Part shown: piece after piece, positions 1 through 64,000 of the stretch
How the letters are laid out: every line of letters starts with the position of its first letter
Numbering within the stretch: position 1 is the stretch's first letter
NCBI GenBank assembly: GCA_014905825.1
Contig: JACGCN010000024.1
Location: forward strand, 682,001 to 746,000
Direction: 5' to 3'
DNA length: 64,000 nucleotides
DNA from: Lyophyllum atratum
Taxonomy: Eukaryota > Basidiomycota > Agaricomycetes > Agaricales > Lyophyllaceae
The notes under the pieces: model-generated
What the model was told of the DNA's origin: nothing
Seen by the model: the letters and a program-made list of their open reading frames with translations, nothing else
Databases searched by the model: none
Program-made: the position numbers and the translations under genes

Positions 1-82
1 CGAGGTCAGAAGTACTAGGCGAGCTGCAGGCAGACGATGCTTGGAAGGAGTCGGTGCTGTCCGAGGACTGATCACGACGGTG

Positions 83-783
83 CTAAGTGATACGATCGTC
101 AGCAGTTAAGGTGCGGCAGAGGGTAAAAACACGTACTCTGCTTTTGGAAATATCATAGCGTTGGGCATCCATGGCTTCAACACGGACGGAGGAACTGGAC
201 CCATGGAGGCCCGAAAGGACCTCGTGTAAGGACTCCTCGATGCTGGCGTAAGAGTCTGTGTCGACGAAGGAGCCGTTGGATGTAGGCGTCAAGTCTAGGA
301 AGGTGACTGTGTCATGGGCCTGGGACACTTCATTATGACCAGAAGTCGCTCGAGTGTCAATGCTAACAGCAGAGAGCTATAGGCAGGTGAGAAGAGAATA
401 CTGGAGGCAGTAGCAGGGGACTCACCGAGCTCTTAGAACGATGAAAGCGTTGGGAATCCATGGCTTCGAGTTGGTAAGGCATATTGTTTATGATGCAAAA
501 AATGCGTAGGCGAGGAAAGCTCTGCAAGTAGAATGAGAGGCGGGGCGGAAGTTATGACTTTATTTCGGAGGTTCACCCAGAATTTATATGTCGCGACTGT
601 GGCCAGGAGGGTGGTGTACCATTGTCCAGCTTTGAGTGATGGCGAACGCTGGCCAGTGAAGTTCTGTGGGGATCGTCCGGGCTTTGACCTTGGCCAGCCC
701 AAATCGAGAGGACAGTGGCTGCTGAGAAGGCCCATGCAATCAAAGCGACGCTGGCCACGATGGCTTTTTCCGAAGGACTCCAC
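83..783 (-). other. possible 3' part of an unassigned membrane-protein gene
   Basis: I do not recognise this gene and the model is weak. On the minus strand, about 758-700 encodes a hydrophobic run (VALIAWAFSAATVLSIWAG) that could be a membrane segment. Further 3', two short segments about 290 bp apart (near 470-425 and 177-130) encode near-identical peptides, EAMDSQRF and EAMDAQRY. Each is followed at the same relative place by a donor-like GTGAGT or GTACGT. This suggests a repeated exon in a minus-strand gene that runs off the left edge. No family could be named, and a chance open frame cannot be excluded. Confidence 0.25.
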
Positions 784-1856
784 TGCTGCTAGCCCAAGCT
801 ATATCGCGTTCAAGTGGCACGCGACAATAGCATGGCCATACAGTGTCGCCGCAGTTGGATGGATTGTTATAAGGATCGCTGAATTGAGAGCCGTGGTTCG
901 CAAACCTTCATCTTATTCTCCCATCCTCGTGGTCCGGAGCAAGGTCCTCCTTATTCAAAGCAAATGGCCAAAATCAATGCTGTTGCTCGCCCAGCGAGAG
1001 TCTGCCCTCCCCTTAGGAAGGTATATACACTCCGTTCGATTGCGCAGACGGATATCCTGAGGATATTGATAGACCGTGTCGTCTCCTTCCGTTACACCAT
1101 CTGCGGCCGCAGAACCAGATACTTTCACGGAAGAGTTACAACTTCAAGCCGCTGTGGCTAGAGATTCAGATACGGGTGTCGTTTCAGAGAGGTGGATGCA
1201 TGTCGTAATGCGGCGAGAGACTCTCCAGCAAGCAGTGGGTAGGATCGTGCATGTAGAGCGTGTAAGCGTCCTCGAACGACTATGATCCACGAGTGTTAAT
1301 TTTACTGTGCAGATTGGTAACAGCATCAAGAGCACGCCTCAATGAGTCGAAAATGATCTTCGATTGGGTGTGGGCCCATGGTATGGGTATACTAAGTTCT
1401 TCGCCGAGTACCGATGAATAAATCGAATATGATACGGAGTGGAAAAGAACCTCCCGACGTCGACGTCCCGCATCTCGTGAAACCCTATAGGCACCGCGAG
1501 TGAGAATCAGAGGGCTGCACTTGGGCTGCACGAAAAAGGGTTTGAGTCTACAGTGATTTCTCCGCGACATCATCCGGCGCAGGGCTTCATCGAGATGGAG
1601 GCACTGTTCAGCCGGCGGTCAGTGGGAGATTTTAGAAATGTTCGGAGTCGCTGCTAGTTCGCTGTACGTGCGTGCGTCTTGATCAAAGTTAGCTTCCTGT
1701 GAATACACTGTGTCAGTGGTAGCATATGCCGATCACAACTTGATCACAACACACCGTCGAGCAAACATCGTGGAAATCATTCTCACTCAGTGCGCTGTCC
1801 TGGCTCGTTGACAGCATTTTCCTCCGCGGCGCATACAACGACCAGCTTCATAGTAC
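784..1856. other. unassigned stretch
   Basis: About 1 kb with no gene I can support. Open frames of 60-100 codons exist on both strands (1076-1285 plus, 1280-1573 minus), but none has a recognisable motif or a coherent chain of splice sites. The last part holds the 5' flank of the LYR-motif gene. No tRNA or clear repeat was seen. Confidence 0.4.
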
Positions 1857-2475
1857 ATGTCTACAAGCAGGTTGCCTCAGTCGTTCACCAGCCTATATCG
1901 TCTGTGTCTGCGAGCCTCGTCTGCTTCAGTTCTTCACCACAGGGTAGCTTCTGCAAATCTTCGACGACTCCTTCGGCCCGCATTCGATGCTGCCGCCGAT
2001 GTAACGAAGCGACTCCAAGACGCGCCTCAAAACCCAGTCGAGCAGGCAGAACTCAAGGCTTGGTTGAATACATGGGAAAGGAGAAGCGAGTTATCATCAT
2101 TTCCTTGTACTGATGATCATCAGTTAACAAGTTTCTGCAGTGGACAACACGCTTGCTCTCCTATACACTTCCTCGCAATCTCGGGGACTGTCCCATAAAC
2201 TCACGCGGAACCTTGGCTTCTTGGTTCTGGCCGAACATCAACGACTCGTCAAACACCATCCCCAAAAAGCTTGGGAGCCACAGATACGTTCTCCCCATGC
2301 ACCACCTAAACCGCTTGACCCCAGAAAAGAAGAAAGAAAAAAAAGGTTGGAGGAGTTCGTGGCTAATGCATGGGCACCCATAAGTCGAGTCGTGAAGTTG
2401 GCAGAGGGGAGAGATGGTGTCACAATGGGGCGGATATCGTTCGCCACGATGAGCCGGAGGCGAAGGTTTAAATAA
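1857..2475 (+). CDS. LYR-motif mitochondrial protein
   Basis: Small basic protein of about 187 residues. Residues 12-20 read SLYRLCLRA, the LYR tripeptide that starts proteins of the LYRM/Complex1_LYR family. Members bind mitochondrial acyl carrier protein and help assemble iron-sulfur or respiratory complexes. A second basic patch follows (LRRLLRP), then a tryptophan-containing segment. The gene has two exons: exon 1 ends at 2085 and exon 2 (2141-2475) encodes the helical middle and a lysine/arginine-rich tail. The only junction of normal length that keeps the frame is 2086-2140 (55 nt), which starts with GCGAGT and ends with CAG after a TTAAC branch site, so it would be a GC-AG intron. The exact client complex is not visible. 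ATG 1857 is the first in frame. Confidence 0.65.
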
Positions 2476-2985
2476 TGATACCCGCTCCGGCTCCCCTCTT
2501 GGAAAAGGCGCCATCCGCACTTTTGGTATGTCAATTGTGGTCTTGCTTACTTTCAACGGTTACATCCTTGCTGATGCTGGGCGGTTTAGCTATGCCGTTC
2601 AACCACGAAGCGCGTTTGATGTCAACGAAGTTCCTCTTGAGTGTCCGCGGGTATCGTCAGGCACATGTCGATACACTACTGTTTCACAGATTTCCGGCCC
2701 ATCTGGCAGCCAGGTTATCTCAAGGCGGTACCAGTGCACCCATCATTAGTTCTGCATCAGCCCTCTACGCTTCCATTTCTCGAGTTAGCATCAAACCCGC
2801 AGCACAACACCGCGACTCCTGATCTTTGCGGAGTATGATCTGCTAAATCTCTTCACGATGGACCTTTTCGAGACAGTTCAAACACCTCCTGAATGTCGAT
2901 GATGGATTCAGTCCGAGTCCCATCAAGCCTGGATCACTACAAGTTTCCATCATCACGTGTGTATACGGCGCTAGACCTCCGAGCT
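2476..2985. other. intergenic stretch with an unsupported ORF
   Basis: About 500 bp between the LYR gene and the next promoter. An open frame of 115 codons starts at 2475 and overlaps the LYR stop codon, but it has no recognisable motif. A good GTATGT..TAG intron (2526-2589) inside it leads to an early stop, so I do not call a gene. Confidence 0.4.
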
Positions 2986-2991
2986 CCCAAA

Positions 2992-2997
2992 TATAAA
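2992..2997 (+). promoter_or_regulatory. TATA box of the 3117 gene
   Basis: TATAAA lies 120 bp before the start codon. It is followed by a long pyrimidine-rich stretch (about 3020-3085) typical of strongly expressed fungal genes. The pair is inferred to be the core promoter and 5' leader of the small gene at 3117. Confidence 0.55.
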
Positions 2998-3116
2998 GTA
3001 CCGGGCAATTTTATCGTGCTCTTCATTATCTTTCTCTTCACTTTCCTCCTGTGTTTCTTTCTCCTTCACCCTACTTCTAATTCCTTCGTTCACCCCCCGA
3101 AACACACACTATCATA

Positions 3117-3801
3117 ATGTCTTCTTCCGTCGCCTCTACTTCTTCCGCCAACCTCACCCGCAAGGCGTCGAAGAACCCAGGGCTCGCTCTTAATCTCTCT
3201 AATGAGATGCCTGGAAAGACAACTCCAGAGGTATGACATGATATACTGTCTCAATCCATCTCCTAATCATATTTCGCATCTAGTATGCTGTCGAGCACCG
3301 TCGTCCATCCGCCATCCACTCCCTTTCCAATACACCTGAATTGGAGCCGGACTGGAATAGCGACGACGATTCATCCGAATACGGAGACGACGATGACGCC
3401 CAGTATGTTTACATTACGGCGGATAGCCCTTTCTACCGTGGCCCTTCCTCTCCTCGTACATCTTCCTTCCTCTCCTTCACTGGGTTCCCATTCGCTTGTG
3501 ATGCCCTTGCAGAGGAAGACCCCTTGTTTGCCCAATCACCCAGGGTTCTGTTCGACGAGGAGCTGCAGCCCGAGTCTAAGAACGGCACCCGTGTCGTTGT
3601 CATGGACGCAGAGTTAGCAGAGAATATGGATTCGCGATCAGCTCCTGAATGGAACCTGCTGGAGGTCGATGGGTCTTTTGACCAGGTTAAAGCGACACGG
3701 ACTACTGCCGAGACGAACAGCGGGGTAAGCTGAATAGCGCATGTCTATGTGATTTTCTGACGATTAATCCTTCTCACCAGGCATTGCGACACTATTACTG
3801 A
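3117..3801 (+). CDS. small acidic hypothetical protein, three exons
   Basis: I do not recognise a named domain. The model has three exons, 3117-3230, 3284-3724 and 3781-3801, joined by two phase-0 introns of 53 and 56 nt with GTATGA/TAG and GTAAGC/CAG ends and good branch sites. The product is about 191 residues. It has a Ser/Thr-rich N-terminus with a basic patch (LTRKASKNPGLAL), an Asp/Glu-rich stretch near residues 56-70, and a Ser/Pro and aromatic middle. No signal peptide or membrane segment is visible. The TATA box and CT-rich leader suggest high expression. The short last exon of six codons is the least certain part. Confidence 0.6.
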
Positions 3802-4087
3802 CGGCCCCCGCCATCCACTCGATCTATCTTCGTTTTGACAGGTGTATTTTGCTTTGGCTGCAAGGGCCACGTTACATTGGTACATACATGGTTTAATTTA
3901 TTACTTGGCTTCCTCGGACGTATTTGGACTTATTCACGTTTTCGGTGCTGCTTATGAATCGCCTAAGCGTGCTAGAACTGAGGCAAATGGCTCGAGGAAG
4001 TATCATACACGTTACAGCCAAAACCAAGAAAAATAAAAGGTTACACCTTGGCTCTCGAAACACTGTAAACTAACATGATGTCCATCA

Positions 4088-6480
4088 TCAATGACGCCTA
4101 GGGTCAGGAATAATATCGACGTCAGTCATTCTCAGAGCGATCCGCCCATCCTCTTTCTCCAAATTCCGCCTCTCAGCATCAGGGCTACAATCGGCAGAAA
4201 GGTGACGATACTAGAGAAGGATTGAGAGCGGGTCGAGACCAGACTGAATAAGGATACACACCGTATGGCCGTAAATACCGTGAACGACCACTGGAACCCG
4301 ATCTTGTTAGGCGCACATGGAAAAGTCAGTTTCGCCATAACTTTGAAAGAGAAAATAGAGCGCATTACACGTTCGCCGAATGGAATCCTAAGGAAACGTG
4401 AAAGACGTCAGCACATATGGCAAGGTGATACCACTCGCAACCCACGAATAAAATCCGAGTGTAAGACCAAATATCTGCCGGAAGAAGCTGTACAGGTCCA
4501 ATGGTTGGCAGTGCAACTGAAATAATAGACGTACTTGAAACACTGGCTGACGTCGTTGCTGCGAGATCTGTAGCAATCGCTGCAGCTATATGTATAACAA
4601 ACCGAGCTGATAATTTGCACTTGAAAGCGAACAGAATTTACCAAGAGGGCCCTGTGAGCATGCGCACATACATGGACACGTATGAGCCTCTTACCTCCGA
4701 AGCATGCGATAGCTTCGACGGTATCAGCGCCTGTAGCATCCAAACACGGTCTAGTTTACCCACCCATGCCAATACACGGTGCGATGAATGTCGTGGCAAA
4801 GTGTATCGTTAAACCATCTGTGTACATATTCAGTTGTCGGACCAGGAAGGACATAAGAAACGTACATCTATTGATTTGAGGAATCAAACCCTTAGCTACA
4901 ACAAGTTGTTTTCCGGAAGACGAAAGACACACATGAGCAAGCCGATTGGGACAGTGATTGCGCCAGTCCAGATACCCTGAAGCCGAATCTCAGCCGGCAC
5001 AGAAGCGCCATCCGTTAAGGCGCTTTTACGAGCGCGCTGCATCATGGCGTCCGTGACAGGGCTGGAACACAATTCCCCCAGTGAACTGTTCAATCCGGTC
5101 AGCCACTAGAACGCAGTCAAGTCCAGGGGAGCACTTACGCCCCGACTAGAAGACTGATCCCATTTGCTAGACTGTTGTAGGCATCCAGTTGAGGCTATAT
5201 CACTTAACTATGGGAACGGTACTTACCCGTTACGCACAGTATCGAATTGGTATATCTTTGTAAAGAGGGTCGCAACCGTCAGCACTGGTTCAATTGAAGC
5301 AAATCCATATGTGACCGCGCTATGTAAGCATGAGCAGGGTAAGTAATTAGTTGATAGAGGAACATACTAATAGAGCGCAGGGAATGTGACAGATGGATAT
5401 TTGAGCATACTGAATGGCTTGACCAGAAAGTCATGCAGCTTGAGTCGGCGCGAAGCAGGCCTTGCAAGGTCGATTATCCAGAGCCTATTTAGGTACGTTC
5501 TGGTGGTCATGGGAGGCGCGATGAAAGGTTCCCCGACGAAAGTTGTGTGGTGTTCCTGTTTGGACGAAGATTCTTCGCCATCGTCAAATTCAGGGGTTTT
5601 CATTTCTGTATCGTTGTCGTAAGGCCGGTCGAAGAGTGTCTCTGGCATGAAGAATAAGCAAATCACAAAAATGGCACCTACAAAGAAGGTACGTGGTCAA
5701 CTTCAGATATTTTACATAGTCACAGTATGAACACACCGTTCAAGATAGACCCGACCCAGAAGCACCACCTCCAGCCGAGGTTCCGGGCAACATATCCACC
5801 AACCTCATGAGCAGTAAATTAGACCAGCCCTTGAATTCATGGGGCACGGCTCACGATGGGTGCGAGGGTGCTCCATTTGTCAACATCAGTGTGAAAATTC
5901 CCATGGCCTTCCCTCTTCCATGCATGAAGAAAACATCCACAACCGTACCTGCGCCGAGTCCGAACGCTGCCGACTGACCAAACCCATTAAACGCACGGGC
6001 CAGGACTAATGTGCCATATGTTTTCGCCTTCGCACACCCCAAGGCGGAAGCAAATCCAATGAAAGCAGACAGGAGATAGGCTGGCCTTCTCCCATATACA
6101 TTGGCAAATGGAGTGAAGGCTAGCGGCCCGAGTGCCCCCATTCCAATGGTCACTGTCGTTTGATAGGTGCCAATGACGGGTGCGATATCGAATTCGGCAG
6201 ATAGAGGAACGACGGCAGGGTTGATAATGGCAACATTTAAGTTTGAAATGAAGGCCAACAAGGATACTTGCGCGAGGATCGTGTATCTCAGCCACTGGTG
6301 AAGAGGGCGAAGTCATCAATGCTTGCAAGTTGAAGTTAAGTGATGGAGAGGTGTTACGTTAGGATAGTTAAGGGGATCATAGGGTGATGTGGTGGGCTGT
6401 GGAAGAAGTGGGAGGCCTGTATGATCAACCTTGAGAGGGTGTAGCCTGATACTATCCCTTGCACTCTTGTCTTTCGACAT
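4088..6480 (-). pseudogene. MFS transporter (DHA1-like) with a likely frameshift
   Basis: A 12-helix major facilitator related to fungal drug/polyamine H+ antiporters. Exon 1 (6480-6358) ends in DPLNYPN, the usual motif before helix 1. Exon 2 (from 6294) carries helices 1-5, with the loop 2-3 signature YGRRPAYLLS and the helix 5 block LMLTNGA. Later exons give helix 6, a long acidic central loop (PETLFDRPYDND), and helices 7-12. The last exon ends at 4088 with an acidic tail. Many short introns interrupt it. After NGA, near 5868-5872, the frame is lost by one base: the next frame reads LAPI and then splices at GTGAGC into GGYVARNLGWRW. A single base seems missing from a conserved codon. This is either a disabled allele or a sequencing error; everything else looks intact. 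Substrate unknown. Confidence 0.7.
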
Positions 6481-6959
6481 GGTGCTGCTCGCTGCGGCAA
6501 ATTTGGATTGGTGATTGATTGTCAAGTGTCTCTGGAATACGAACAGCTTATCCGCTCGGAGCACCGTGGAAGCCAACCTTTTTCGCATCCCACGAGAAGG
6601 ACATTTCAAAATACGGGCCAATGGTGAGATGATCAAGTTCTAAATGCGGTTCATCAAGTTGCAAGGAAGAGAAAGCAAAGAGAATGTTTGTTGGTAATGA
6701 CCACGGGGCATGCCGCGGAGAGCATGAAGCTAGTGCGACAAAATCACTCGCCTCCAACGGCAGCTCCAGAAATTACGAATCTACCAAGTCTCCTGAGCAT
6801 GATTTTAAAAAAAACCCGATCGGCGCCCTGAGCGATCGGGTATCAGGTTGCGTTTGCTTCCGTTACCCTCTCTCTCCATGTCAATCCAGAAGATACATGG
6901 TTGCATAAATGTAAGCCAAAAGAAATTTACTTTGTGACTCTTAATACAAGTATTACAGA
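6481..6959. other. intergenic region between MFS gene and kinase
   Basis: About 480 bp upstream of the MFS start and downstream of the kinase stop. Apart from the hairpin at 6815-6840 I see no gene; the 74-codon plus-strand frame here has no motif. Confidence 0.5.
6807..6840 (-). terminator. hairpin plus T-run resembling an intrinsic terminator
   Basis: Perfect 8 bp inverted repeat (CCCGATCG at 6815-6822, CGATCGGG at 6833-6840) with a 10 nt loop. On the minus strand it is followed directly by eight T. It lies about 120 bp past the stop of the minus-strand kinase. The shape is that of a bacterial rho-independent terminator. In a fungus its role is unknown; it may only be a transcript 3' structure. 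Confidence 0.4.
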
Positions 6960-9476
6960 TTAAGCGAACGGGTCTGATGTGCGTAGGATATCCTCGAAAT
7001 CGTCAATCATCATCTCGTCGGGTTTCAACTCTAGACCCATTAGCTCCCGAAATTGGGTTGAGGAAGGCGCCTTATCACGCTCATCGAGTTGCACATCCTC
7101 TGGGCGTAGCATGGCCATCAAGCGACTGACGACCTCGTCGACTGTAGGACGCTGTGCACGCTCAGTGGACCAACAACTCTCCATCAAAGACCAGATGTCC
7201 TCTGTGAGTCCCCAAGCACTCCAGCTAGGACTCGCTGCCGGAGGCCGCTCGGGGTGCTTGCCTTCAGCGATTGCCATTTCGACCATGCCGACAATCTTAA
7301 TCTCATGGAACGGTCGTTTTCCTGCGAGAATCTGGACATGGTTAAGTACCATAAAGATGGATGGTGTCAACGTTCTGGCCTACCTGGTAGGCAACGCAGG
7401 CCCAAGCATAGATGTCGGTGGCTTTAGTATTCTTCACGTCATCGTCGATCTTCGGGCGTAGAATCTCGGGTGCTAGAAACCTGGCTGTGCCTCCCTTCGA
7501 CGACAATGAGGTTAGGGATGTCCATGCCAGTTTAGTTTCGTCGGAGATGCCAGAGATCCCAAAGTCGGCAACATAAGCTCTTCCCGAATCATAGACTAGA
7601 ATATTTAGCTGTATGATCCATATGTTAGTGAGGAGTCACATTGGACAATGCATTATGGTATGTACCCCTTTTAGATCCCCGTGTATAACCCCTAGCCCAT
7701 GTAAAAATTGGAGCCCTCGGACTATGTCGAGTAGCTACAGAAATTTGGGTTAACATGGTTCTTTTACAGATATTACCATGGGTGAGCCCACATACCAAAA
7801 GTACACGATTTGAAGTTGGATGGTTTTCAAGATATTGAACGACTGTGCCATGTTCCATCCACGGAGCGACGAACGCAAACTCGCCGTTGAAGCGATATAC
7901 TCCGTAGAAGGGAAGAAGGTTGGGATGCGATAACTGACCCCAAAGGATAGACTCTTTCGCCAATGCCTTGAGATAAGTCATGAGTCTTGGTTTACGAAGA
8001 TAAGGACTGGAGCGGAATGTACCTTCAACCAATGCCCCTCTTGGGATTCCGGATCCAAATTTGTTTTGACGACCTTCAAGCACACTGGCAGGCCCCGAAA
8101 CGTTCCCTTGTAGATGCGAGAAAAGGCTCCCCCGGCCAGTTGTCCTCCAACAGAGGTTACATCTTTCAATTCGTAACACGTAGGATATAGGCTCGACCTC
8201 CCAGAAAGCCACTGCGTCACCAGGATAAGTTGGCGGTGGAAGCCTGGTGGAAGCGCTTCAAGGCTATCCAGGAGCTAACGGCATTCATGAGAATCTCATC
8301 GATATCTTTTTCGAGGTGGTGGAACATACCCATTGAAATGTATCTAGGAGTCGCTGAGCACTTATATTCCGACATGCTAGAAGTCGTTTGAACTCCTCCT
8401 TATTTCGGAAGACTGCTTCCAGCCTTTCGACCAAGGGTTCAATCTAAAGACGATTATATTAGTAGGAGGGTTATTCGTCGTTTGACGAGACTGACCTTTG
8501 GGTCCACATGGTCCAAGTCTACTGGCGCTATTCCATATACCAGGGGTTTCCCCTCCGCTCCTGCCGACTGTAGCTCATCGAAGCTGTCACCTTGTTCGAG
8601 AGGACTTCCATAGGGTGATCTGCATCATATGTAAGTCTCAAGGGTCAACTGAGGTAGCATGCATGCTAACGTGTTTGTACTGCCAACGGAAGGACATCAT
8701 CAGTCAGGAAAGTTAGATGTGAAGGAATGCGAGGGCGTACTCAATTAAAGCACTAAGAGGAACAGCCACTCCTGAAGTCACTGAGAACCCATCTCTTGCT
8801 ACAAATGGGTAAGTTCCGATGGCCGTTTGGAAAGAACACACTCTCACCAGGAGTCTCGGCAGCCAAGAATATACTGGGGTTCGGGTTCGTACTGCGTAAG
8901 GCCATTGCCAGTTTTTCAATGCGCTGTATTCTCGTTATGAGATCGTCCTCAGGCAGTACCCCGTCGCCTGTGGGAGAAACCTCCACATTTGCCCTCCTCT
9001 CTGCTCTCGTGGAGCTTTCCTACGAGTATTAGGTATGAGCTTTCGCATGATCGTTTGAATGCATGTGATAGTTCGTACCCGGACCCTTTTTGCTTCCAAA
9101 CGACATTTACTTTCGTAGTCTTTAGCTGCTGCTACCATAGCATTCAACTTTTTCTTCGTGCCGACGATGTAACCTTTCTTTCTTGCTTGTTTCTCCATCT
9201 GGACCATGACAAGTTTGGTAAGGCTGACACGTAGGAGTCTCTTAGTACCGCATTAGAAGAAAAGATATGACCCATAACTCACAGACTGCACGTCTCCAAG
9301 TGGTTGTCAAACTCATCATTCGAGAGTAGACCACTGAACTCTCGTAGTTCTTCTACGGCTCCCACAAGCCTGGAAGTGGCAGCGGTGAGATGAGATGCTA
9401 TGTCTCCGGGCTTATATGCTGTACATAGACCCAATGTAAAAACTTCCACGGCGAACTTCGGGCCAATAGCGGTCAT
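6960..9476 (-). CDS. TKL-type protein kinase with N-terminal helical region
   Basis: A predicted tyrosine-kinase-like Ser/Thr kinase of the large Agaricomycete family. The N-terminal exons (9476-8700) encode helical, charged sequence (HLTAATSRLVGAVEELREF) that I cannot assign. Next comes the linker seen before these kinase domains (CRNISAQRLLDTFQW), then the kinase domain. Its motifs are a glycine loop GGQLAGGAFSRIYKG, VCLKVV with the ATP-binding Lys, HGDLKG for the catalytic loop (Gly replaces Arg of HRD), ADFGIS for DFG, APEIL, and the C-lobe WACVAYQILAGKRPF. The domain is spread over several exons separated by introns of about 50 nt. The tail contains TQFRELM, also present in the homeodomain kinase at 34591. 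It looks catalytically competent. Substrate and pathway are unknown. Confidence 0.75.
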
Positions 9477-9845
9477 GAAGCGTTGTTGGGGGTGTTGATG
9501 AGGGGTATTGATTTGTGAAGGACGGTAGAAGGGGCATGTCCGTATTTAAATTGAGCAAGTTTGACGCCGTAGTGCCCTGGATGACATCGATTCCGAACCA
9601 AGAACAACGCAATCGATTAGAAGTGGCATCCGACTGGGATCATGAGAACAAGATGTTTACTTACAGATGAGTCGGATATGGCGCCAAAAGCGGATAGCCA
9701 TGATCGGGCGTTGTGTGGTTGACCTGTCACAATGTTCGATCTGGTTCAAGTTCCATTTACGGTTATTTCTGTTTCTGTGCAACAATAGTCCAAACAGCGT
9801 GCCCGCCCTCAGGCTTCAGGCCTCAGGCTTCAGCGTTCCGCGCTC

Positions 9846-10733
9846 ATGGAATCAGCCTCTGCTCCTCGAGAGAAGGTCGCGTCTTTCGATCCTCATTCCA
9901 TTAAGGACGGAAAACTCTCGAGCAACGAATTCGTCTGGCGCGATCATTACCAGCTCCTCAAGGATCGCGGTTATACTCTCAGGCCGCGCTACCATCCAGA
10001 ATGGGTGCCTTCGTGGTCAAAGTCCTCTAAAGACTGGACCACTTGCGAGGATGGGGTGCCTATTGCTGTGAGGGAACTTTAATCACAGTAAGATTCATTA
10101 GTCTTATAACATTGCCCTGCACAGACGGGCCAGGTTTTGGACGCCACCCGCAGTGATGGTTCCCTTGTCATTTTGAAGAAAATCAATACTTCTAGGTTTC
10201 CCAAAGAGATCACTGTTGGCAAACATTTCTCCTCTGAACCATTAGCGTCAAATCCCGAAAACCACTGCGTGCCTATTCTCGACACGATTTATCCATCAGA
10301 GGGCTCCAACATCGCTTTCATAGTGATGCCTTTTCTTCTGGACATCGAATTTGCACCATTTGAGACCATCGGTGAGGTGGTAGAGTTCATTCGCCAAATT
10401 TTCGAGGTAAGTGCCTGCTTTGGGGTAGGACCTGAGTCTAAAATTTGCATCGCAGGGACTGCAATTTATGCACGAGAATAGCGTTGTGCATGGGTATGAT
10501 AACCCAGCCTCACTTTGTTCGCGCTAATCTGAGGATGTTACTAGAGATTGCAAATACGACAATATCATGGCGGACTCGGTGTGCCTATTCAATTCACCAC
10601 CTCATCCCTGCCACCCTTGGATGAGGCGTGATTTTAGGGGCAGAACATCAAAGCCTGCGTCCCGAACAAACAAACCCGTCAAGTATTATTTCATCGACTT
10701 CGACCTGTCGAGAATCTGTCGACCTGAGGATGC
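9846..10733 (+). pseudogene. protein kinase-like gene, 5' part, interrupted by retrotransposon
   Basis: The 5' half of a basidiomycete kinase-like gene. Exon 1 (from 9846) encodes the family start WRDHYQLLKDRGYTLRPRY. Exon 2 has the N-lobe with VILKKI. A short exon gives GLQFMHENSVVHG, and the next begins DCKYDNIM, so the catalytic loop is HGDCKYDN with Asp, Lys and Asn in place. DFG is replaced by DFDLS. The frame stops at a Ty3/gypsy element inserted after codon ...PEDA (10733). The rest of the gene lies at 21961-22424. Skipping the element and one copy of the GATGC duplication keeps the same frame, so the gene was intact until the insertion. Confidence 0.75.
10729..10733. repeat. target-site duplication, left copy
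   Basis: GATGC immediately before the 5' LTR. The same five bases follow the 3' LTR at 21961-21965. A 5 bp duplication is what Ty3/gypsy integrases leave. Confidence 0.9.
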
Positions 10734-10902
10734 TGTAAGGGCTCCGGTGTTTGGCGACGCCTTGGGCGTCGCCGGTTAAAGCATCTACTGTAAATACGTA
10801 CAAACAAGCCCCTTGTAAACTCACCTAGACGTAGCAATAACCAGAGACTGGTCAAGCTTACGACTAGCGTGAACCGCAAGGGCAACCGTAACACCCGTTA
10901 CA
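10734..10902 (+). repeat. 5' LTR of gypsy element
   Basis: 169 bp, identical by eye to 21792-21960 over its whole length. It is unusually short for an 11 kb element. It contains a perfect 9 bp hairpin (10753-10773, loop TTG). Confidence 0.95.
10753..10773 (+). promoter_or_regulatory. GC-rich hairpin inside the LTR
   Basis: GGCGACGCC, loop TTG, GGCGTCGCC. It is present in both LTRs. It lies near the LTR start, so it would be in U3 or in the 3' end of the transcript, where it could act in RNA 3' processing or priming. The role is inferred only from the structure. Confidence 0.5.
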
Positions 10903-11009
10903 TTTTTTTAAGCTACCCAGCTTATCTATTACTACGACTATTATCTCTACTCTAAAAACTCCTCGGCATCAACACAACCACGCGGACGCCAGCGCATCAA
11001 ACGTCAACA

Positions 11010-14000
11010 ATGGACAACCCCAACGTGCCGGCATTCGACTACGAGACATCAGGCAACCATGATGTGCTCGACCAACAGGAGCTTCTGCCATTTGCGGCGG
11101 AAGCAACCACCACACCAGGACGACCTCCGCGAGAAGAGTCGGGTAGCGCTCAAGTCGTACCCAGGAACTCACCCGAATGGAGAAGACAACGACAGGGCAC
11201 GAAGCCTGTGGGTCAACGGGCCGACGACGTGGCTCAGGGCTCGAGAGGCGAGAGCAGCCGGCGGCCGACTCAGGACAAAGGAAAACACAGGGAGCGTGCC
11301 ACTCTTGGACGGACTTACATAGCTAAGGAGGGTCAAACTACGGATCCCTGGACGCCGTATAATCTACAACCGATATCCGATGCCTTTGAAGGATTTGGAT
11401 TAACCGGGGATGCACGACAAAGTGATCCCGATAATATATCCGACAGCGACGAATTCGAGCCGGAAGTCCACGCCCAAAATTCGATTAGGTATCGCCTGAA
11501 ATTATTCTGGGATACCAAGGACATTAAGAGTGTCTACCGGCAATCTCGATTAGAAATGCGCGCGGACTCAGTAGTGCATCCAGTATATGGAGACACTCGA
11601 GACACGGCGACGAACGCCGACAATTTCCTCGAACGATATATACCGGCGTTAGAAATTGTAGTTACCCAGTATCGGGAGAAACACCCTAAGGGTTCTCCGA
11701 TGTCCAATACATCATCCGTTGTCAAAACTGTTGTACCAGCAGCAAGACCGAAGAGTGCGCGACCAGCGCGAGTAGAACCGAAGACACCGCAGTCAATCGC
11801 TGCGGAATATAACCAGCCCGTGGATAACGCAGCGCATGGCGTATCAGGACTATACCAAGCTCAACAGCGTAGTGAATCAAGTGAGGACTACCAACGCCGG
11901 ATGAATGCAGTGGCACGAGAGCGTCGAGCGCGCGAGGGCACACTGCCCCTACCTACGTTCGAACGAGCTGACGAGTCGAAACCATCGACCAGTCAGTCGT
12001 CAGTACAAGTCGTGCCTATCAAGCAGGAACCAGCGGCGAGCATCGATCTCAGGGAAACGCCACGGGCGATACAGATTCCAAGAGATCGAGAACGCGTATC
12101 GCGCGTACCACGCGCGCAGCAATGGAACGACCGCGTGAGCTACCAGAAAATGAGGAACGAAGACCTGCGACATAGCAGGTTCTCCAACTACGAAGACCAA
12201 GGCGTCGTGTTCATAGGACGCGTACCAGTTGAAGAAGAAGAAGCGAGGCAGTGGGCCTCTCAAGGTCCGGGATCGATTCCCGACGAGCAACCGCACCAGG
12301 AACCTCAAGGAACACCAGTAGCTCCAAGGCGGCACCGCGTGCGCATAGACGACGCACAGCCAATGGCTCAAGAGCCGCGAGAACCGCGAGAACCCTCTCG
12401 AGCGTTCTCAATGCCACCCCCTCAACGGCGCAGTCAATCTGTCGCAGATGGGATACAAGCCGCTGGCCTACAATACCAGCAACGGATGCATGAGCGGCTG
12501 CATGACTTGATTCATGAGCGGCTCTCAGTACGGTTGTCACTGCCCGATGGGATGAAACCGCGTCGAGCAGATGCCAAGTCCGTCGGTTCCTATACTGGGG
12601 GATCGAAGCTGTCCGACCTTGAAGAATGGCTAATGAACCTAGTCGTTCTGATGGCTGTTAGTCAATGTGGAGGACCCGACCGCGACCAGGAACGAATGCT
12701 TATAGTAGCTGAATTCTTGGATGGCGAAGCCAAGCGATGGTATAACCGACATGTTATAAGCATCCATCGCGAACAGTCAAAATGGACGTTCGAGGATGTT
12801 ATAATGGGCCTCTACGATCGGTTTGTACAACCGTCGACAATGCAAGACGCACGCGATCTATTCAACTCGGTGCAATACTCAGCGAAGAAAGGCATACAAG
12901 GCCTACACGACGACTTGGTGTACCATGCTCATAACATGGCTACCAAAACTAGCGAGTGGACGTTCCTGGACAAATTTGTCAGGGCGTTACCTACGGATAT
13001 GCGGGACTTCTTAATTAAAGAAGGACTTAATCCCGAAATCAATACAGCTGCGGAATTCTTGTCATTGGGATTGGCGTACGAAAACGCGGCCAAAACGAAT
13101 GAATACTACGAGCGAACCGCAAATACCAGCAAGGTAACGACGACAGGAGTGCGAAAATCACACGACACTCGTGGAGGGCATGCTCTACAACGAGATGCTT
13201 CCAAACCCATTCAAGCACGAAAAGTGTATTTAAAACCATACAACCCAAATAATAGAAGACCATACAACGGTAGATCGGATTCAAGAGATGTGGCCAAAGC
13301 GGCACCTCAGAATAATCGGCCTCGGTTTGATCGAGATAGGAAGGACTTTAAGTCTTCACCAAGACCGGATGCGCCAGCCAATAAACCTGCTATGGGTAAC
13401 GCATCGAAGGATATCAGTTGCTTCAACTGCGGGGGACCACATATGATCCGAGACTGCACTCAACCCCGCAAGCCTCAAAAGGCGTACATCCGTGCCGCGC
13501 ACACAGCGGCACCTGAGGATGGAGAAGATGCGGATGACGAAGACGTGCTGGACGCAGAGCAAACCGACACCGGTGACGAGCTGCCGGAATCGGAGCACGA
13601 TGACGAAGAATTACTCGAAATCGAAGTCTATGATAACGACTACTACACTCGGGAATCCGATACCGAACGGATGCAGGCGATGACTGAGGTTCCTGATGAT
13701 AATGATCAGGAAGAGGAGCCTCTCGCGACACGCAAAGTACACCTGAGGGCAGGGAAGGACAAGATCCAACGCCCGGTGTATCCCAAGGAAGCCAAGGAGT
13801 GCCTGGCCACATATATAAATGTCGGCGGGTATGACGCTTGGGCGTTATGGGACTCAGGGAGCACCACATCAGGGCTCACCCCTGCGTTTGCGCAGGTCGC
13901 CGACATCAAGGTCAACCCCTTGGACAAGCCATTAATACTGCAGCTCGGTACTAAGGGTAGCCGAGCCACAGTAAATCACGGAACGAACATTCGAACGAGA

Positions 14001-14222
14001 ATGCCGGGATTCGATGGTCAAGTCTATTTAGACTTGGCTAACTTCGACCGCTATGACGTTATATTGGGGACACCATTCATGCGTGCCAATAATGTGGTCT
14101 TGGACTTCGATAATGGACAAGTCATTGTCAATGGAGTCGCTACTACCGCAGAACGAGTGCAGGCCGACGATACCGATGGGCGCCTCCGTCGCCATCGGTC
14201 AATCGAGAAACGAAAAGAGTGA
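11010..14222 (+). CDS. gag: Gag-protease polyprotein of gypsy element
   Basis: 1,070 residues starting at ATG 11010. The N-terminal 500 residues are polar, with charged and proline-rich stretches. A retrotransposon Gag capsid domain lies at about residues 510-720 (LEEWLMNLV, FLDGEAKRWYNRH, LYDRFVQP). A CCHC zinc knuckle (CFNCGGPHMIRDC) starts near residue 804 and is followed by a very acidic linker. A retropepsin-like domain at about 930-1045 has the active-site motif DSG (Asp at about residue 948) and a second motif DVILGTPFM. The ORF ends in UGA at 14220-14222. The same frame stays open after the stop into pol, so a Gag-Pol product by stop readthrough is possible. Particle assembly and polyprotein cleavage are the expected roles. 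Confidence 0.93.
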   Translation: MDNPNVPAFDYETSGNHDVLDQQELLPFAAEATTTPGRPPREESGSAQVVPRNSPEWRRQRQGTKPVGQRADDVAQGSRGESSRRPTQDKGKHRERATLGRTYIAKEGQTTDPWTPYNLQPISDAFEGFGLTGDARQSDPDNISDSDEFEPEVHAQNSIRYRLKLFWDTKDIKSVYRQSRLEMRADSVVHPVYGDTRDTATNADNFLERYIPALEIVVTQYREKHPKGSPMSNTSSVVKTVVPAARPKSARPARVEPKTPQSIAAEYNQPVDNAAHGVSGLYQAQQRSESSEDYQRRMNAVARERRAREGTLPLPTFERADESKPSTSQSSVQVVPIKQEPAASIDLRETPRAIQIPRDRERVSRVPRAQQWNDRVSYQKMRNEDLRHSRFSNYEDQGVVFIGRVPVEEEEARQWASQGPGSIPDEQPHQEPQGTPVAPRRHRVRIDDAQPMAQEPREPREPSRAFSMPPPQRRSQSVADGIQAAGLQYQQRMHERLHDLIHERLSVRLSLPDGMKPRRADAKSVGSYTGGSKLSDLEEWLMNLVVLMAVSQCGGPDRDQERMLIVAEFLDGEAKRWYNRHVISIHREQSKWTFEDVIMGLYDRFVQPSTMQDARDLFNSVQYSAKKGIQGLHDDLVYHAHNMATKTSEWTFLDKFVRALPTDMRDFLIKEGLNPEINTAAEFLSLGLAYENAAKTNEYYERTANTSKVTTTGVRKSHDTRGGHALQRDASKPIQARKVYLKPYNPNNRRPYNGRSDSRDVAKAAPQNNRPRFDRDRKDFKSSPRPDAPANKPAMGNASKDISCFNCGGPHMIRDCTQPRKPQKAYIRAAHTAAPEDGEDADDEDVLDAEQTDTGDELPESEHDDEELLEIEVYDNDYYTRESDTERMQAMTEVPDDNDQEEEPLATRKVHLRAGKDKIQRPVYPKEAKECLATYINVGGYDAWALWDSGSTTSGLTPAFAQVADIKVNPLDKPLILQLGTKGSRATVNHGTNIRTRMPGFDGQVYLDLANFDRYDVILGTPFMRANNVVLDFDNGQVIVNGVATTAERVQADDTDGRLRRHRSIEKRKE
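14220..14222 (+). promoter_or_regulatory. in-frame UGA between gag and pol, readthrough-type context
   Basis: The codons around the stop are GAG TGA CTA CAT. After it, the gag frame remains open without any stop from 14223 to 18182, through the entire pol region, and has no in-frame ATG for about 300 bases. UGA followed by CUA is a known leaky context for translational readthrough. That pol is made by readthrough is an inference. Confidence 0.6.
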
Positions 14223-17200
14223 CTACATGGTCCCTCGCCTGTACATAGTAAACCTGGTAGAAAAGCTAGGGTCGAGAATTCAGAAGAACCGGATACCGAG
14301 GGCAGGGCTATTAACAGCCTGCCTCGAGATCATAATGCATTACTCCTATCCGAAGAAGAGTACCAGCGTACTCTGAAAGGGGGGGAAAGTGCACCGAAAC
14401 GACCTAAACGACCGCTACAAGATCAAAAAGCGCAGGAGGCGCCTCAAAAATCGAAAGATAAAAAACCGAAAGTGAAGGCGCATCTGAAGCGCAAGGAAAA
14501 ACCGAAAATAAATATATCAGAAGAACCGATGGAGGAACCAGCGGACTCGTCGACTACAGAATCACGCAGGCTATGGGATAGACCAATTCCAAAGCCGAAT
14601 GTCGAATGGATGATCGATCCCAGGATGCCACCAGAATGGAACGCTATGATAGCATCCATGGTGCAGGCCGATGGTCGATATGCCAGAATGCAAGGAGAAA
14701 TCTATAGGGATGCAAATCCTGATGAAATTTCCGAGCCAGTGGAATTCGGACATGCAGCAGCGATACAAAAGAGTGAAGCTCCAATGTATCGGCTCAACCC
14801 ACGAGACGAAGGCGACTTCAGCTTTGTCAAAGAACGTGTTCGTATGGGACAGAAGCCGTACAAATGTGTCGACGAAGACGAACTACGTGCCGCTAGAAGT
14901 CACAAAGGAAAAGGAAAAGCCATCGAGCGGCCACGAGTTCCGAACGAATTTCTTACACCAGAAGACTATCCTCGACTGCGTCAACAGTGGTATGACGAGT
15001 TCGAGGATATGGTGTGTGGAACGAAACAAGTACTGCCTCCATGGCGAGAAGTCAATCACGAAATCAACCTTATCGACGAAAACAAGCAATATCATTACCA
15101 TACCCCACGGTGCCCAATGTCTTTGCGCGAGGAATTTCACGCGAAAGTCAACCGATATGTGGAATCGGGCTGGTGGGAACCGAAGCAGGTCAAATCAGCA
15201 GCACCGTTAATGTGTATTCCAAAGAAGGATGGTTCATTGCGAACGCCCTTAGATGCACGGCAACGGAACGATAATACGGTCAAGGATGTAACTCCACTAC
15301 CTGATCAAGAAGTCATTCGAGAAGACGTCGCGAGAGCGAAAATACGATCGAAAATAGACTTAACGGATGCGTACGAACAAGTACGAATACTCGAACAAGA
15401 TATCCATAAGACTGCGTTCGCGACTATACTCGGAACGTATGTCAGTCATATCATGCAAATTGGAGACTGTAATGCACCCGCTACATTCCAACGACTTATG
15501 ACTGCAATCTTCCGCGAGGCCATCGGGAAGTTCATGCATGTATACTTGGACGACATATTCATCTATTCAGAGTCTATTGAAGAACATGAACAACATCTAC
15601 GAATAGTGTTCGAACGCCTACGGGAACAGTCGTTATACCTCAAATGGAAGAAATGCGAACTGTATGCAGATCGAGTGGATTGCCTGGGTCATATTATTGA
15701 TGATCAAGGAATTCACCCCGATGCTGATAAGTTGGCACGAATTCGGGAATGGCGAACGCCCAGAACATACAACGATATACAACGTTTTGTTGGACTAGTC
15801 AACTACTTGGCGAACTTTCTGCCAGACATCACGTCATATACTGGGCCACTTATGGCTATGACCGAGAACGGGTCACCTTTTTACTGGAGGCCGATTCATC
15901 AGAGATGCTTCGACATGATCAAACGCATCTGCTGTACGACCCCAATTCTCAAACCGATCGAGCCGAAGACAGGTGAACCAATATGGCTCATCTGTGACGC
16001 GTCGAAATCGGGAGTTGGCGCAATGTATGGCCAAGGACCAACATGGGCTCAGTGTCGACCAGCCGGATTCATGTCGAAGAAGTTCACGAATGCGCAACAT
16101 AACTACGCGGTACATGAACTCGAAACGCTAGCTATCCTGGAAGCCCTACTGAAGTGGGAGGATAAGCTAGTCGGTTATCGCATACATATCATCACGGATC
16201 ATAAGGCATTGGAGTTCTTTAAGACTCAAACCAATATGTCCTATCGACAGCGACGTTGGACGGACTATATGTCTCGCTTTGACTGTGACATTACATACGT
16301 CAAGGGCGAGCTTAATAAAGTCGCGGACTGCCTATCACGGTATTATGAAAGTGATACCAAAAACGACATCCATGAAGCATATGACTATGTACAAGCGGAT
16401 GTGCGTATTGATCCTACAGGCGAAGACTTGCCGCTACCTCGGTTTAAGGAGGTCGCGGAACGGGTTGTCGAACTACGAGCCATGCAGGAAGGCGAGCTAC
16501 GCAGAAGTCGTCGACTGCAAGAACAACAGGAAGACCGAGATGTCGAGGCGCAAGTCATGCGTGATGCAGCATCCAACGTGGCTCAAAAGTCACCCACTGA
16601 AAACGAGCAGGAGGCTCCCATCAATCGCGACGAAGACATCACTCTCGCTGACATCTTGGGAGGCGTGGGCAATACGCCACCTCCACCCGACGCAGCGGAT
16701 AGAGCGTTTCGACAACAGGTCGCTCAAAACTACATCAATGACAAAACATTCAAGTTAGTCCTAGAGACACCCGAAGAGTTTCATGCTTTCAAACTGAAAG
16801 ATGAGCTGCTCTGGACTACGAACTTTCGAGGACGCAAAGTACTATGTATCCCTCGAATTCCGGAGTTGATTACTTCAATCATGGATCAAGGTCATATCGT
16901 TCTAGGGCACTTTGGTGCCGAACGAACCCTCGAATACCTGAGACGATGGTATTGGTGGCCGTCGATCGTAAAGGACGTACAACAATTTTGCAAAACTTGC
17001 GAAATGTGTCAACGTACGAAGGTATCAAATCAGAAGCCAATGGGCAAATTGCATTCGCTACCAGTGCCAGTGAAGCCCTGGGATTCGATCGGTATGGACT
17101 TCATTGGCCCATTCCCCGAGTCGAAAGGATATAACTACCTATGGGTGGTTATATGCCGCATGACGAGTATGGTCCACTTGATACCCGTGCATACCACTAT

Positions 17201-18182
17201 GACGGCGTCCCAACTGTCTTGGGTGTACCTTAAAGAAGTGGTGAGGCTACATGGCCTACCAGGTTCGATCGTTAGCGATCGAGATTCCAAGTTTACATCA
17301 AAGTGGTGGCGTAGCTTGCATAAAATGCTCGGAGCCAAACTTTTAATGTCAACGTCGTTCCATCCGCAAACTGATGGTCAAACCGAGCGTGCTAATCGCA
17401 ACGTCGGTCAAATATTACGAGCAGCGGTAAGACCAGATCAGAAGGATTGGGTCGATCGGTTACCGATGACCGAGTTTGCAATAAATTCGAGTGTATCGGC
17501 TACGACGAACTTTGCGCCGTTCGAGCTGAACAGCGGATATATGCCATCGATGATCAAAGAAATCCGATCGGACGAGAATTGGACCAAGGGAGTTCGTGCC
17601 TATGCAGAACAGGCCCTGTTAAACCTCGCCGAAGCGCACGATTCAATTATCGACGCGCGTGTATTTCAAACCTACCATGCCAATAACAAACGATCAACAG
17701 AACCGGAAATCAAGACAGGGCAGCTGGTTTACTTGTCTACAAAGAATTTAAACCTGGCCAAAGGACGAGCACGGAAGCTGTGCCCTAAATACGTAGGACC
17801 TTATAAAGTCCTGGAAGCGAACCCGAAGACTTCGACATATACGCTGGAGTTGCCCATAGCTCTTCAGAGTCGTCGTATTCATAATGTATTTCATGTTGGT
17901 CTGTTGCGTCCTTACCATGGGAGCAAAGATGACATGTTTCCTAATCGATCTCAACCCGAACCGTACGATTTTGGTGCCCCTACGGACCAAGAGTGGTTCG
18001 TCGACGAAATACTAGGCCACAGGTGGACCGAAGATAATAAACTCGAGTACCAAGTCCGTTGGACCTTGGGTGATACTACATGGGAGCCAAGCAAGAATTG
18101 TACTAGACTGGCGGCCCTCGATCGATACCTGGAACTGCAGGGTGTGAAGATCCCTAGCAAACTCGCAAAGCACGCGCCTTAG
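14223..18182 (+). CDS. pol: Pol polyprotein (RT, RNase H, integrase, chromodomain)
   Basis: Open from the codon after the gag stop, in the gag frame. The first in-frame ATG is near 14529, so a separate start is possible but late. Order of domains: a basic linker; reverse transcriptase with CIPKKDGSLRTPLD and the catalytic YLDD at about 15543; RNase H (LICDASKSGVGAMYGQG); an HHCC zinc-binding domain (about 16890-17010) with CKTCEMC; the DDE integrase core with DFIGPF, SDRDSKF and DGQTERANR; a GPY/F-type segment (YVGPYKVL); and a chromodomain near the C-terminus (WFVDEILGHRW, YQVRWTLGDTTWEPS). The chromodomain marks it as a chromovirus; such domains steer integration to certain chromatin. No internal stops or shifts were seen. 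Confidence 0.93.
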   Translation, partial: LHGPSPVHSKPGRKARVENSEEPDTEGRAINSLPRDHNALLLSEEEYQRTLKGGESAPKRPKRPLQDQKAQEAPQKSKDKKPKVKAHLKRKEKPKINISEEPMEEPADSSTTESRRLWDRPIPKPNVEWMIDPRMPPEWNAMIASMVQADGRYARMQGEIYRDANPDEISEPVEFGHAAAIQKSEAPMYRLNPRDEGDFSFVKERVRMGQKPYKCVDEDELRAARSHKGKGKAIERPRVPNEFLTPEDYPRLRQQWYDEFEDMVCGTKQVLPPWREVNHEINLIDENKQYHYHTPRCPMSLREEFHAKVNRYVESGWWEPKQVKSAAPLMCIPKKDGSLRTPLDARQRNDNTVKDVTPLPDQEVIREDVARAKIRSKIDLTDAYEQVRILEQDIHKTAFATILGTYVSHIMQIGDCNAPATFQRLMTAIFREAIGKFMHVYLDDIFIYSESIEEHEQHLRIVFERLREQSLYLKWKKCELYADRVDCLGHIIDDQGIHPDADKLARIREWRTPRTYNDIQRFVGLVNYLANFLPDITSYTGPLMAMTENGSPFYWRPIHQRCFDMIKRICCTTPILKPIEPKTGEPIWLICDASKSGVGAMYGQGPTWAQCRPAGFMSKKFTNAQHNYAVHELETLAILEALLKWEDKLVGYRIHIITDHKALEFFKTQTNMSYRQRRWTDYMSRFDCDITYVKGELNKVADCLSRYYESDTKNDIHEAYDYVQADVRIDPTGEDLPLPRFKEVAERVVELRAMQEGELRRSRRLQEQQEDRDVEAQVMRDAASNVAQKSPTENEQEAPINRDEDITLADILGGVGNTPPPPDAADRAFRQQVAQNYINDKTFKLVLETPEEFHAFKLKDELLWTTNFRGRKVLCIPRIPELITSIMDQGHIVLGHFGAERTLEYLRRWYWWPSIVKDVQQFCKTCEMCQRTKVSNQKPMGKLHSLPVPVKPWDSIGMDFIGPFPESKGYNYLWVVICRMTSMVHLIPVHTTMTASQLSWVYLKEVVRLHGLPGSIVSDRDSKFTSKWWRSLHKMLGAKLLMSTSFHPQTDGQTERANRNVGQILRAAVRPDQKDWVDRLPMTEFAINSSVSATTNFAPFELNSGYMPSMIKEIRSDENWTKGVRAYAEQALLNLAEAHDSIIDARVFQTYHANNKRSTEPEIKTGQLVYLSTKNLNLAKGRARKLCPKYVGPYKVLEANPKTSTYTLELPIALQSRRIHNVFHVGLLRPYHGSKDDMFPNRSQPEPYDFGAPTDQEWFVDEILGHRWTEDNKLEYQVRWTLGDTTWEPSKNCTRLAALDRYLELQGVKIPSKLAKHAP

Positions 18183-18324
18183 ACGCGTCTCGCAAAGCCG
18201 ACGTGACATGATCATGTGATCGTGGCCTGGGAACATTCTCAAGTTACCATCAAATAATTTGGCAAGTCCTGCTGGCAACGGCTCCTGTCATTCGACACTA
18301 CCAACTACCGACGCGACAAGAACT

Positions 18325-21300
18325 ATGGACTCCAGCAACACCGTGCACAACAACAACGCGACATGGGGTGGTGAAAACCAGCCCCAGATTCAACATATGA
18401 CCTCGGGACCGAGCTCAAGTGGGGGAGAAGGACGCGCCAGCGCCCCTGAACACCCGCAACAAATGGTTCCCATGAGCATGGCCCCCCAAATGGGCATGGC
18501 TCCCTCGATGGGTATGGCCCCGCAAATGGGCATGCCCCCGCAACAAAACGTGTCGGGTCAACAATACCCGATGATGAACAACATGGGACAGCAGCCCTAC
18601 GCGATGCCGATGCCGATGATGGGTGGATACCCGGTCCAGCCCCACATGGCGTTTCAACAAATGCCTTATGCGGGACCGGGATCATTCCCACAAGGTCAGC
18701 AGGGGTACCCACCGCACTGGTACCCTCAAGTACCCGCCTATCAGCAGCCGCCGATATCGCGGCCGCAGGATCCCAACAGCATGGATGTGGACGGCGCGCG
18801 GCTCGATCACCAAGAACAGGCGCCGCCGCGAGTCCCAAGTCCCCCGGGACTAGGATCGCGGGGCCCAGCCGCCCCTCCACGACGAACGCGCGGTGATGAG
18901 CGACAGGAAGCCGCTCGCGAGAAAATTATACAGAGACTGGTAGTGCACGGCATCAAGCGTGACTACTGCGACTTTTTGGACGATGGGATGGCTCAACCGG
19001 TGCTAGCGCAATTGCTAGATGCACTGGAAGCGGCTATGGCCGAAGTAAAGCGTGGACGGGTTCGCGAAGAGGCAATGGCTGAGCAACTCAGCTTTGCCAA
19101 GAAGCGGCCGGCAATGGCGTCGCCAGATCGCGAAGAAGGATCGTCGCGACCTGCCAAGGTCCATCAGACCGACGCGCGCCGCGATGATCGTCGAGGGACC
19201 GACGAAACGTGGCACGACCAGCGTCACCGGGACCTATCACCACCACCACACTTCCGACCGATACGGCCTGTGGAACCTGAGACGCGACGAGAGGATCATC
19301 GCGAGGATCAGGGACCAAGGCGTATGGATCGCCGATTCGAGCGGTCGCCCTCACGCGAATACAGACGAGGCGCGTGGTCCCCAGAACGGGACTCACGGCG
19401 CCATGAGGATTATCGGCGCCCTGGTCCATCGAGGAGGGCTGACCGAGCCTCAGAATACGGACCGCGGTATGAGGACCGCTACCCCGAACGACCTGGCCGT
19501 GAAACCAGACCGCTCCCGCATCGAGGGTCTGAACGTAGCGGGCCATCGACATCTGTGTCTGTGCCACCATCGGACAGCATAGCATCGTTGCCCTCTGGGG
19601 ACGAGAGCCGGGTCAAAAACCCCGAGCGAAGAGGCAAGAAGGGAGAAGTAGTGAAGTTCTCACTTCCTGATCTTCCTGGGCCCCCGCCGGTGACCAATAT
19701 CCAACCGCCGACGCCGCCACCAATGGCTCGCATCGACGACGAGGATGATGGTCGATCCAGTGGAGAAGAATCGGATAAGCCGAAATCGGCTAAAAAGAAG
19801 AAAGGCCAGGAAACGCACAAGGAGAATATGGCGCGCCAGGCGGCCAATGAGCAAACTGGACGCATCCCCGATGAAGTGGGAGTCGTCTTCATTGACGGTC
19901 GCCACGAACGGAGCAACAGGTTCTGGGACATGTTGCACAACCCGTTCTACTGGTCGGCAATATCAAACCGCGTGTACACGTTGACAGCGGCTGTGGACGC
20001 CTCACGGCACGAGATGGAGACTGGTACCGCCTGGACGCTCCCTGTAGGACGACTCTACGCAGTCGTGCCTCGCGGGTTCCCAATGAACCCCAGGGAGGTC
20101 GATCAGCTCATTAAGTTGATCAAGGATACCAAAAGCAACCGCAACACGCGGGAAGACCGAGCGCAGGGATTCATGCTCCTGCAGGAATTTAGGAGAATCT
20201 GCCTATCGGTAGCTCCTCATCTGCGCGACAAGGCGATGATGAAGGGAGCCGAAGCGACTGAGGTCGCGGAAGTTCGTACTCCCTTCCGGGACAATGACCC
20301 TATCTGGCGTTGTCTCGGGGTCAAGCGACCCGGAAACGCCTTCGAGTATCGTCGGGATATACCATCCCGTGGGGCCGGACTACCACCAGTCGACCCCGAA
20401 AAATACCAGTTCGATATCAATCGCTGGGCGAAGCAGCTGGCCCATCATGGGCGCATTGGAACCGTGAACCAAACGGCCGGTGTCCCAATGGACAGGGCCT
20501 TCAGAGTTCATCTTCGTGGCGTATGGGGTTATCGGTTGGCAGATACGTTCTGCCCAACGGTATATGCCCAACGTGCGTGGTATATACGTGTTCTGGCGTG
20601 CATCGCAGCACGGCCCTTCTTCTACTCGGACGCGGTTGAAGAACACAACCGTACCAATCCCGACCGGCCTTTTGTGCCTATAGGCGGTCCGGACTTCGAG
20701 ATTCAACGGTTCAAGGTGGTCTTACCAGCGACCAAGGTCATCGAGGAGGATGTCATTCGACATCTAATCGATAGTGGATTCCCCATCGAATGGATGCACC
20801 ACATCTATACTTTCGGGCTACACTACCTCGACCACTACTATGCGGCCGGAGCTCCCTATGCTGAGCTGTTCCGCCGCGTAGATGATGAACGAGTGGAACG
20901 ATTGGAACGGCGAGGAGTACCTCCAGCCATGCCTCAGTACGACGGGTGGTATTACCCCACCGTCGACGATATCACCAGGATCCAGACTCTTATCGAGTCT
21001 GAAATGGACGCCGGACAAGCTGACTGCCGAATGAACTCGGAGTGGCTTGACGTGGGTAGTGACCCCCACTTCCACACATTGTCGGGACGACGTGTAGGAA
21101 ACTCACGCCCACCTGCCCCAAGACAGTCCCAACCACGCGCGCCGTCGTCGTCGCACGGCGGTATAGCATCCTCAACGGCCGGGCCAAGTGCCCCTTCGAC
21201 CTCGACCGCAGTCGGTGCATCGGAACTACCTGATGCTAAAACCCATGCGGATCCCATGTCGGCGCTCTCTGCGCCCTTATCGTCTGCAGCTGCATCAGCT

Positions 21301-21375
21301 AGCACTGGTCCGTCGGACAACAACCCCGACAACCAGGACATGGACATAAGGCCTGACAATAGTCAGGCAGCATGA
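18325..21375 (+). CDS. third ORF of gypsy element, function unknown
   Basis: About 1,016 residues from ATG 18325; the frame is open from 18259. It lies where env would be in a retrovirus, but shows no signal peptide or membrane helix, so it is not an envelope gene. The N-terminal 170 residues are rich in Met, Pro, Gln and Gly, with a short Met-Gly-Met-Ala-Pro type repeat near 18475-18540. Next come a helical segment (about 18900-19100), a long Arg/Asp/Glu/Ser-rich region, and an acidic-to-lysine switch. A globular region of about 400 residues from 19850 follows (FWDMLHNPFYWSAISNRVYT, PRGFPMNPREVDQL). The C-terminal tail is low-complexity Ser/Ala/Pro. I recall similar proteins as common hypothetical proteins in agaric genomes, probably from related elements. 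The product may bind nucleic acid; that is only inferred from composition. Confidence 0.8.
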   Translation: MDSSNTVHNNNATWGGENQPQIQHMTSGPSSSGGEGRASAPEHPQQMVPMSMAPQMGMAPSMGMAPQMGMPPQQNVSGQQYPMMNNMGQQPYAMPMPMMGGYPVQPHMAFQQMPYAGPGSFPQGQQGYPPHWYPQVPAYQQPPISRPQDPNSMDVDGARLDHQEQAPPRVPSPPGLGSRGPAAPPRRTRGDERQEAAREKIIQRLVVHGIKRDYCDFLDDGMAQPVLAQLLDALEAAMAEVKRGRVREEAMAEQLSFAKKRPAMASPDREEGSSRPAKVHQTDARRDDRRGTDETWHDQRHRDLSPPPHFRPIRPVEPETRREDHREDQGPRRMDRRFERSPSREYRRGAWSPERDSRRHEDYRRPGPSRRADRASEYGPRYEDRYPERPGRETRPLPHRGSERSGPSTSVSVPPSDSIASLPSGDESRVKNPERRGKKGEVVKFSLPDLPGPPPVTNIQPPTPPPMARIDDEDDGRSSGEESDKPKSAKKKKGQETHKENMARQAANEQTGRIPDEVGVVFIDGRHERSNRFWDMLHNPFYWSAISNRVYTLTAAVDASRHEMETGTAWTLPVGRLYAVVPRGFPMNPREVDQLIKLIKDTKSNRNTREDRAQGFMLLQEFRRICLSVAPHLRDKAMMKGAEATEVAEVRTPFRDNDPIWRCLGVKRPGNAFEYRRDIPSRGAGLPPVDPEKYQFDINRWAKQLAHHGRIGTVNQTAGVPMDRAFRVHLRGVWGYRLADTFCPTVYAQRAWYIRVLACIAARPFFYSDAVEEHNRTNPDRPFVPIGGPDFEIQRFKVVLPATKVIEEDVIRHLIDSGFPIEWMHHIYTFGLHYLDHYYAAGAPYAELFRRVDDERVERLERRGVPPAMPQYDGWYYPTVDDITRIQTLIESEMDAGQADCRMNSEWLDVGSDPHFHTLSGRRVGNSRPPAPRQSQPRAPSSSHGGIASSTAGPSAPSTSTAVGASELPDAKTHADPMSALSAPLSSAAASASTGPSDNNPDNQDMDIRPDNSQAA

Positions 21376-21557
21376 AGTACAGGCCGAGGCGCAAATCGCT
21401 ATAGTCATGGAATCATCATGACCCGCTGAGGAAAGTCTTGGGTCGTGCATCGAAAGATGACGACAATGAGCATCTGGAATGTTATGCACGGGCTACACCA
21501 TTGTAGCTGCATAAATTCCGGTGGACTTCGGTCCTTATCTATATTCACTAGTAGTGG

Positions 21558-21704
21558 AGGGCGACGGGCTCTACACTCTCATCGTCAACGCGCTACTTAA
21601 CAGTATCGCTAAGGACATATTACCCTCGTTAGACATTATAGCATAGTACACCTATGACTGTAATGCACCACTCGGTATACGTGGGGTAGGGCGACGGGCT
21701 CTAC
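21558..21704 (+). repeat. 17 bp direct repeat pair in element 3' region
   Basis: AGGGCGACGGGCTCTAC occurs at 21558-21574 and again at 21688-21704, 130 bp apart, in otherwise unrelated flanks. It is partly similar to the GGCGACG core of the LTR hairpin. It could be a protein or RNA recognition site of the element. Confidence 0.6.
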
Positions 21705-21780
21705 CCTTATCTTACCACTCAACTAAGCATTTATTGTATTCTATACCCACTACCTGGAGAAGAGTGCTTGACGCACTCTT

Positions 21781-21791
21781 AAAGGGGGGTA
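21781..21791 (+). other. polypurine tract
   Basis: AAAGGGGGGTA directly before the 3' LTR, the expected primer for plus-strand DNA synthesis. Confidence 0.75.
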
Positions 21792-21960
21792 TGTAAGGGC
21801 TCCGGTGTTTGGCGACGCCTTGGGCGTCGCCGGTTAAAGCATCTACTGTAAATACGTACAAACAAGCCCCTTGTAAACTCACCTAGACGTAGCAATAACC
21901 AGAGACTGGTCAAGCTTACGACTAGCGTGAACCGCAAGGGCAACCGTAACACCCGTTACA
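21792..21960 (+). repeat. 3' LTR of gypsy element
   Basis: Identical to the 5' LTR (10734-10902) by eye over all 169 bases, implying recent insertion. Confidence 0.95.
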
Positions 21961-22424
21961 GATGCCCCTCATCTTCAGAAACCTCCATGGGGTGGCGATA
22001 AGACCATTCCGGAATTCTTGGTGCCCGATGCCCCCCCTTGTGACCCGTTCCGCGTGGATGTTTACTGCTTGGGTAACGCTATCAAAAGGAACTTTGTCGA
22101 TGTATGATTTATCCTCCTCCCAACCGCTCCATTCTGAACGTTCAAACACAGGGTTGGGAAGATTGGGCCGCGGCCAAGAAGGGCTTCGAGTTTATGCGTG
22201 AGCTCATCTCGGACATGGTGAATCAAGATCCTCAGAGGAGACCTACTATGAGCGAGGTCGTCTCTCGCTTCGATGTTCTCGTCGAAGGTCTTAACATCAG
22301 GAAGCTCCGTTCGCCGATCGTTAACGTCAAAGAATCGCCTGGCATCTTCCGTTCAATTGTTCACTGGACCAGACAACTACGCTACATGGCTCGACGTGTC
22401 CCTGCGATACCCCGGGCATCGTAG
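21961..22424 (+). pseudogene. protein kinase-like gene, 3' part, after the retrotransposon
   Basis: Continues the gene begun at 9846. It starts with the second GATGC copy and, in the same frame, encodes PPWGGDKTIPEFL, a block typical of this kinase-like family after the activation segment. Then come DVYCLGNAIK, an intron of about 50 nt (GTATGA..ACAG), and the C-lobe end (ELISDMVNQDPQRRPTMSEVV), with stop at 22424. The DPxxRPT motif matches the end of protein kinase domains. The insertion separates this half from the catalytic loop, so the locus should make no full-length kinase. Confidence 0.75.
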
Positions 22425-22505
22425 GTCATGTGGTAGAATAAGGAAACTGAATGTCAAGGATCTGGGTAACAAATAAGATAGCGCTATTATCCTGTTATTA
22501 CAGCA

Positions 22506-24298
22506 TCAGAAAGACCGCTTATTGCCCGAATACATTCCCCCGCCCAAGCCCCCGCCGAAGCCTCCACCACCACCACCCCTGCCCATCCCGAAGTTTCCAC
22601 CACCACCATAAGCCTGTCTCCGCTTATACTCCTGGAAGCCGTAGTAGCCGCCAGCGCACACGCCTGCGAAGAGGAACAGCTTGAAGAAGAGTCCGAGCCA
22701 GGTTCCCGCGTCCTCCGGGTCTGCTGACCGTGGACCGCTGAAGATGCCTCCCTTCTTTTTCTTGGGGGTGTCAGGCTGCAGGATGATGGCGGAGTAGGTT
22801 GTCACTGTGATGATGCTGGCGGGAGTAGGTTAGCGCGGGGAAAGGTGGTTGAGAGGAGGAAGTGGCTTACTCATGGGCATCGCTTACGTCGCCTGTCATG
22901 GCTGAGAACCCGAGGAAGGGGTTGGTGGGTAGGGAGACGTTCTTGAGGTGGAAGCAGTCAGACCAGTCGTCCCCTATGTGATGTGAATTCGGTAAGCCTG
23001 AATCGTGTCTGGTGAGAAGAAATACGAACAAGCTTTATGTTGGATTTTGACCTGCGGATAAGTCCAGCGGTGAATACGGAGCGAAGAAGTACGAAGAAGA
23101 TGAAACGTACATCGAGGAATTTGTCTCTGACATACGTGACCTTGAGTTTTGTCGCCACATTGGTCCGACGGAAGTTTGCCTACGAAAACGAAAGGAAATA
23201 TTAGTGAGGAGTTGATATGCTCTGGCGCAAGCCTCGTACAGAACAACCACCAATACTCGTTTCGTCCCCGTCATTACCCACGTCGTAACTCGTCTTGCCG
23301 TCGCCAAGCATAGCGTTGATGCGGGGGAACGAGTAAGCGTGGCGACCATTAGCGTAGCTAGTCATTTCAGGAGGTCAGTAATATGAATATAATTTCGAGT
23401 TCCACACCTACGTGTCCAAGAAGATACCGAGACCCTCAAAGTTGTCTGGTTTGGAAAGTCAGCTAGGGTACATGTGGATAATACAGCGGACGCACCTTGA
23501 TTACCGAACACAGGTCCTTCCTGTTTCCGCTCCTTCGTCAACCACATTGCGATCCCATCACCAAAAAGGTGGCTCGAGTCTCCAGAAACCTGAAAGCGGA
23601 TCAGACTAGTCCTTATGTGACATGGGGCAGTGAAGCGCACCTTGAATTCAACTTCAATGACGAAGTTGGAGGCGGTGAGGGCAAGACGGGACCATAGCCA
23701 TCCCTAATGGTAGTCTGAGCTTCCGTGAGCGACAAAGCACGGATTGGTACCATACCATTTGTGAGCGTCGGTTTTGAGTGAGGCGGATGTGCTTGTTCGT
23801 ATTCTGGGGATGTATCAGGTCAGTTTGTATGTCCTCTACATCGTGGAACAAACTACGCACCACGTATGCATCGGCGCCGAAGTCCCACCATCTTTCAATA
23901 GCACAGACTGGGTCAACCTTGAAGAGACTGACGATGGTGGAATCTCACCTGTTTTGCAGGTCTTGATCAATATATGGGGCATATATGGAGTGCGTGCGTA
24001 GTTGTACCGTCTGCAAGGAAGAAAATAGTCAGTCGACGTAAATATATGGTCGTGATTGACAAGAGCATAAACGCGGATACCCGCTGGGACTATAGATAGC
24101 GACAGCCTATCTCTCTCTTTCCCCCAACTTCAGCCTTATAGAACATTGCCACCCTTTCCGAATAGCAAAAGCACTCACTCTGTCAATAGTTTCATTTCCT
24201 ATCCGTAGTTTGTCTTCCTCCGCCGCACGCGCAAGCCCGAGCAGAAACCCAGAGATGATGACAGCGACCGAGAACACGCTCACGAAGCGTGACAACAT
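22506..24298 (-). CDS. L-type lectin-like cargo receptor (Emp46/47, VIP36 type)
   Basis: A membrane lectin that would bind glycoprotein cargo in the ER-Golgi path. Exon 1 from ATG 24298 encodes a signal peptide (about residues 1-25, hydrophobic, ending GLARAAEE). A long first intron of about 190 nt follows. Later exons give the lectin fold: WWDFGADAYV, HIRLTQNRRSQM, the sugar/metal-site region FGDGIAMWLTK with GPVFGNQDNFEGLGI, then LDTY and GDGKTSYD, and finally FLGFSAMTGDVSDAHE. The last exon (22805-22506) has a single membrane helix (LGLFFKLFLFAGVCAGGYYGF), a short basic cytosolic end and a glycine-rich tail. I see no classical KKXX at the end. The domain order matches family members of about 400 residues. 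Confidence 0.8.
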
Positions 24299-25026
24299 AG
24301 CGAGACTGCCTTTCGAGGGTGCGTAAGAACCAAAGCTCGGGGGATATGGGGATATAAGATAGCAGCCTGAGGGGCGCTGGGCGCTGGAGGTGAGGGGACT
24401 TGTGGATATTGCTGCAGGTCCAAATCGAATTGGGCCACGGTGTGATGGCAGTCACGTGCCTGGTAATAATTGGCCGGACGGCGCCAGACACTGACAGCGC
24501 CTCTTCCTTGTCCTTCTCGTCATCAGCTCTAAAGTGCTTGACGTTGAACGTTGAACGTTGAGCTCGTACGCATATTCGTGTCGCATTACATTCACCGCCA
24601 TACCACAGATGTATCTTCTAATTTTATCTGACATTCTTGATCATTAACCTCGAAACAAATCTCGTCTAACTTTCCATAGAGAGCTGTGGAAGATGCTGGA
24701 GAAGATAGAAGACACATCGCTAGATGAAGCTCGCCCAGATTCGAACCTTAGAGCCTCCAGGGCGTTCGAGTCTCCATCTTAAGGCGGGCTGGGCTGTGCA
24801 ATGCCGTCACAGACTGACCCATCTTTGACATTCTAGAAAATCGGATGTGACAAGTACCACTGGCACTACGCCTGATTGACGCCCGCAAAACGCACATGTA
24901 CAATTCTACAGCTTTATATCCTCATTTCTTCTTTCGTCGAAAGCAGCAGTGACCACACCGTCCGCAGGTATATAAGGCGCCTCGTCAGTCCTGCCATTGG
25001 GTCTCAATAAGAACCACAGCCAACCC
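24299..25026. other. divergent intergenic region with TATA box
   Basis: About 730 bp between the start codons of the lectin gene (minus) and the C2-like gene (plus). It holds a three-fold 7 bp tandem (GTTGAAC) near 24541 and a TATATAAG box at 24969-24976, 51-58 bp before the plus-strand start. A TTCGAAC block near 24735 looks tRNA-like but does not fold. No gene seen. Confidence 0.5.
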
Positions 25027-25845
25027 ATGTCTGAGCAGCCGCACACGACCATCCCCTCACCAACCTCAACTACATCATCCCTTGCAACATCACTAGAGTA
25101 AGTCCCTGCCTGCTTTCCTCACATTATTGCCTCTAATTCTCAGTTTACTAGGCGAGAATCCTCAAGCCCCCAGCTGTTGAACATCCAATTTCACAGTCAG
25201 TCGACCGAACCCATCACACCGATAACGCCACACTAACCCACAATCCATATATGCATAGTCGTCTCTGTCCATGGCCTACCCCTAGCCTCTTCGACCATGC
25301 TAACGCGCAACATGATCAAACGCACCGTATGCGCTACCTGCACGGGCGATCACGACGTCCAGCGCCACACCGACGCCGTCGCACAGGCTGACTCGATCTG
25401 GGACGAAAACATGGAACAGTAAATCTACGACGCCAACGTGCTGGTCCCTTCAGATAGAGCTGACACTAGACTTTGTACAGGATGGGCCCCGTCGTAGCAA
25501 ATGACAAAGTCACATTTCGGGTCGAGCAATATACGCCCTGGGCTTTGAAGCGCAGTGCTACGACGATCGCGGTGTCGAAGGAGTACAGTGTGGACGCCTT
25601 GCTCGCTCTCCAGGGGAAGCGGGGTGATAAAAAGAGTAGGTGTCTGGGAATCCGAGCGTTCCCTCGCTTGTTGTGAATGTTTTCTCCTGCTAGGCATCAG
25701 TGTCCCCTTGAGATCAGACCAGGACGCGAGTATCGACGCGACACTGTTATTACGGGTACAAGAGCCGACGACCGACTTTGTATCGAAACAATGGAGGGAG
25801 GAGGCAGAAATGTTAGAGCGTCGTGAAGTGATGAACGTACATTGA
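25027..25845 (+). CDS. small protein with C2-like beta-sandwich domain
   Basis: Five exons by eye: 25027-25097, 25152-25195, 25259-25418, 25481-25635 and 25694-25845. They are joined by introns of 54-63 nt with proper GT..AG ends and keep one frame for 193 codons. The N-terminus is Ser/Thr/Pro-rich. The next part reads LNIQFHIVSVHGLPL, then a strand pattern with a DSIWDENM motif and VTFRVEQYTP. That pattern is common in basidiomycete C2-like domains (conserved Trp-Asp-Glu after a beta hairpin). The C-terminus is a charged helix. Calcium-binding aspartates are not obvious, so lipid or protein binding without calcium is more likely. A TATA box lies about 55 bp before the start. Function unknown. 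Confidence 0.6.
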
Positions 25846-26183
25846 CCTGTGATAGAATCCGGAACGTTCGCCATGTCTTACTTGGATTGGACACTCTTTT
25901 GGGCTCTTCAAACAATGCTCTTCCGATAAATGTACCTTTGCGTTTACGAGATGGACGTCCTATCTATTTACCTTGTATTATTTTTAGTTGCCTCGACCTA
26001 CCTATGACGTCATAAATGCATTTCTGGGACAAGAATCATCCAAACCCAGCAAAGAGCAAGGAAGTCGAAGCGCAGCATGAAATTATCGAAACTACAAGCC
26101 TCTATATCCAGGCATCTGCTAACAACTTCTAACTCCTTGTACAGTTCCGGGCTATTATATGCAAACATAGACGCGCTCATGAG

Positions 26184-27159
26184 TTACGCAGGAAGCTCGA
26201 ACTTCTCTCCCTGGAGTACTCTATAATACAGAAGGCACGTTAGCAGGGTCCCGAGGAGAGTGAGGGAAATCGTACTTCGTGAAGTAGACATAGAAGAAGT
26301 CGAGGTATAAGCCCGTCTGGACGATTCCGGCGGTTACGGCAATAGGATCCACGGTGCCGTTCTCGGTGAAATATCTGAGCGACATATTAGCTCATCTTCC
26401 GTACGGGCGACGGATGCAGAAGACGCACCGGTATATCCAATTGGGAATATAGAGCGCTCGATACACGCCCAGGGCAGCCAAATAATGTGTCGTGATAGTT
26501 TCTGCCTCTCCCGTTCGTTGAAGCATGAACAGCTGCGGCAGAATCGCGACGGACTCCAGGAAAATGGAGAAGGACCAGAAGATCTCCGTAAAGTTGAACC
26601 CATAGTTGAAGATGAGGCCCAGGACGAAGCATGGGCCAAGGAGGTATTCGATGCGGAACGTGTCAATGGAGGGATCATGTGTTGGTCTGTTCAAAAAGAG
26701 CGTCAGTGTAAAACCTCAGAGATATACTGGAAGGGAGGCTGACCGGAAACGGTAGCGCATAAGGTATAGGATGTAGCAGCTGCTGCCTATGAAGAAGAGC
26801 TTCATGGAAGTGTTGTATAGGGAGATGAATCGCCACAGGACGTCGGGGTAGCGTGTCACGAAAACGGCCACATAGAGTGCTTGTGTCTTGAACGAAATGC
26901 CTAGCACGGAAATGAAATTAGACGAAAGTCAACTTGGCGAGCCCCCAGATTGCGCGGACGTTCAAGGCGTCCCGCCTTTACGCTTCTGGGCGGTTCGAAG
27001 CAATGAACGCACCTCGACATGAACGTGTTGTTTGAATTTTGTGCAACAGAATAATGATGGATGCCAAATGCGCCAAGTCACCTGCACATAACGTCAGAAC
27101 ATGGTGAAGGTGAAAATGAGGACGAGGTTGGGCGTACCAAGCAACCGGAATATATTCAT
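26184..27159 (-). CDS. ERD2: ER lumen protein-retaining receptor (KDEL/HDEL receptor)
   Basis: Returns escaped ER resident proteins from the Golgi in COPI vesicles by binding their HDEL/KDEL tails. Exon 1 (from ATG 27159) encodes MNIFRLLG. It splices after 22 codon bases to [24 protein letters not shown], the family's conserved start. Later exons give [56 protein letters not shown] and [21 protein letters not shown], and end with a short cytosolic tail (GEKFELPA). These cover all seven membrane segments. Introns are about 50-65 nt. A second ATG two codons upstream (27165) could also serve. Nothing is broken. Confidence 0.9.
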
Positions 27160-27165
27160 GGCCAT

Positions 27166-28629
27166 GCTGGGCAGAAACGCTGCGGGGGAAGAGAGGAATG
27201 GGCGGTGAAACGTGGAGTCGATGTAGACCGGCTGTCTGCAAGACACTGTCGACGTGTTGAGCAGAAAACGATGACTAAGCCTTGACTAATCCGTGCCCAC
27301 GCCTCGTTCTGTGCAAATCGTCCCTCTTCCTACAACCACCACCAACAGTCACGACCAAGGCAAGTCTCCCTTCTTACCTCTCTCTCTCTCTCGCGCAAAG
27401 ATGTTCTAGTAAAAGGGTCGACTCCCGCCCACCAACCCCAGTGGAACAGAACCACCAGCCTCGCCCCCCCTCTTGGCTCCCGAACCCCTTCAAAGTGTCT
27501 GTATTCTCTATATGCCATCACGAGCTCCCCCGTGGCGTATTGTAAGGCCGGACCAACATTCCAGACTCTTTTTTCTCATGGTTGCCATGGTCTCGATATC
27601 AACGGCCTGGCAGCAAAGGCGGAGTCTTACAAACACCCGGGGGCCGTAATCCTTGCCTTCTGGTATGGGTTATGGTCTCCTGCGTTCATCTAGCCGAGCC
27701 CTGGCAGAAAACCTCCTACTCTGTCTCGGGTGGTCTCTAGATGTGGTTTATAAATTCGGACGCACATCGGTTACGTGCCCGCTATAAGCGTCCGAGCTGG
27801 AAAACACTGCTCGTGGCGTGTGGTTACGTGCATAAAATGGCTGGAGCGGTGGCCGTTGTGAGAGGGGGGTTTGGAGGTTTTGGATGGGCTCTTTTTCTCG
27901 TTCTGGTTTGTTGGTTGGGCGCTGGAGATAGGAGATCATATCCAAGTCTGCGTCGCAGCACTGAGCGCTCCTTTTGTTTTCTTCTTTACTGCGCCGATTA
28001 GTCAGGACTTCTGCTGACGCATTTGATTTCAGGACCCGGGCATTGGACGATCGAATTTACGACTTCTTGAAGATTCGAGGGCTGGGGGATACATTGCTGT
28101 CCACCCAACGTAGATGGTTAACGATGGGTCTGTTGGGCGACTGTCCTAAAAATACATGTATGATGATCATCTTCAGTGTAATTATAGTATCTGTTTTTGA
28201 TATCCCTCCGGAGCGTTAATTCTCTGAGAGGCTTACCATCGCATTCGGTCGACTGTCGAGCATCCTAGACCATTGGAGCAACTGAATTCGCGACCTGTAT
28301 CGAGAACAGCATGACTGCTTCACGGAAAACGCAGGCGATTCGTGCCTCGACATGATTATGTTGCCAACCCAACGGTAACAAAATGAGTGACACTGACCAT
28401 GATCGAAACTGCCCACTATCTCAATGTCACTTCCCTTCAAGTCTCTTGTTCTGTAGATACTCTTTTGTTTCCATTCTTTTCTTAATTCCTTTTCTTTCCT
28501 CAGTTCGAGCTTGATCTATCAACACACTTCCTATAGCAGCGCTGCTACTCGAGGCTTAACTCAGGAGCTGAGGCTTTCTTCGCCGGGATTCTCGTGCCCA
28601 CCACATTCTTTCCATATTCTTTAACCGCC
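27166..28629. other. gene-free stretch of about 1.4 kb
   Basis: No supported gene. Short open frames on both strands show no motif or splice chain. A (CT)n run lies near 27377-27395. This is presumably the 5' flanks of the divergent ERD2 and TMEM198-like genes. Confidence 0.5.
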
Positions 28630-29927
28630 ATGGCGGCGGCCCCAGTCCGCCTCAGGCTCCACCTCTTCTTCTGGGTTCTCTTCAGCCTCCTCAGCCCGAC
28701 CGCCCTGGCATCACCGATCCTCCTCCCATTCACGATCTCTCCACCCCAGCCACATCTCGTCCCCCGCGGTAAATTCATCCTCAACAACGCCACCGGCACC
28801 CCCCAGATATTCAGCCCCGTGTCGCAGCAGATTATTCCCCAGGGCCCAGGGACGGACGGTAGCGGCGCGGACTTCTCTGCGGCCGCGCTGATATGGCTCG
28901 CGTTTTGCTTTGTGGTCGGGACGCCTATGGCGCTCGCGGGTATCCGGTGTTGGAGGGTTACCACCGGTGTAGGAATTGGGTTGTCAGCGGCCGTCTGTGG
29001 TGCGTGCCCCCCTGTTGTTTCGCAATCCCATGGCGCTCATTATCTACTCGAACCTTCAGCATGGGCTGCATTCATTAATTCGGTGAACGACATCGGTGTC
29101 CCAGACGCCATCCTTGCGGCTATCGTGCTTGCATTCTTTTTCCTTGGTTTTGTGCTCGGGCTGTTTGAAATAGGACGTGTGGGAGGCATTGCTACACTTG
29201 GTATCTCGGGGGGATTAGCTTTTGGCATTCGTATCATGATCATGAGGGAAGGTCTGTTGATACCTGGCCTCGCTGCGCATCCCGCGAACTGGGTTTTGAT
29301 CGCGCTTCTTGGTGCTCTGGGTGGTATTGCGATGGTATGGGAGAGAACACAAAGGGCTGGTATTGTGGGTGTACTTCCACTCCGGAGTATAGTATGGTAT
29401 TAACTTTTGCCTGCTTTGCGCAGTTATTTGGCTCCGCTTCTGTTGGGACTTTCCTTGTGTTCCTCGGTATCGACCTCATCGTGAATCGCCAATCCGGCAT
29501 AAGCCGTGGATTACGGTTCCTCTTCGACAGGAACGCTTCACATGTACTCGTAAGGAACCATCAATTTTGAGCGCTTTCACAAAGTAATTCAATTCATGTC
29601 CTTACCAGGATATCGTCGTAGGAGGCTACAAACCTCCCCTCTCAACCCAAATCCTCTTAATAGTCTCATTAGTCCTCACGTACGTCCAACCCCTCCACGC
29701 TCCCTGTTTTTCATCAATTAACCGCTGCTGCTACCCTTCCCAGACCTATCCTGGCATACGCTCAACACCTGGTCTTCAAACAGCCATTTTCCCGCAAGCC
29801 ACGCCCGGACTCGGAGATCGGCTTCATCGACTTCGACCCGAAGACCCGACCTGAGAGTCAGCGGCAGACGTTCCTCATTGGCCTGTGGGACGGCGCGAAG
29901 CTCAAAGCCAATCGTTTCAGCATTTGA
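28630..29927 (+). CDS. DUF4203 / TMEM198-like multi-pass membrane protein
   Basis: ATG 28630 sits in a near-ideal context (GCCGCCATGG). A signal peptide or first helix covers about residues 8-28. An N-terminal extracellular part with NAT follows, then about seven hydrophobic helices. Recognisable blocks are LIWLAFCFVVGTPMALAGI, FFFLGFVLGLFEIGRVGGIA, WVLIALLGALGGIAMV, FGSASVGTFLVFLGIDLI, RQSGISRGLRFLFDRNASH and LTPILAYAQH. The pattern matches the TM7S3/TMEM198-like domain. Four introns of about 50-65 nt keep the frame (for example 29000-29059). The C-terminal tail is charged. The stop is at 29925-29927. The molecular role of the family in fungi is not established; vertebrate TMEM198 acts in Wnt signalling. 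Confidence 0.75.
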
Positions 29928-30364
29928 AAACAAAACGTGTTCCCCTTCACTTTCGATACCTCTAACCTTATCGATATTTACTGTTTTGCGACGTGGCTGG
30001 CCGACCGACGCATGCCCGTGCATCTCGAAAACAATAACTGTATTACCATCATCTTACAACATCCTTTCCCTTTTGTATACTACATAAAGCATTGTCTTGT
30101 TACGGGGGTCACCCGTCTTTAACGAGTGCGTATATAGGTACACACCAGTGTGCAATGTAGTCTCCGGATATCAGCATAAATGTATAGCAAAGAACGGCTC
30201 GTTGATGACTTGAAGGAACGAGGTCTGTATGCGTCACTGTTACGCATTGACTCTCAGGTGCAAAAAGGCTGACCTCAGGAAATGCATGAGCACAGTGGAT
30301 CGCATATACTGAATAGGGCACACGAAGCCTATTCTACCTTGATTATATTTAATCACCGTGGAAT

Positions 30365-33300
30365 TCACCCGTCTGCCCTCTGAGTAACCTTTACCCCTAC
30401 AACTGTCGTATACACGAATAACTGGAACCCAGCTTCCACTCCTGGATTGTAAGTAGACGGGACAGCCCAATACTTTCCAGCGCTCAACGAGACCTGGGGC
30501 GTCACGACCCCAGAGATCGCGTCATTATACGCACCAGAGGTGGTGATGTGGCGCCGAAGCGACCCATCAGGGGACGCAGGAAAGACTGTTAGGTTGAGAG
30601 ATGTTGGAGTGAACGGGCGGAGGAGCTGGAGGCGGATCCTGTGGCACAGATTATTGGTGGAACAACAGGAATAAGCAACAGTGGCGCACTTGATTTGAGT
30701 TAGGGACGGGACGTCGATCTCAAATATTGGGTTCTTCGAATAACGATCCGAGGTTGACCCCCCTACAGCCGTTTTGAATTTCCTGGGGGAGAAAAGCAGA
30801 ACTGTTCAGGAATAAATCTTGTGGCTGTAGCTGACATAAATGTACCATGCGCCACGGACGACCTTCGTATACATGCCAGCACCTTCCTGAGGGATGGGTC
30901 TGATATCAAATGGCTGCGAGCTATCGACCTTCAGAGAAAACGGCCCAATATGATGTGGTTCAAAAGCTGAGAGAATTACAGTATAATCCCCAGCTGCATA
31001 TTCCTAGTGAGTCGCCAATGTATCTCGCGTGCGCCCGTACTTACGACTTATCTCCTTCCTTACTCTCGCCAGTCCGTAGCTATATGCCCCGGAGCTTGCC
31101 ATAAGCTCGCTCTCCACCAACCTACACGAAATTAGTGGAAATTTCTATGTGTGATCCATCATAAACATACTCGTCTATTCTTCCTCCCTGGGAATACGCA
31201 AGGGAGATGTTGATAGGTATGTCCCGGCTGGTCTGCAATGTGAGGGCCACTTTCGCCTTGGCTGTCCCTGACGAGGCGGAACTAGTAACCCGCGGGTGTA
31301 TTTGAAGATAGTATTGCGGGTTGAGCATGAAGGTCGGGTATGTGCAGTTTCCACCGGCGTTTTTGCTTGTCAGGACACCCTCAAGCTGGAGAGCAGAAAA
31401 GTTCAGCGATCGCGAATACAAAGACGCGGGCCAGTTGCTTCACCCTCTTTGTGAACGGAGGCGTCTGAGTTGTTTCGTCCCAGGCAATATCGAAGTCGGA
31501 CGTGGTACATGCAGTGAGAGTGAATCCAATTTCCGTTGCGCCACCGTCGTACGATGTGAAAATTGACAAGACACCAGAAGGCTGAGATGCCAGCACTCTG
31601 GTACGAATCTGCGCAACTCGTCAGTCCCAAAGGCGTTCCCATTTGTCTACGGTTGCTTACCAGAATGTGAGTGCTATTCGTGTACGTGCCCTATGACAAG
31701 AGTTCAAAACTCGTCGGCGTGTTTCGCAATTTGAAGTCTACCTACCTTGGCAGCAATCGTGGTCTGGTCAACGACATGCGAAGTACTCCGCAGCTCGTCT
31801 TCTACTTCTACTCTCAGTGAGATGAAGTCTGACGTACGGCTCGAATCCGTCACATGGCGCGTCAATAGGACCCAGATCTCCTGTTCAATTGTTGGGCTAC
31901 GCTTTCCGAACCGGAGATACATCTGCCGAGTGGAAGCTATGCAAGGTGAAGCGAAGTGAGGAGCATAAGCTGGAGGTACTAACATCGCTCATCCTGGCCC
32001 CGCCGCTTCCACATACTACACGTTATATGAGAATGGAAAGTATGGATAAAACGCGAAGTGCAGCATACCCGTGGAAAGTCAAACTGTTGGCCCATCGTGA
32101 AGGATCCCAGCTGAGATATATCCCATCGAAGACATTCAATACGTCCGACCAAGGTATCTGCAATGCTTCTGCTCACGTTAATCCTTGAAACACCCTCCTT
32201 AAAAAAGACTGGAGGACACACTAGATGGTTCTTTTGATTGATTTTCGTGGTTTGGCTTGACCCACGTGTCCAGGACGGTCAAAATCCTGGCCCCCTCTGC
32301 TTCAAGCACGTCTACGGTTTCCTGTGAGCGGTCGAGCAAAAATAGTCGGGATGCCATGCGAGTATATTTACCGATCACCGCATAGCTATGTGACGGCAGA
32401 AGCTCTATTTCCCGCCATGAAACGAGAGTGTTCGTCCCTGTGCCTAGAGTCAGGACGCAACGTCCTGGTATACAGTATGCTACATCAATATGAGTTCGCT
32501 ACGGAGAAAATGTTGTCTGACCGCTTGAAAATCCTTCCAAAATCCTGTCCCAGGATTTCTCTCGCTCGAAGCTCGATCTTCGTGAGGCGATTAAACCAAA
32601 AAAAATTATGATATATGGTAGGAGACTTACCCCTTGATCTCAATGTGCTCTGGGATCCAACCTGCGATGGCGCTGTGGGCGTTGTGAGGGGCTGCACCAT
32701 GAAACCCTGAGGGGCAGAGGTAACTTACTGGAGATCTATGCTTGAATTGCTGTAAACAGAAGCGCCGTGAGTCATAACCGGTCTAGAGCGACAGTACCAC
32801 AAACGAACGATCCAGGAAAATCATATCCCCCCAGAAGTTTCATGTACTTGAAAGAAAGAAAAGTAACACATGATACTGTAAACTCAGGGGATCCTTAAGA
32901 ATGGACGAACTCACTCCTTTCTCTAAGATACTGGGCCATAAGATTGGCCGCTGGATAGTCAAGTCGTCTTTTCCAGGCAGTACAGACATGCACATCAGAG
33001 TTCCGTCCATAGGGTGGTACGGGAGTCGGTCGTCGACAACTACTGGCATAAGCATTTTCTAAAAAAAATGGGAGAGTAGGGGCTCACCGATCTGACAGGT
33101 AGAAGGAAAACAGTGATTAACGTTTACCGATGAAACATACGAAAATACAGCCCACCCGTCTCCAGGCACCATTGAAAAGAATCTTGATATCATATCTTCC
33201 CGAGGAACGTGGTACCTCGTCGTCTGAAGTGCGTTTCGAAACATGGTTTATTGCTGCCTCAGCTAGCTTTGAATTAATGGAAAACATTTAGCGCCTTTTC

Positions 33301-34158
33301 ACTTCAAATGGATATTCTCGGCTCACATTCGACCCGAACCGCCGGGAGTGCTCGAGACAAACAGAGATCGAGGCGCAGACAGAGCAATCGGTCACGATGT
33401 GTTGAAGTATTTCCCGTGGAAGAATTTGACGTAATTCGTGATCCCGAGAAGTACCTGTTTCATGTAGAGGCCCGCGACGCCAGACAGGAGATACTTTGGC
33501 TTGCTCTGGGGATAATTTAGGCTGTCCATCGGGGTCTCTGAACACAGTTAGAGAGGCTTGATAGATATATAAGGCGATGACACACTCATATAACGTGGAA
33601 CATGAAGGGCTTGCAGAACCCGCGGCATATTCGTCCCACGAAGGGAAGAATAGTCCATTCACTGATCCCCCTTTCCTTAAGACATACGTCTGTTCTTCTA
33701 AACGGTGCATTGAACTAGGCGTTGGCATTAATCCTTTGCTGAGAAAACTGCTATCCACGTACGCGTCGAAAAGTGATCAATGCCAATTGGCGTGAGGTTG
33801 ACATTCAACTCTGTACCGGGTACTCCGGTCGCGGCATCTTGTTGCGAAGTCGGACCCTTTTGCTTGTCTACAAAAGCCTTGATCTTCTCCGCCCGCTGAA
33901 GGGCCTTCCCAGCGCTTGCTTTCCACTTCGCTGCTTGTACTGGCGTGGCGCCGGTACCCGACCGGCTAAGATGGAGGTAGAGCTCCGCCGATTTCACGTA
34001 AAGACGAAACGCAAGGTCATACTCGCACGATAGCTCGGCCTTCGCAGCTTTAGTGTAGGTCAGCTGTATCCGATGTCATGAACGTTGATGTCATTTTCTA
34101 AAGAACGGGACGGCACGCACCTCGGCTTCGTGATCAACTGGGCGAGTGGTTTTGTTCA
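30365..34158 (-). CDS. PalB/Rim13-type calpain-like cysteine protease
   Basis: Processing protease of the fungal ambient-pH (Rim/Pal) pathway, which cleaves the PacC/Rim101 transcription factor on endosome-bound ESCRT. Exon 1 (ATG 34158) is short. The next exons encode an MIT domain (AKAELSCEYDLAFRLYVKSA, KALQRAEKIKAF) that binds ESCRT-III. The papain-like calpain core follows, with SPEQAKVSPVWRR and the catalytic-cysteine region TDCSVCASISVCLEH. It continues with VVVDDRLPYHPMDGTL, DLHALTGWIPEHI-like sequence and VFDGIYLSWDP (substrate-cleft side). The C-terminal half carries two beta-sandwich calpain domain III units, ending in KYWAVPSTYNPG. It has many introns of about 50 nt. I did not place the catalytic His and Asn with certainty. 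Overall order and length fit PalB. Confidence 0.8.
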
Positions 34159-34590
34159 TCGGAAGTATACGAGCTCATATGCACAGTTTGTAGGGAGGTT
34201 CAGACAGCAAGACCGTCCTGAGGCCTGAATGTAGAATTTCTACCCTTGAAGTACTTCAAGTTTGTTGACAATGCTTCCGAAGATGCTTTTACCGGTCCGA
34301 GGAGGTTTCACCACACAAACCCAAATACAATACGAGAATGCTCCGAGTCGTGAGACATCTGACAAGCCTCTTGCTCGAGACTTCAGACAACCAAGAGACA
34401 ACGTTGAGAGAAATTCAGTATTTACGCTGGAGCATTAAACCAGCAGCAATCCGTTGGGCTCCATACGGGCTATGATGCTTGAAAAGATACATGTGGTGAA
34501 CATGATGGAGTAATTTGTCGGATTAAAACGAGCGACGCCATTTCTACAATTACAGTGAAATTGAAAACCGGGAACCTAAAGAGGCAAAGT
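34159..34590. other. intergenic between calpain gene and homeodomain kinase
   Basis: About 430 bp. It contains the presumed promoter of the calpain gene and 3' end of the upstream kinase gene. No gene seen. Confidence 0.5.
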
Positions 34591-36824
34591 TTATTGAGCA
34601 TTGGAGATCCGTTCGAGCGTTTCTAAGATAGCTCGAACGTCCAGAGGTGCTCGCATCGTCTCGCGAAATTGCGCAGGGGTAAGCATTTCCCCACTGTCAG
34701 CAGGTCTTTGATCTCGAGGAAGCATGGGTTCCAGCCGAGCAAGGACATTCTGCACAGTGGGACGTTTGGTAGAGTCACCGTTCCAGCAGTCCTCCATCAA
34801 CGACCACATATCCTCCGTTAGGCCCCAGGTAAGCCATGGAGGGCTCGACTTTGTGGGGCGGGGTGGTCGTCTGCCAGCTTGTACCTGTAGCAACACTGCT
34901 GACTCTCGTGAGAGATGCGAGAATGGGACATTGCCCGTAAATATCTTTGCGAGGTTAGCTGTAAATTTCGGTACTCGATTATGATTCACGTACCTCATAG
35001 CAAACACAGGCCCAAGCGTACATGTCACTAGCCTCGTCGTTCTGGACAAGCTCATCATTATCAAGGTCAAATAGCTCGGGGGCCTGCCATCTCATGGAAC
35101 CGCCTTTGGATGCAGCGGACGAATTGGATGTCCAAGCCAGGATATTTGCGTCTGATATGGACGAAAGGCCAAAATCGGCAACACATGCCCTTCCAGATTT
35201 AGAAACAAGGATGTTAACCTTCAGTAATTGTCAGTTAGGATATAGGATGCTGAGCGGTAAGTCGACATGTACCCCTTTCAAGTCCCCATGAATGATCTTG
35301 TTCTTGTGTAGATACGCAAGTCCCTGAGTAACATCGAAGACCTGGAGGTCGTGAGTTTTCTGTCAGGTTCAAGTTGAGTAGATGCTCACCAGCAGAAGAC
35401 GGTCCGCGTCCGGATAGTTGGCCAAATACTGATTGATAACTCCATGTTCCATCCATGAAGAAACGAGACATATTCGAGTGTTGAGGCGATATAGACCATA
35501 TATTGGAAGTAGATTGGCATGTGAGAGTTGTCCCCAAAGAATGGCCTCCTTCGAACAAGCCTAAAAAAAGAGACCCAGGTCAAATGAAGCAATGGTAACA
35601 AAATTGATGGAAACTACTTTTAGAAAGTGCTCTACTTGCGTCGTCTGATAGACCCTGATGACCTTCATGCACACCGGCTGATCACCCATGGTTCCCTTGT
35701 AGATGTCGGCAAAGCTTCCAGCTGCTACAGGATCACCACCATATTCGACCCCTTGAAGATTATAGCATGCAGGGTACAGCCCTGTCTTTCGCGAAAGTCT
35801 TTGCATCGCAACGATAAGACTGCGCCTAATTACCGAGTCCACTGCCGGAGCATCTAAAAGCTATTGAAAGGTCAGACGCTATACTGTACATCAGCACAAG
35901 CATGTTATACGCACCCATTGAAATAAGTCGAGCAGCTGTTGAGCTTCCGAATCTCGCGAGCTGAGCAGTTTCTTATACAGGGCCACATCATTGAAGATGA
36001 TCGTGAGTCCTGTGACTATAATCGCAATGGTGCTAGCAGTCTCCTCAGGATCGCTCTTTGAATAGGGTTGGGATGCATCGGGAGGAATGGGAGCATCAGG
36101 AATTTCGTTGTGCACTATGAGGCGAGGAATGAAGGGCGAGGCGTCTTGATCTGAGCTCGACCGTGATATTGTACTATCTCCTACAGAGTCCCTGGGAGGC
36201 GGAGCGATGTCGGCTTTTCTTTTCTTAGCCCTTGCTCTGGCTCGTCTGTCATGCATCATTGGTATAATATTGGATGAAAATGAATGCAAGAGTCGCACCG
36301 ATTCTGGAACCAAACCTGGGGGCAGAGACCATACTTTAGACAAAGAAAGGCGAGAGAAAGGCGAGAGAAAGAAGAAACAGACGCACCTGAACCTGCCTTG
36401 TACTCATTCCCAGTTCATCAGCAAGTTGAGCTCGCGATGATGCATCCGGCGATACGTTGCGTTGGAAGACAGCCTCAAGAGTGAGCTTTTGGGGCCTCGA
36501 AGTATTATTCCAATTTTCGAGTTCTTCAGGCGTGTATGGATATATGGGACGATCTGTTTGTAACTCATGCAAATATGGCGCGGTAGGCGGGTCGGCGGGT
36601 GAGGGCTCGTAAGCGTGGTTGGGCTGCCTTTGCCAAAAGGCAGTTCCTGCCATAGGGTTGGGCAACGGTGATGCATGATCACTTCTGGAGACACCTGACA
36701 TGAGTGGATCGATGAAAGGTCCAGAGCGCGCCGACCCAATGGACTGCAGCCAAGAGGCGCCGTTGTCGAGTTCCTGCTCATCTTCGCCATTTGTCATCCT
36801 GAGATTTGGGAGATAGTCCGACAT
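34591..36824 (-). CDS. homeodomain-TKL protein kinase fusion
   Basis: One gene that joins a DNA-binding homeodomain to a kinase. Exon 1 (36824-36387, 146 codons) ends in homeodomain helices 1-2 (RPQKLTLEAVFQRN, ADELGMSTRQVQ). A 17 nt micro-exon (36315-36299) encodes VWFQN plus part of an Arg codon, the invariant Trp48, Phe49 and Asn51. Exon 3 (36245-35915) starts RRARARAKKRKAD and runs without break into the pre-kinase linker (SSRDSEAQQLLDLFQW). Exon 4 onward is the kinase: AAGSFADIYKG, VCMKVIRVY (Lys), EAILWGQLSHA, HGDLKGVNILV, ADFGLSS, APELF, RPTVQNVL. Exons 1-3 total 786 bases, exactly 262 codons, and exon 4 adds 81 codons, so all phases fit. The kinase resembles the one at 6960. Targets are unknown; a chromatin-bound kinase is the obvious inference. 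Confidence 0.8.
36299..36315 (-). other. 17 nt micro-exon of the homeodomain recognition helix
   Basis: Bounded upstream by an intron of 71 nt (36386-36316, GTGCGT..CCCAG) and downstream by one of 53 nt (36298-36246, GTGCGA..ACAG). It restores the homeodomain helix 3 motif exactly. Without it the frame reads through a peptide lacking Trp, Phe and Asn. Confidence 0.75.
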
Positions 36825-37365
36825 CCAGCACCAGATGTAGTGAAATCCAGAGGATCAAGAAAACATAGCGATATCAATGGTGATGATATAACTCTGCAAA
36901 GGACCTACACAGGTTGACCTTACTCCTGAGCACAGGTTTGCCGTTGTGACCCACATCTGGTTGTGTACATAAGTTTGCGACTAGATGCCCCATATGCGGA
37001 TATGTCAACTTGGCAAGTGCTCCTCAGGGCGATAGGACTGGCTGCTGTTGAGATAGTACATGACGGATTTCGTTGAGTGTGTGCCACGCACAGGATACTG
37101 ACGGAGGATGGGAGTGCGTGGGAGTCGTTGAACAGATCAATATTCTAAAAATAGAAATCAAGAAGAATCGCTTTGCTCGTGGCATTATGTTCAAGCTGTC
37201 CGTGCGTTTTGAAGACTTCACTTCCTTGCAGCAAATCCTTCAAGAAGACGTGGTTGACTGGTCGTCTGCCTTTCTCGAGACCAGACACCTCACTCCATCT
37301 GTTGTACAATCCATGAATCTCTATATGTAGCTGAGCTGCGTCCACAAGGGAGGCATGCATGTCAT
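36825..37365. other. intergenic stretch
   Basis: About 540 bp of presumed promoter of the homeodomain kinase and 3' flank of the SET gene. An unspliced reading of the SET gene's last exon would extend to 37145, but the spliced stop at 37366 is preferred. Nothing else seen. Confidence 0.4.
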
Positions 37366-38628
37366 CTAAAATAACAACGGCGAGTAGTATGCCTCGGGTG
37401 ACGGCGGTGCCTCCACAGCCTCCCTTTTTCTCATCTCTGCACAGAATGATCAGCCCCAACCACCAAAACGAACATGCCAACTCACGCATCCTCTGCTTTT
37501 TCCTCCACCCCCACTTCGGTACCCTCCTCCCCGGATCCTCCAACCACCCCCTCACCTCTCTTGCCATCACAGGATCCCGTACCTCACTCAGCCTCTCCAG
37601 CTTCTCCGCCCACTCCCTGAACTGCCCCTCCTCCCCGAGCATCGCCCAGCACAAACACACGTCCCTCACGAACGCGCTCTCCATCCCCTGCAACCCCTCC
37701 TGCTCTATCAGCGCCAGCGCCTCCATGTGCGACTTCAACACGAAGTCATCCGCGCGACACAGATCCGTCGCCCACCCCGCGAAGGCCGGGCGCGTGTGTC
37801 GCCAGTCGCGAAGGGCGGCGCGGGCCGCGTCCGACTCGGCACTGAGAGGAGGGGCGAGCTTGCATATGGGGCAAAGGCACATGAACCCGTAATGCGAGAA
37901 GAGACGTGCGCGTCGCGTGTCGCGTGGTTGGGTAACGTCGGTGTAGATCATCGTTATCTCTTCAGAGGGGGCGATGGGACGAAGGGCAAATAGGGAGGAT
38001 GAGAAGGAGGCGGGATCCCATTTGTGTGCAGCATTTGGACCGCAACTGCAGGGTGTGGGTGAGAGGGAATAGGCGTCGGAATGGATGGTGTGGCTCACCT
38101 ATGGTTGCTGCGGTTGATGGTGAGGAAAACGGCGCCGTACTCACTTGCCTCAGTCTCAATCTCGTCAGGGAGGCCAAGTTCAATGGCAGTCCCGTTTGTC
38201 CGCGAAATTCCTTCCTCCATTGTCTCGCACTCCTCTGGAGTCCGACAGTTTGTCATGGTGCGCAACTCATCGCGTCGATGGTTGGGAAGAGCATCAAATA
38301 GGTTGCGGTAGGCAGAGGACCGGGCGTCGTCGACGAGTGGGACGTTGGCGGGAGTTATGATTGCGGGGTGGTCGAGGAGAATAAGAGCGCCAGCTGGGAT
38401 GTGCCGCGTCGCGAACATGCCGAGGCCCTTGTCAGCACCGGCGGGTCTGATCTCGAAGCATGGTTTGCCGTCTGCATCAAGAGGCGTCAAGTGGGCTGGG
38501 TGCGTTGGGACAGGCAGATGTGGGATGATCCGGTTGTCGGCGAGCACTGCACATGGAGCACTTGGGGCATCGGGAAACGAGAGCGTGTAGATCGAGAACG
38601 GCGACGACGACGACGAGGATGAGGCCAT
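37366..38628 (-). CDS. SET domain protein (putative protein lysine methyltransferase)
   Basis: A SET protein of the SMYD-like fungal kind. The first exon (38628-38100) starts with a Ser-rich stretch. It then gives the SET-N part, GLGMFATRHIPAGALILLDH, where GxG-type residues bind S-adenosylmethionine. After an intron of about 60 nt the catalytic core follows: NHSCGPNAAHKWD (Asn-His motif, split by the splice site), EEITMIYTD, and the post-SET cysteines YGFMCLCPICKL. The C-terminal region is helical, with many Glu and Trp. A last intron with GTGAGT donor and TGTGCAG acceptor leads to a short basic/proline exon ending at 37366. No MYND finger is visible. The substrate, histone or other, cannot be told. 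Confidence 0.75.
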
Positions 38629-38683
38629 GAAAATCTGGAAATCACGATCAGATGAATCAAGAAAGATTAGATAAGCCCCAGAA
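38629..38683. promoter_or_regulatory. 55 bp divergent promoter of SET and RIT1 genes
   Basis: Only 55 bp separate the start codons of the minus-strand SET gene and plus-strand RIT1 gene. The stretch is AT-rich with no TATA box. Both promoters must overlap each other or the opposite gene's first exon. Confidence 0.6.
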
Positions 38684-40353
38684 ATGGACGCGCCTTCCTC
38701 CGTCCTTCAGGAACTCCGTCGCGAGTCGCTGGACATCTACAACCGCCTCCATTCTATCGCAGACGATGCTGCTTTTGTGGCGCACGTCCATGACTTCTAC
38801 CCTGCTGTGCCTCTGGTTCCAAACCTGCGGTGTGGCGCTTGGTACACCGATCCCGCAATAGCCTCGGATGTGCCGGCTTATTTCAAGTCCACGGACGGTC
38901 ATTTCAATAACTGGGGCTTCAATCTTCGACGGGCTAACCTCCATCTCCTTCCTTTTATTGCCCAGTACAATAGGTGCGCCCCATCTGAATTGTATCCGAT
39001 CGGCGCTGATGTCGCCAATCCAGCATCTTGCTCGTAGATTCCACCAGGGCTGGCAAGCGCATCCCCGATGCACTCTCGAAGACTGTCCCAATATGGTGCG
39101 CTGTCGTCAATCGCGCCATCGCGCGCCGCTTCCCTGGACCAGACAAGGCTACATGGGATATGGCCCTCTACACGGCCGCTGGTGCCGTCAGCGCACAGGA
39201 ACATCACCAGATAGAGCAGCGCATCGATGCATGGGCAGACGCACTTTTCGTACGTCCAATTTGCTCCTTATCAGAGTTTGTCTCTGCTTATCCCTTGGCG
39301 TACGTAGAACTCCTCTTTCGAACTCCCAGCCCTCCCCGCCCCTCTTCGGCCCTTCTGGATAACCCCAGCGACGACGACCTTCCCCTCCTTTCCCAATTTA
39401 GATCCTCCGCCCTTCCTCCCTGTAATATGCCTTTCTGCCTCTCGGCAAAGTGATGATGCGCGCCGACCTGGGGGGTTCGCGTATATTCAGGGTTCTGGGG
39501 ATGACCATGAGCTGTGGAGTATGGTGAGCCCTTCACGTTATCGTGTAGCTGGGTGTTGACTTCGTTGACGTAGGGCCTTACCCCGACTCACTATTGGCGG
39601 CATGCGTCTACGCTTCTCGCGGCCAGCCGCTCTGAACTGCCCGAGCTTATAAAGACGCTACTTTCCTCGGACTTTGGTGGCAACAGGGAGGACCACAGCA
39701 TCACTAAGCGTAGCGAAATTACTGCAATCGCGAAAGTGGGTGGCCGAATGAACGTTTGCACGTTCGCCGAGCTTGAGAGAGCTGCGAGGGAGGAAGACGC
39801 GGCGTATGTCCTTTTACCAACAACGCCCTCGGACACACCTGCAACTTCAAACTCCCCGGGACACGAGCACACGAATAAGCATACCCTGACACTTTCCCTC
39901 GCCCCTCGAGTCAAAACGCACCTGACACAAACCCTCCTACCCCGCGCGCTCCCGTTCATCGACGTACAACTGTCGCGAGGGCGGAAGGTTTATATCGTCT
40001 GTGGTGGCGAGAACGCAAACCAACAGTCGGAGGTAGGCGACGAGGGCATAGCCATCCTCCTCGCTGCACTTGTCGTCTCTTTCGATGGCGAAGGCGTCTT
40101 TCTCTCTTCGACAGGCGGGAATACTACCAGTACCCCTGAAACGGAGGAAGACGACGTCGGTGTAGAGAGGAAGGGGAAGGAGCAGGAGCAGGAGTTGCAA
40201 CAGAAGGTGGTCATCCCGCCTGACACGGACAAGACACGCATACGGACGCGACTGGAATGGATCATTGCGTGCAGGCCGGGGGTGAACCCCGCGCGGGTGA
40301 CGCTTAAGCGCGTCAATGAGTTCTTGATGTCTGGAGGGCGCGGCGGGAGATGA
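38684..40353 (+). CDS. RIT1: initiator tRNA 2'-O-ribosyl phosphate transferase
   Basis: Adds a phosphoribosyl group to A64 of initiator tRNA-Met, which keeps it out of elongation in yeast and fungi. Exon 1 (ATG 38684) encodes VPNLRCGAWYTDP and STDGHFNNWGFNLRRANLHL, both family hallmarks. A 50 nt intron after QYN joins SILLVDSTRAGKRIPDALSK and TVPIWCAVVNRAI. Later exons give AYIQGSGDDHELWS, GLTPTHYWRH and the C-terminal dual-specificity-phosphatase-like part (VYIVCGGENANQQSEVGDEG). The end is WIIACRPGVNPARVTLKRVNEF. A short Glu/Gln-rich insertion lies near 40150-40210. Length (about 480 residues) fits the family. It shares its promoter region with the SET gene. Confidence 0.85.
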
Positions 40354-40738
40354 GTAGCTCAATGGGCGATGTGCAAATCTAAGACCTTCACCTGGGCGAA
40401 ACCGAAGTCCTGTTGACGGTTCAAATCAGAATCTAAATTACACGGCGGTTATTTGGCATACGGCACTAGAACAAATCCTTTCTCAGAGTCACTTGAAATC
40501 AATCTGTCAAAGGAGTTATTATTGATGGCGCATCACTGGAAATCATTATATATGGCGAACCCCGAGGCTCCTAGCACTTCCATCTCCGTCCGATCTTCCA
40601 ATGCTCGCTGTTGGTGCTCGCTGGTGACGAGCACTTCCACCCAGCGGACCTCGGATATGCCTCCGCAATGGGTCACATGCACAGGACGCGACGCGTACGC
40701 GACAGTTTGTCAGCCATTCAACTTCAACAAGCTTTTCG

Positions 40739-40746
40739 TATAAATA
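40739..40746 (+). promoter_or_regulatory. TATA box of the 40790 gene
   Basis: TATAAATA, about 50 bp before ATG 40790. A pyrimidine-rich leader follows. A strong core promoter is likely. Confidence 0.55.
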
Positions 40747-40789
40747 GAGCCCCTCAGTGTCGCAATCGTCTTTCTCCAGTTGACTACAA

Positions 40790-42164
40790 TGTACACACCG
40801 TCCATCTCTTCTGACATGGCGCTGCCCGCTATCCCTTCCTCCTTCGACCCTGTCAATAGTCCTCGCGTCCCCTTGCCCTTTGCCGCCATTGCCAACCCAG
40901 CCGCCGCTGGGATTCTCGCGATGTGACCCGCACCACCACCGCCTCCCTCCTCGCTCTCAATTCTCCCTTGCAAAACCCACTCTGCTAATGGCGATGTCCA
41001 CTCCCAAGGATGCAACCTCCGATAGCACGTCGATTCTCTCAATCTCAGCCCCAGACTTGCCTGTCAACCTCTGCCGCCGCCCTCCCCGCCATCCATATAG
41101 TCTCCACGCCCTGTCTAGTTATCTCATGTGTCCTGTGAGATCGTGAAACGGCATCGACCCCACCTGTTCTGTAGGCGGCCCACTCGTACAGCCCATCCGC
41201 CTTGGTGGACATCATCCCCCCAAAGGTCACCGTCACCTTCGTCGGCGTTCCGACTGTCGATCTCGCCATTATGACAAGAACACCACCTTCGACTGCCAAC
41301 ATCAGTGCGCCACGCCTAGTGCCATCAAGCCTACACCGGGCGCTGACGACAACGTTAGCTTCTTCGTCATGATGGCCTTTGCAACGATGCTCTTCACGGT
41401 CGTCCTTCATTTTGGGATACGGCGGCGGCTTTGATCGTACGTCTCTTTCTTTCTCTTCATCATGCTCAACCTCATCCTATCCTGTAGGACGGTACTATCA
41501 TCTTGGGCAAGTGCTTCTCATTCCGGGTCTTCGTGGGGGATGTCCAAACCAAGGCCACCATCGTGAGTTACTTCCTTTGCTTGACCGTTCTCTTCTCACC
41601 CATGTTGCATCACATCAGGATGACACACTTCCCGTCGTCAAAGATGACAACGCAGTGGTCGATAGAGGTCCCATTGTACGTTACCATCGTCTCTTCCCTC
41701 TCTGTCCTTCGCTGATCGTCACTTTGCCAGGTCAAGGATGGTGTATCAGCCGCCGCGCGGATGACGCTATGGTCACAAAATGTCATCGTGCGTTACCTTC
41801 TCTTGTTACCTTTATAGCCTGCTGAATCCCTCTCCCATAGGTCGATGCGACTCCTGCTGCGGGATCCCGATCGAAGACGGGCCCTTCAGTCCTGGGCCGC
41901 TCCCCTCCTCCCGACGCATATACTCTTTTCAGCACAATGTCATTCCTCGACACCACCTCCTCTTTTACCCGGCCATCGACGTCGACTCAATTCACGCCCT
42001 TCTGCGTTAGCGATCCCTACCCACAGTACCTGTCGACTCGGACACAAGCTCGATGTAGGAATTGGACCTGGATATTGTCCTCGACAGCCGTCCCTAGTAC
42101 CATTGCGACTTGGAGACAAGTTCGCTGTGGGAATCCGGTCGGACTGTGGGCTGGTGGCCCTTAG
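40790..42164 (+). CDS. hypothetical protein, many short exons
   Basis: I do not recognise it. A TATA box precedes ATG 40790, which opens a Pro/Ala-rich exon. The middle (40925-41400) has several frames and I could not fix the splicing; one frame carries a possible membrane helix (SFFVMMAFATMLFTVVLHFGI). From about 41430 the model is clear. Four introns of about 50-56 nt, all phase 0, separate short exons reading DGTIILGKCFSFRVFVGDV, DDTLPVVKDDNAVVDRGPI, VKDGVSAAARMTLWSQNVI and VDATPAAGSRSKTGPSVLG. The last exon runs to a stop at 42164. It crosses two units of a degenerate 66-72 bp repeat whose other frame is also open (to 42216), so the true C-terminus is uncertain. Confidence 0.45.
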
Positions 42165-42205
42165 TACCTGTCGTCTCGGACAGGAGCTCGATGTGGGAAC
42201 GGGGC
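42030..42205 (+). repeat. three imperfect tandem repeats of 66-72 bp
   Basis: Related blocks start near 42037, 42109 and 42175 (cores CTCGGACACAAGCTCGATG, CTTGGAGACAAGTTCGCTG and CTCGGACAGGAGCTCGATG). They overlap the end of the hypothetical gene. In one frame the core encodes LGxKLDVGIG-like peptides. Confidence 0.6.
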
Positions 42206-42655
42206 CGTCGAATTAGACTTATTTAGATGCGAACGAATTCTGCTGGATCTTACTTCGGACTTCTCTATCACCCCACCTTATCTTTTCGTTCTCCTGCCTT
42301 TGCGCATATGCAATGAATAATCATCGAAGTCCTGAAGATGTAAGTAAGGAGGTTGTATGACAAGACTTGCTATGGTCAACAACCTGAAGCTTGAGGCCTA
42401 GAAACCTCCGACTACCCTCGGGCGGGCTCGTTTGGCCTTGCTTGACATGGCTAATCATAGATTCAACGTGCTACTGGTCTCAGAAGATCTAGAATGCAAC
42501 TAGAATGTTCATCTCGCCGCGTCCAGGCCGTAATTGTGATCGGTTCATCCGTTCCGCTCGTGTCTCACAAGTGAGTCGGCTGAAACCTATCTTTGCGCCG
42601 CAACCTCCAAACAAGAACCGTCTCTCGACGTCCTCAAGACTATTAGTGGACCAAC

Positions 42656-43903
42656 ATGGTGAGTATTCGACGTTCGTCATGACGAGCTCTAGCATTGGCT
42701 ATTCGAAATCGCAAAATCAACGGACTTCGAGATGGGTGGTAAGTTCTTTGTTTGGATGACCTTCATGACAAGTAACTTAGCGAATTTGCAGGACTGCATA
42801 TACCCAGGCAATGACGGTCCCATGATGCTGGGTTGCCTTACACTTCTGTATACTACGCTAGAGCTCTGAGGCGCAATGTCAAACTTCTTGTCAGTTCCAT
42901 TGCTGACACCTCGTCTCGATGACCAGCCAAAACCCGGAAGAGGAAAAAAGCCCGCTCCCGCCCCTATCGGTGCCACCTTAAAACCTGGCAAGACCAAGAA
43001 GAGCCCGCTCTTCGAGCCCCACCCCAAGAACTTCGGCATCGGTGAGTAGGACTGCAATTGTCCACGTTGTAGTAGGTTGCCAAGGATATTTAGGCCAGGC
43101 TATCCGTCCCAAGTGGGACCTGACCCGCTTCGTCAAGTGGCCTGAATATGTCCGCCTTCAGCGCCACAAGATCATCCTCATCCAACGACTCAAGGTCCCT
43201 CCGCCGATCGCCCAGTTCTCCCACACCCTGGACAAGAACACTGCCATCCAGCTGTTCAAGTTCCTGAACAAGTACCGTCCTGAGGACAAGCATCAGAAAA
43301 AAGCTCGTCTTCAAGCCGCCGCCGCCGCTGCTGCCGAGGAGAACCAGGATGCAGCGCCTCAGGTCTGTCTACTCGCTCACATCCATTTACCGGGTTTCAT
43401 CCGTTTTGTGGCACAGGAGACCAAGAAACCCCTATTCGCGAAGTACGGCGTTAACCACATCGTCGCCCTCATCGAGGCTAAGAAGGCATCTCTTGTCATC
43501 ATTGCCCATGACGTCGACCCCATCGAGCTCGTGATCTTCCTCCCTGCTCTCTGCCGCAAGATGGATGTCCCCTACGTCATCGTCAAGGGCAAATCCCGTC
43601 TTGGCACAGTTGTCCACCTGAAGACTTCTACCGTGCTCGCCATTCAGGATGTGAGGAGTGAGGACCAGCGCGAGCTCGCCACCCTCGTGTCCGCCGCCAA
43701 GGCTAATTTGTATGTTACCCGCATACGCTTTGATCATGACACACCGCGTGCTCATATATTTGCCTTGTAGCAATGACAAATACGAGGACCATCGCCGCCA
43801 GTGGGGTGGAGGTCTCCGTGGTAACAAGTCCAAGGACATGCTCCGTAAACGCGCCAAAGAATCTGGTCAAAGTATCTCCGTTGCATCCATTCAGAAGCTC
43901 TAA
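42656..43903 (+). CDS. RPL8: 60S ribosomal protein eL8 (L8/L7a)
   Basis: Large-subunit ribosomal protein near the peptide exit and 5.8S rRNA. The best model starts with an exon that holds only ATG (42656-42658), then a 268 nt intron (GTGAGT..GACCAG, branch GCTGAC), then [15 protein letters not shown], the expected N-terminus. A second ATG at 42876 is in frame but adds 17 odd residues. Further exons give [44 protein letters not shown] and the L7Ae-type RNA-binding fold: [40 protein letters not shown]. The C-terminus is [20 protein letters not shown]. Introns of about 45-60 nt lie in between. Start-codon-only first exons are common in ribosomal protein genes of these fungi. Confidence 0.9.
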
Positions 43904-44228
43904 GCCGTATCCTGTGCTTTGGGAGTGTTTCCGAGTCCATGGTCAAAAGGCGGGCAGAGGAAGTATCCGCCGTGTGTCGTTATCATATCGTAGAGCTTTA
44001 TTATTCGAATTGTTCCACCCAGTGTACTTGTATGTCGTCAAATGTAACATTAGTCAAGACTGTGAATGGTCGTCCGTGTTTGCTTTGTTGTCAAGTTAGG
44101 CTACCTAGTCACATTATATTTTTCGACTATTGATAAGTGTTTTGACACCGAAAAGTCCACGTTCTGGAGTTCTCAGAATCACGGCCTTTGTTACCCCGGC
44201 TCGTACTGACCTCCCTTTGGCACTGCAC
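43904..44228. other. 3' flank of RPL8 and promoter of the F-box gene
   Basis: About 325 bp, AT-rich in the middle. Probable 3' UTR and promoter; no gene seen. Confidence 0.5.
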
Positions 44229-45294
44229 ATGGCCGTGTGTGCACTTCCCGAGGAACTCCTCCACGAAGTATTGCAGATTTGCCTTGATGTTGATTACGAC
44301 GCCTTCGCCAATCGCTCTCCAAATCTCCTTCGTCGTCACCGCACAGAGGTGGTCTCCCTACTTCTCGTTTGCAAAAATTGGCTGCGTGTGGGCACTCCTC
44401 TTACATACCAGGTCACCCTTCTGGAGTCCGTGAAGCAGAGTCAAGCGTTTGCGCGGTTACTGCGCCAACGCAAGTCTCTCGGCTCCCATGTCAGGAAGCT
44501 CCGCATCGAAGGAGGGTGTGGCGGCTCACTGAGCTTCATCCTCACGTCCGTCCCGCAACTCACGCACATATCCATATCGCTTGATATTTCCTCCGGGCAG
44601 AATGTGTTGGGACTCTGTGCTGGTCTGGAGCGCATCAATCCTGTCCACGTAGTCCTGCGTGATCGAAGGCACCTGTCCAACCGAGGCGTGCGCACTGTCG
44701 TTAACGCGCTCATCAGATGCATAAAGGGTGTTTGGTCGAACATGGTCAGTAGCCCTCGAGCTCATAACCATGACATGAATGTTCATTTGGGCTTTCTTGT
44801 CTTGATTAGACGTCTTTTGATTATCCGTACGATGATTATGGGTGGGATCATGATTCTACCGCTCGCGAACCCGTAGCTCTTCGGCAACGTGGAATCGACT
44901 TGGCCCTCACTCTGGCTCATGCTCCGCACCTGGAAGTCGTCTATGTCCCGCGAGCCTATTCTCTGCAGGGCAACGACGTAGTCCTGCAGGTCGTCAAAAA
45001 TCCGTCAGTGCGGAAGATCTATAGCTGGTGCGCTTGGCGACATGATCGGTGGGGCGTAGTCTTTGCGAGGGAGGTGCAGACACATCAGAGACTTCGTGAA
45101 GTTGTGCACCTGCCGCTTCCGGGGCCGTGGGCAAGACGGACCTATGCTGCGGTTGGTGACCGGAACTTGTATGTCCTGCCATTCATGTATCTATTACCAA
45201 TCATTTGACCAGAAGCAGCTCCGAAATCGAAACAACCTTCCGGTTCGGTCACAGTCTTAATATTGGTCCATCGGTATGGGGGTGTCATTGGTGA
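44229..45294 (+). CDS. F-box-like protein
   Basis: Starts at ATG 44229 with LPEELLHEVLQIC, the usual beginning of Agaricomycete F-box-like proteins, followed by VSLLLVCKNWLRVGTPLTYQ. These bind Skp1 in SCF ubiquitin ligases. The rest has weak leucine-rich character (VRKLRIEGG, LTSVPQLTHISISLD). One intron of about 65 nt (GTCAGT..TTAG) near 44754 joins SNM to TSFDYPYDDYGWD in frame. A second near 45168-45211 leads to a short last exon with stop at about 45294. If that intron is not used, the protein ends at 45208. The target is unknown. Such genes are numerous and variable in these genomes. Confidence 0.6.
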
Positions 45295-45835
45295 TGTACT
45301 CTCTCGTGGTTTATTATCGTTCTGACGTCTTTAAACCTGTCGGCTTTCTTTACTGTCCCAATCATGGTCGATGACGGCCTCGTCTACCCTCGATGAATCT
45401 TGGCGGTTCCCGCTGTCCTGTGCGTAGATGGTCACAATTGCATCAATAATGGATCCAGATGCGGAATGATGACATGGATAAATCCTCAGCTCCTAGCCTG
45501 TGTCTTTGCAAGTGCTCTTGGTGACGGGAGCTACGGCAGGATCGGAGTGGGCAGAGGCGTAGCAGGCAGTTCTGGCATGTTCACGGTGTGGTTGGGCACG
45601 AACGAGCATGTAACTTCAGACTGAGCTTCCCATCAGATTCGACCCACAAACGTGCTGCGAAACAAGCCGCAACAATCATCTTACATTTATGGCGCTGCTC
45701 CCATCTGACCGCCATCAACACTTTTTTACTTCCGCGCGATCTCAGGCGCTGCCTTTCTGTCTGTATACCGGTTGACTCTGTTTCTCGTAAGTTTTCCGGT
45801 GTGAACTTGGAGGTGTTGGCTCACACATCTGTAGG
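45295..45835. other. unassigned stretch
   Basis: About 540 bp. Open frames of 74-87 codons on the plus strand carry no motif. Probably the promoter of the kinase-like gene. Confidence 0.4.
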
Positions 45836-46886
45836 ATGTCGAACCTTGTAGACGCCGTGAAATACAGAGTCCATGCTGCCTTTGGTTCTTGGGAAATGGA
45901 CATTGAAAGGGCAAATCTATATCCCACTCGGTGCCTGCGGAGAATGGAATATACCTCACTGCATATCCGCAATGAAGTGCACTTCGTCAAGATGATTGAG
46001 CGCGGCAGAGACAAGAGCGAACTTGAGCCGAACCACGTTGCAGATCTGCAGATGGAGCTCCAGATGATGCTCCTGGCCGATGACTGCTCCATCCGACCCC
46101 TCGGACGAGTATACGATGATGGCAAGCTCTGCGGGATCGTCATGCCCCTTGAGATGGTCATTGCTCGCCGGATCCCTCCTACCTTTTCCAAGGCGGGCTA
46201 CACGCCAGATTTCGAGTCCTTGCCCTCTCTCGGGCGTATCATTGACGCGCTCACCAAGCTTCTCCCTCGCCTGCACGCCAAAGGCGTTATCCACGGCGAC
46301 ATAAAGCCCTCGAACATACTGTTCTGCCTTTCGGATGGCGAACTACGACTCTGCGATTTTGGCTGCGCGGGCCTCGAGAGCGACATGCAACCCGCCATTG
46401 CCTCCACCGTAACTTATGACTCTCCCTTTCAGCACAAGATGGGGCTAAGCGCTCCATTGTCGAGAGCAAACGATCTCTACGCGACCGGAATCACCATATG
46501 GGAACTCTATACTGGATGCATACCCTTCGATGGTTTTGACTCCGACTATGTTGAAGAATTTATTTGCTCAGGATTTCACCCGGGATCTCACCTCAGTAGA
46601 TGATCCTGCCATCCGCCAGCTCATCATCTCGTATCTCGATGCCGGCAACCTGCCGTTGCCAGAGGGATTGGTCACCCAAAGCCATATTGTTTGTGTGGTC
46701 GCGGACGTCGCGTTTCAGGATTGTGTGGCGAGTCCTCCTCACACTTACAGGAAGCTCGTTCGATGCAAGGACTGCGTTGATACCTCGCGAGAAGAGGAGT
46801 GTCCGCATCTGTATCGTGCTCCGCAGGTGGTGGGCTGTAGGCTGAGCCCGAGGTGTGCGAAATGTTGTTCCACCACGACTGCCTGA
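45836..46886 (+). pseudogene. protein kinase-like gene with a one-base frameshift
   Basis: Intronless over the visible part. The kinase domain has VKMIER (probable ATP-site Lys), GIVMPLEMVI (hinge), HGDIKPSNILFC (catalytic loop, Gly for Arg of HRD), LCDFGCAG (DFG) and DLYATGITIWELYTG; the usual APE is replaced by TYDSPF. At 46581-46584 (CCGGG) the frame shifts. Removing one G lets the sequence read GFHPDLTSVDDPAIRQLI, which continues in frame for another 95 codons. The tail has a Cys/His cluster (CKDCVDTSREEECPHLY, CAKCC) that may bind zinc. As written, the protein stops at 46603, losing this tail. Either a disabled gene or a sequencing error. Confidence 0.6.
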
Positions 46887-47460
46887 TTGTTTATCTCGTA
46901 CTCAAATCCGAATCCTGGCCACGATCGTCCCTTTCAGCACCTCGTTGTTCCTCTTTATGTATTATTTGGCGTCCCGTTTATTGACTCTGAAGCTCATTGG
47001 AACGCGAAGCTGCGATCCGATTGTTAAACATTGCCCGTCATCACAGGCCAAGAGTACCACGTACGCATTTGAGATGGCTCTCATCGTGAACCTGAACTGT
47101 TTTCACTAACGCTTCATCCAACTGGTCGCAATTATATCCACTTATATTCCGATGCGGATTGACGAGGTCTACATGCGTAAACTTTATGGATAAAGAGAGA
47201 CAGATAAATCGAACAAGTACATACGAGCAAGGGCTGAGACAATCTTCGAATTATCTCTCTTGTGGACTAGTTTCGTCTCTAGTGTTCTTGCAAAACGTGT
47301 ATCCATCCCCAGAGGCAGGCGAAATGCAGCAGGTCTTTATCCAACAGCCGCTTTCCAAGCGGTCGACAAGACGGTACCAGACGCAGACGGCGGAGCGGTC
47401 CCGACGAGCAGCTATACCGTCCGAGATCCTGATGGTGGGAGAAGGGCGGTAATCCTTGTT
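46887..47460. other. unassigned stretch
   Basis: About 570 bp with no supported gene. Confidence 0.4.
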
Positions 47461-48665
47461 CTATACGGTTAGAGGAACGAGGTGTGCCCTGATGAGCTCT
47501 GAAAAGCCAGAGGAACATCTTCGAGACGCCAAGGAATAAGCCAGGCGCGGTCCAGGGACCTCGGAATGGAGAGACATCAACCAAGTCCAAAGAACCATGT
47601 ATCGGGCAGGGCGTCCCCTAGAGGTATAATGATGACCGATAGCCGTAGTGTTGATCAAGGTATGTTGCTCGACGAGGACGACCGGACGGAGGCTGCACAC
47701 AGCGACTCGGACACGGATGCTGCGATACCATTCTTCCCTGCGTTCATAATATTTCACTTCATACTCGTCCTCCTCCGGCTGTGGTCCCTCGGTTTTGGGC
47801 CATGACTCAGGATCTAGGTCGTATTTATACCTGGAGTATTTGATGCGAATATATCTGGAGCCCGGGTTCTCCAAGGGCGTAAGTGTTATGTTCCACAAGG
47901 GGATCGTGCAGGCGATGACTTGTTCGATGACACTATACAGGTCATCGTGGTCCCGAATGAAGGTTATTGATATAGCTCGTAATCCTAGGAGGCGAGTGAG
48001 AAGGGCAGGGGCCGAGGGGAATTTGCGACATACTTGAGGCTGCGCTCACCCCAGACAGGTCAATATCACAGGGAAATCACTGAATTATCTGCTGTAGGGG
48101 ATTGTGTAGGTGCGCCGACACCAATACTAATTTGCTGGCTTGGGAGTCGCGACGATCTCTTCCGATGCAGGAATAATCACTCCTTCACCACTCTGTTTGA
48201 TGCAATCACCAAGACCAACGAGGCTGTTTAGAAGAATTCGACGGCACCCATAGATCAAGAGGAAGAGCGAGGGTGAACGAGGCCCAGTACTTTGTCGTCA
48301 GATCCGGGATGATAGTCCTTTTCTCGTGCAGGGACCCCTTCGAGTGGCGCAGCGGCGGCCTTCAAGGCCTCCTTCAGTGAATCGGGAACGGCACTGTCAG
48401 ATTTCACGACATCGCCATTGTACACGCTGACGGCGCCGGTCGTCTCAAAGGTCTTTGCCTCACACTGAAGATCGGCGATACACCAGTCGAACATTTTCTC
48501 CGCCATATCTGGCTCATCCTCTTCCGCGGTCCCATCGTCCTCCGCCGTCTCCTCGTCCTTTTCCTCTGCCGTCTCCTCGTCCTCTGCCGTCTCTGACAGT
48601 TTAACTTGATTCCTCGAGGGTTCAGACCAAATGGGATTAGGACCGAAAACTTGCAGAAGTAGCAC
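47461..48665 (-). pseudogene. DUF4246 family gene, apparently decayed
   Basis: Two parts match the fungal DUF4246 family, large proteins of unknown biochemistry. The upstream part (48665-48255) has an acidic Glu/Thr/Ala repeat, then MFDWCIADLQCEAKTFETTG, EALKAAAAPLEGVPA and DKVLGLVHP. After a stretch with SYINNLHP-like sequence near 48000, the second part (about 47898-47690) reads PLWNITLTPLENPGSRYIRI, DPESWPKTEGPQPEEDEYE and YERREEWY. Family members continue for several hundred residues with a conserved double-stranded beta-helix-like region. Here the sequence past RREEWY no longer matches in any frame. The N-terminal part upstream of 48665 is also unclear. I read it as a truncated relic, but a missed splice site is possible. 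Confidence 0.5.
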
Positions 48666-49248
48666 TGCTACCTCGGTCGCTCATTGGATAGACTGGCGTG
48701 TTTCGACCTATACAGGCTTTTAATGTCGGTTGTTCGAGGGCAATTGGTCAATTAGACTTACCAGGGACACCGACGGCTAAACCTGAATGATTTGTTGTCA
48801 ATAAAAAGGTTTTTGCCATCGGCAGCGCATGGAAAAGCGGAAGGTGGTACATGTCCGTCACGGCCTCCTCCGATCTAGCTCAAGAGACGTCGCAAGATAA
48901 ACCGATGGTCTTGGGCGGCGTAACAGCAACATACTACATATTTTTCGCACCCAGTTTCTTGAACTGCTAGATACCATTCGCGTTTACAGCCTGTGTCGAC
49001 GCAACGGTTGCTGAAGCCCCAGACGAATTTGAAGACTTTGGACGCAATTTCCGCAATGGCACCCTCTGCGGACATGACCTCACAGTCATCGTCACTAAAA
49101 AAGAAAGACAATGTCTAGGTACTTTGCTGGTTTCGCGATTAGGCGTGGACGGTAGGTGGACCGTGGTCAAGTGCGTTATGTTGTGTCAACGCACGACTTT
49201 GCGGAGAAACCATAAACTAAGGTCAGGGTCGGGTTCAATACGATCATC
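48666..49248. other. upstream region of the DUF4246 relic
   Basis: About 580 bp. Minus-strand frames here (48875-49170) include SAEGAIAEIASKV, which might be N-terminal DUF4246 sequence, but I could not join them. Otherwise the promoter of the next gene. Confidence 0.35.
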
Positions 49249-51340
49249 ATGGCCTTGACACCAACTGCCATCGTCACCAAAGCCGTCCTCGAGCTTGGGG
49301 GTCCCTCTATCGAACCAGGCGACATCGAATGGACCTCTCAGGTCCCCGCGGGTCGAAATATTGTCCAGTGGCTAGTCGAGCAGTGTATAGCTTTAGAATC
49401 CGATGATGAAGATGGGCTGGCCACAACTCAGTTACCAGATATAGACCTCGGCGCTGCTCTACGTGCCATTGCACTCGAGGATGAAGAAATACATCTGTGA
49501 GTTCACAATTCCAGGGTATTTTATCGAATATCGAGATTTACGGAGACTGTTATCTTCAGCTTAAAACATGCTGAGAGCATACTGGCAGATGACAATGATC
49601 AGGACTTGAACACAATTCACGCGCCATTGGCTTATGCACCACCTTCACGTCTTCGGTAAGTAGCCTAACGTATCTTCCATACTTATGCCACAATTGCTCA
49701 CCGTATAATACACAGCAAACACGCGACTCATCTTGACGCTGAGACGCGTCTGCTGGAGGCTGAATCTGCCACACTCAAATCACGTCTACGGCAAACGAAG
49801 TGAGAATATTATTTCAAACAAAGAAAGAAGCTTAATCAAATTGTATGTAGGCAGGCATCTCAGCGTGTGTCACAAACAATATCGTCCCTCGAGGCCGCCA
49901 TCAAGCGCGAAGATGCTGCCATTGCACACATGCAGGAACGCCTCGCAGAGCTCTCCATCCTTGTGCGTACATCCATAATCACGTATACCAACATCTAACA
50001 GAGCTGACGACACCTTTCTGCTCGACAGGCTGATACGATGCTCTCCTCAGGCACAGACACCGCTCTCAGCCTCCTCGATACACTCGCCGCCCCACCACAG
50101 ACGGAGCAATCGAAACCTCCTGATGATACCCCGGATGGGACCTCACACGCCTCTCTCATATCACCAACTCAATCACTCACTCACCTCGCTAACTTCCGCT
50201 CCGCGCTCACGGAACAACACACTTCCCGTCTCGCGCAGCTCACACCCAAAGTACCCGAAGGGTTGCTTGATGACGCGGCCGACCTTTCAAGTAGTTTCGA
50301 AGCACTGATGAAAGACGGGGGGCGGTTGAAAGAGGCGGCATATGCGATTGAGCTGAGGCAAATGCACGAAGCTCTTGGTCGTGCTGGGTCCATTACTGAC
50401 TTGAGTCTCGAGGACGGCGGGGATGCGGACCAAGAAGACCTAGACGTGAAAGCGGGCCTTGAAAAGGCGTGGGCACTTGACCAGGCAGCCATATTAGATA
50501 TGGAATGTGTGGTCCTCGATTCTGTACGCCATTCACCGTAATCAACTGCTCGATTCTGTGTTAATCGCTAGCCCAGACGGTAAAAGCGCACGATGAAGCG
50601 CTTCTCCCTGCACTCACCGCTCTTCACACAAAATTATCAGGCCACGAGAAGGCTGTACGTGCGGCTGAGGCTTGGGTTGGTACCTTTGTGATTGAGGTTG
50701 AAGGAGTAGGTGGTGCTGGTGGAGATGCTGATGCTGTACATATGGAAAAGGCTGCCCTCGGCGCGGATGACGATGTCGAATTCGAGCGAGAATTAAAGGA
50801 CCTCCTTTTGCAGCACCACCGTAGGCATCACACCGACGAAGACGCGCCTCTTGTGCTATTGGATCGGTCAGATATTCTTGACGAGCTGAGGCGTATACGA
50901 ATGCTGGAGGATGATGGTGCAAAAAGCGATGTGTTGAGCGAGGTAACGCAGCTTAGGGAAAAGTTGGGGTCTTTGTACGTCTATCTCGCTCTTTCTCCTT
51001 CTGAATCTCTCGATGCTTATGCTTATACTACGGCGCATTATAATAGGAGCGCGACCCATCAACCACTGTTGAGTTTGCTCTACGGTACTCGAGACGTGCA
51101 AACGAACGTGTCACCGCCTTTCGGGCGGTCTGAGGCAATCAAGCAACTCGAACAGCGTGCACAGGAAGCTGTGGCAAGGCTCGAAGCAGGCGTTGGTCGA
51201 GGAGAGGTACGCTTCAAATCGTTGATTTATCTCCTGACTAAAGACTGACTGTCGGCCTTGCATTGTAGGAACTTCAGAAGACTTTGGATGGAAAGAGGAC
51301 GCAGCGGAAGTTCGGGGAGTTCATCCATCAGCATTCATAA
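49249..51340 (+). CDS. coiled-coil protein, possibly HAUS3/augmin-like
   Basis: Seven or so exons with short introns, all in one frame chain from ATG 49249 to the stop at 51338. The N-terminus (LGGPSIEPGDIEWTSQVPAG, IVQWLVEQC) resembles the start of HAUS3, a subunit of the augmin complex that recruits gamma-tubulin to spindle microtubules. The following exons (KHATHLDAETRLLEAESATL, AAIKREDAAIAHMQERLAEL) and the long central exon are strongly helical with heptad-like leucines. The last long exon has FERELKDLLLQHHRRHH and EVTQLREKLGSLYVYL. The C-terminus ends RTQRKFGEFIHQHS. Coiled coil and N-terminal pattern are what I see. The augmin link is a tentative family judgement. Confidence 0.55.
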
Positions 51341-51644
51341 ATGCCGCTCTGCGTATCAATAATGGCAGAACCGTTTTCTCGAACATGTTGATACCGAGAG
51401 CTTAATACGTTGATCGATGGGTTGCGTTGGGCGTAGAAGGCTTTCAGGTCGTGATCTTAGGCTGCTAGACTTGTTTGGGAAGACATTCTGCTTGTCACAA
51501 TGAGCTATTCGACCATGACAAGTTGGCTTACGAACGGAAGCTATGAAGACAGATAGCACGAACGTTTCCTGCTTGACAGTTGAGCGACGCTGAGGAAATT
51601 CTATTTTTCGATCACATGACGCCCAGCACCTCTGCTCTCCCCCC

Positions 51645-53202
51645 ATGTTCACGGCTATTGCGGCGACGATGCCCCTGCCTCTGCTCAGCCTCGTTGGCTG
51701 GTCCATAGTCCCCGATTTTGCGACGAAACGTCTACTGTCCCTTCTTCACCGGTTCGCTCTCCTCTCAACCCCGACCACTCAGCCGACTTACCGCAAGCAA
51801 TATGCCCTCACCTTCGCGTTCGTTGTACTAACCTACCTTTCATACAACTTGTTCGATTCTGCGCGTTCCATGCCACCCAATTTTTATCAGATCCTCTCAG
51901 TGGACCCAACGGTGGATGAACAAGGGCTCAAGACCGCGTTTCGCCAGTTCGCGAAGAAGAACCATCCCGATCGACCGGGAGTGGGTAGAGGTGGAGAGGA
52001 GCTCTTCATTATGGTTAGAGATGTCTACGAGGCGCTGAAGGACCCAGTTGTGAGGTTCGCCTATGATCGGTAAGTGTTCATCTTTCCTTTGACGCGCCCG
52101 CCTCTCAGAGTTACTGACATGCCACAGGTTTGGCCCGGATGTACTAACGTGGTCACAGAAATGTACAACGACGCGTGAATATATCCAACATGGTCTCATT
52201 CAATCATCTGGCTATCATATCGTCGTTGGAGCCGCCCTCATATTTTGGTCTTTTATCGGTTCCTCTATATCAAACCCCGTCTCCTTCTGGCGCTATACTC
52301 TTTTTGCGGCTTTGTTCGTCGCAGAGATCAGCCTTATCCTCTCACCGTCTCCGTCGCCCAGTGCAGCATCGATACCTGCCTTATCCGGCCTTCTAACGAC
52401 GTACACGACCCATACCCCTCTGCACACGATCTTCCCTCAACGCCTTATCCATCAACACATCCTCTTTCTTCATCAGCTCTTCGTCTTCCTCTCTATTGCC
52501 CTCAGCCGGGTTGTTCCAGTTCTCCTCGGGGCTTTCTCTCCTGAGAGTCTCCCCTCACCGGCCATGAACCAAGAACTACTCCAGAACATCTCACAGCTCG
52601 CTGCAATTGCGGACCGCGAAACGTCAATTGTCCTGCACACCCTGCTGCACAGCATCGCGTCCCCTGAATCAAGTACTTCAGCCCCCGCCTCTTCTCCTGC
52701 CCCTCCACATGAGGAAATATCCAGCCTCGCGCGTCCCCGCCCATTCGAGCTGCCCGCTGGCATAACCTTCCCCGACCCTCGTACCTCGCCGCCTCCGGAA
52801 ACTTACTCCACTCCACATCGCAAGAAAGAGGCAGACGACGCTCACCCACTCATGAAGCTCAGCCAGGAGATAGAGGAGCTCATCATCGAAGCGAATATCA
52901 AAAAGGAGGATGGTCCGTTACGATCTGCGTGGGATGCGGCGGTGCGTCGTGGGCGGGGTCTTATGGCTGCACTTGCGTCGGGGTCTACTGCGACTGCGAC
53001 TGCAAGTGAGGGAAGCCCGGTGGTTAAAGAGAGGCCGAAGAGGAACTTCTGGGAAGCGCCTGCAGATGATGGCGAGGGTTCAGAAATGTATGGAGATGAT
53101 GTTACAATAGTGGAGGTGGAGGAGAGGGAAAAGGAGATCGTGATATCGACGCTGCAGGCGTCCCCCCGACGAAATTCGGATGGAGCACGGGCCAGTCACT
53201 GA
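51645..53202 (+). CDS. DnaJ (Hsp40) domain membrane protein
   Basis: Two exons (51645-52069, 52128-53202) joined by a 58 nt intron. Residues about 47-65 form a membrane helix. A J-domain follows at about 77-145, with NFYQILSVDPTVDEQGLK, the HPD motif in KKNHPDRPG that stimulates Hsp70 ATPase, and FAYDRFGPD at its end. Three more hydrophobic segments lie downstream (HIVVGAALIFWSFIG, YTLFAALFVAEISLIL, LFVFLSIALSRVV). The C-terminal half is soluble, Ser/Pro-rich, with an acidic end. The layout fits an ER or other endomembrane J-protein that recruits Hsp70 to the membrane. The fungal orthologue name is not clear to me. Confidence 0.75.
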
Positions 53203-53272
53203 GATGGACTTGCTCAGCCTGCCTCACAATGGAACCCGGAATCTATAAAGGGCGGTTTATCAGCATGTAAGA

Positions 53273-54870
53273 TTATGTACACCGGATACCTCTTGAGTTT
53301 TTGCTGTGTACTTTTATTCCAGATGATTTGACAACGAACTCGCTCGAGGCACCGGGGTTCAAACCGGTATCTGAAGTTCGCGGAAGCAAATTGGGTGATG
53401 GTGCAATGATCGTGATCACATTTTCAATCTCAGCGACCAATTCAGGATGTAAACCAACATCAACATATGTCACGGATGATCATGGTGCAGGAGCACAGAA
53501 AACACTTTCTTTAGCTGATCAGAGAAGTATAGCCATGCAGACGCTTTCCCCAAAGTTATAATTCCGGACCAATCTCCCCATCTAGCGATTTTCTGAGCGA
53601 GGACTCCTCTTTAAGTGGTCGCCGGTTCTGCGTCAATGTTGCAAGCTATCCAAAGAACTGGCGTTAGGCCTAGATTATTATGCTAAAAGTCATGCCAATG
53701 CTTACTCTCATCCATCTCAAGGAAAATTCGGACCCTATCATGAAGTCCAGGAGATTGTCTGTTTCGTCACTACTGAAGGCCATCTGAGTGACGGGCGCCG
53801 ATGAAGTGATCGGAGGTGGTCGGGGTGCTCTCTCCCAAGTTTTAGTCTCATCAGAGGGGCACCGGCCTCACTTTGAGCATTATGTGCTCCATTTCGAGAG
53901 TCGTGCGTAAGATAGGAGGGTTGATTTGGTGGTGAGGAGACATCTCTGATGGAAGATCAGTTGGCATTGGTATTGGAGGGGGTCGAAGAGGGTCGCACCA
54001 TTCTGTAAGAGCGGAGAGTGTATAACCGAGAGACAAAGCCCGACGGTGTCGAGATCCGCTTGGTCAAAGGTTGCTCGACTCCTTGACGAGAGCTCATGCT
54101 CGTCTGAGCTTCCTTCGCTGCGTCTGCCACCATCATGAATCGATCACTGTGTTCTTTGAGGTATCCGTTCACTGGGGATTTGAGCTGATTAGAAGCATGC
54201 AGGACATTCCTTCTGTTTGAAGCTCACACTGTTAGGATTTTTAGGAACAAATGGCCTATGTGTCAGGGGCATGCGGAACTCGAGCCACCGAAGGCACATC
54301 GTGGCTGCCTCTGAACTTAAAACTTCTATGTTCGTGGAGCTTGGAAATAGGTTTTTTCGTCGATGATGTGTCGCCTCTGTGGGTGTCCTGGGTCGTGACG
54401 GTGGTCAGAATCCTTTCCTGGCGCTAAGTACCGATTAGGGAAGTGGGTTGGGAGTGGGATGGAATTTACGGGACAAACCGTTGGGGATTCTGGACCATCC
54501 TCGTGGTAGCTGCCAAACAAGGAGAGCACAAGGCAGTCTGAATGGCCATCCCCGTAAGTGTAACGTTCCGATGGTATGGCTCATGCATCTACACGGGAGG
54601 CTGCGAAGGGTTGGGATAACGACGGAACTGCGTCGGAGGGGAATCGGCCATGAGGTTGGAGCGGAGGGTTCACATAGAACAATGCTTCGGAAAATAGAAC
54701 AAAAGCGACAAAGACTCCGAGTAAAGCTGCTTGTGGGCGTCTGTGGGTCCAAGTGTGATGTGTAACCAGACGTGGTGAGACCGAACCGAACTTTGTGGCC
54801 GGCAACCCTGGTGTACCACTGATGTCGATTTGACACGCGACATGAGGATTCAATCTCGGAACCTTCGGAT
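53273..54870 (-). CDS. possible hypothetical gene, poorly resolved
   Basis: A chain of minus-strand segments looks coding but I cannot fix the model. From the 5' side: a segment with SGTPGLPATKFGSVSP and a likely membrane helix (ALLGVFVAFVLFSEALFYV) at about 54850-54590; RYLAPGKDSDH and HIIDEKTYFQAP near 54400; RPFVPKNPNS joined by a GTGAGC..CCCCAG intron to VNGYLKEHSDRFMMVADAAK near 54170. Then come MAFSSDETDNLLDFMIGSEF near 53770 and TYVDVGLHPELVAEIENVIT near 53470. No start codon was found in frame with the first segment. It could be one membrane protein, two small genes, or chance frames. Confidence 0.35.
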
Positions 54871-56260
54871 GACCTGGGATCCATTCACTGGCATTCAGGG
54901 TGTTCCAATTTATTCAAGAATACAACGATGTCTAGGACGGTACAGGACGGCGTAGTGTAACGGAGATGCTAATTATGTGGCGGTAAACTTCACAGTGTCC
55001 GTAGATAGTACAAGAACATGATATCTAAAGGTCAGCCTCGCTGCTGAGATCAAGGACGACAACACCAAGGTACCAAGGACCTACGAAGAGGCGGCACAAC
55101 AAATCTAAGATCAATTCTTGTGTCGTGTCGTTGGAGCGAGAAAACAAAAACTATCTCTATACACTGCCTTCTGAGCTCTTACGCGAATAAACCATCTGCG
55201 ATCTGGGAAGCATTTCTCAAACGAGGTTGCCACCAACAAAACGTTTCTCTATGGAAGCTACTGAGCTTCCCACTATCTCCGAGCTCTCTCACGAAAAAAC
55301 AAAAACCAAAAGCACCTTAACTGGGAGCCTTCTTCAAGGAAATGGTCGCCATCGAAATGCGTCACACCAGTAGAGTGTCACTTGGGCATCTGATTTGAAC
55401 AAACCATGTCATAGATTCCAAAACGACTCTTCGGGTATCACAAGACCCAGTCCTACCCAGTCGACGTCGTTCTCCGATGCCGTAGGAACAATAGCCTACG
55501 ACAGCACAAGTTGAAAGCAATAACGAAGCTACTGAGCCAGACAACAAACGTGATGTGAAATATGAAATTCCTTCAAAGCAATTATCGATGCCAAGTCAGA
55601 ATCTGTTAGCAGTAGGATCATATTTTCATCCAGAAGTTCCTGCTAGTCCTACGGGTTCCGACGGGAGAGGCCACAAAGCTTTCTCGCACTGAAGTGGCCA
55701 AGTTCTATAACGATACAACTGAACATTCGACATGAATTGAACCATACAATGATCGATGTGTAAATTCCTCAGGTGAAATCTGAAAATGCTCAAGTTTATG
55801 GTCAAACGTCTCTCGTCTGATGATTCGGGGAGGGGGTGTTGATACAGGGTACTTGGGACAGGTATCTACTTGCAGGATGATGAGAAGGGCTAATGCTACT
55901 GACTACTATGTAAACTACTGACTACAAATGCTACGTAAAAATGAGGATAAGATGTGACAGGGTGAGGGACAGTGGATGGGCGCATGTCGATATGCGCGGT
56001 GATGCGGCCATGGGACAATGTAATGGGACAAATGGTAGGTAGGTAGGTAGGTAATGACACATGTTTAGAAGAATCAAACAGAAACCGGAAACCGGACACA
56101 AGGGATGGGGGGCAAATGACTACAGCTACGCAAAATCCGGATGCAAGAGACGAGACGAGGAAAGCACATTAAATAAAGGGAGGGAGACGCAAGTGGGGAT
56201 GCCGGTCGCATCCGCGTAGACAATACAATTTGATGGCTGTCTGTGGGTTGATCAAGCACT
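54871..56260. other. gene-free stretch of about 1.4 kb
   Basis: No supported gene on either strand. It contains a (GGTA)5 microsatellite at 56034-56053. The right part is probably the 3' UTR of the transportin gene. Confidence 0.5.
56034..56053 (+). repeat. (GGTA)5 microsatellite
   Basis: Five perfect tandem GGTA units. Likely variable in length between strains. Confidence 0.9.
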
Positions 56261-59200
56261 CTAAACCCCGTAGCGCGTCGCAAGTCGCTCCTGAATGGCG
56301 GGAGGGAAGGAGGCAGTCTGCGCAGCCCACCCAGCAGCGTCGTGCTGCTTAAAGCCTTGGAGGAGTTGCTGGAACATCTGATTCAGCTCTGGCGACGGCT
56401 GGTTCCAACGAACGATCGAGTTGCAGAACCAAAGCAGACTCTGTATGGATCGGTAATCAGCTCCCATCCCAGCTGGAGATTCCGGGCTACATACCTTTGC
56501 GATGCCAGCAGGATTGGTCTGCACAAGGGTGCAAAGTCCACGGAATGCGGAGTCTTTCTCCTCATTGTCTCGGATCTCGTAGAGAGCCTGGCACCAAGCC
56601 TGAGCGAACTCGGACAGATGAGGAGCGACGAGGGAAGGGTGCATGAGGCCGATGCGTCCTATCGAGACTGCAGCGTTCTCGTGGAGACTGCGAGGTGCCT
56701 TTGGGTGCAAGAGGATGGGAATCAAGCGCGCGATAAGTGGGTTGACCCATTGTTGGAACTCGACATCGTCTAAGGAAGCCGTGATCAGCTGTATAATATT
56801 ACGGGGCGTAATTAGATCTCACCTCGTCCATATCGCAGTGCTACCTCACCGACCGACCAAGCCGCGTTGTTGGAAGCAGAAATGAACTCTAGTTTGGGCT
56901 CTGGATCGAGCTGCAGGATCAATTCCGACATGATGGCAGGCATATGGGGGCGGAGCAAAGGGAAGCATCCCATTGCCATGTCGCCGACGAGGGCATATGC
57001 TGACTGTCTCACAGGAGCTTGGGGATGCTTGAGGCATACAGTGAGCAGATCAAGCAGGTTCGGTTGGCTGGCCCCTATTAGCGGCTCCAAAGCCGATCCT
57101 AGGCCTTGTGTGAGGCCCGACAGGAGATCCAGAGCGACGACAAGGAACGACTTGTCGGGTTCGTCGAGCTCAGGGTTTTGCTGGAATTGCTGATACTGAA
57201 GGAGCGAGTTGTGGATGATGTTATTGCACCGCTCGAATACTGGTCCTGCGTATGGCAGGAATGCCGAGCCCATGGCAATGGTGACAGAAGCGAGACACTA
57301 AAGGAAGTATAGAATTAATAAAGTTTTAAAAGAGAGTAACTGTTGAACTTGGACAAACCTCTAGCAGGGGGATCAAGTTATCGTCATCATCTTTAAGCTT
57401 AGCCCATTTGTTGGTCAACGGAGGCATGAGAATCTCGACGTATCGTGGATCCTGCAGGGCTCTTCCTACAGCATCAGCCAAGGTGCCGACAGCGTCGTAG
57501 AGGATAAGCATATTCTTGTGCTGGTAAAGGTCGAACGCGAAAACCAGGTTCCGAAGGACAGGTTCAAGATAAGGTGCGAGCTCAGGGCCAGCATCCTCTT
57601 CTAGAGTAGCGAAGGCACTGCATCCTGCTTCTTGGACTCGTTTGTTGGAGTCCAGGACCATCCTGAGAAGCTGTAAACCAGTCAGCAGTGAATGAGAGTC
57701 CAGATCGCGAATGTACGTACACCTTCCATGGTTGGGATGAAATACTGGTTTTTATGCTCCTCGGAAATGTTCTGAGTGGTCCAGCTGGCATACCGACCTA
57801 ACGTCCAACATGTGATGGAACGAACAAGAGGCTGTTTTTCGGAATCAGCGAGCGTCAAGTGGAAGTGGAATGTGACGAAATTACCTTGGGATCGTTGAGT
57901 GTGTTGATAAGATACGGAACAAGGGTAGATAGATGGGGCTCGATTGCCTCAATGCAGCCTGATTGACGTTGTTCATCAGAGAACATCGGGAGTACATCAG
58001 CAGGACTCACCCTCTGCCATAGCTCCTAATGCAAGAATACCACTCTCTCTTTGCAGCCAATCGTTACTCCAAAGCTTGTCTTTCAAGGGGCCAAGAAGGA
58101 CATTCAACAAGTCTCCGCTAAACCTCACAGCCAGAACGTCAAGGGCCGCTGCAGCGCACTTCCTCAAGTTCCACTCCGTGGACATCTCATCGGCGAAATC
58201 GTCCTCGTCAGGATCATAATCATCATCCTCGTCAGAGTCATACGTCTCCTCCCCATAAGCGCCAACGCGCGGCTTCGGGGGTGCAGCTGCATCGGTGCCT
58301 TCTACACCGTTGGCTGCTTCGCGTTCCAGGCCATGTGATTTGCCTCCGTAATGGCGGGGCTTGATGTCTGTCTCCTTATCAGGGACAGCCGCGTCCTCTG
58401 CATCCCCCTCGAGCCACAGCAGATCGTCCTCTCCGTAGACCATGCAATCCAACAACACCGGCGCCACCTTTCCCAGCAACGGGTGCAGATAAGCTGCGAG
58501 GTCGGCATCTTCGGCGAAGGTGAGCCAAAACTCGCATGCCTCGAGGGCCACGTTCTCATTCTTGTCCTTTGTCGAATAGAGCATATACTCCGCCACATTG
58601 GACATCTCCGGCATGAGCTTTTCCGGACGGGCCGCCAGGAGGAGCACGAGGGCCTGGCAAACATGACGGCGAACTGAAGGGTCGTCATCGGAGGCGCGCT
58701 TGAAGAGACAGGCGATGAAGCTGTCGATGTGCACGTAGAGGGACTGGCAATTGATCGGGACAAAATACGACAAGCACGCCACAGCATGGGAGCGCATTTT
58801 AGCCGAAGGGTGCTCGGTGAGCATGAGGAATTTGGGGATCATAAAATCGAGCGGGCGGGTGCCACCAATCTCTACGTCCATCTTGCGGGGATAATCTTCG
58901 CACGCCTTTTCCAGTGCGTTGAAGGCCGCCTAAAATGAAAAACACATGAATCAGTATCGCCCTGGATGGTACGCTAAAGATTTGGAGGACGCGAAACTGG
59001 GCCGAGAAGTGGCGAGACCTCGCAGTCCGGCACGACCCTGATGAACGGCGACTCACCTCCTGTCTATCAAGATCACTCGAATCCAGCGTGTTCACCAGCT
59101 GCTGAAGACACTCCGGCCAGTTTTTCGGTTCGAGCACACCGAGGAACGCCACTATATCTTGGCTGGCCGCGTTACGAATCATGATGGACGGGTCGTTGAA

Positions 59201-59554
59201 CGCCTGGAGGACGGCGCCCTTGACGTACTCGGCGACGTCAGGAGGAGATCCCAAGATCAGACGCGAGTTGTTCTTGAGGAGGTACCCTGCGATCGTTCGA
59301 ATTCGATCCTCTTCGTTTGTCATTGAGCTGAGGATGTAAGCAAGATATGCAATATATTCTGGTGCGCGCGTAAACTGGTTCAGTTTCTATAGCGAGAGCG
59401 CGGAGGGTGATCAATGAGCGTTAGATATACAGAATGAAGGTAGGAGACATACTTGAGTGATTGTGCGCTGCACGGTGGTGTTCATGTCGGTAGAGTCATG
59501 GATGGTTTGGAGGATTTCCTGGAGACCAGCGGGCTGAGGCGTCCAGGGGGTCAT
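56261..59554 (-). CDS. KAP104: transportin (karyopherin beta-2), nuclear import receptor
   Basis: HEAT-repeat importin that carries PY-NLS proteins such as mRNA-binding proteins through the nuclear pore under Ran control. Exon 1 (ATG 59554) reads [18 protein letters not shown]. The following exons have the N-terminal importin-beta region ([31 protein letters not shown]) and many HEAT helices ([35 protein letters not shown]). The acidic HEAT-8 loop ([16 protein letters not shown]) that ejects cargo on Ran binding is followed by [16 protein letters not shown]. Repeats continue to the C-terminus, ending [13 protein letters not shown]. About seven introns of 50-120 nt. Length of about 900 residues fits Kap104/transportin-1. 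Confidence 0.88.
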
Positions 59555-60224
59555 TTTGTCGGGCAAAACGCGTTCAGGCAGCGGGAAATGGGCCGTCTAC
59601 AAGAAGAAAAGGCAAGGCTGACAGTCGGAAGAAGAGAACGCTCCTCAATCGAATATCGCCAAAGATATTTCTTTTGTGTGCCAGTATTTGCGCTACACCT
59701 CGTCACACATGTCACACCGCCACATCAAACGTAAATCTGATGCAGGCGCTCCTCCAGGAAGCATAGTCCGCCGATGTTCGTTGAAGTTTGCGGAGGAACA
59801 GCTGATGCAACCTTGAAGATCATCCACTATAGCGATCCCAAACATTTCTATTAGATCTGCGCTACCATTACGGGTTGTGTATTGACATATGATGACCTGC
59901 CACCATGGTCCAAGAACGATCGATGGGGCTGATATGGAATCGCGCTAGTAGGTATGCAGGGTAGCTGAATGGATTACGTCGGTAATTTGGGGATAACAAA
60001 CCCGCAGAAGATCAGTCACATCGATTGCCACAAACAGGAGGTGCCGGTGATCATTAGCTGGACCCATACCAATCCAATTAGCATTTCTTTCGTGCGCACT
60101 ATCTATAGCAGTTAAAGTATCTGTGTGTGCCATAGAAGTTAGGAAGACTCGTCCGGGAAAAAGACCTCACTCGGCATACTCACACTATCTTCTAAGGCGT
60201 GACCACTATGTATGCCGAATCTAA
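59555..60224. other. intergenic stretch
   Basis: About 670 bp: 5' flank of the transportin gene and 3' flank of the FSH1 gene. No gene seen. Confidence 0.5.
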
Positions 60225-61488
60225 TCAGAGTTTCATCATCACCGCAGATCCATTTATAGATTCTATGGGCGTCGCCGTCCCGGAATTGGGGACCGAAGAT
60301 CCTGAGACGTTGGGCGAGGGCAGGTCCGCAGAGGGGTCCATCATATACCCACGTAGGAACTTTAACCATTGGCGCTTCGAAGGCACAAAGTGACCTGAGA
60401 ATCGGTATGGATAAGATGTCTTGGGAACGCTGCGAACGAACGATACACACCTCCTTCGTGCTCCTCGACCCGCTTATTAGACGACGTCTCAACAAGTTGC
60501 CTAGATCTCTCCTCGTGTACAATTACATCGTTCTTACCAATCACATGCAGCGTAGGTGTGGAATACCGACCATCGAATAGCGGATCACAGAAGGGATCGC
60601 GAAGGCGGAACCCTGATACTGCAACGCAAAAATCACTGTTGACTGGTGAGATCTCATTTGATGATCACCAAGACGGGGACACTGACAAAGGTGGATGTGG
60701 CGGTTGCCCATCGACCAAAAATGGGGCGTACAGATGAGGCTTCTCCAGCTTCGCGAAGATCACGATGAGGATGATGGTCAGACGGCGAAGCATCAACAGT
60801 AACCCACCAAGGCTGATATTATCGACGCAAACGCAGCACCTTGACTGAGAACACCGTGCACTGAGAAACATTCGTTGCCACCCCTTCAAGCGGGAACGCA
60901 CCTAAACCCGAACACTCCCTAAAAGCAACGAAATGAAACATCAGCATCCTATCACAGCACCCAGCAAATACATCGAACAGAACCCACATCAAATCTCCGC
61001 GTCTTCAGGATATCACGAACAGCTTCTATCGACTCTCTCAGCCCGTACGCAACGGTCTTGTCCGCGTTGACCTTCCACCACGCCCTCGGGGTGAGGCTAG
61101 GGTCGACGTCCGCCTTCGCCGCTTCAGCGGCGCCGAATGATTCGAGACTGCTCTCAGTTGCTTGCGAAGTCGATCCAGGAAGGTCGGCGGGTTGTAGAAT
61201 ATGGGGGGCGTCGATGAACACTATACGAAGCACGATCAGCTTCATTTCAAGTAGCATGAAGTCTATCGCGTACCAAGTTCCACGCTATTCCCGCACTCTC
61301 TTCGAAGTGCTCCTAACTAGAGGCTTGTCAGCTACTAGAAGCCAAGACAAACTCGACATACTCACCCGCTTGCTGAAGATAGAGGCATTCTGGGAGTACC
61401 TGACGAACTGTTAGCGACAGAAGACGTGTTGAACGAAATGCTGCCATTACCCATGCAGGACTAAGACAGTTCGTGCTGCAGCTGCCAT
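60225..61488 (-). CDS. FSH1-family serine hydrolase
   Basis: Alpha/beta hydrolase of the FSH1/OVCA2 family, likely an esterase. The first exon (ATG 61488) encodes MAAAARTVLVLHG, and a 50 nt intron leads to YSQNASIFSKR. The next exons read LGALRRECGNSVEL and VFIDAPHILQPADLP, then PRAWWKVNADKT. A very short exon GVFGF plus two bases of the Ser codon is spliced to the third base and QGAAFASIISAL, so the nucleophile motif GFSQG is interrupted by an intron exactly in the catalytic serine codon. Later exons give EKPHLYAPFLVDG, the Asp region CDPLFDGRYSTPTLHVIG, and GGHFVPSKRQW with the catalytic His. The tail to 60225 is Ser/Pro-rich. All catalytic elements are present. Confidence 0.8.
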
Positions 61489-61853
61489 TTACGTTTTAAA
61501 TCGCCGAAGAGTTATAAAGACAGCGTTGGCCTGCAACGTTCCTCCGGAATGCTCTATGTTAAGGAAGGGTCAAGGTAAAGTGTACAGGATCTGCATATGA
61601 TATCGGCTAATGCCATTGCCGGGATTGATGCAAGATGGTCGAATCTAATCTACAACCCGCCTTTCATAATTGATGTACCCAGCTTACAAGGCCTCCCACA
61701 TCCTTGTTCATTGATTGTTCTTACATAGACCAAGCAAGGTAGAGGCGAAGCCACGGCCTCTTGTTGAGAGCATATTATGTGTTGGTTCGTGGTATCTATG
61801 CTACAAAAAATGCTTGTACAATGCAAAGTCGATCCGAAATCAGGGGTTTACCT
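61489..61853. other. intergenic stretch
   Basis: About 365 bp: promoter of the FSH1 gene and 3' flank of the carrier gene. Nothing else seen. Confidence 0.5.
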
Positions 61854-63087
61854 CTACTCCGAGTATTGGTTCTCTTCCCGTATAAGTGTGATCTTCTCCA
61901 TGATCATGCTGACTCGCTCATAGACAGCGAAAACAATGGCCTGCCCAGGGGCTACACGGAGCACGCGTGGCGTGATTCCTTTGTAGAAGGACCGGAAGCC
62001 TTCCGTCCTCCACATGTCCTGAGCAATGGCGATTATCCGCTGAAACGCGGTTGTTCCTGGTACCGCTGTAGCCTTTTGAAGACCTACGAGAATGGACCTC
62101 AATAATTAGGACAGTCTCGATAGAAGGAAGGAAGAGCACGAACGAGTTTTGATGGTGTCTATGGGCGCATTGGAAAAGGGACCCATCGCTCCGGATATAA
62201 GGCCAATGATCATGTGTTGGTATGAGGGAAGCTCAGTCAGGCCTGGCTGAAAATGGTGTGCGAGTTTCTTGATCTCCTGGTAAGCCGTGAAATTTGCGCC
62301 TTTAGATCATCAACATTGTCAGGAATTGTGAGGTCGGATGGAGGGGATACGTCTGCGTACCCTGATTTGTCGCTTGCCGTAACGCAGTGAGGGAAACACC
62401 ACGGTAAAGAGCCGAGAAGCCTTCCTCCCTAATGATCGTGTACACCGCATGTCCAGCATTTCGGTATCGCGGTGCCTCTAGGGGATCTGCCAAGGAGTGT
62501 TGCTGGGCTTGCAATCGAATCTTTACAACTTCCATCGGCGTCACGACGCAGACGGCTTCTGTCGTGCCCGCACCCAATCCAGCTGCTCTGTGGCGTGAAT
62601 AGACGTTCAGCCACGAGAAACATGGGGACGTACCGATGAAGATATTTCCAACACTTGTCTGTCCCGTTTTCGGATCAGCTAGCCAACCCTTGTACGCCTC
62701 GAAACTGGCGAAACGGATGGCCATCTTGGGCACGATCCCGGATAAGACAGCTCCAAGACCTTTGTACAGTGCGAGAGGGGTTTCTCGTCTGACAATGTAA
62801 GCCGCTGTGGCGAAGAAGCCCCTAGCCTTCGTCTACAGAAGGTGTCAGCGGTGAATCGGCTTGCGACGATAGAGAACTCACGCCTGGATGTCGTCCAGAC
62901 TTGGATAGCTGCATACGCACTTTGATCGTGTCAAGAGGTTGGCATACTAGCTATACGATCGGGTCGTCATCAGCTTAAACTCGACACCGTTGGTGGTACT
63001 GCTCACCGCTTCGCAACCACCAGCGATGCCTCCAGCAGTGATATGTGTCGCAAACCCGACAGGCTTCTTCTTGTTACCGGGTGGCAT
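61854..63087 (-). CDS. SFC1: mitochondrial succinate/fumarate carrier
   Basis: Inner-membrane carrier that exchanges cytosolic succinate for mitochondrial fumarate, needed for growth on two-carbon sources through the glyoxylate cycle. ATG 63087 begins PPGNKKKPVGFATHITAGGI. All three carrier repeats are present with their signature PX(D/E)XX(K/R): QPLDTIK, TPMEVVK and APIDTIK. Other conserved blocks are TPLALYKGLGAVLSGIVPKM, RFASFEAYKGWL, EEGFSALYRGVSLTALRQ and GFRSFYKGITPRVLRVAPGQ. Exons are joined by introns of about 50-65 nt. The end is EENQYSE. The gene looks intact. The symbol follows the yeast orthologue (also called ACR1). Confidence 0.87.
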
Positions 63088-63513
63088 GTTGTAGTGGGGT
63101 GCTCGTTCCGGAGGCCAGGGTGAAGTCGAGAATGCGGGGGGTGATTAAATGGTCTATGACTACATAGGAGGAGCGATTTTAAATTGCATGTGAATGCGGT
63201 ATTCGATCTGGAACATACCCGTGTCAAATTCAGACGACTTGGGCCAGCGTCAGCCTCCGTTCCGTGTCTTCCTCGGCATCACTCATGCGGAGACCCGCAG
63301 TACCCCCACTGTCCGACAGGCTTTCATGATTCTGCGGGGAGGCGGGAGAAGATGGATGAGCCGTGGCCGAGCGGAGTTTGCGTGTGTTGAAGCGATCTTT
63401 GAAGATAACAAGGTGAGATAAGCCCTGGAAGCACATAGAACAATACAAAAATTGCCAATTTCAATCAATGAGATTCTCTTTGATCTTGTCCCTCTCCTCC
63501 ACCACCGACAGCC
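63088..63513. other. divergent intergenic region
   Basis: About 425 bp between the carrier and the homeodomain-like gene. The open frame at 63194-63421 has no motif. Probably a shared promoter region. Confidence 0.45.
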
Positions 63514-63951
63514 ATGTTCGCAGGTCCTTCAAACCCTCCTCCAGGCCCCGCAAAACGCCGTTACAGACTCCCGAATGCCGGTATCGCCGTCTTGGAAGGT
63601 ATTGTTGATCAATCACGCTCATCACAAATCGTGGCGCTTACGACCGTCCCTTAGCTTTTGTGAATGAAACCAATAACTACGAACCTTCGCCACAGGAGCG
63701 TCAACTCCTCTTGCACCAGATTCAAGTAAGTAATACCTCGCTTGGTCCCAGGATGATTCTCACAAGAAAAACAGGCAATCCCTGGATGCGAAACATACCT
63801 TCCTGCCTCCCTCCATGCCTGGTTCAAACGTCGACGAGCACCAGTACCCAACGAAAGCGCACCGAAACCCGACCGTAGACGAAAGAGCGCCAAAGTACCT
63901 CTGAATTCACCGTGTGAGCCACACCACTCACACCTCGAGTGGCACAACTAA
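63514..63951 (+). CDS. small divergent homeodomain-like protein
   Basis: Three exons (63514-63598, 63655-63725, 63775-63951) with introns of 56 and 49 nt give 110 residues. The fold reads as a homeodomain: an N-terminal basic arm (AKRRYRLPNAG), helix 1 IAVLEAFVNE, helix 2 ERQLLLHQI, and helix 3 HAWFKRRRAP. Trp48, Phe49 and Arg53 are in place, but the invariant Asn51 that contacts adenine is Arg. The loop before helix 3 is longer than usual. A basic tail follows (KPDRRRKSAKVP). It may bind DNA with changed specificity or act as a decoy or partner. The gene ends 49 bp before the window edge, so a further 3' exon cannot be excluded. Confidence 0.5.
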
Positions 63952-64000
63952 AAGACCACCCTGGCAGATCCAAGCTTAACAAGATATGCTATTGAACACC

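What the first reader, a model, noticed from the sequence alone, without database searches (positions are those of the whole stretch)
34591..36824. Homeodomain fused to a TKL protein kinase in one gene
The homeodomain end (RRARARAKKRK) and the conserved linker of the kinase family (SEAQQLLDLFQW) lie in the same exon (36245-35915) with no stop or intron between. Phases of exons 1-4 all fit (262 codons up to the splice, then 81). The kinase keeps Lys, HGD..N and DFG-type residues. I know of no described protein that combines a sequence-specific DNA-binding homeodomain with a protein kinase. It would put kinase activity directly on a promoter.
Basis: partly seen in the sequence, partly recalled or inferred. 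Interest (0 to 1): 0.92.

Follow-up and report, generated by a model that had tools for sequence, protein, structure and literature searches.

The report
Homeodomain and protein kinase, one gene
In the mushroom Lyophyllum atratum, exons for a homeodomain (normally a DNA-gripping part) and for a complete protein kinase lie in one continuous reading frame on both genome copies once predicted introns are removed, so the cell likely makes a single protein that would act as a kinase in the nucleus; our searches found this pairing in no other protein or paper.

Summary
Eight exons (36824-34591, minus strand, GT-AG introns) give 615 codons with a homeodomain (Pfam E 7.8e-18) and a complete TKL-type kinase (1e-38). 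The second haplotype (contig C87, about 90% identical) keeps every intron border, the frame and both domains; its only coding indel is 3 nt. The strongest new evidence for one gene is exon 2, a 17-nt micro-exon encoding VWFQNR. Its splice-flanked signature occurs four times in the 64.8-Mb genome: the two fusion haplotypes and two haplotypes of one stand-alone homeobox gene. So exon 3, which carries the kinase linker, is the homeobox gene's own third exon. Two protein-database entries instead stop at these borders: a 162-aa unspliced homeodomain ORF and a 467-aa kinase starting inside intron 2. No transcript was available. Two findings limit the promoter-tether reading: the basic arm (KHRKR or similar in five relatives) is ENWNN/ENWKI here, and haplotype differences constrain the homeodomain core only weakly (p 0.02) against the kinase (7.5e-15). 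In public models, 28 of 120 related kinases list other domains, including Ste12, GATA and DEK_C. I read this as a new architecture in a domain-capturing Agaricomycete kinase family: likely a nuclear kinase guided by a modified homeodomain, with a decoy as main alternative.

The parts
36387..36824 (-). Exon 1: start codon, N-terminus without a Pfam match, homeodomain helices 1-2 and start of helix 3 (residues 1-146)
   Evidence: haplotype C87 keeps the frame with one 3-nt deletion
36504..36518 (-). Residues 103-107 ENWNN, aligned with the basic arm KHRKR of the stand-alone homeobox gene (C87: ENWKI)
36316..36386 (-). Intron 1, phase 0, GTGCGT...CAG; 71 nt here, 60 nt in C87
36299..36315 (-). 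Exon 2: 17-nt micro-exon GTTTGGTTCCAGAATCG (VWFQNR), shared in position and phases with the stand-alone homeobox gene C108/C143
36246..36298 (-). Intron 2, phase 2, GTGCGA...CAG; contains the ATG (36256) that corresponds to the start of the public kinase-only model P0001 of C87
35915..36245 (-). Exon 3: end of homeodomain and basic tail RRARARAKKRK, linker, start of the pre-kinase module to FQW; no in-frame Met
36230..36503 (-). Homeodomain, Pfam PF00046 residues 108-157 (spans introns 1 and 2)
   Evidence: E 7.8e-18
35618..35860 (-). Exon 4: end of pre-kinase module, glycine loop, catalytic Lys328
35390..35560 (-). Exon 5: helix C Glu348 and N-lobe
35273..35341 (-). Exon 6: catalytic loop HGDLKG (non-RD)
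34994..35218 (-). Exon 7: Asn425, DFG, APE
34591..34944 (-). Exon 8: C-lobe, C-terminal tail, stop codon
34732..35728 (-). Protein kinase domain, Pfam PF07714 residues 307-569 (spans introns 4-7)
   Evidence: E 1e-38

Best explanation
This is one gene, predicted to be spliced through a 17-nt homeobox micro-exon, that encodes a homeodomain followed by a TKL-type protein kinase, and its product is likely a nuclear kinase whose homeodomain would steer it to homeodomain binding sites or their protein complexes. Shown by sequence: the exon structure, frame and both domains on two haplotypes; the match of the homeodomain half, intron positions included, to a single stand-alone homeobox gene; the intact catalytic residues; the loss of the basic arm. 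Inferred: a DNA-level copy of that homeobox gene's first exons came to lie upstream of a kinase gene and its third exon became joined to the kinase's own pre-kinase module; the recognition helix and basic tail still give weak DNA or complex binding and nuclear entry; the kinase, a non-RD Ser/Thr-type enzyme by its motifs, phosphorylates proteins found there. Subjective odds: one gene about 0.88; active kinase given that, about 0.85; homeodomain as targeting module rather than decoy, about 0.6; the confidence below is the product of the three.
For: Frame, splice sites, domains. The second haplotype lies at the same place (about 10 kb aligned) and keeps all seven intron borders, the frame and both domains; intron 1 differs by 11 nt, so only the spliced reading is conserved, not the unspliced one. 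Micro-exon: the pattern AG|GTNTGGTTYCARAAYMG|GT occurs 4 times in the genome, 0 for the control pattern: the two fusion haplotypes and the stand-alone gene C108/C143, with the same phases and the same exon 3 start ACGAGCCA. That gene is also the best match to the exon 1 part of the homeodomain: score 124 against 65 for the next of 15 loci that hold 19 of the 20 other homeodomain matches. Exon 3 has no Met, so the kinase can start only upstream, in intron 2 or in exon 4. The pre-kinase module is the kinase family's own. The kinase is under strong constraint between haplotypes (dN 0.015, dS 0.205, Fisher 7.5e-15); homeodomain core dN 0.029, dS 0.158, p 0.02. The stand-alone homeobox gene is still present, so the fused copy was free to change.
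Against: Database models do not show it: P0001 (467 aa, public, C87) starts in intron 2, and P0010 (162 aa, window contig) is the unspliced exon 1 reading. No RNA evidence. Exon 3 between the domains shows no purifying constraint (residues 152-262: 9 nonsynonymous, 2 synonymous differences), though power is low. The arm KHRKR is replaced by ENWNN/ENWKI and varies freely (5 nonsynonymous, 0 synonymous in residues 99-110), which argues against strong sequence-specific DNA binding. No fusion was found in other species. Structure prediction could not be had.
Confidence: 0.45

Rival explanations
1. Integrated decoy or bait: the gene is one fusion, but the homeodomain no longer works at promoters. 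It imitates the stand-alone homeodomain factor so that something that targets that factor (a parasite factor, or a regulator) is caught and switches the kinase on, as proposed for plant NLRs with integrated WRKY domains.
For: Basic arm lost in both haplotypes while the recognition helix is intact; the donor gene remains present; 28 of the best 120 relatives list other, unrelated domains (nine rescanned); the N-terminal half varies far more than the kinase half (dN/dS 0.64 against 0.15). The plant model is described in PMC9528084 and PMC4759884 (passages and reference titles).
Against: No trigger, partner or phenotype is known; many captured-domain relatives rest on automatic gene models that may be merged neighbours; a targeting module explains varied domains equally well.
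Confidence: 0.25
2. Kinase-only gene: the real protein starts at the ATG in intron 2 (MHD-RRARARAKKRK...), as in the public model, and exons 1-2 are a decaying or separately transcribed homeobox remnant.
For: Public entry P0001 on C87 has exactly this start; the ATG is present in both haplotypes; exon 1 diverges more than the other exons.
Against: The exon 2/3 borders are those of the stand-alone homeobox gene; the homeodomain core is open and weakly constrained in both haplotypes (p 0.02); a kinase gene would begin by chance with exactly the last residues of a homeodomain; a 17-nt exon is easily missed by gene finders (established knowledge, not tested).
Confidence: 0.1
3. Both products exist: a promoter upstream of exon 1 makes the fusion and an internal start makes a kinase-only form, so the homeodomain is an optional targeting part.
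For: The same sequence supports both readings.
Against: No transcript data; no internal promoter was tested.
Confidence: 0.15
4. Relict: an unexpressed fusion drifting to a pseudogene.
For: Linker and pre-kinase segments show no constraint between haplotypes.
Against: No stop, frameshift or lost splice site in either haplotype; the kinase is under strong constraint.
Confidence: 0.05

Closest known systems
Stand-alone homeobox gene of the same genome, C108:1961540 / C143:11821 (relatives: Coniophora, Artomyces, Lactarius and Ceratobasidium proteins P0002, P0004, P0008, P0005)
   Same: 34 of 66 residues over the homeodomain, same 17-nt micro-exon position and intron phases
   Different: Keeps the basic arm KHRKR and continues from exon 3 into other sequence; the roughly 370 residues read show no kinase motif by eye, and no Pfam scan of them was made
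Agaricomycete TKL-type kinases, probably the FslK lineage (PMC3937382)
   Same: Kinase with intact catalytic residues, no TK motifs, GxRP in subdomain X; expanded in Agaricomycetes
   Different: The paper reports extra domains in only 16 of 241 members; their identities (Table S3) were not readable here, so a homeodomain among them is not excluded
Arabidopsis WRKY19/MEKK4 (WRKY-NLR-kinase)
   Same: A sequence-specific DNA-binding domain and a protein kinase in one predicted protein (PMC9528084, PMC4759884, passages)
   Different: Plant, NLR core, WRKY rather than homeodomain, a MAP-kinase-cascade type kinase
Public TKL relatives with other transcription-factor or chromatin domains: P0080 Termitomyces (Ste12 DNA-binding domain), P0120 Termitomyces (GATA), P0069 Tephrocybe (DEK_C)
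   Same: Same kinase family joined to a DNA- or chromatin-binding domain
   Different: Domain lies C-terminal to the kinase; automatic gene models, not checked on DNA

Membership tests
Homeodomain protein | PF00046 above curated cut-off with helix 3 WFQNRR | tested here: met
   64.5 bits against 22.9; VQVWFQNRRAR present; 64.2 bits in C87
Homeodomain protein | Basic N-terminal arm for the minor groove | tested here: not met
   ENWNN/ENWKI against KHRKR, KHRRR or KTRKR in five relatives
Homeodomain protein | Sequence-specific DNA binding | not testable with these tools
   needs EMSA or DAP-seq
Active protein kinase | Glycine loop, VAIK Lys, helix C Glu, HxD, Asn, DFG, APE | tested here: met
   All present, except that the glycine loop keeps one tested Gly (AGSFA); residues shared by 113-120 of 120 family proteins; activity itself untested
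FslK kinases (PMC3937382) | No TK motifs DL(R/A)A(A/R)N or P(I/V)(K/R)W(T/M)APE; P at the fourth place of GxR(M/L) | tested here: met
   HGDLKGVN, GGSMRWQAPE, GRRP in the fusion; of 120 family proteins 0 and 0 have the two TK motifs, 70 match GxRPx(R/K)P, 1 matches the TK-like GxR(L/M) form and the rest neither
FslK kinases (PMC3937382) | Falls in the FslK clade in a tree with TK and TKL kinases | not tested
   No FslK reference sequences were fetched; TKL proper also lack TK motifs. Best solved relatives are an ancestral Src-Abl kinase and RAF kinases
Single-gene fusion | Continuous frame with consensus splice sites, kept in an independent copy | tested here: met
Single-gene fusion | One transcript spanning both domains | not testable with these tools
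   no RNA data
Integrated-decoy receptor | Captured domain derives from a retained host gene | tested here: met
   C108/C143 gene retained
Integrated-decoy receptor | Captured domain is bound or modified by an invader's factor, triggering the signalling part | not testable with these tools
   none

The most novel reading that the evidence does not exclude
Agaricomycete TKL kinases form a domain-capturing family that repeatedly takes over DNA-binding domains of the fungus's own transcription factors (a homeodomain here; Ste12, GATA and DEK_C in public models of relatives), making one-protein kinases that act at promoters or stand guard over transcription factors: a fungal counterpart of plant immune receptors with integrated domains.
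Probability: 0.25. Interest if true: 0.88.

Novelty: new variant of a known kind. Interest (0 to 1): 0.66.

Why it matters
Signalling kinases and DNA-binding transcription factors are normally separate proteins that must find each other. A homeodomain kinase would join them. The donor homeobox gene is still in the genome, so the changes after fusion (loss of the basic arm) can be read directly. If the captured domains of the TKL relatives are real, mushrooms have a large family of kinases with exchangeable aiming or bait parts. It is also a case where the database models end at the domain border, next to a 17-nt micro-exon, which suggests that similar fusions could be hidden elsewhere.

Tried and rejected
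Kinase beside the donor homeobox gene as the source: a kinase lies 1.2 kb upstream of the C108 homeobox gene, but its sequence looks Wee1-like (my recognition, no family search) and it is not among the matches of the fusion protein (which scored 71 of 371 candidates); rejected as a source.

Homeodomain remnants in other kinase paralogues: 12 fetched loci compared. No clear homeodomain match; alignments that reach into residues 1-224 are weak or basic, low-complexity stretches (L020 E 0.31, L022 E 0.015 at 22% identity, L027). The same holds for P0051, P0043 and P0116.

A second homeodomain-kinase locus in the genome: of the 22 homeodomain matches, the 20 outside this locus and its C87 haplotype lie near no match of the fusion protein (a lower bound; nearest about 56 kb, on C65; coordinates compared by eye).

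TKL-GATA neighbour on C24 as a second fusion: not established. The strongest-looking acceptor is out of phase with the donor GTATGT. Of 107 joins that give an open frame, 12 have a GTRNG donor and a YAG acceptor, with introns of 88-322 nt; none can be chosen without RNA.

Ste12, PH_10 and GIT_SHD near kinases of this genome: no match lies near the kinase matches (by eye).

C2H2 in P0115: below Pfam cut-offs, so not counted among the strong cases, though it is one of the 28 listed.

Structure prediction: job failed; later attempts were not accepted.

Full report
Source. The window lies on an 843,982-base contig (C69) of a 64.8-Mb, 151-contig assembly. A public entry on a contig of the same length as C87 (433,217 bases), and others on contigs of this assembly's lengths, are named Lyophyllum atratum; this is an Agaricales mushroom of the Lyophyllaceae. 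Many loci appear twice, as expected of two haplotypes; the second copy of this locus is on C87.

The observation. The eight exons in the parts list are separated by GT-AG introns and yield 1848 nt with a single terminal stop. Pfam finds a homeodomain at residues 108-157 (64.5 bits, E 7.8e-18) and a full kinase at 307-569 (E 1e-38).

One gene or two. Three lines favour one. First, C87 is collinear over about 10 kb, about 90% identical, and keeps all seven introns. Its only coding indel is 3 nt, and it has both domains. Intron 1 is 11 nt shorter there, so the unspliced reading differs between haplotypes while the spliced one is kept. Second, exon 2 is a 17-nt micro-exon, VWFQNR, with a phase 0 intron before and a phase 2 intron after. 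A stand-alone homeobox gene (C108, second copy C143) has the same micro-exon, phases and exon 3 start. The splice-flanked signature occurs four times in the genome, in these two genes on two haplotypes each, with none for the control pattern; the one uninterrupted version of the motif that I tried occurs nowhere. Exon 3, with the kinase linker, is therefore the homeobox gene's own exon. Third, exon 3 has no Met, so a separate kinase gene would have to start in intron 2, or in exon 4 inside the pre-kinase module.

Against this stand the database models. The public C87 protein P0001 (467 aa) starts at MHD in intron 2. P0010 (162 aa, on the window's contig, sources not shown by the tool) is exon 1 read through into intron 1; it may be a mechanical ORF. 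Both end at or next to the micro-exon, which the difficulty of placing short exons in gene prediction would explain (inference). No RNA data were available.

Where the halves come from. The C108 gene matches 34 of 66 residues over the homeodomain, against 27 to 32 for four proteins of other fungi. Among 15 loci that hold 19 of the 20 other homeodomain matches of this genome, C108 and C143 score 124 with the exon 1 part and the next best 65 (one match, at C1:3232655, fell outside the stretch fetched). The kinase half includes the family's own pre-kinase module from about residue 217. In a quick tree of 120 rows (the two fusion haplotypes plus 118 of 119 relatives, one dropped for a short match), the fusion pairs only with another L. 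atratum kinase, P0064, on long branches and with modest support (SH-aLRT 83). P0064 lists no homeodomain.

Constraint. Between haplotypes the kinase has 9.5 nonsynonymous and 34.5 synonymous differences (dN 0.015, dS 0.205, Fisher 7.5e-15). The homeodomain core (111-157) has 3 and 5 (p 0.02). The arm region 99-110 has 5 and 0, the N-terminus 1-98 has 24.5 and 11.5 (p 0.14), the linker 158-216 has 5 and 1, and the pre-kinase module 217-300 has 5 and 2. So the kinase is clearly constrained, the homeodomain fold weakly so, and the rest not measurably.

What the homeodomain can do. W, F, N and R of helix 3 and a basic tail are present; the best sequence matches among solved structures are DUX4-type homeodomains. 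The basic arm KHRKR of the stand-alone gene (KHRKR, KHRRR or KTRKR in four proteins of other fungi) is ENWNN here and ENWKI in C87. From established homeodomain biochemistry (recalled) this arm contacts the minor groove, so weaker or altered DNA binding is predicted.

The kinase. The catalytic residues tested are present. The catalytic loop is HGD, so it is a non-RD kinase. TK-specific motifs are absent, and GRRP fits the FslK lineage described in PMC3937382 (two of the three parts of the text read, and passages). In the 120 family proteins, 70 have the GxRP form, 1 the TK-like form. Membership in the FslK clade itself was not tested.

Relatives with other domains. The best 120 of 526 database relatives of P0001 were listed (P0001 is one of the 120). 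By my count of the precomputed Pfam lists, 28 of 120 carry a domain other than kinase-type ones (P0015 doubtful). None of the 120 lists a homeodomain, and none of the 18 L. atratum proteins among them lists an extra domain. I rescanned nine of the 120. Ste12 DNA-binding domain in P0080 (86.7 bits against a cut-off of 25), GATA in P0120 (38.9 against 26.8), DEK_C in P0069 (59.4 against 24.8), PH_10 in P0019, USP8_dimer in P0016, DUF6699 in P0068 and, more weakly, GIT_SHD in P0116 (27.4 against 21.1) pass; C2H2 in P0115 does not; P0001 has the kinase only. PH_10 is listed in four proteins of two genera and GIT_SHD in three proteins, which speaks for real architectures. The rest may be merged neighbours. 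On DNA of this genome I checked four of these domains. Ste12, PH_10 and GIT_SHD lie near no related kinase. One GATA gene lies directly behind a related kinase on C24; the C81 stretch taken as its counterpart lacks the pair; 12 consensus-like joins would make one frame, but none stands out.

Mechanism. I commit to a nuclear kinase aimed by a modified homeodomain at homeodomain sites or complexes, with the decoy reading as the main rival. The fusion itself is well supported; the aiming function is inference.

Prior description. Searches for homeodomain or homeobox with kinase terms in open-access papers listed no such protein (listings of the top rows only; passages of PMC2838846 and PMC4102429). 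A search on integrated decoys in fungi gave two wheat papers. PMC2838846 reports a large TKL set in Laccaria bicolor and names a fungal transcription factor domain among domains seen once in fungal kinomes (passages), so a kinase with a transcription-factor domain is on record, not with a homeodomain. The protein search of residues 1-270 covered candidates of about 338-1076 aa that share short words (2611 candidates, 9 hits), so diverged or mis-modelled fusions elsewhere are not excluded.

Noticed in passing
C24:1347345-1350311 (L036 2846-5812): A TKL kinase of the same family (public model P0009) is followed about 1 kb on, same strand, by GATA zinc fingers whose ORF overlaps the end of the kinase model; the GATA part is 47% identical to another GATA gene 15 kb away. 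The stretch of C81 fetched as the counterpart aligns only downstream of the pair. A second TKL-transcription-factor fusion is possible (12 consensus-like joins keep the frame) but unproven.
   Followed up: partly
C108:1959850-1960362 and C143:10129-10641: A kinase that looks Wee1-like (by eye) lies about 1.2 kb upstream of the stand-alone donor homeobox gene on both copies; not among the matches of the TKL fusion protein.
   Followed up: partly
window 34945-36824 against C87: Haplotype divergence is mosaic: intron 3 has 0 of 54 differences and exon 3 3%, while introns 4 and 7 differ by about 20% and exon 1 by 11%, which suggests recombination or conversion between haplotypes.
   Followed up: no
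P0019, P0021, P0023, P0036 (Tephrocybe, Arthromyces); P0079, P0102, P0116: TKL kinases listed with a PH_10 domain recur across two genera; three others list a Spa2-homology (GIT_SHD) domain.
   Followed up: partly
window 37145-38098 (-) and 33728-34075 (-): Neighbouring ORFs show weak SET-domain and MIT-domain matches, below Pfam cut-offs when read unspliced.
   Followed up: no
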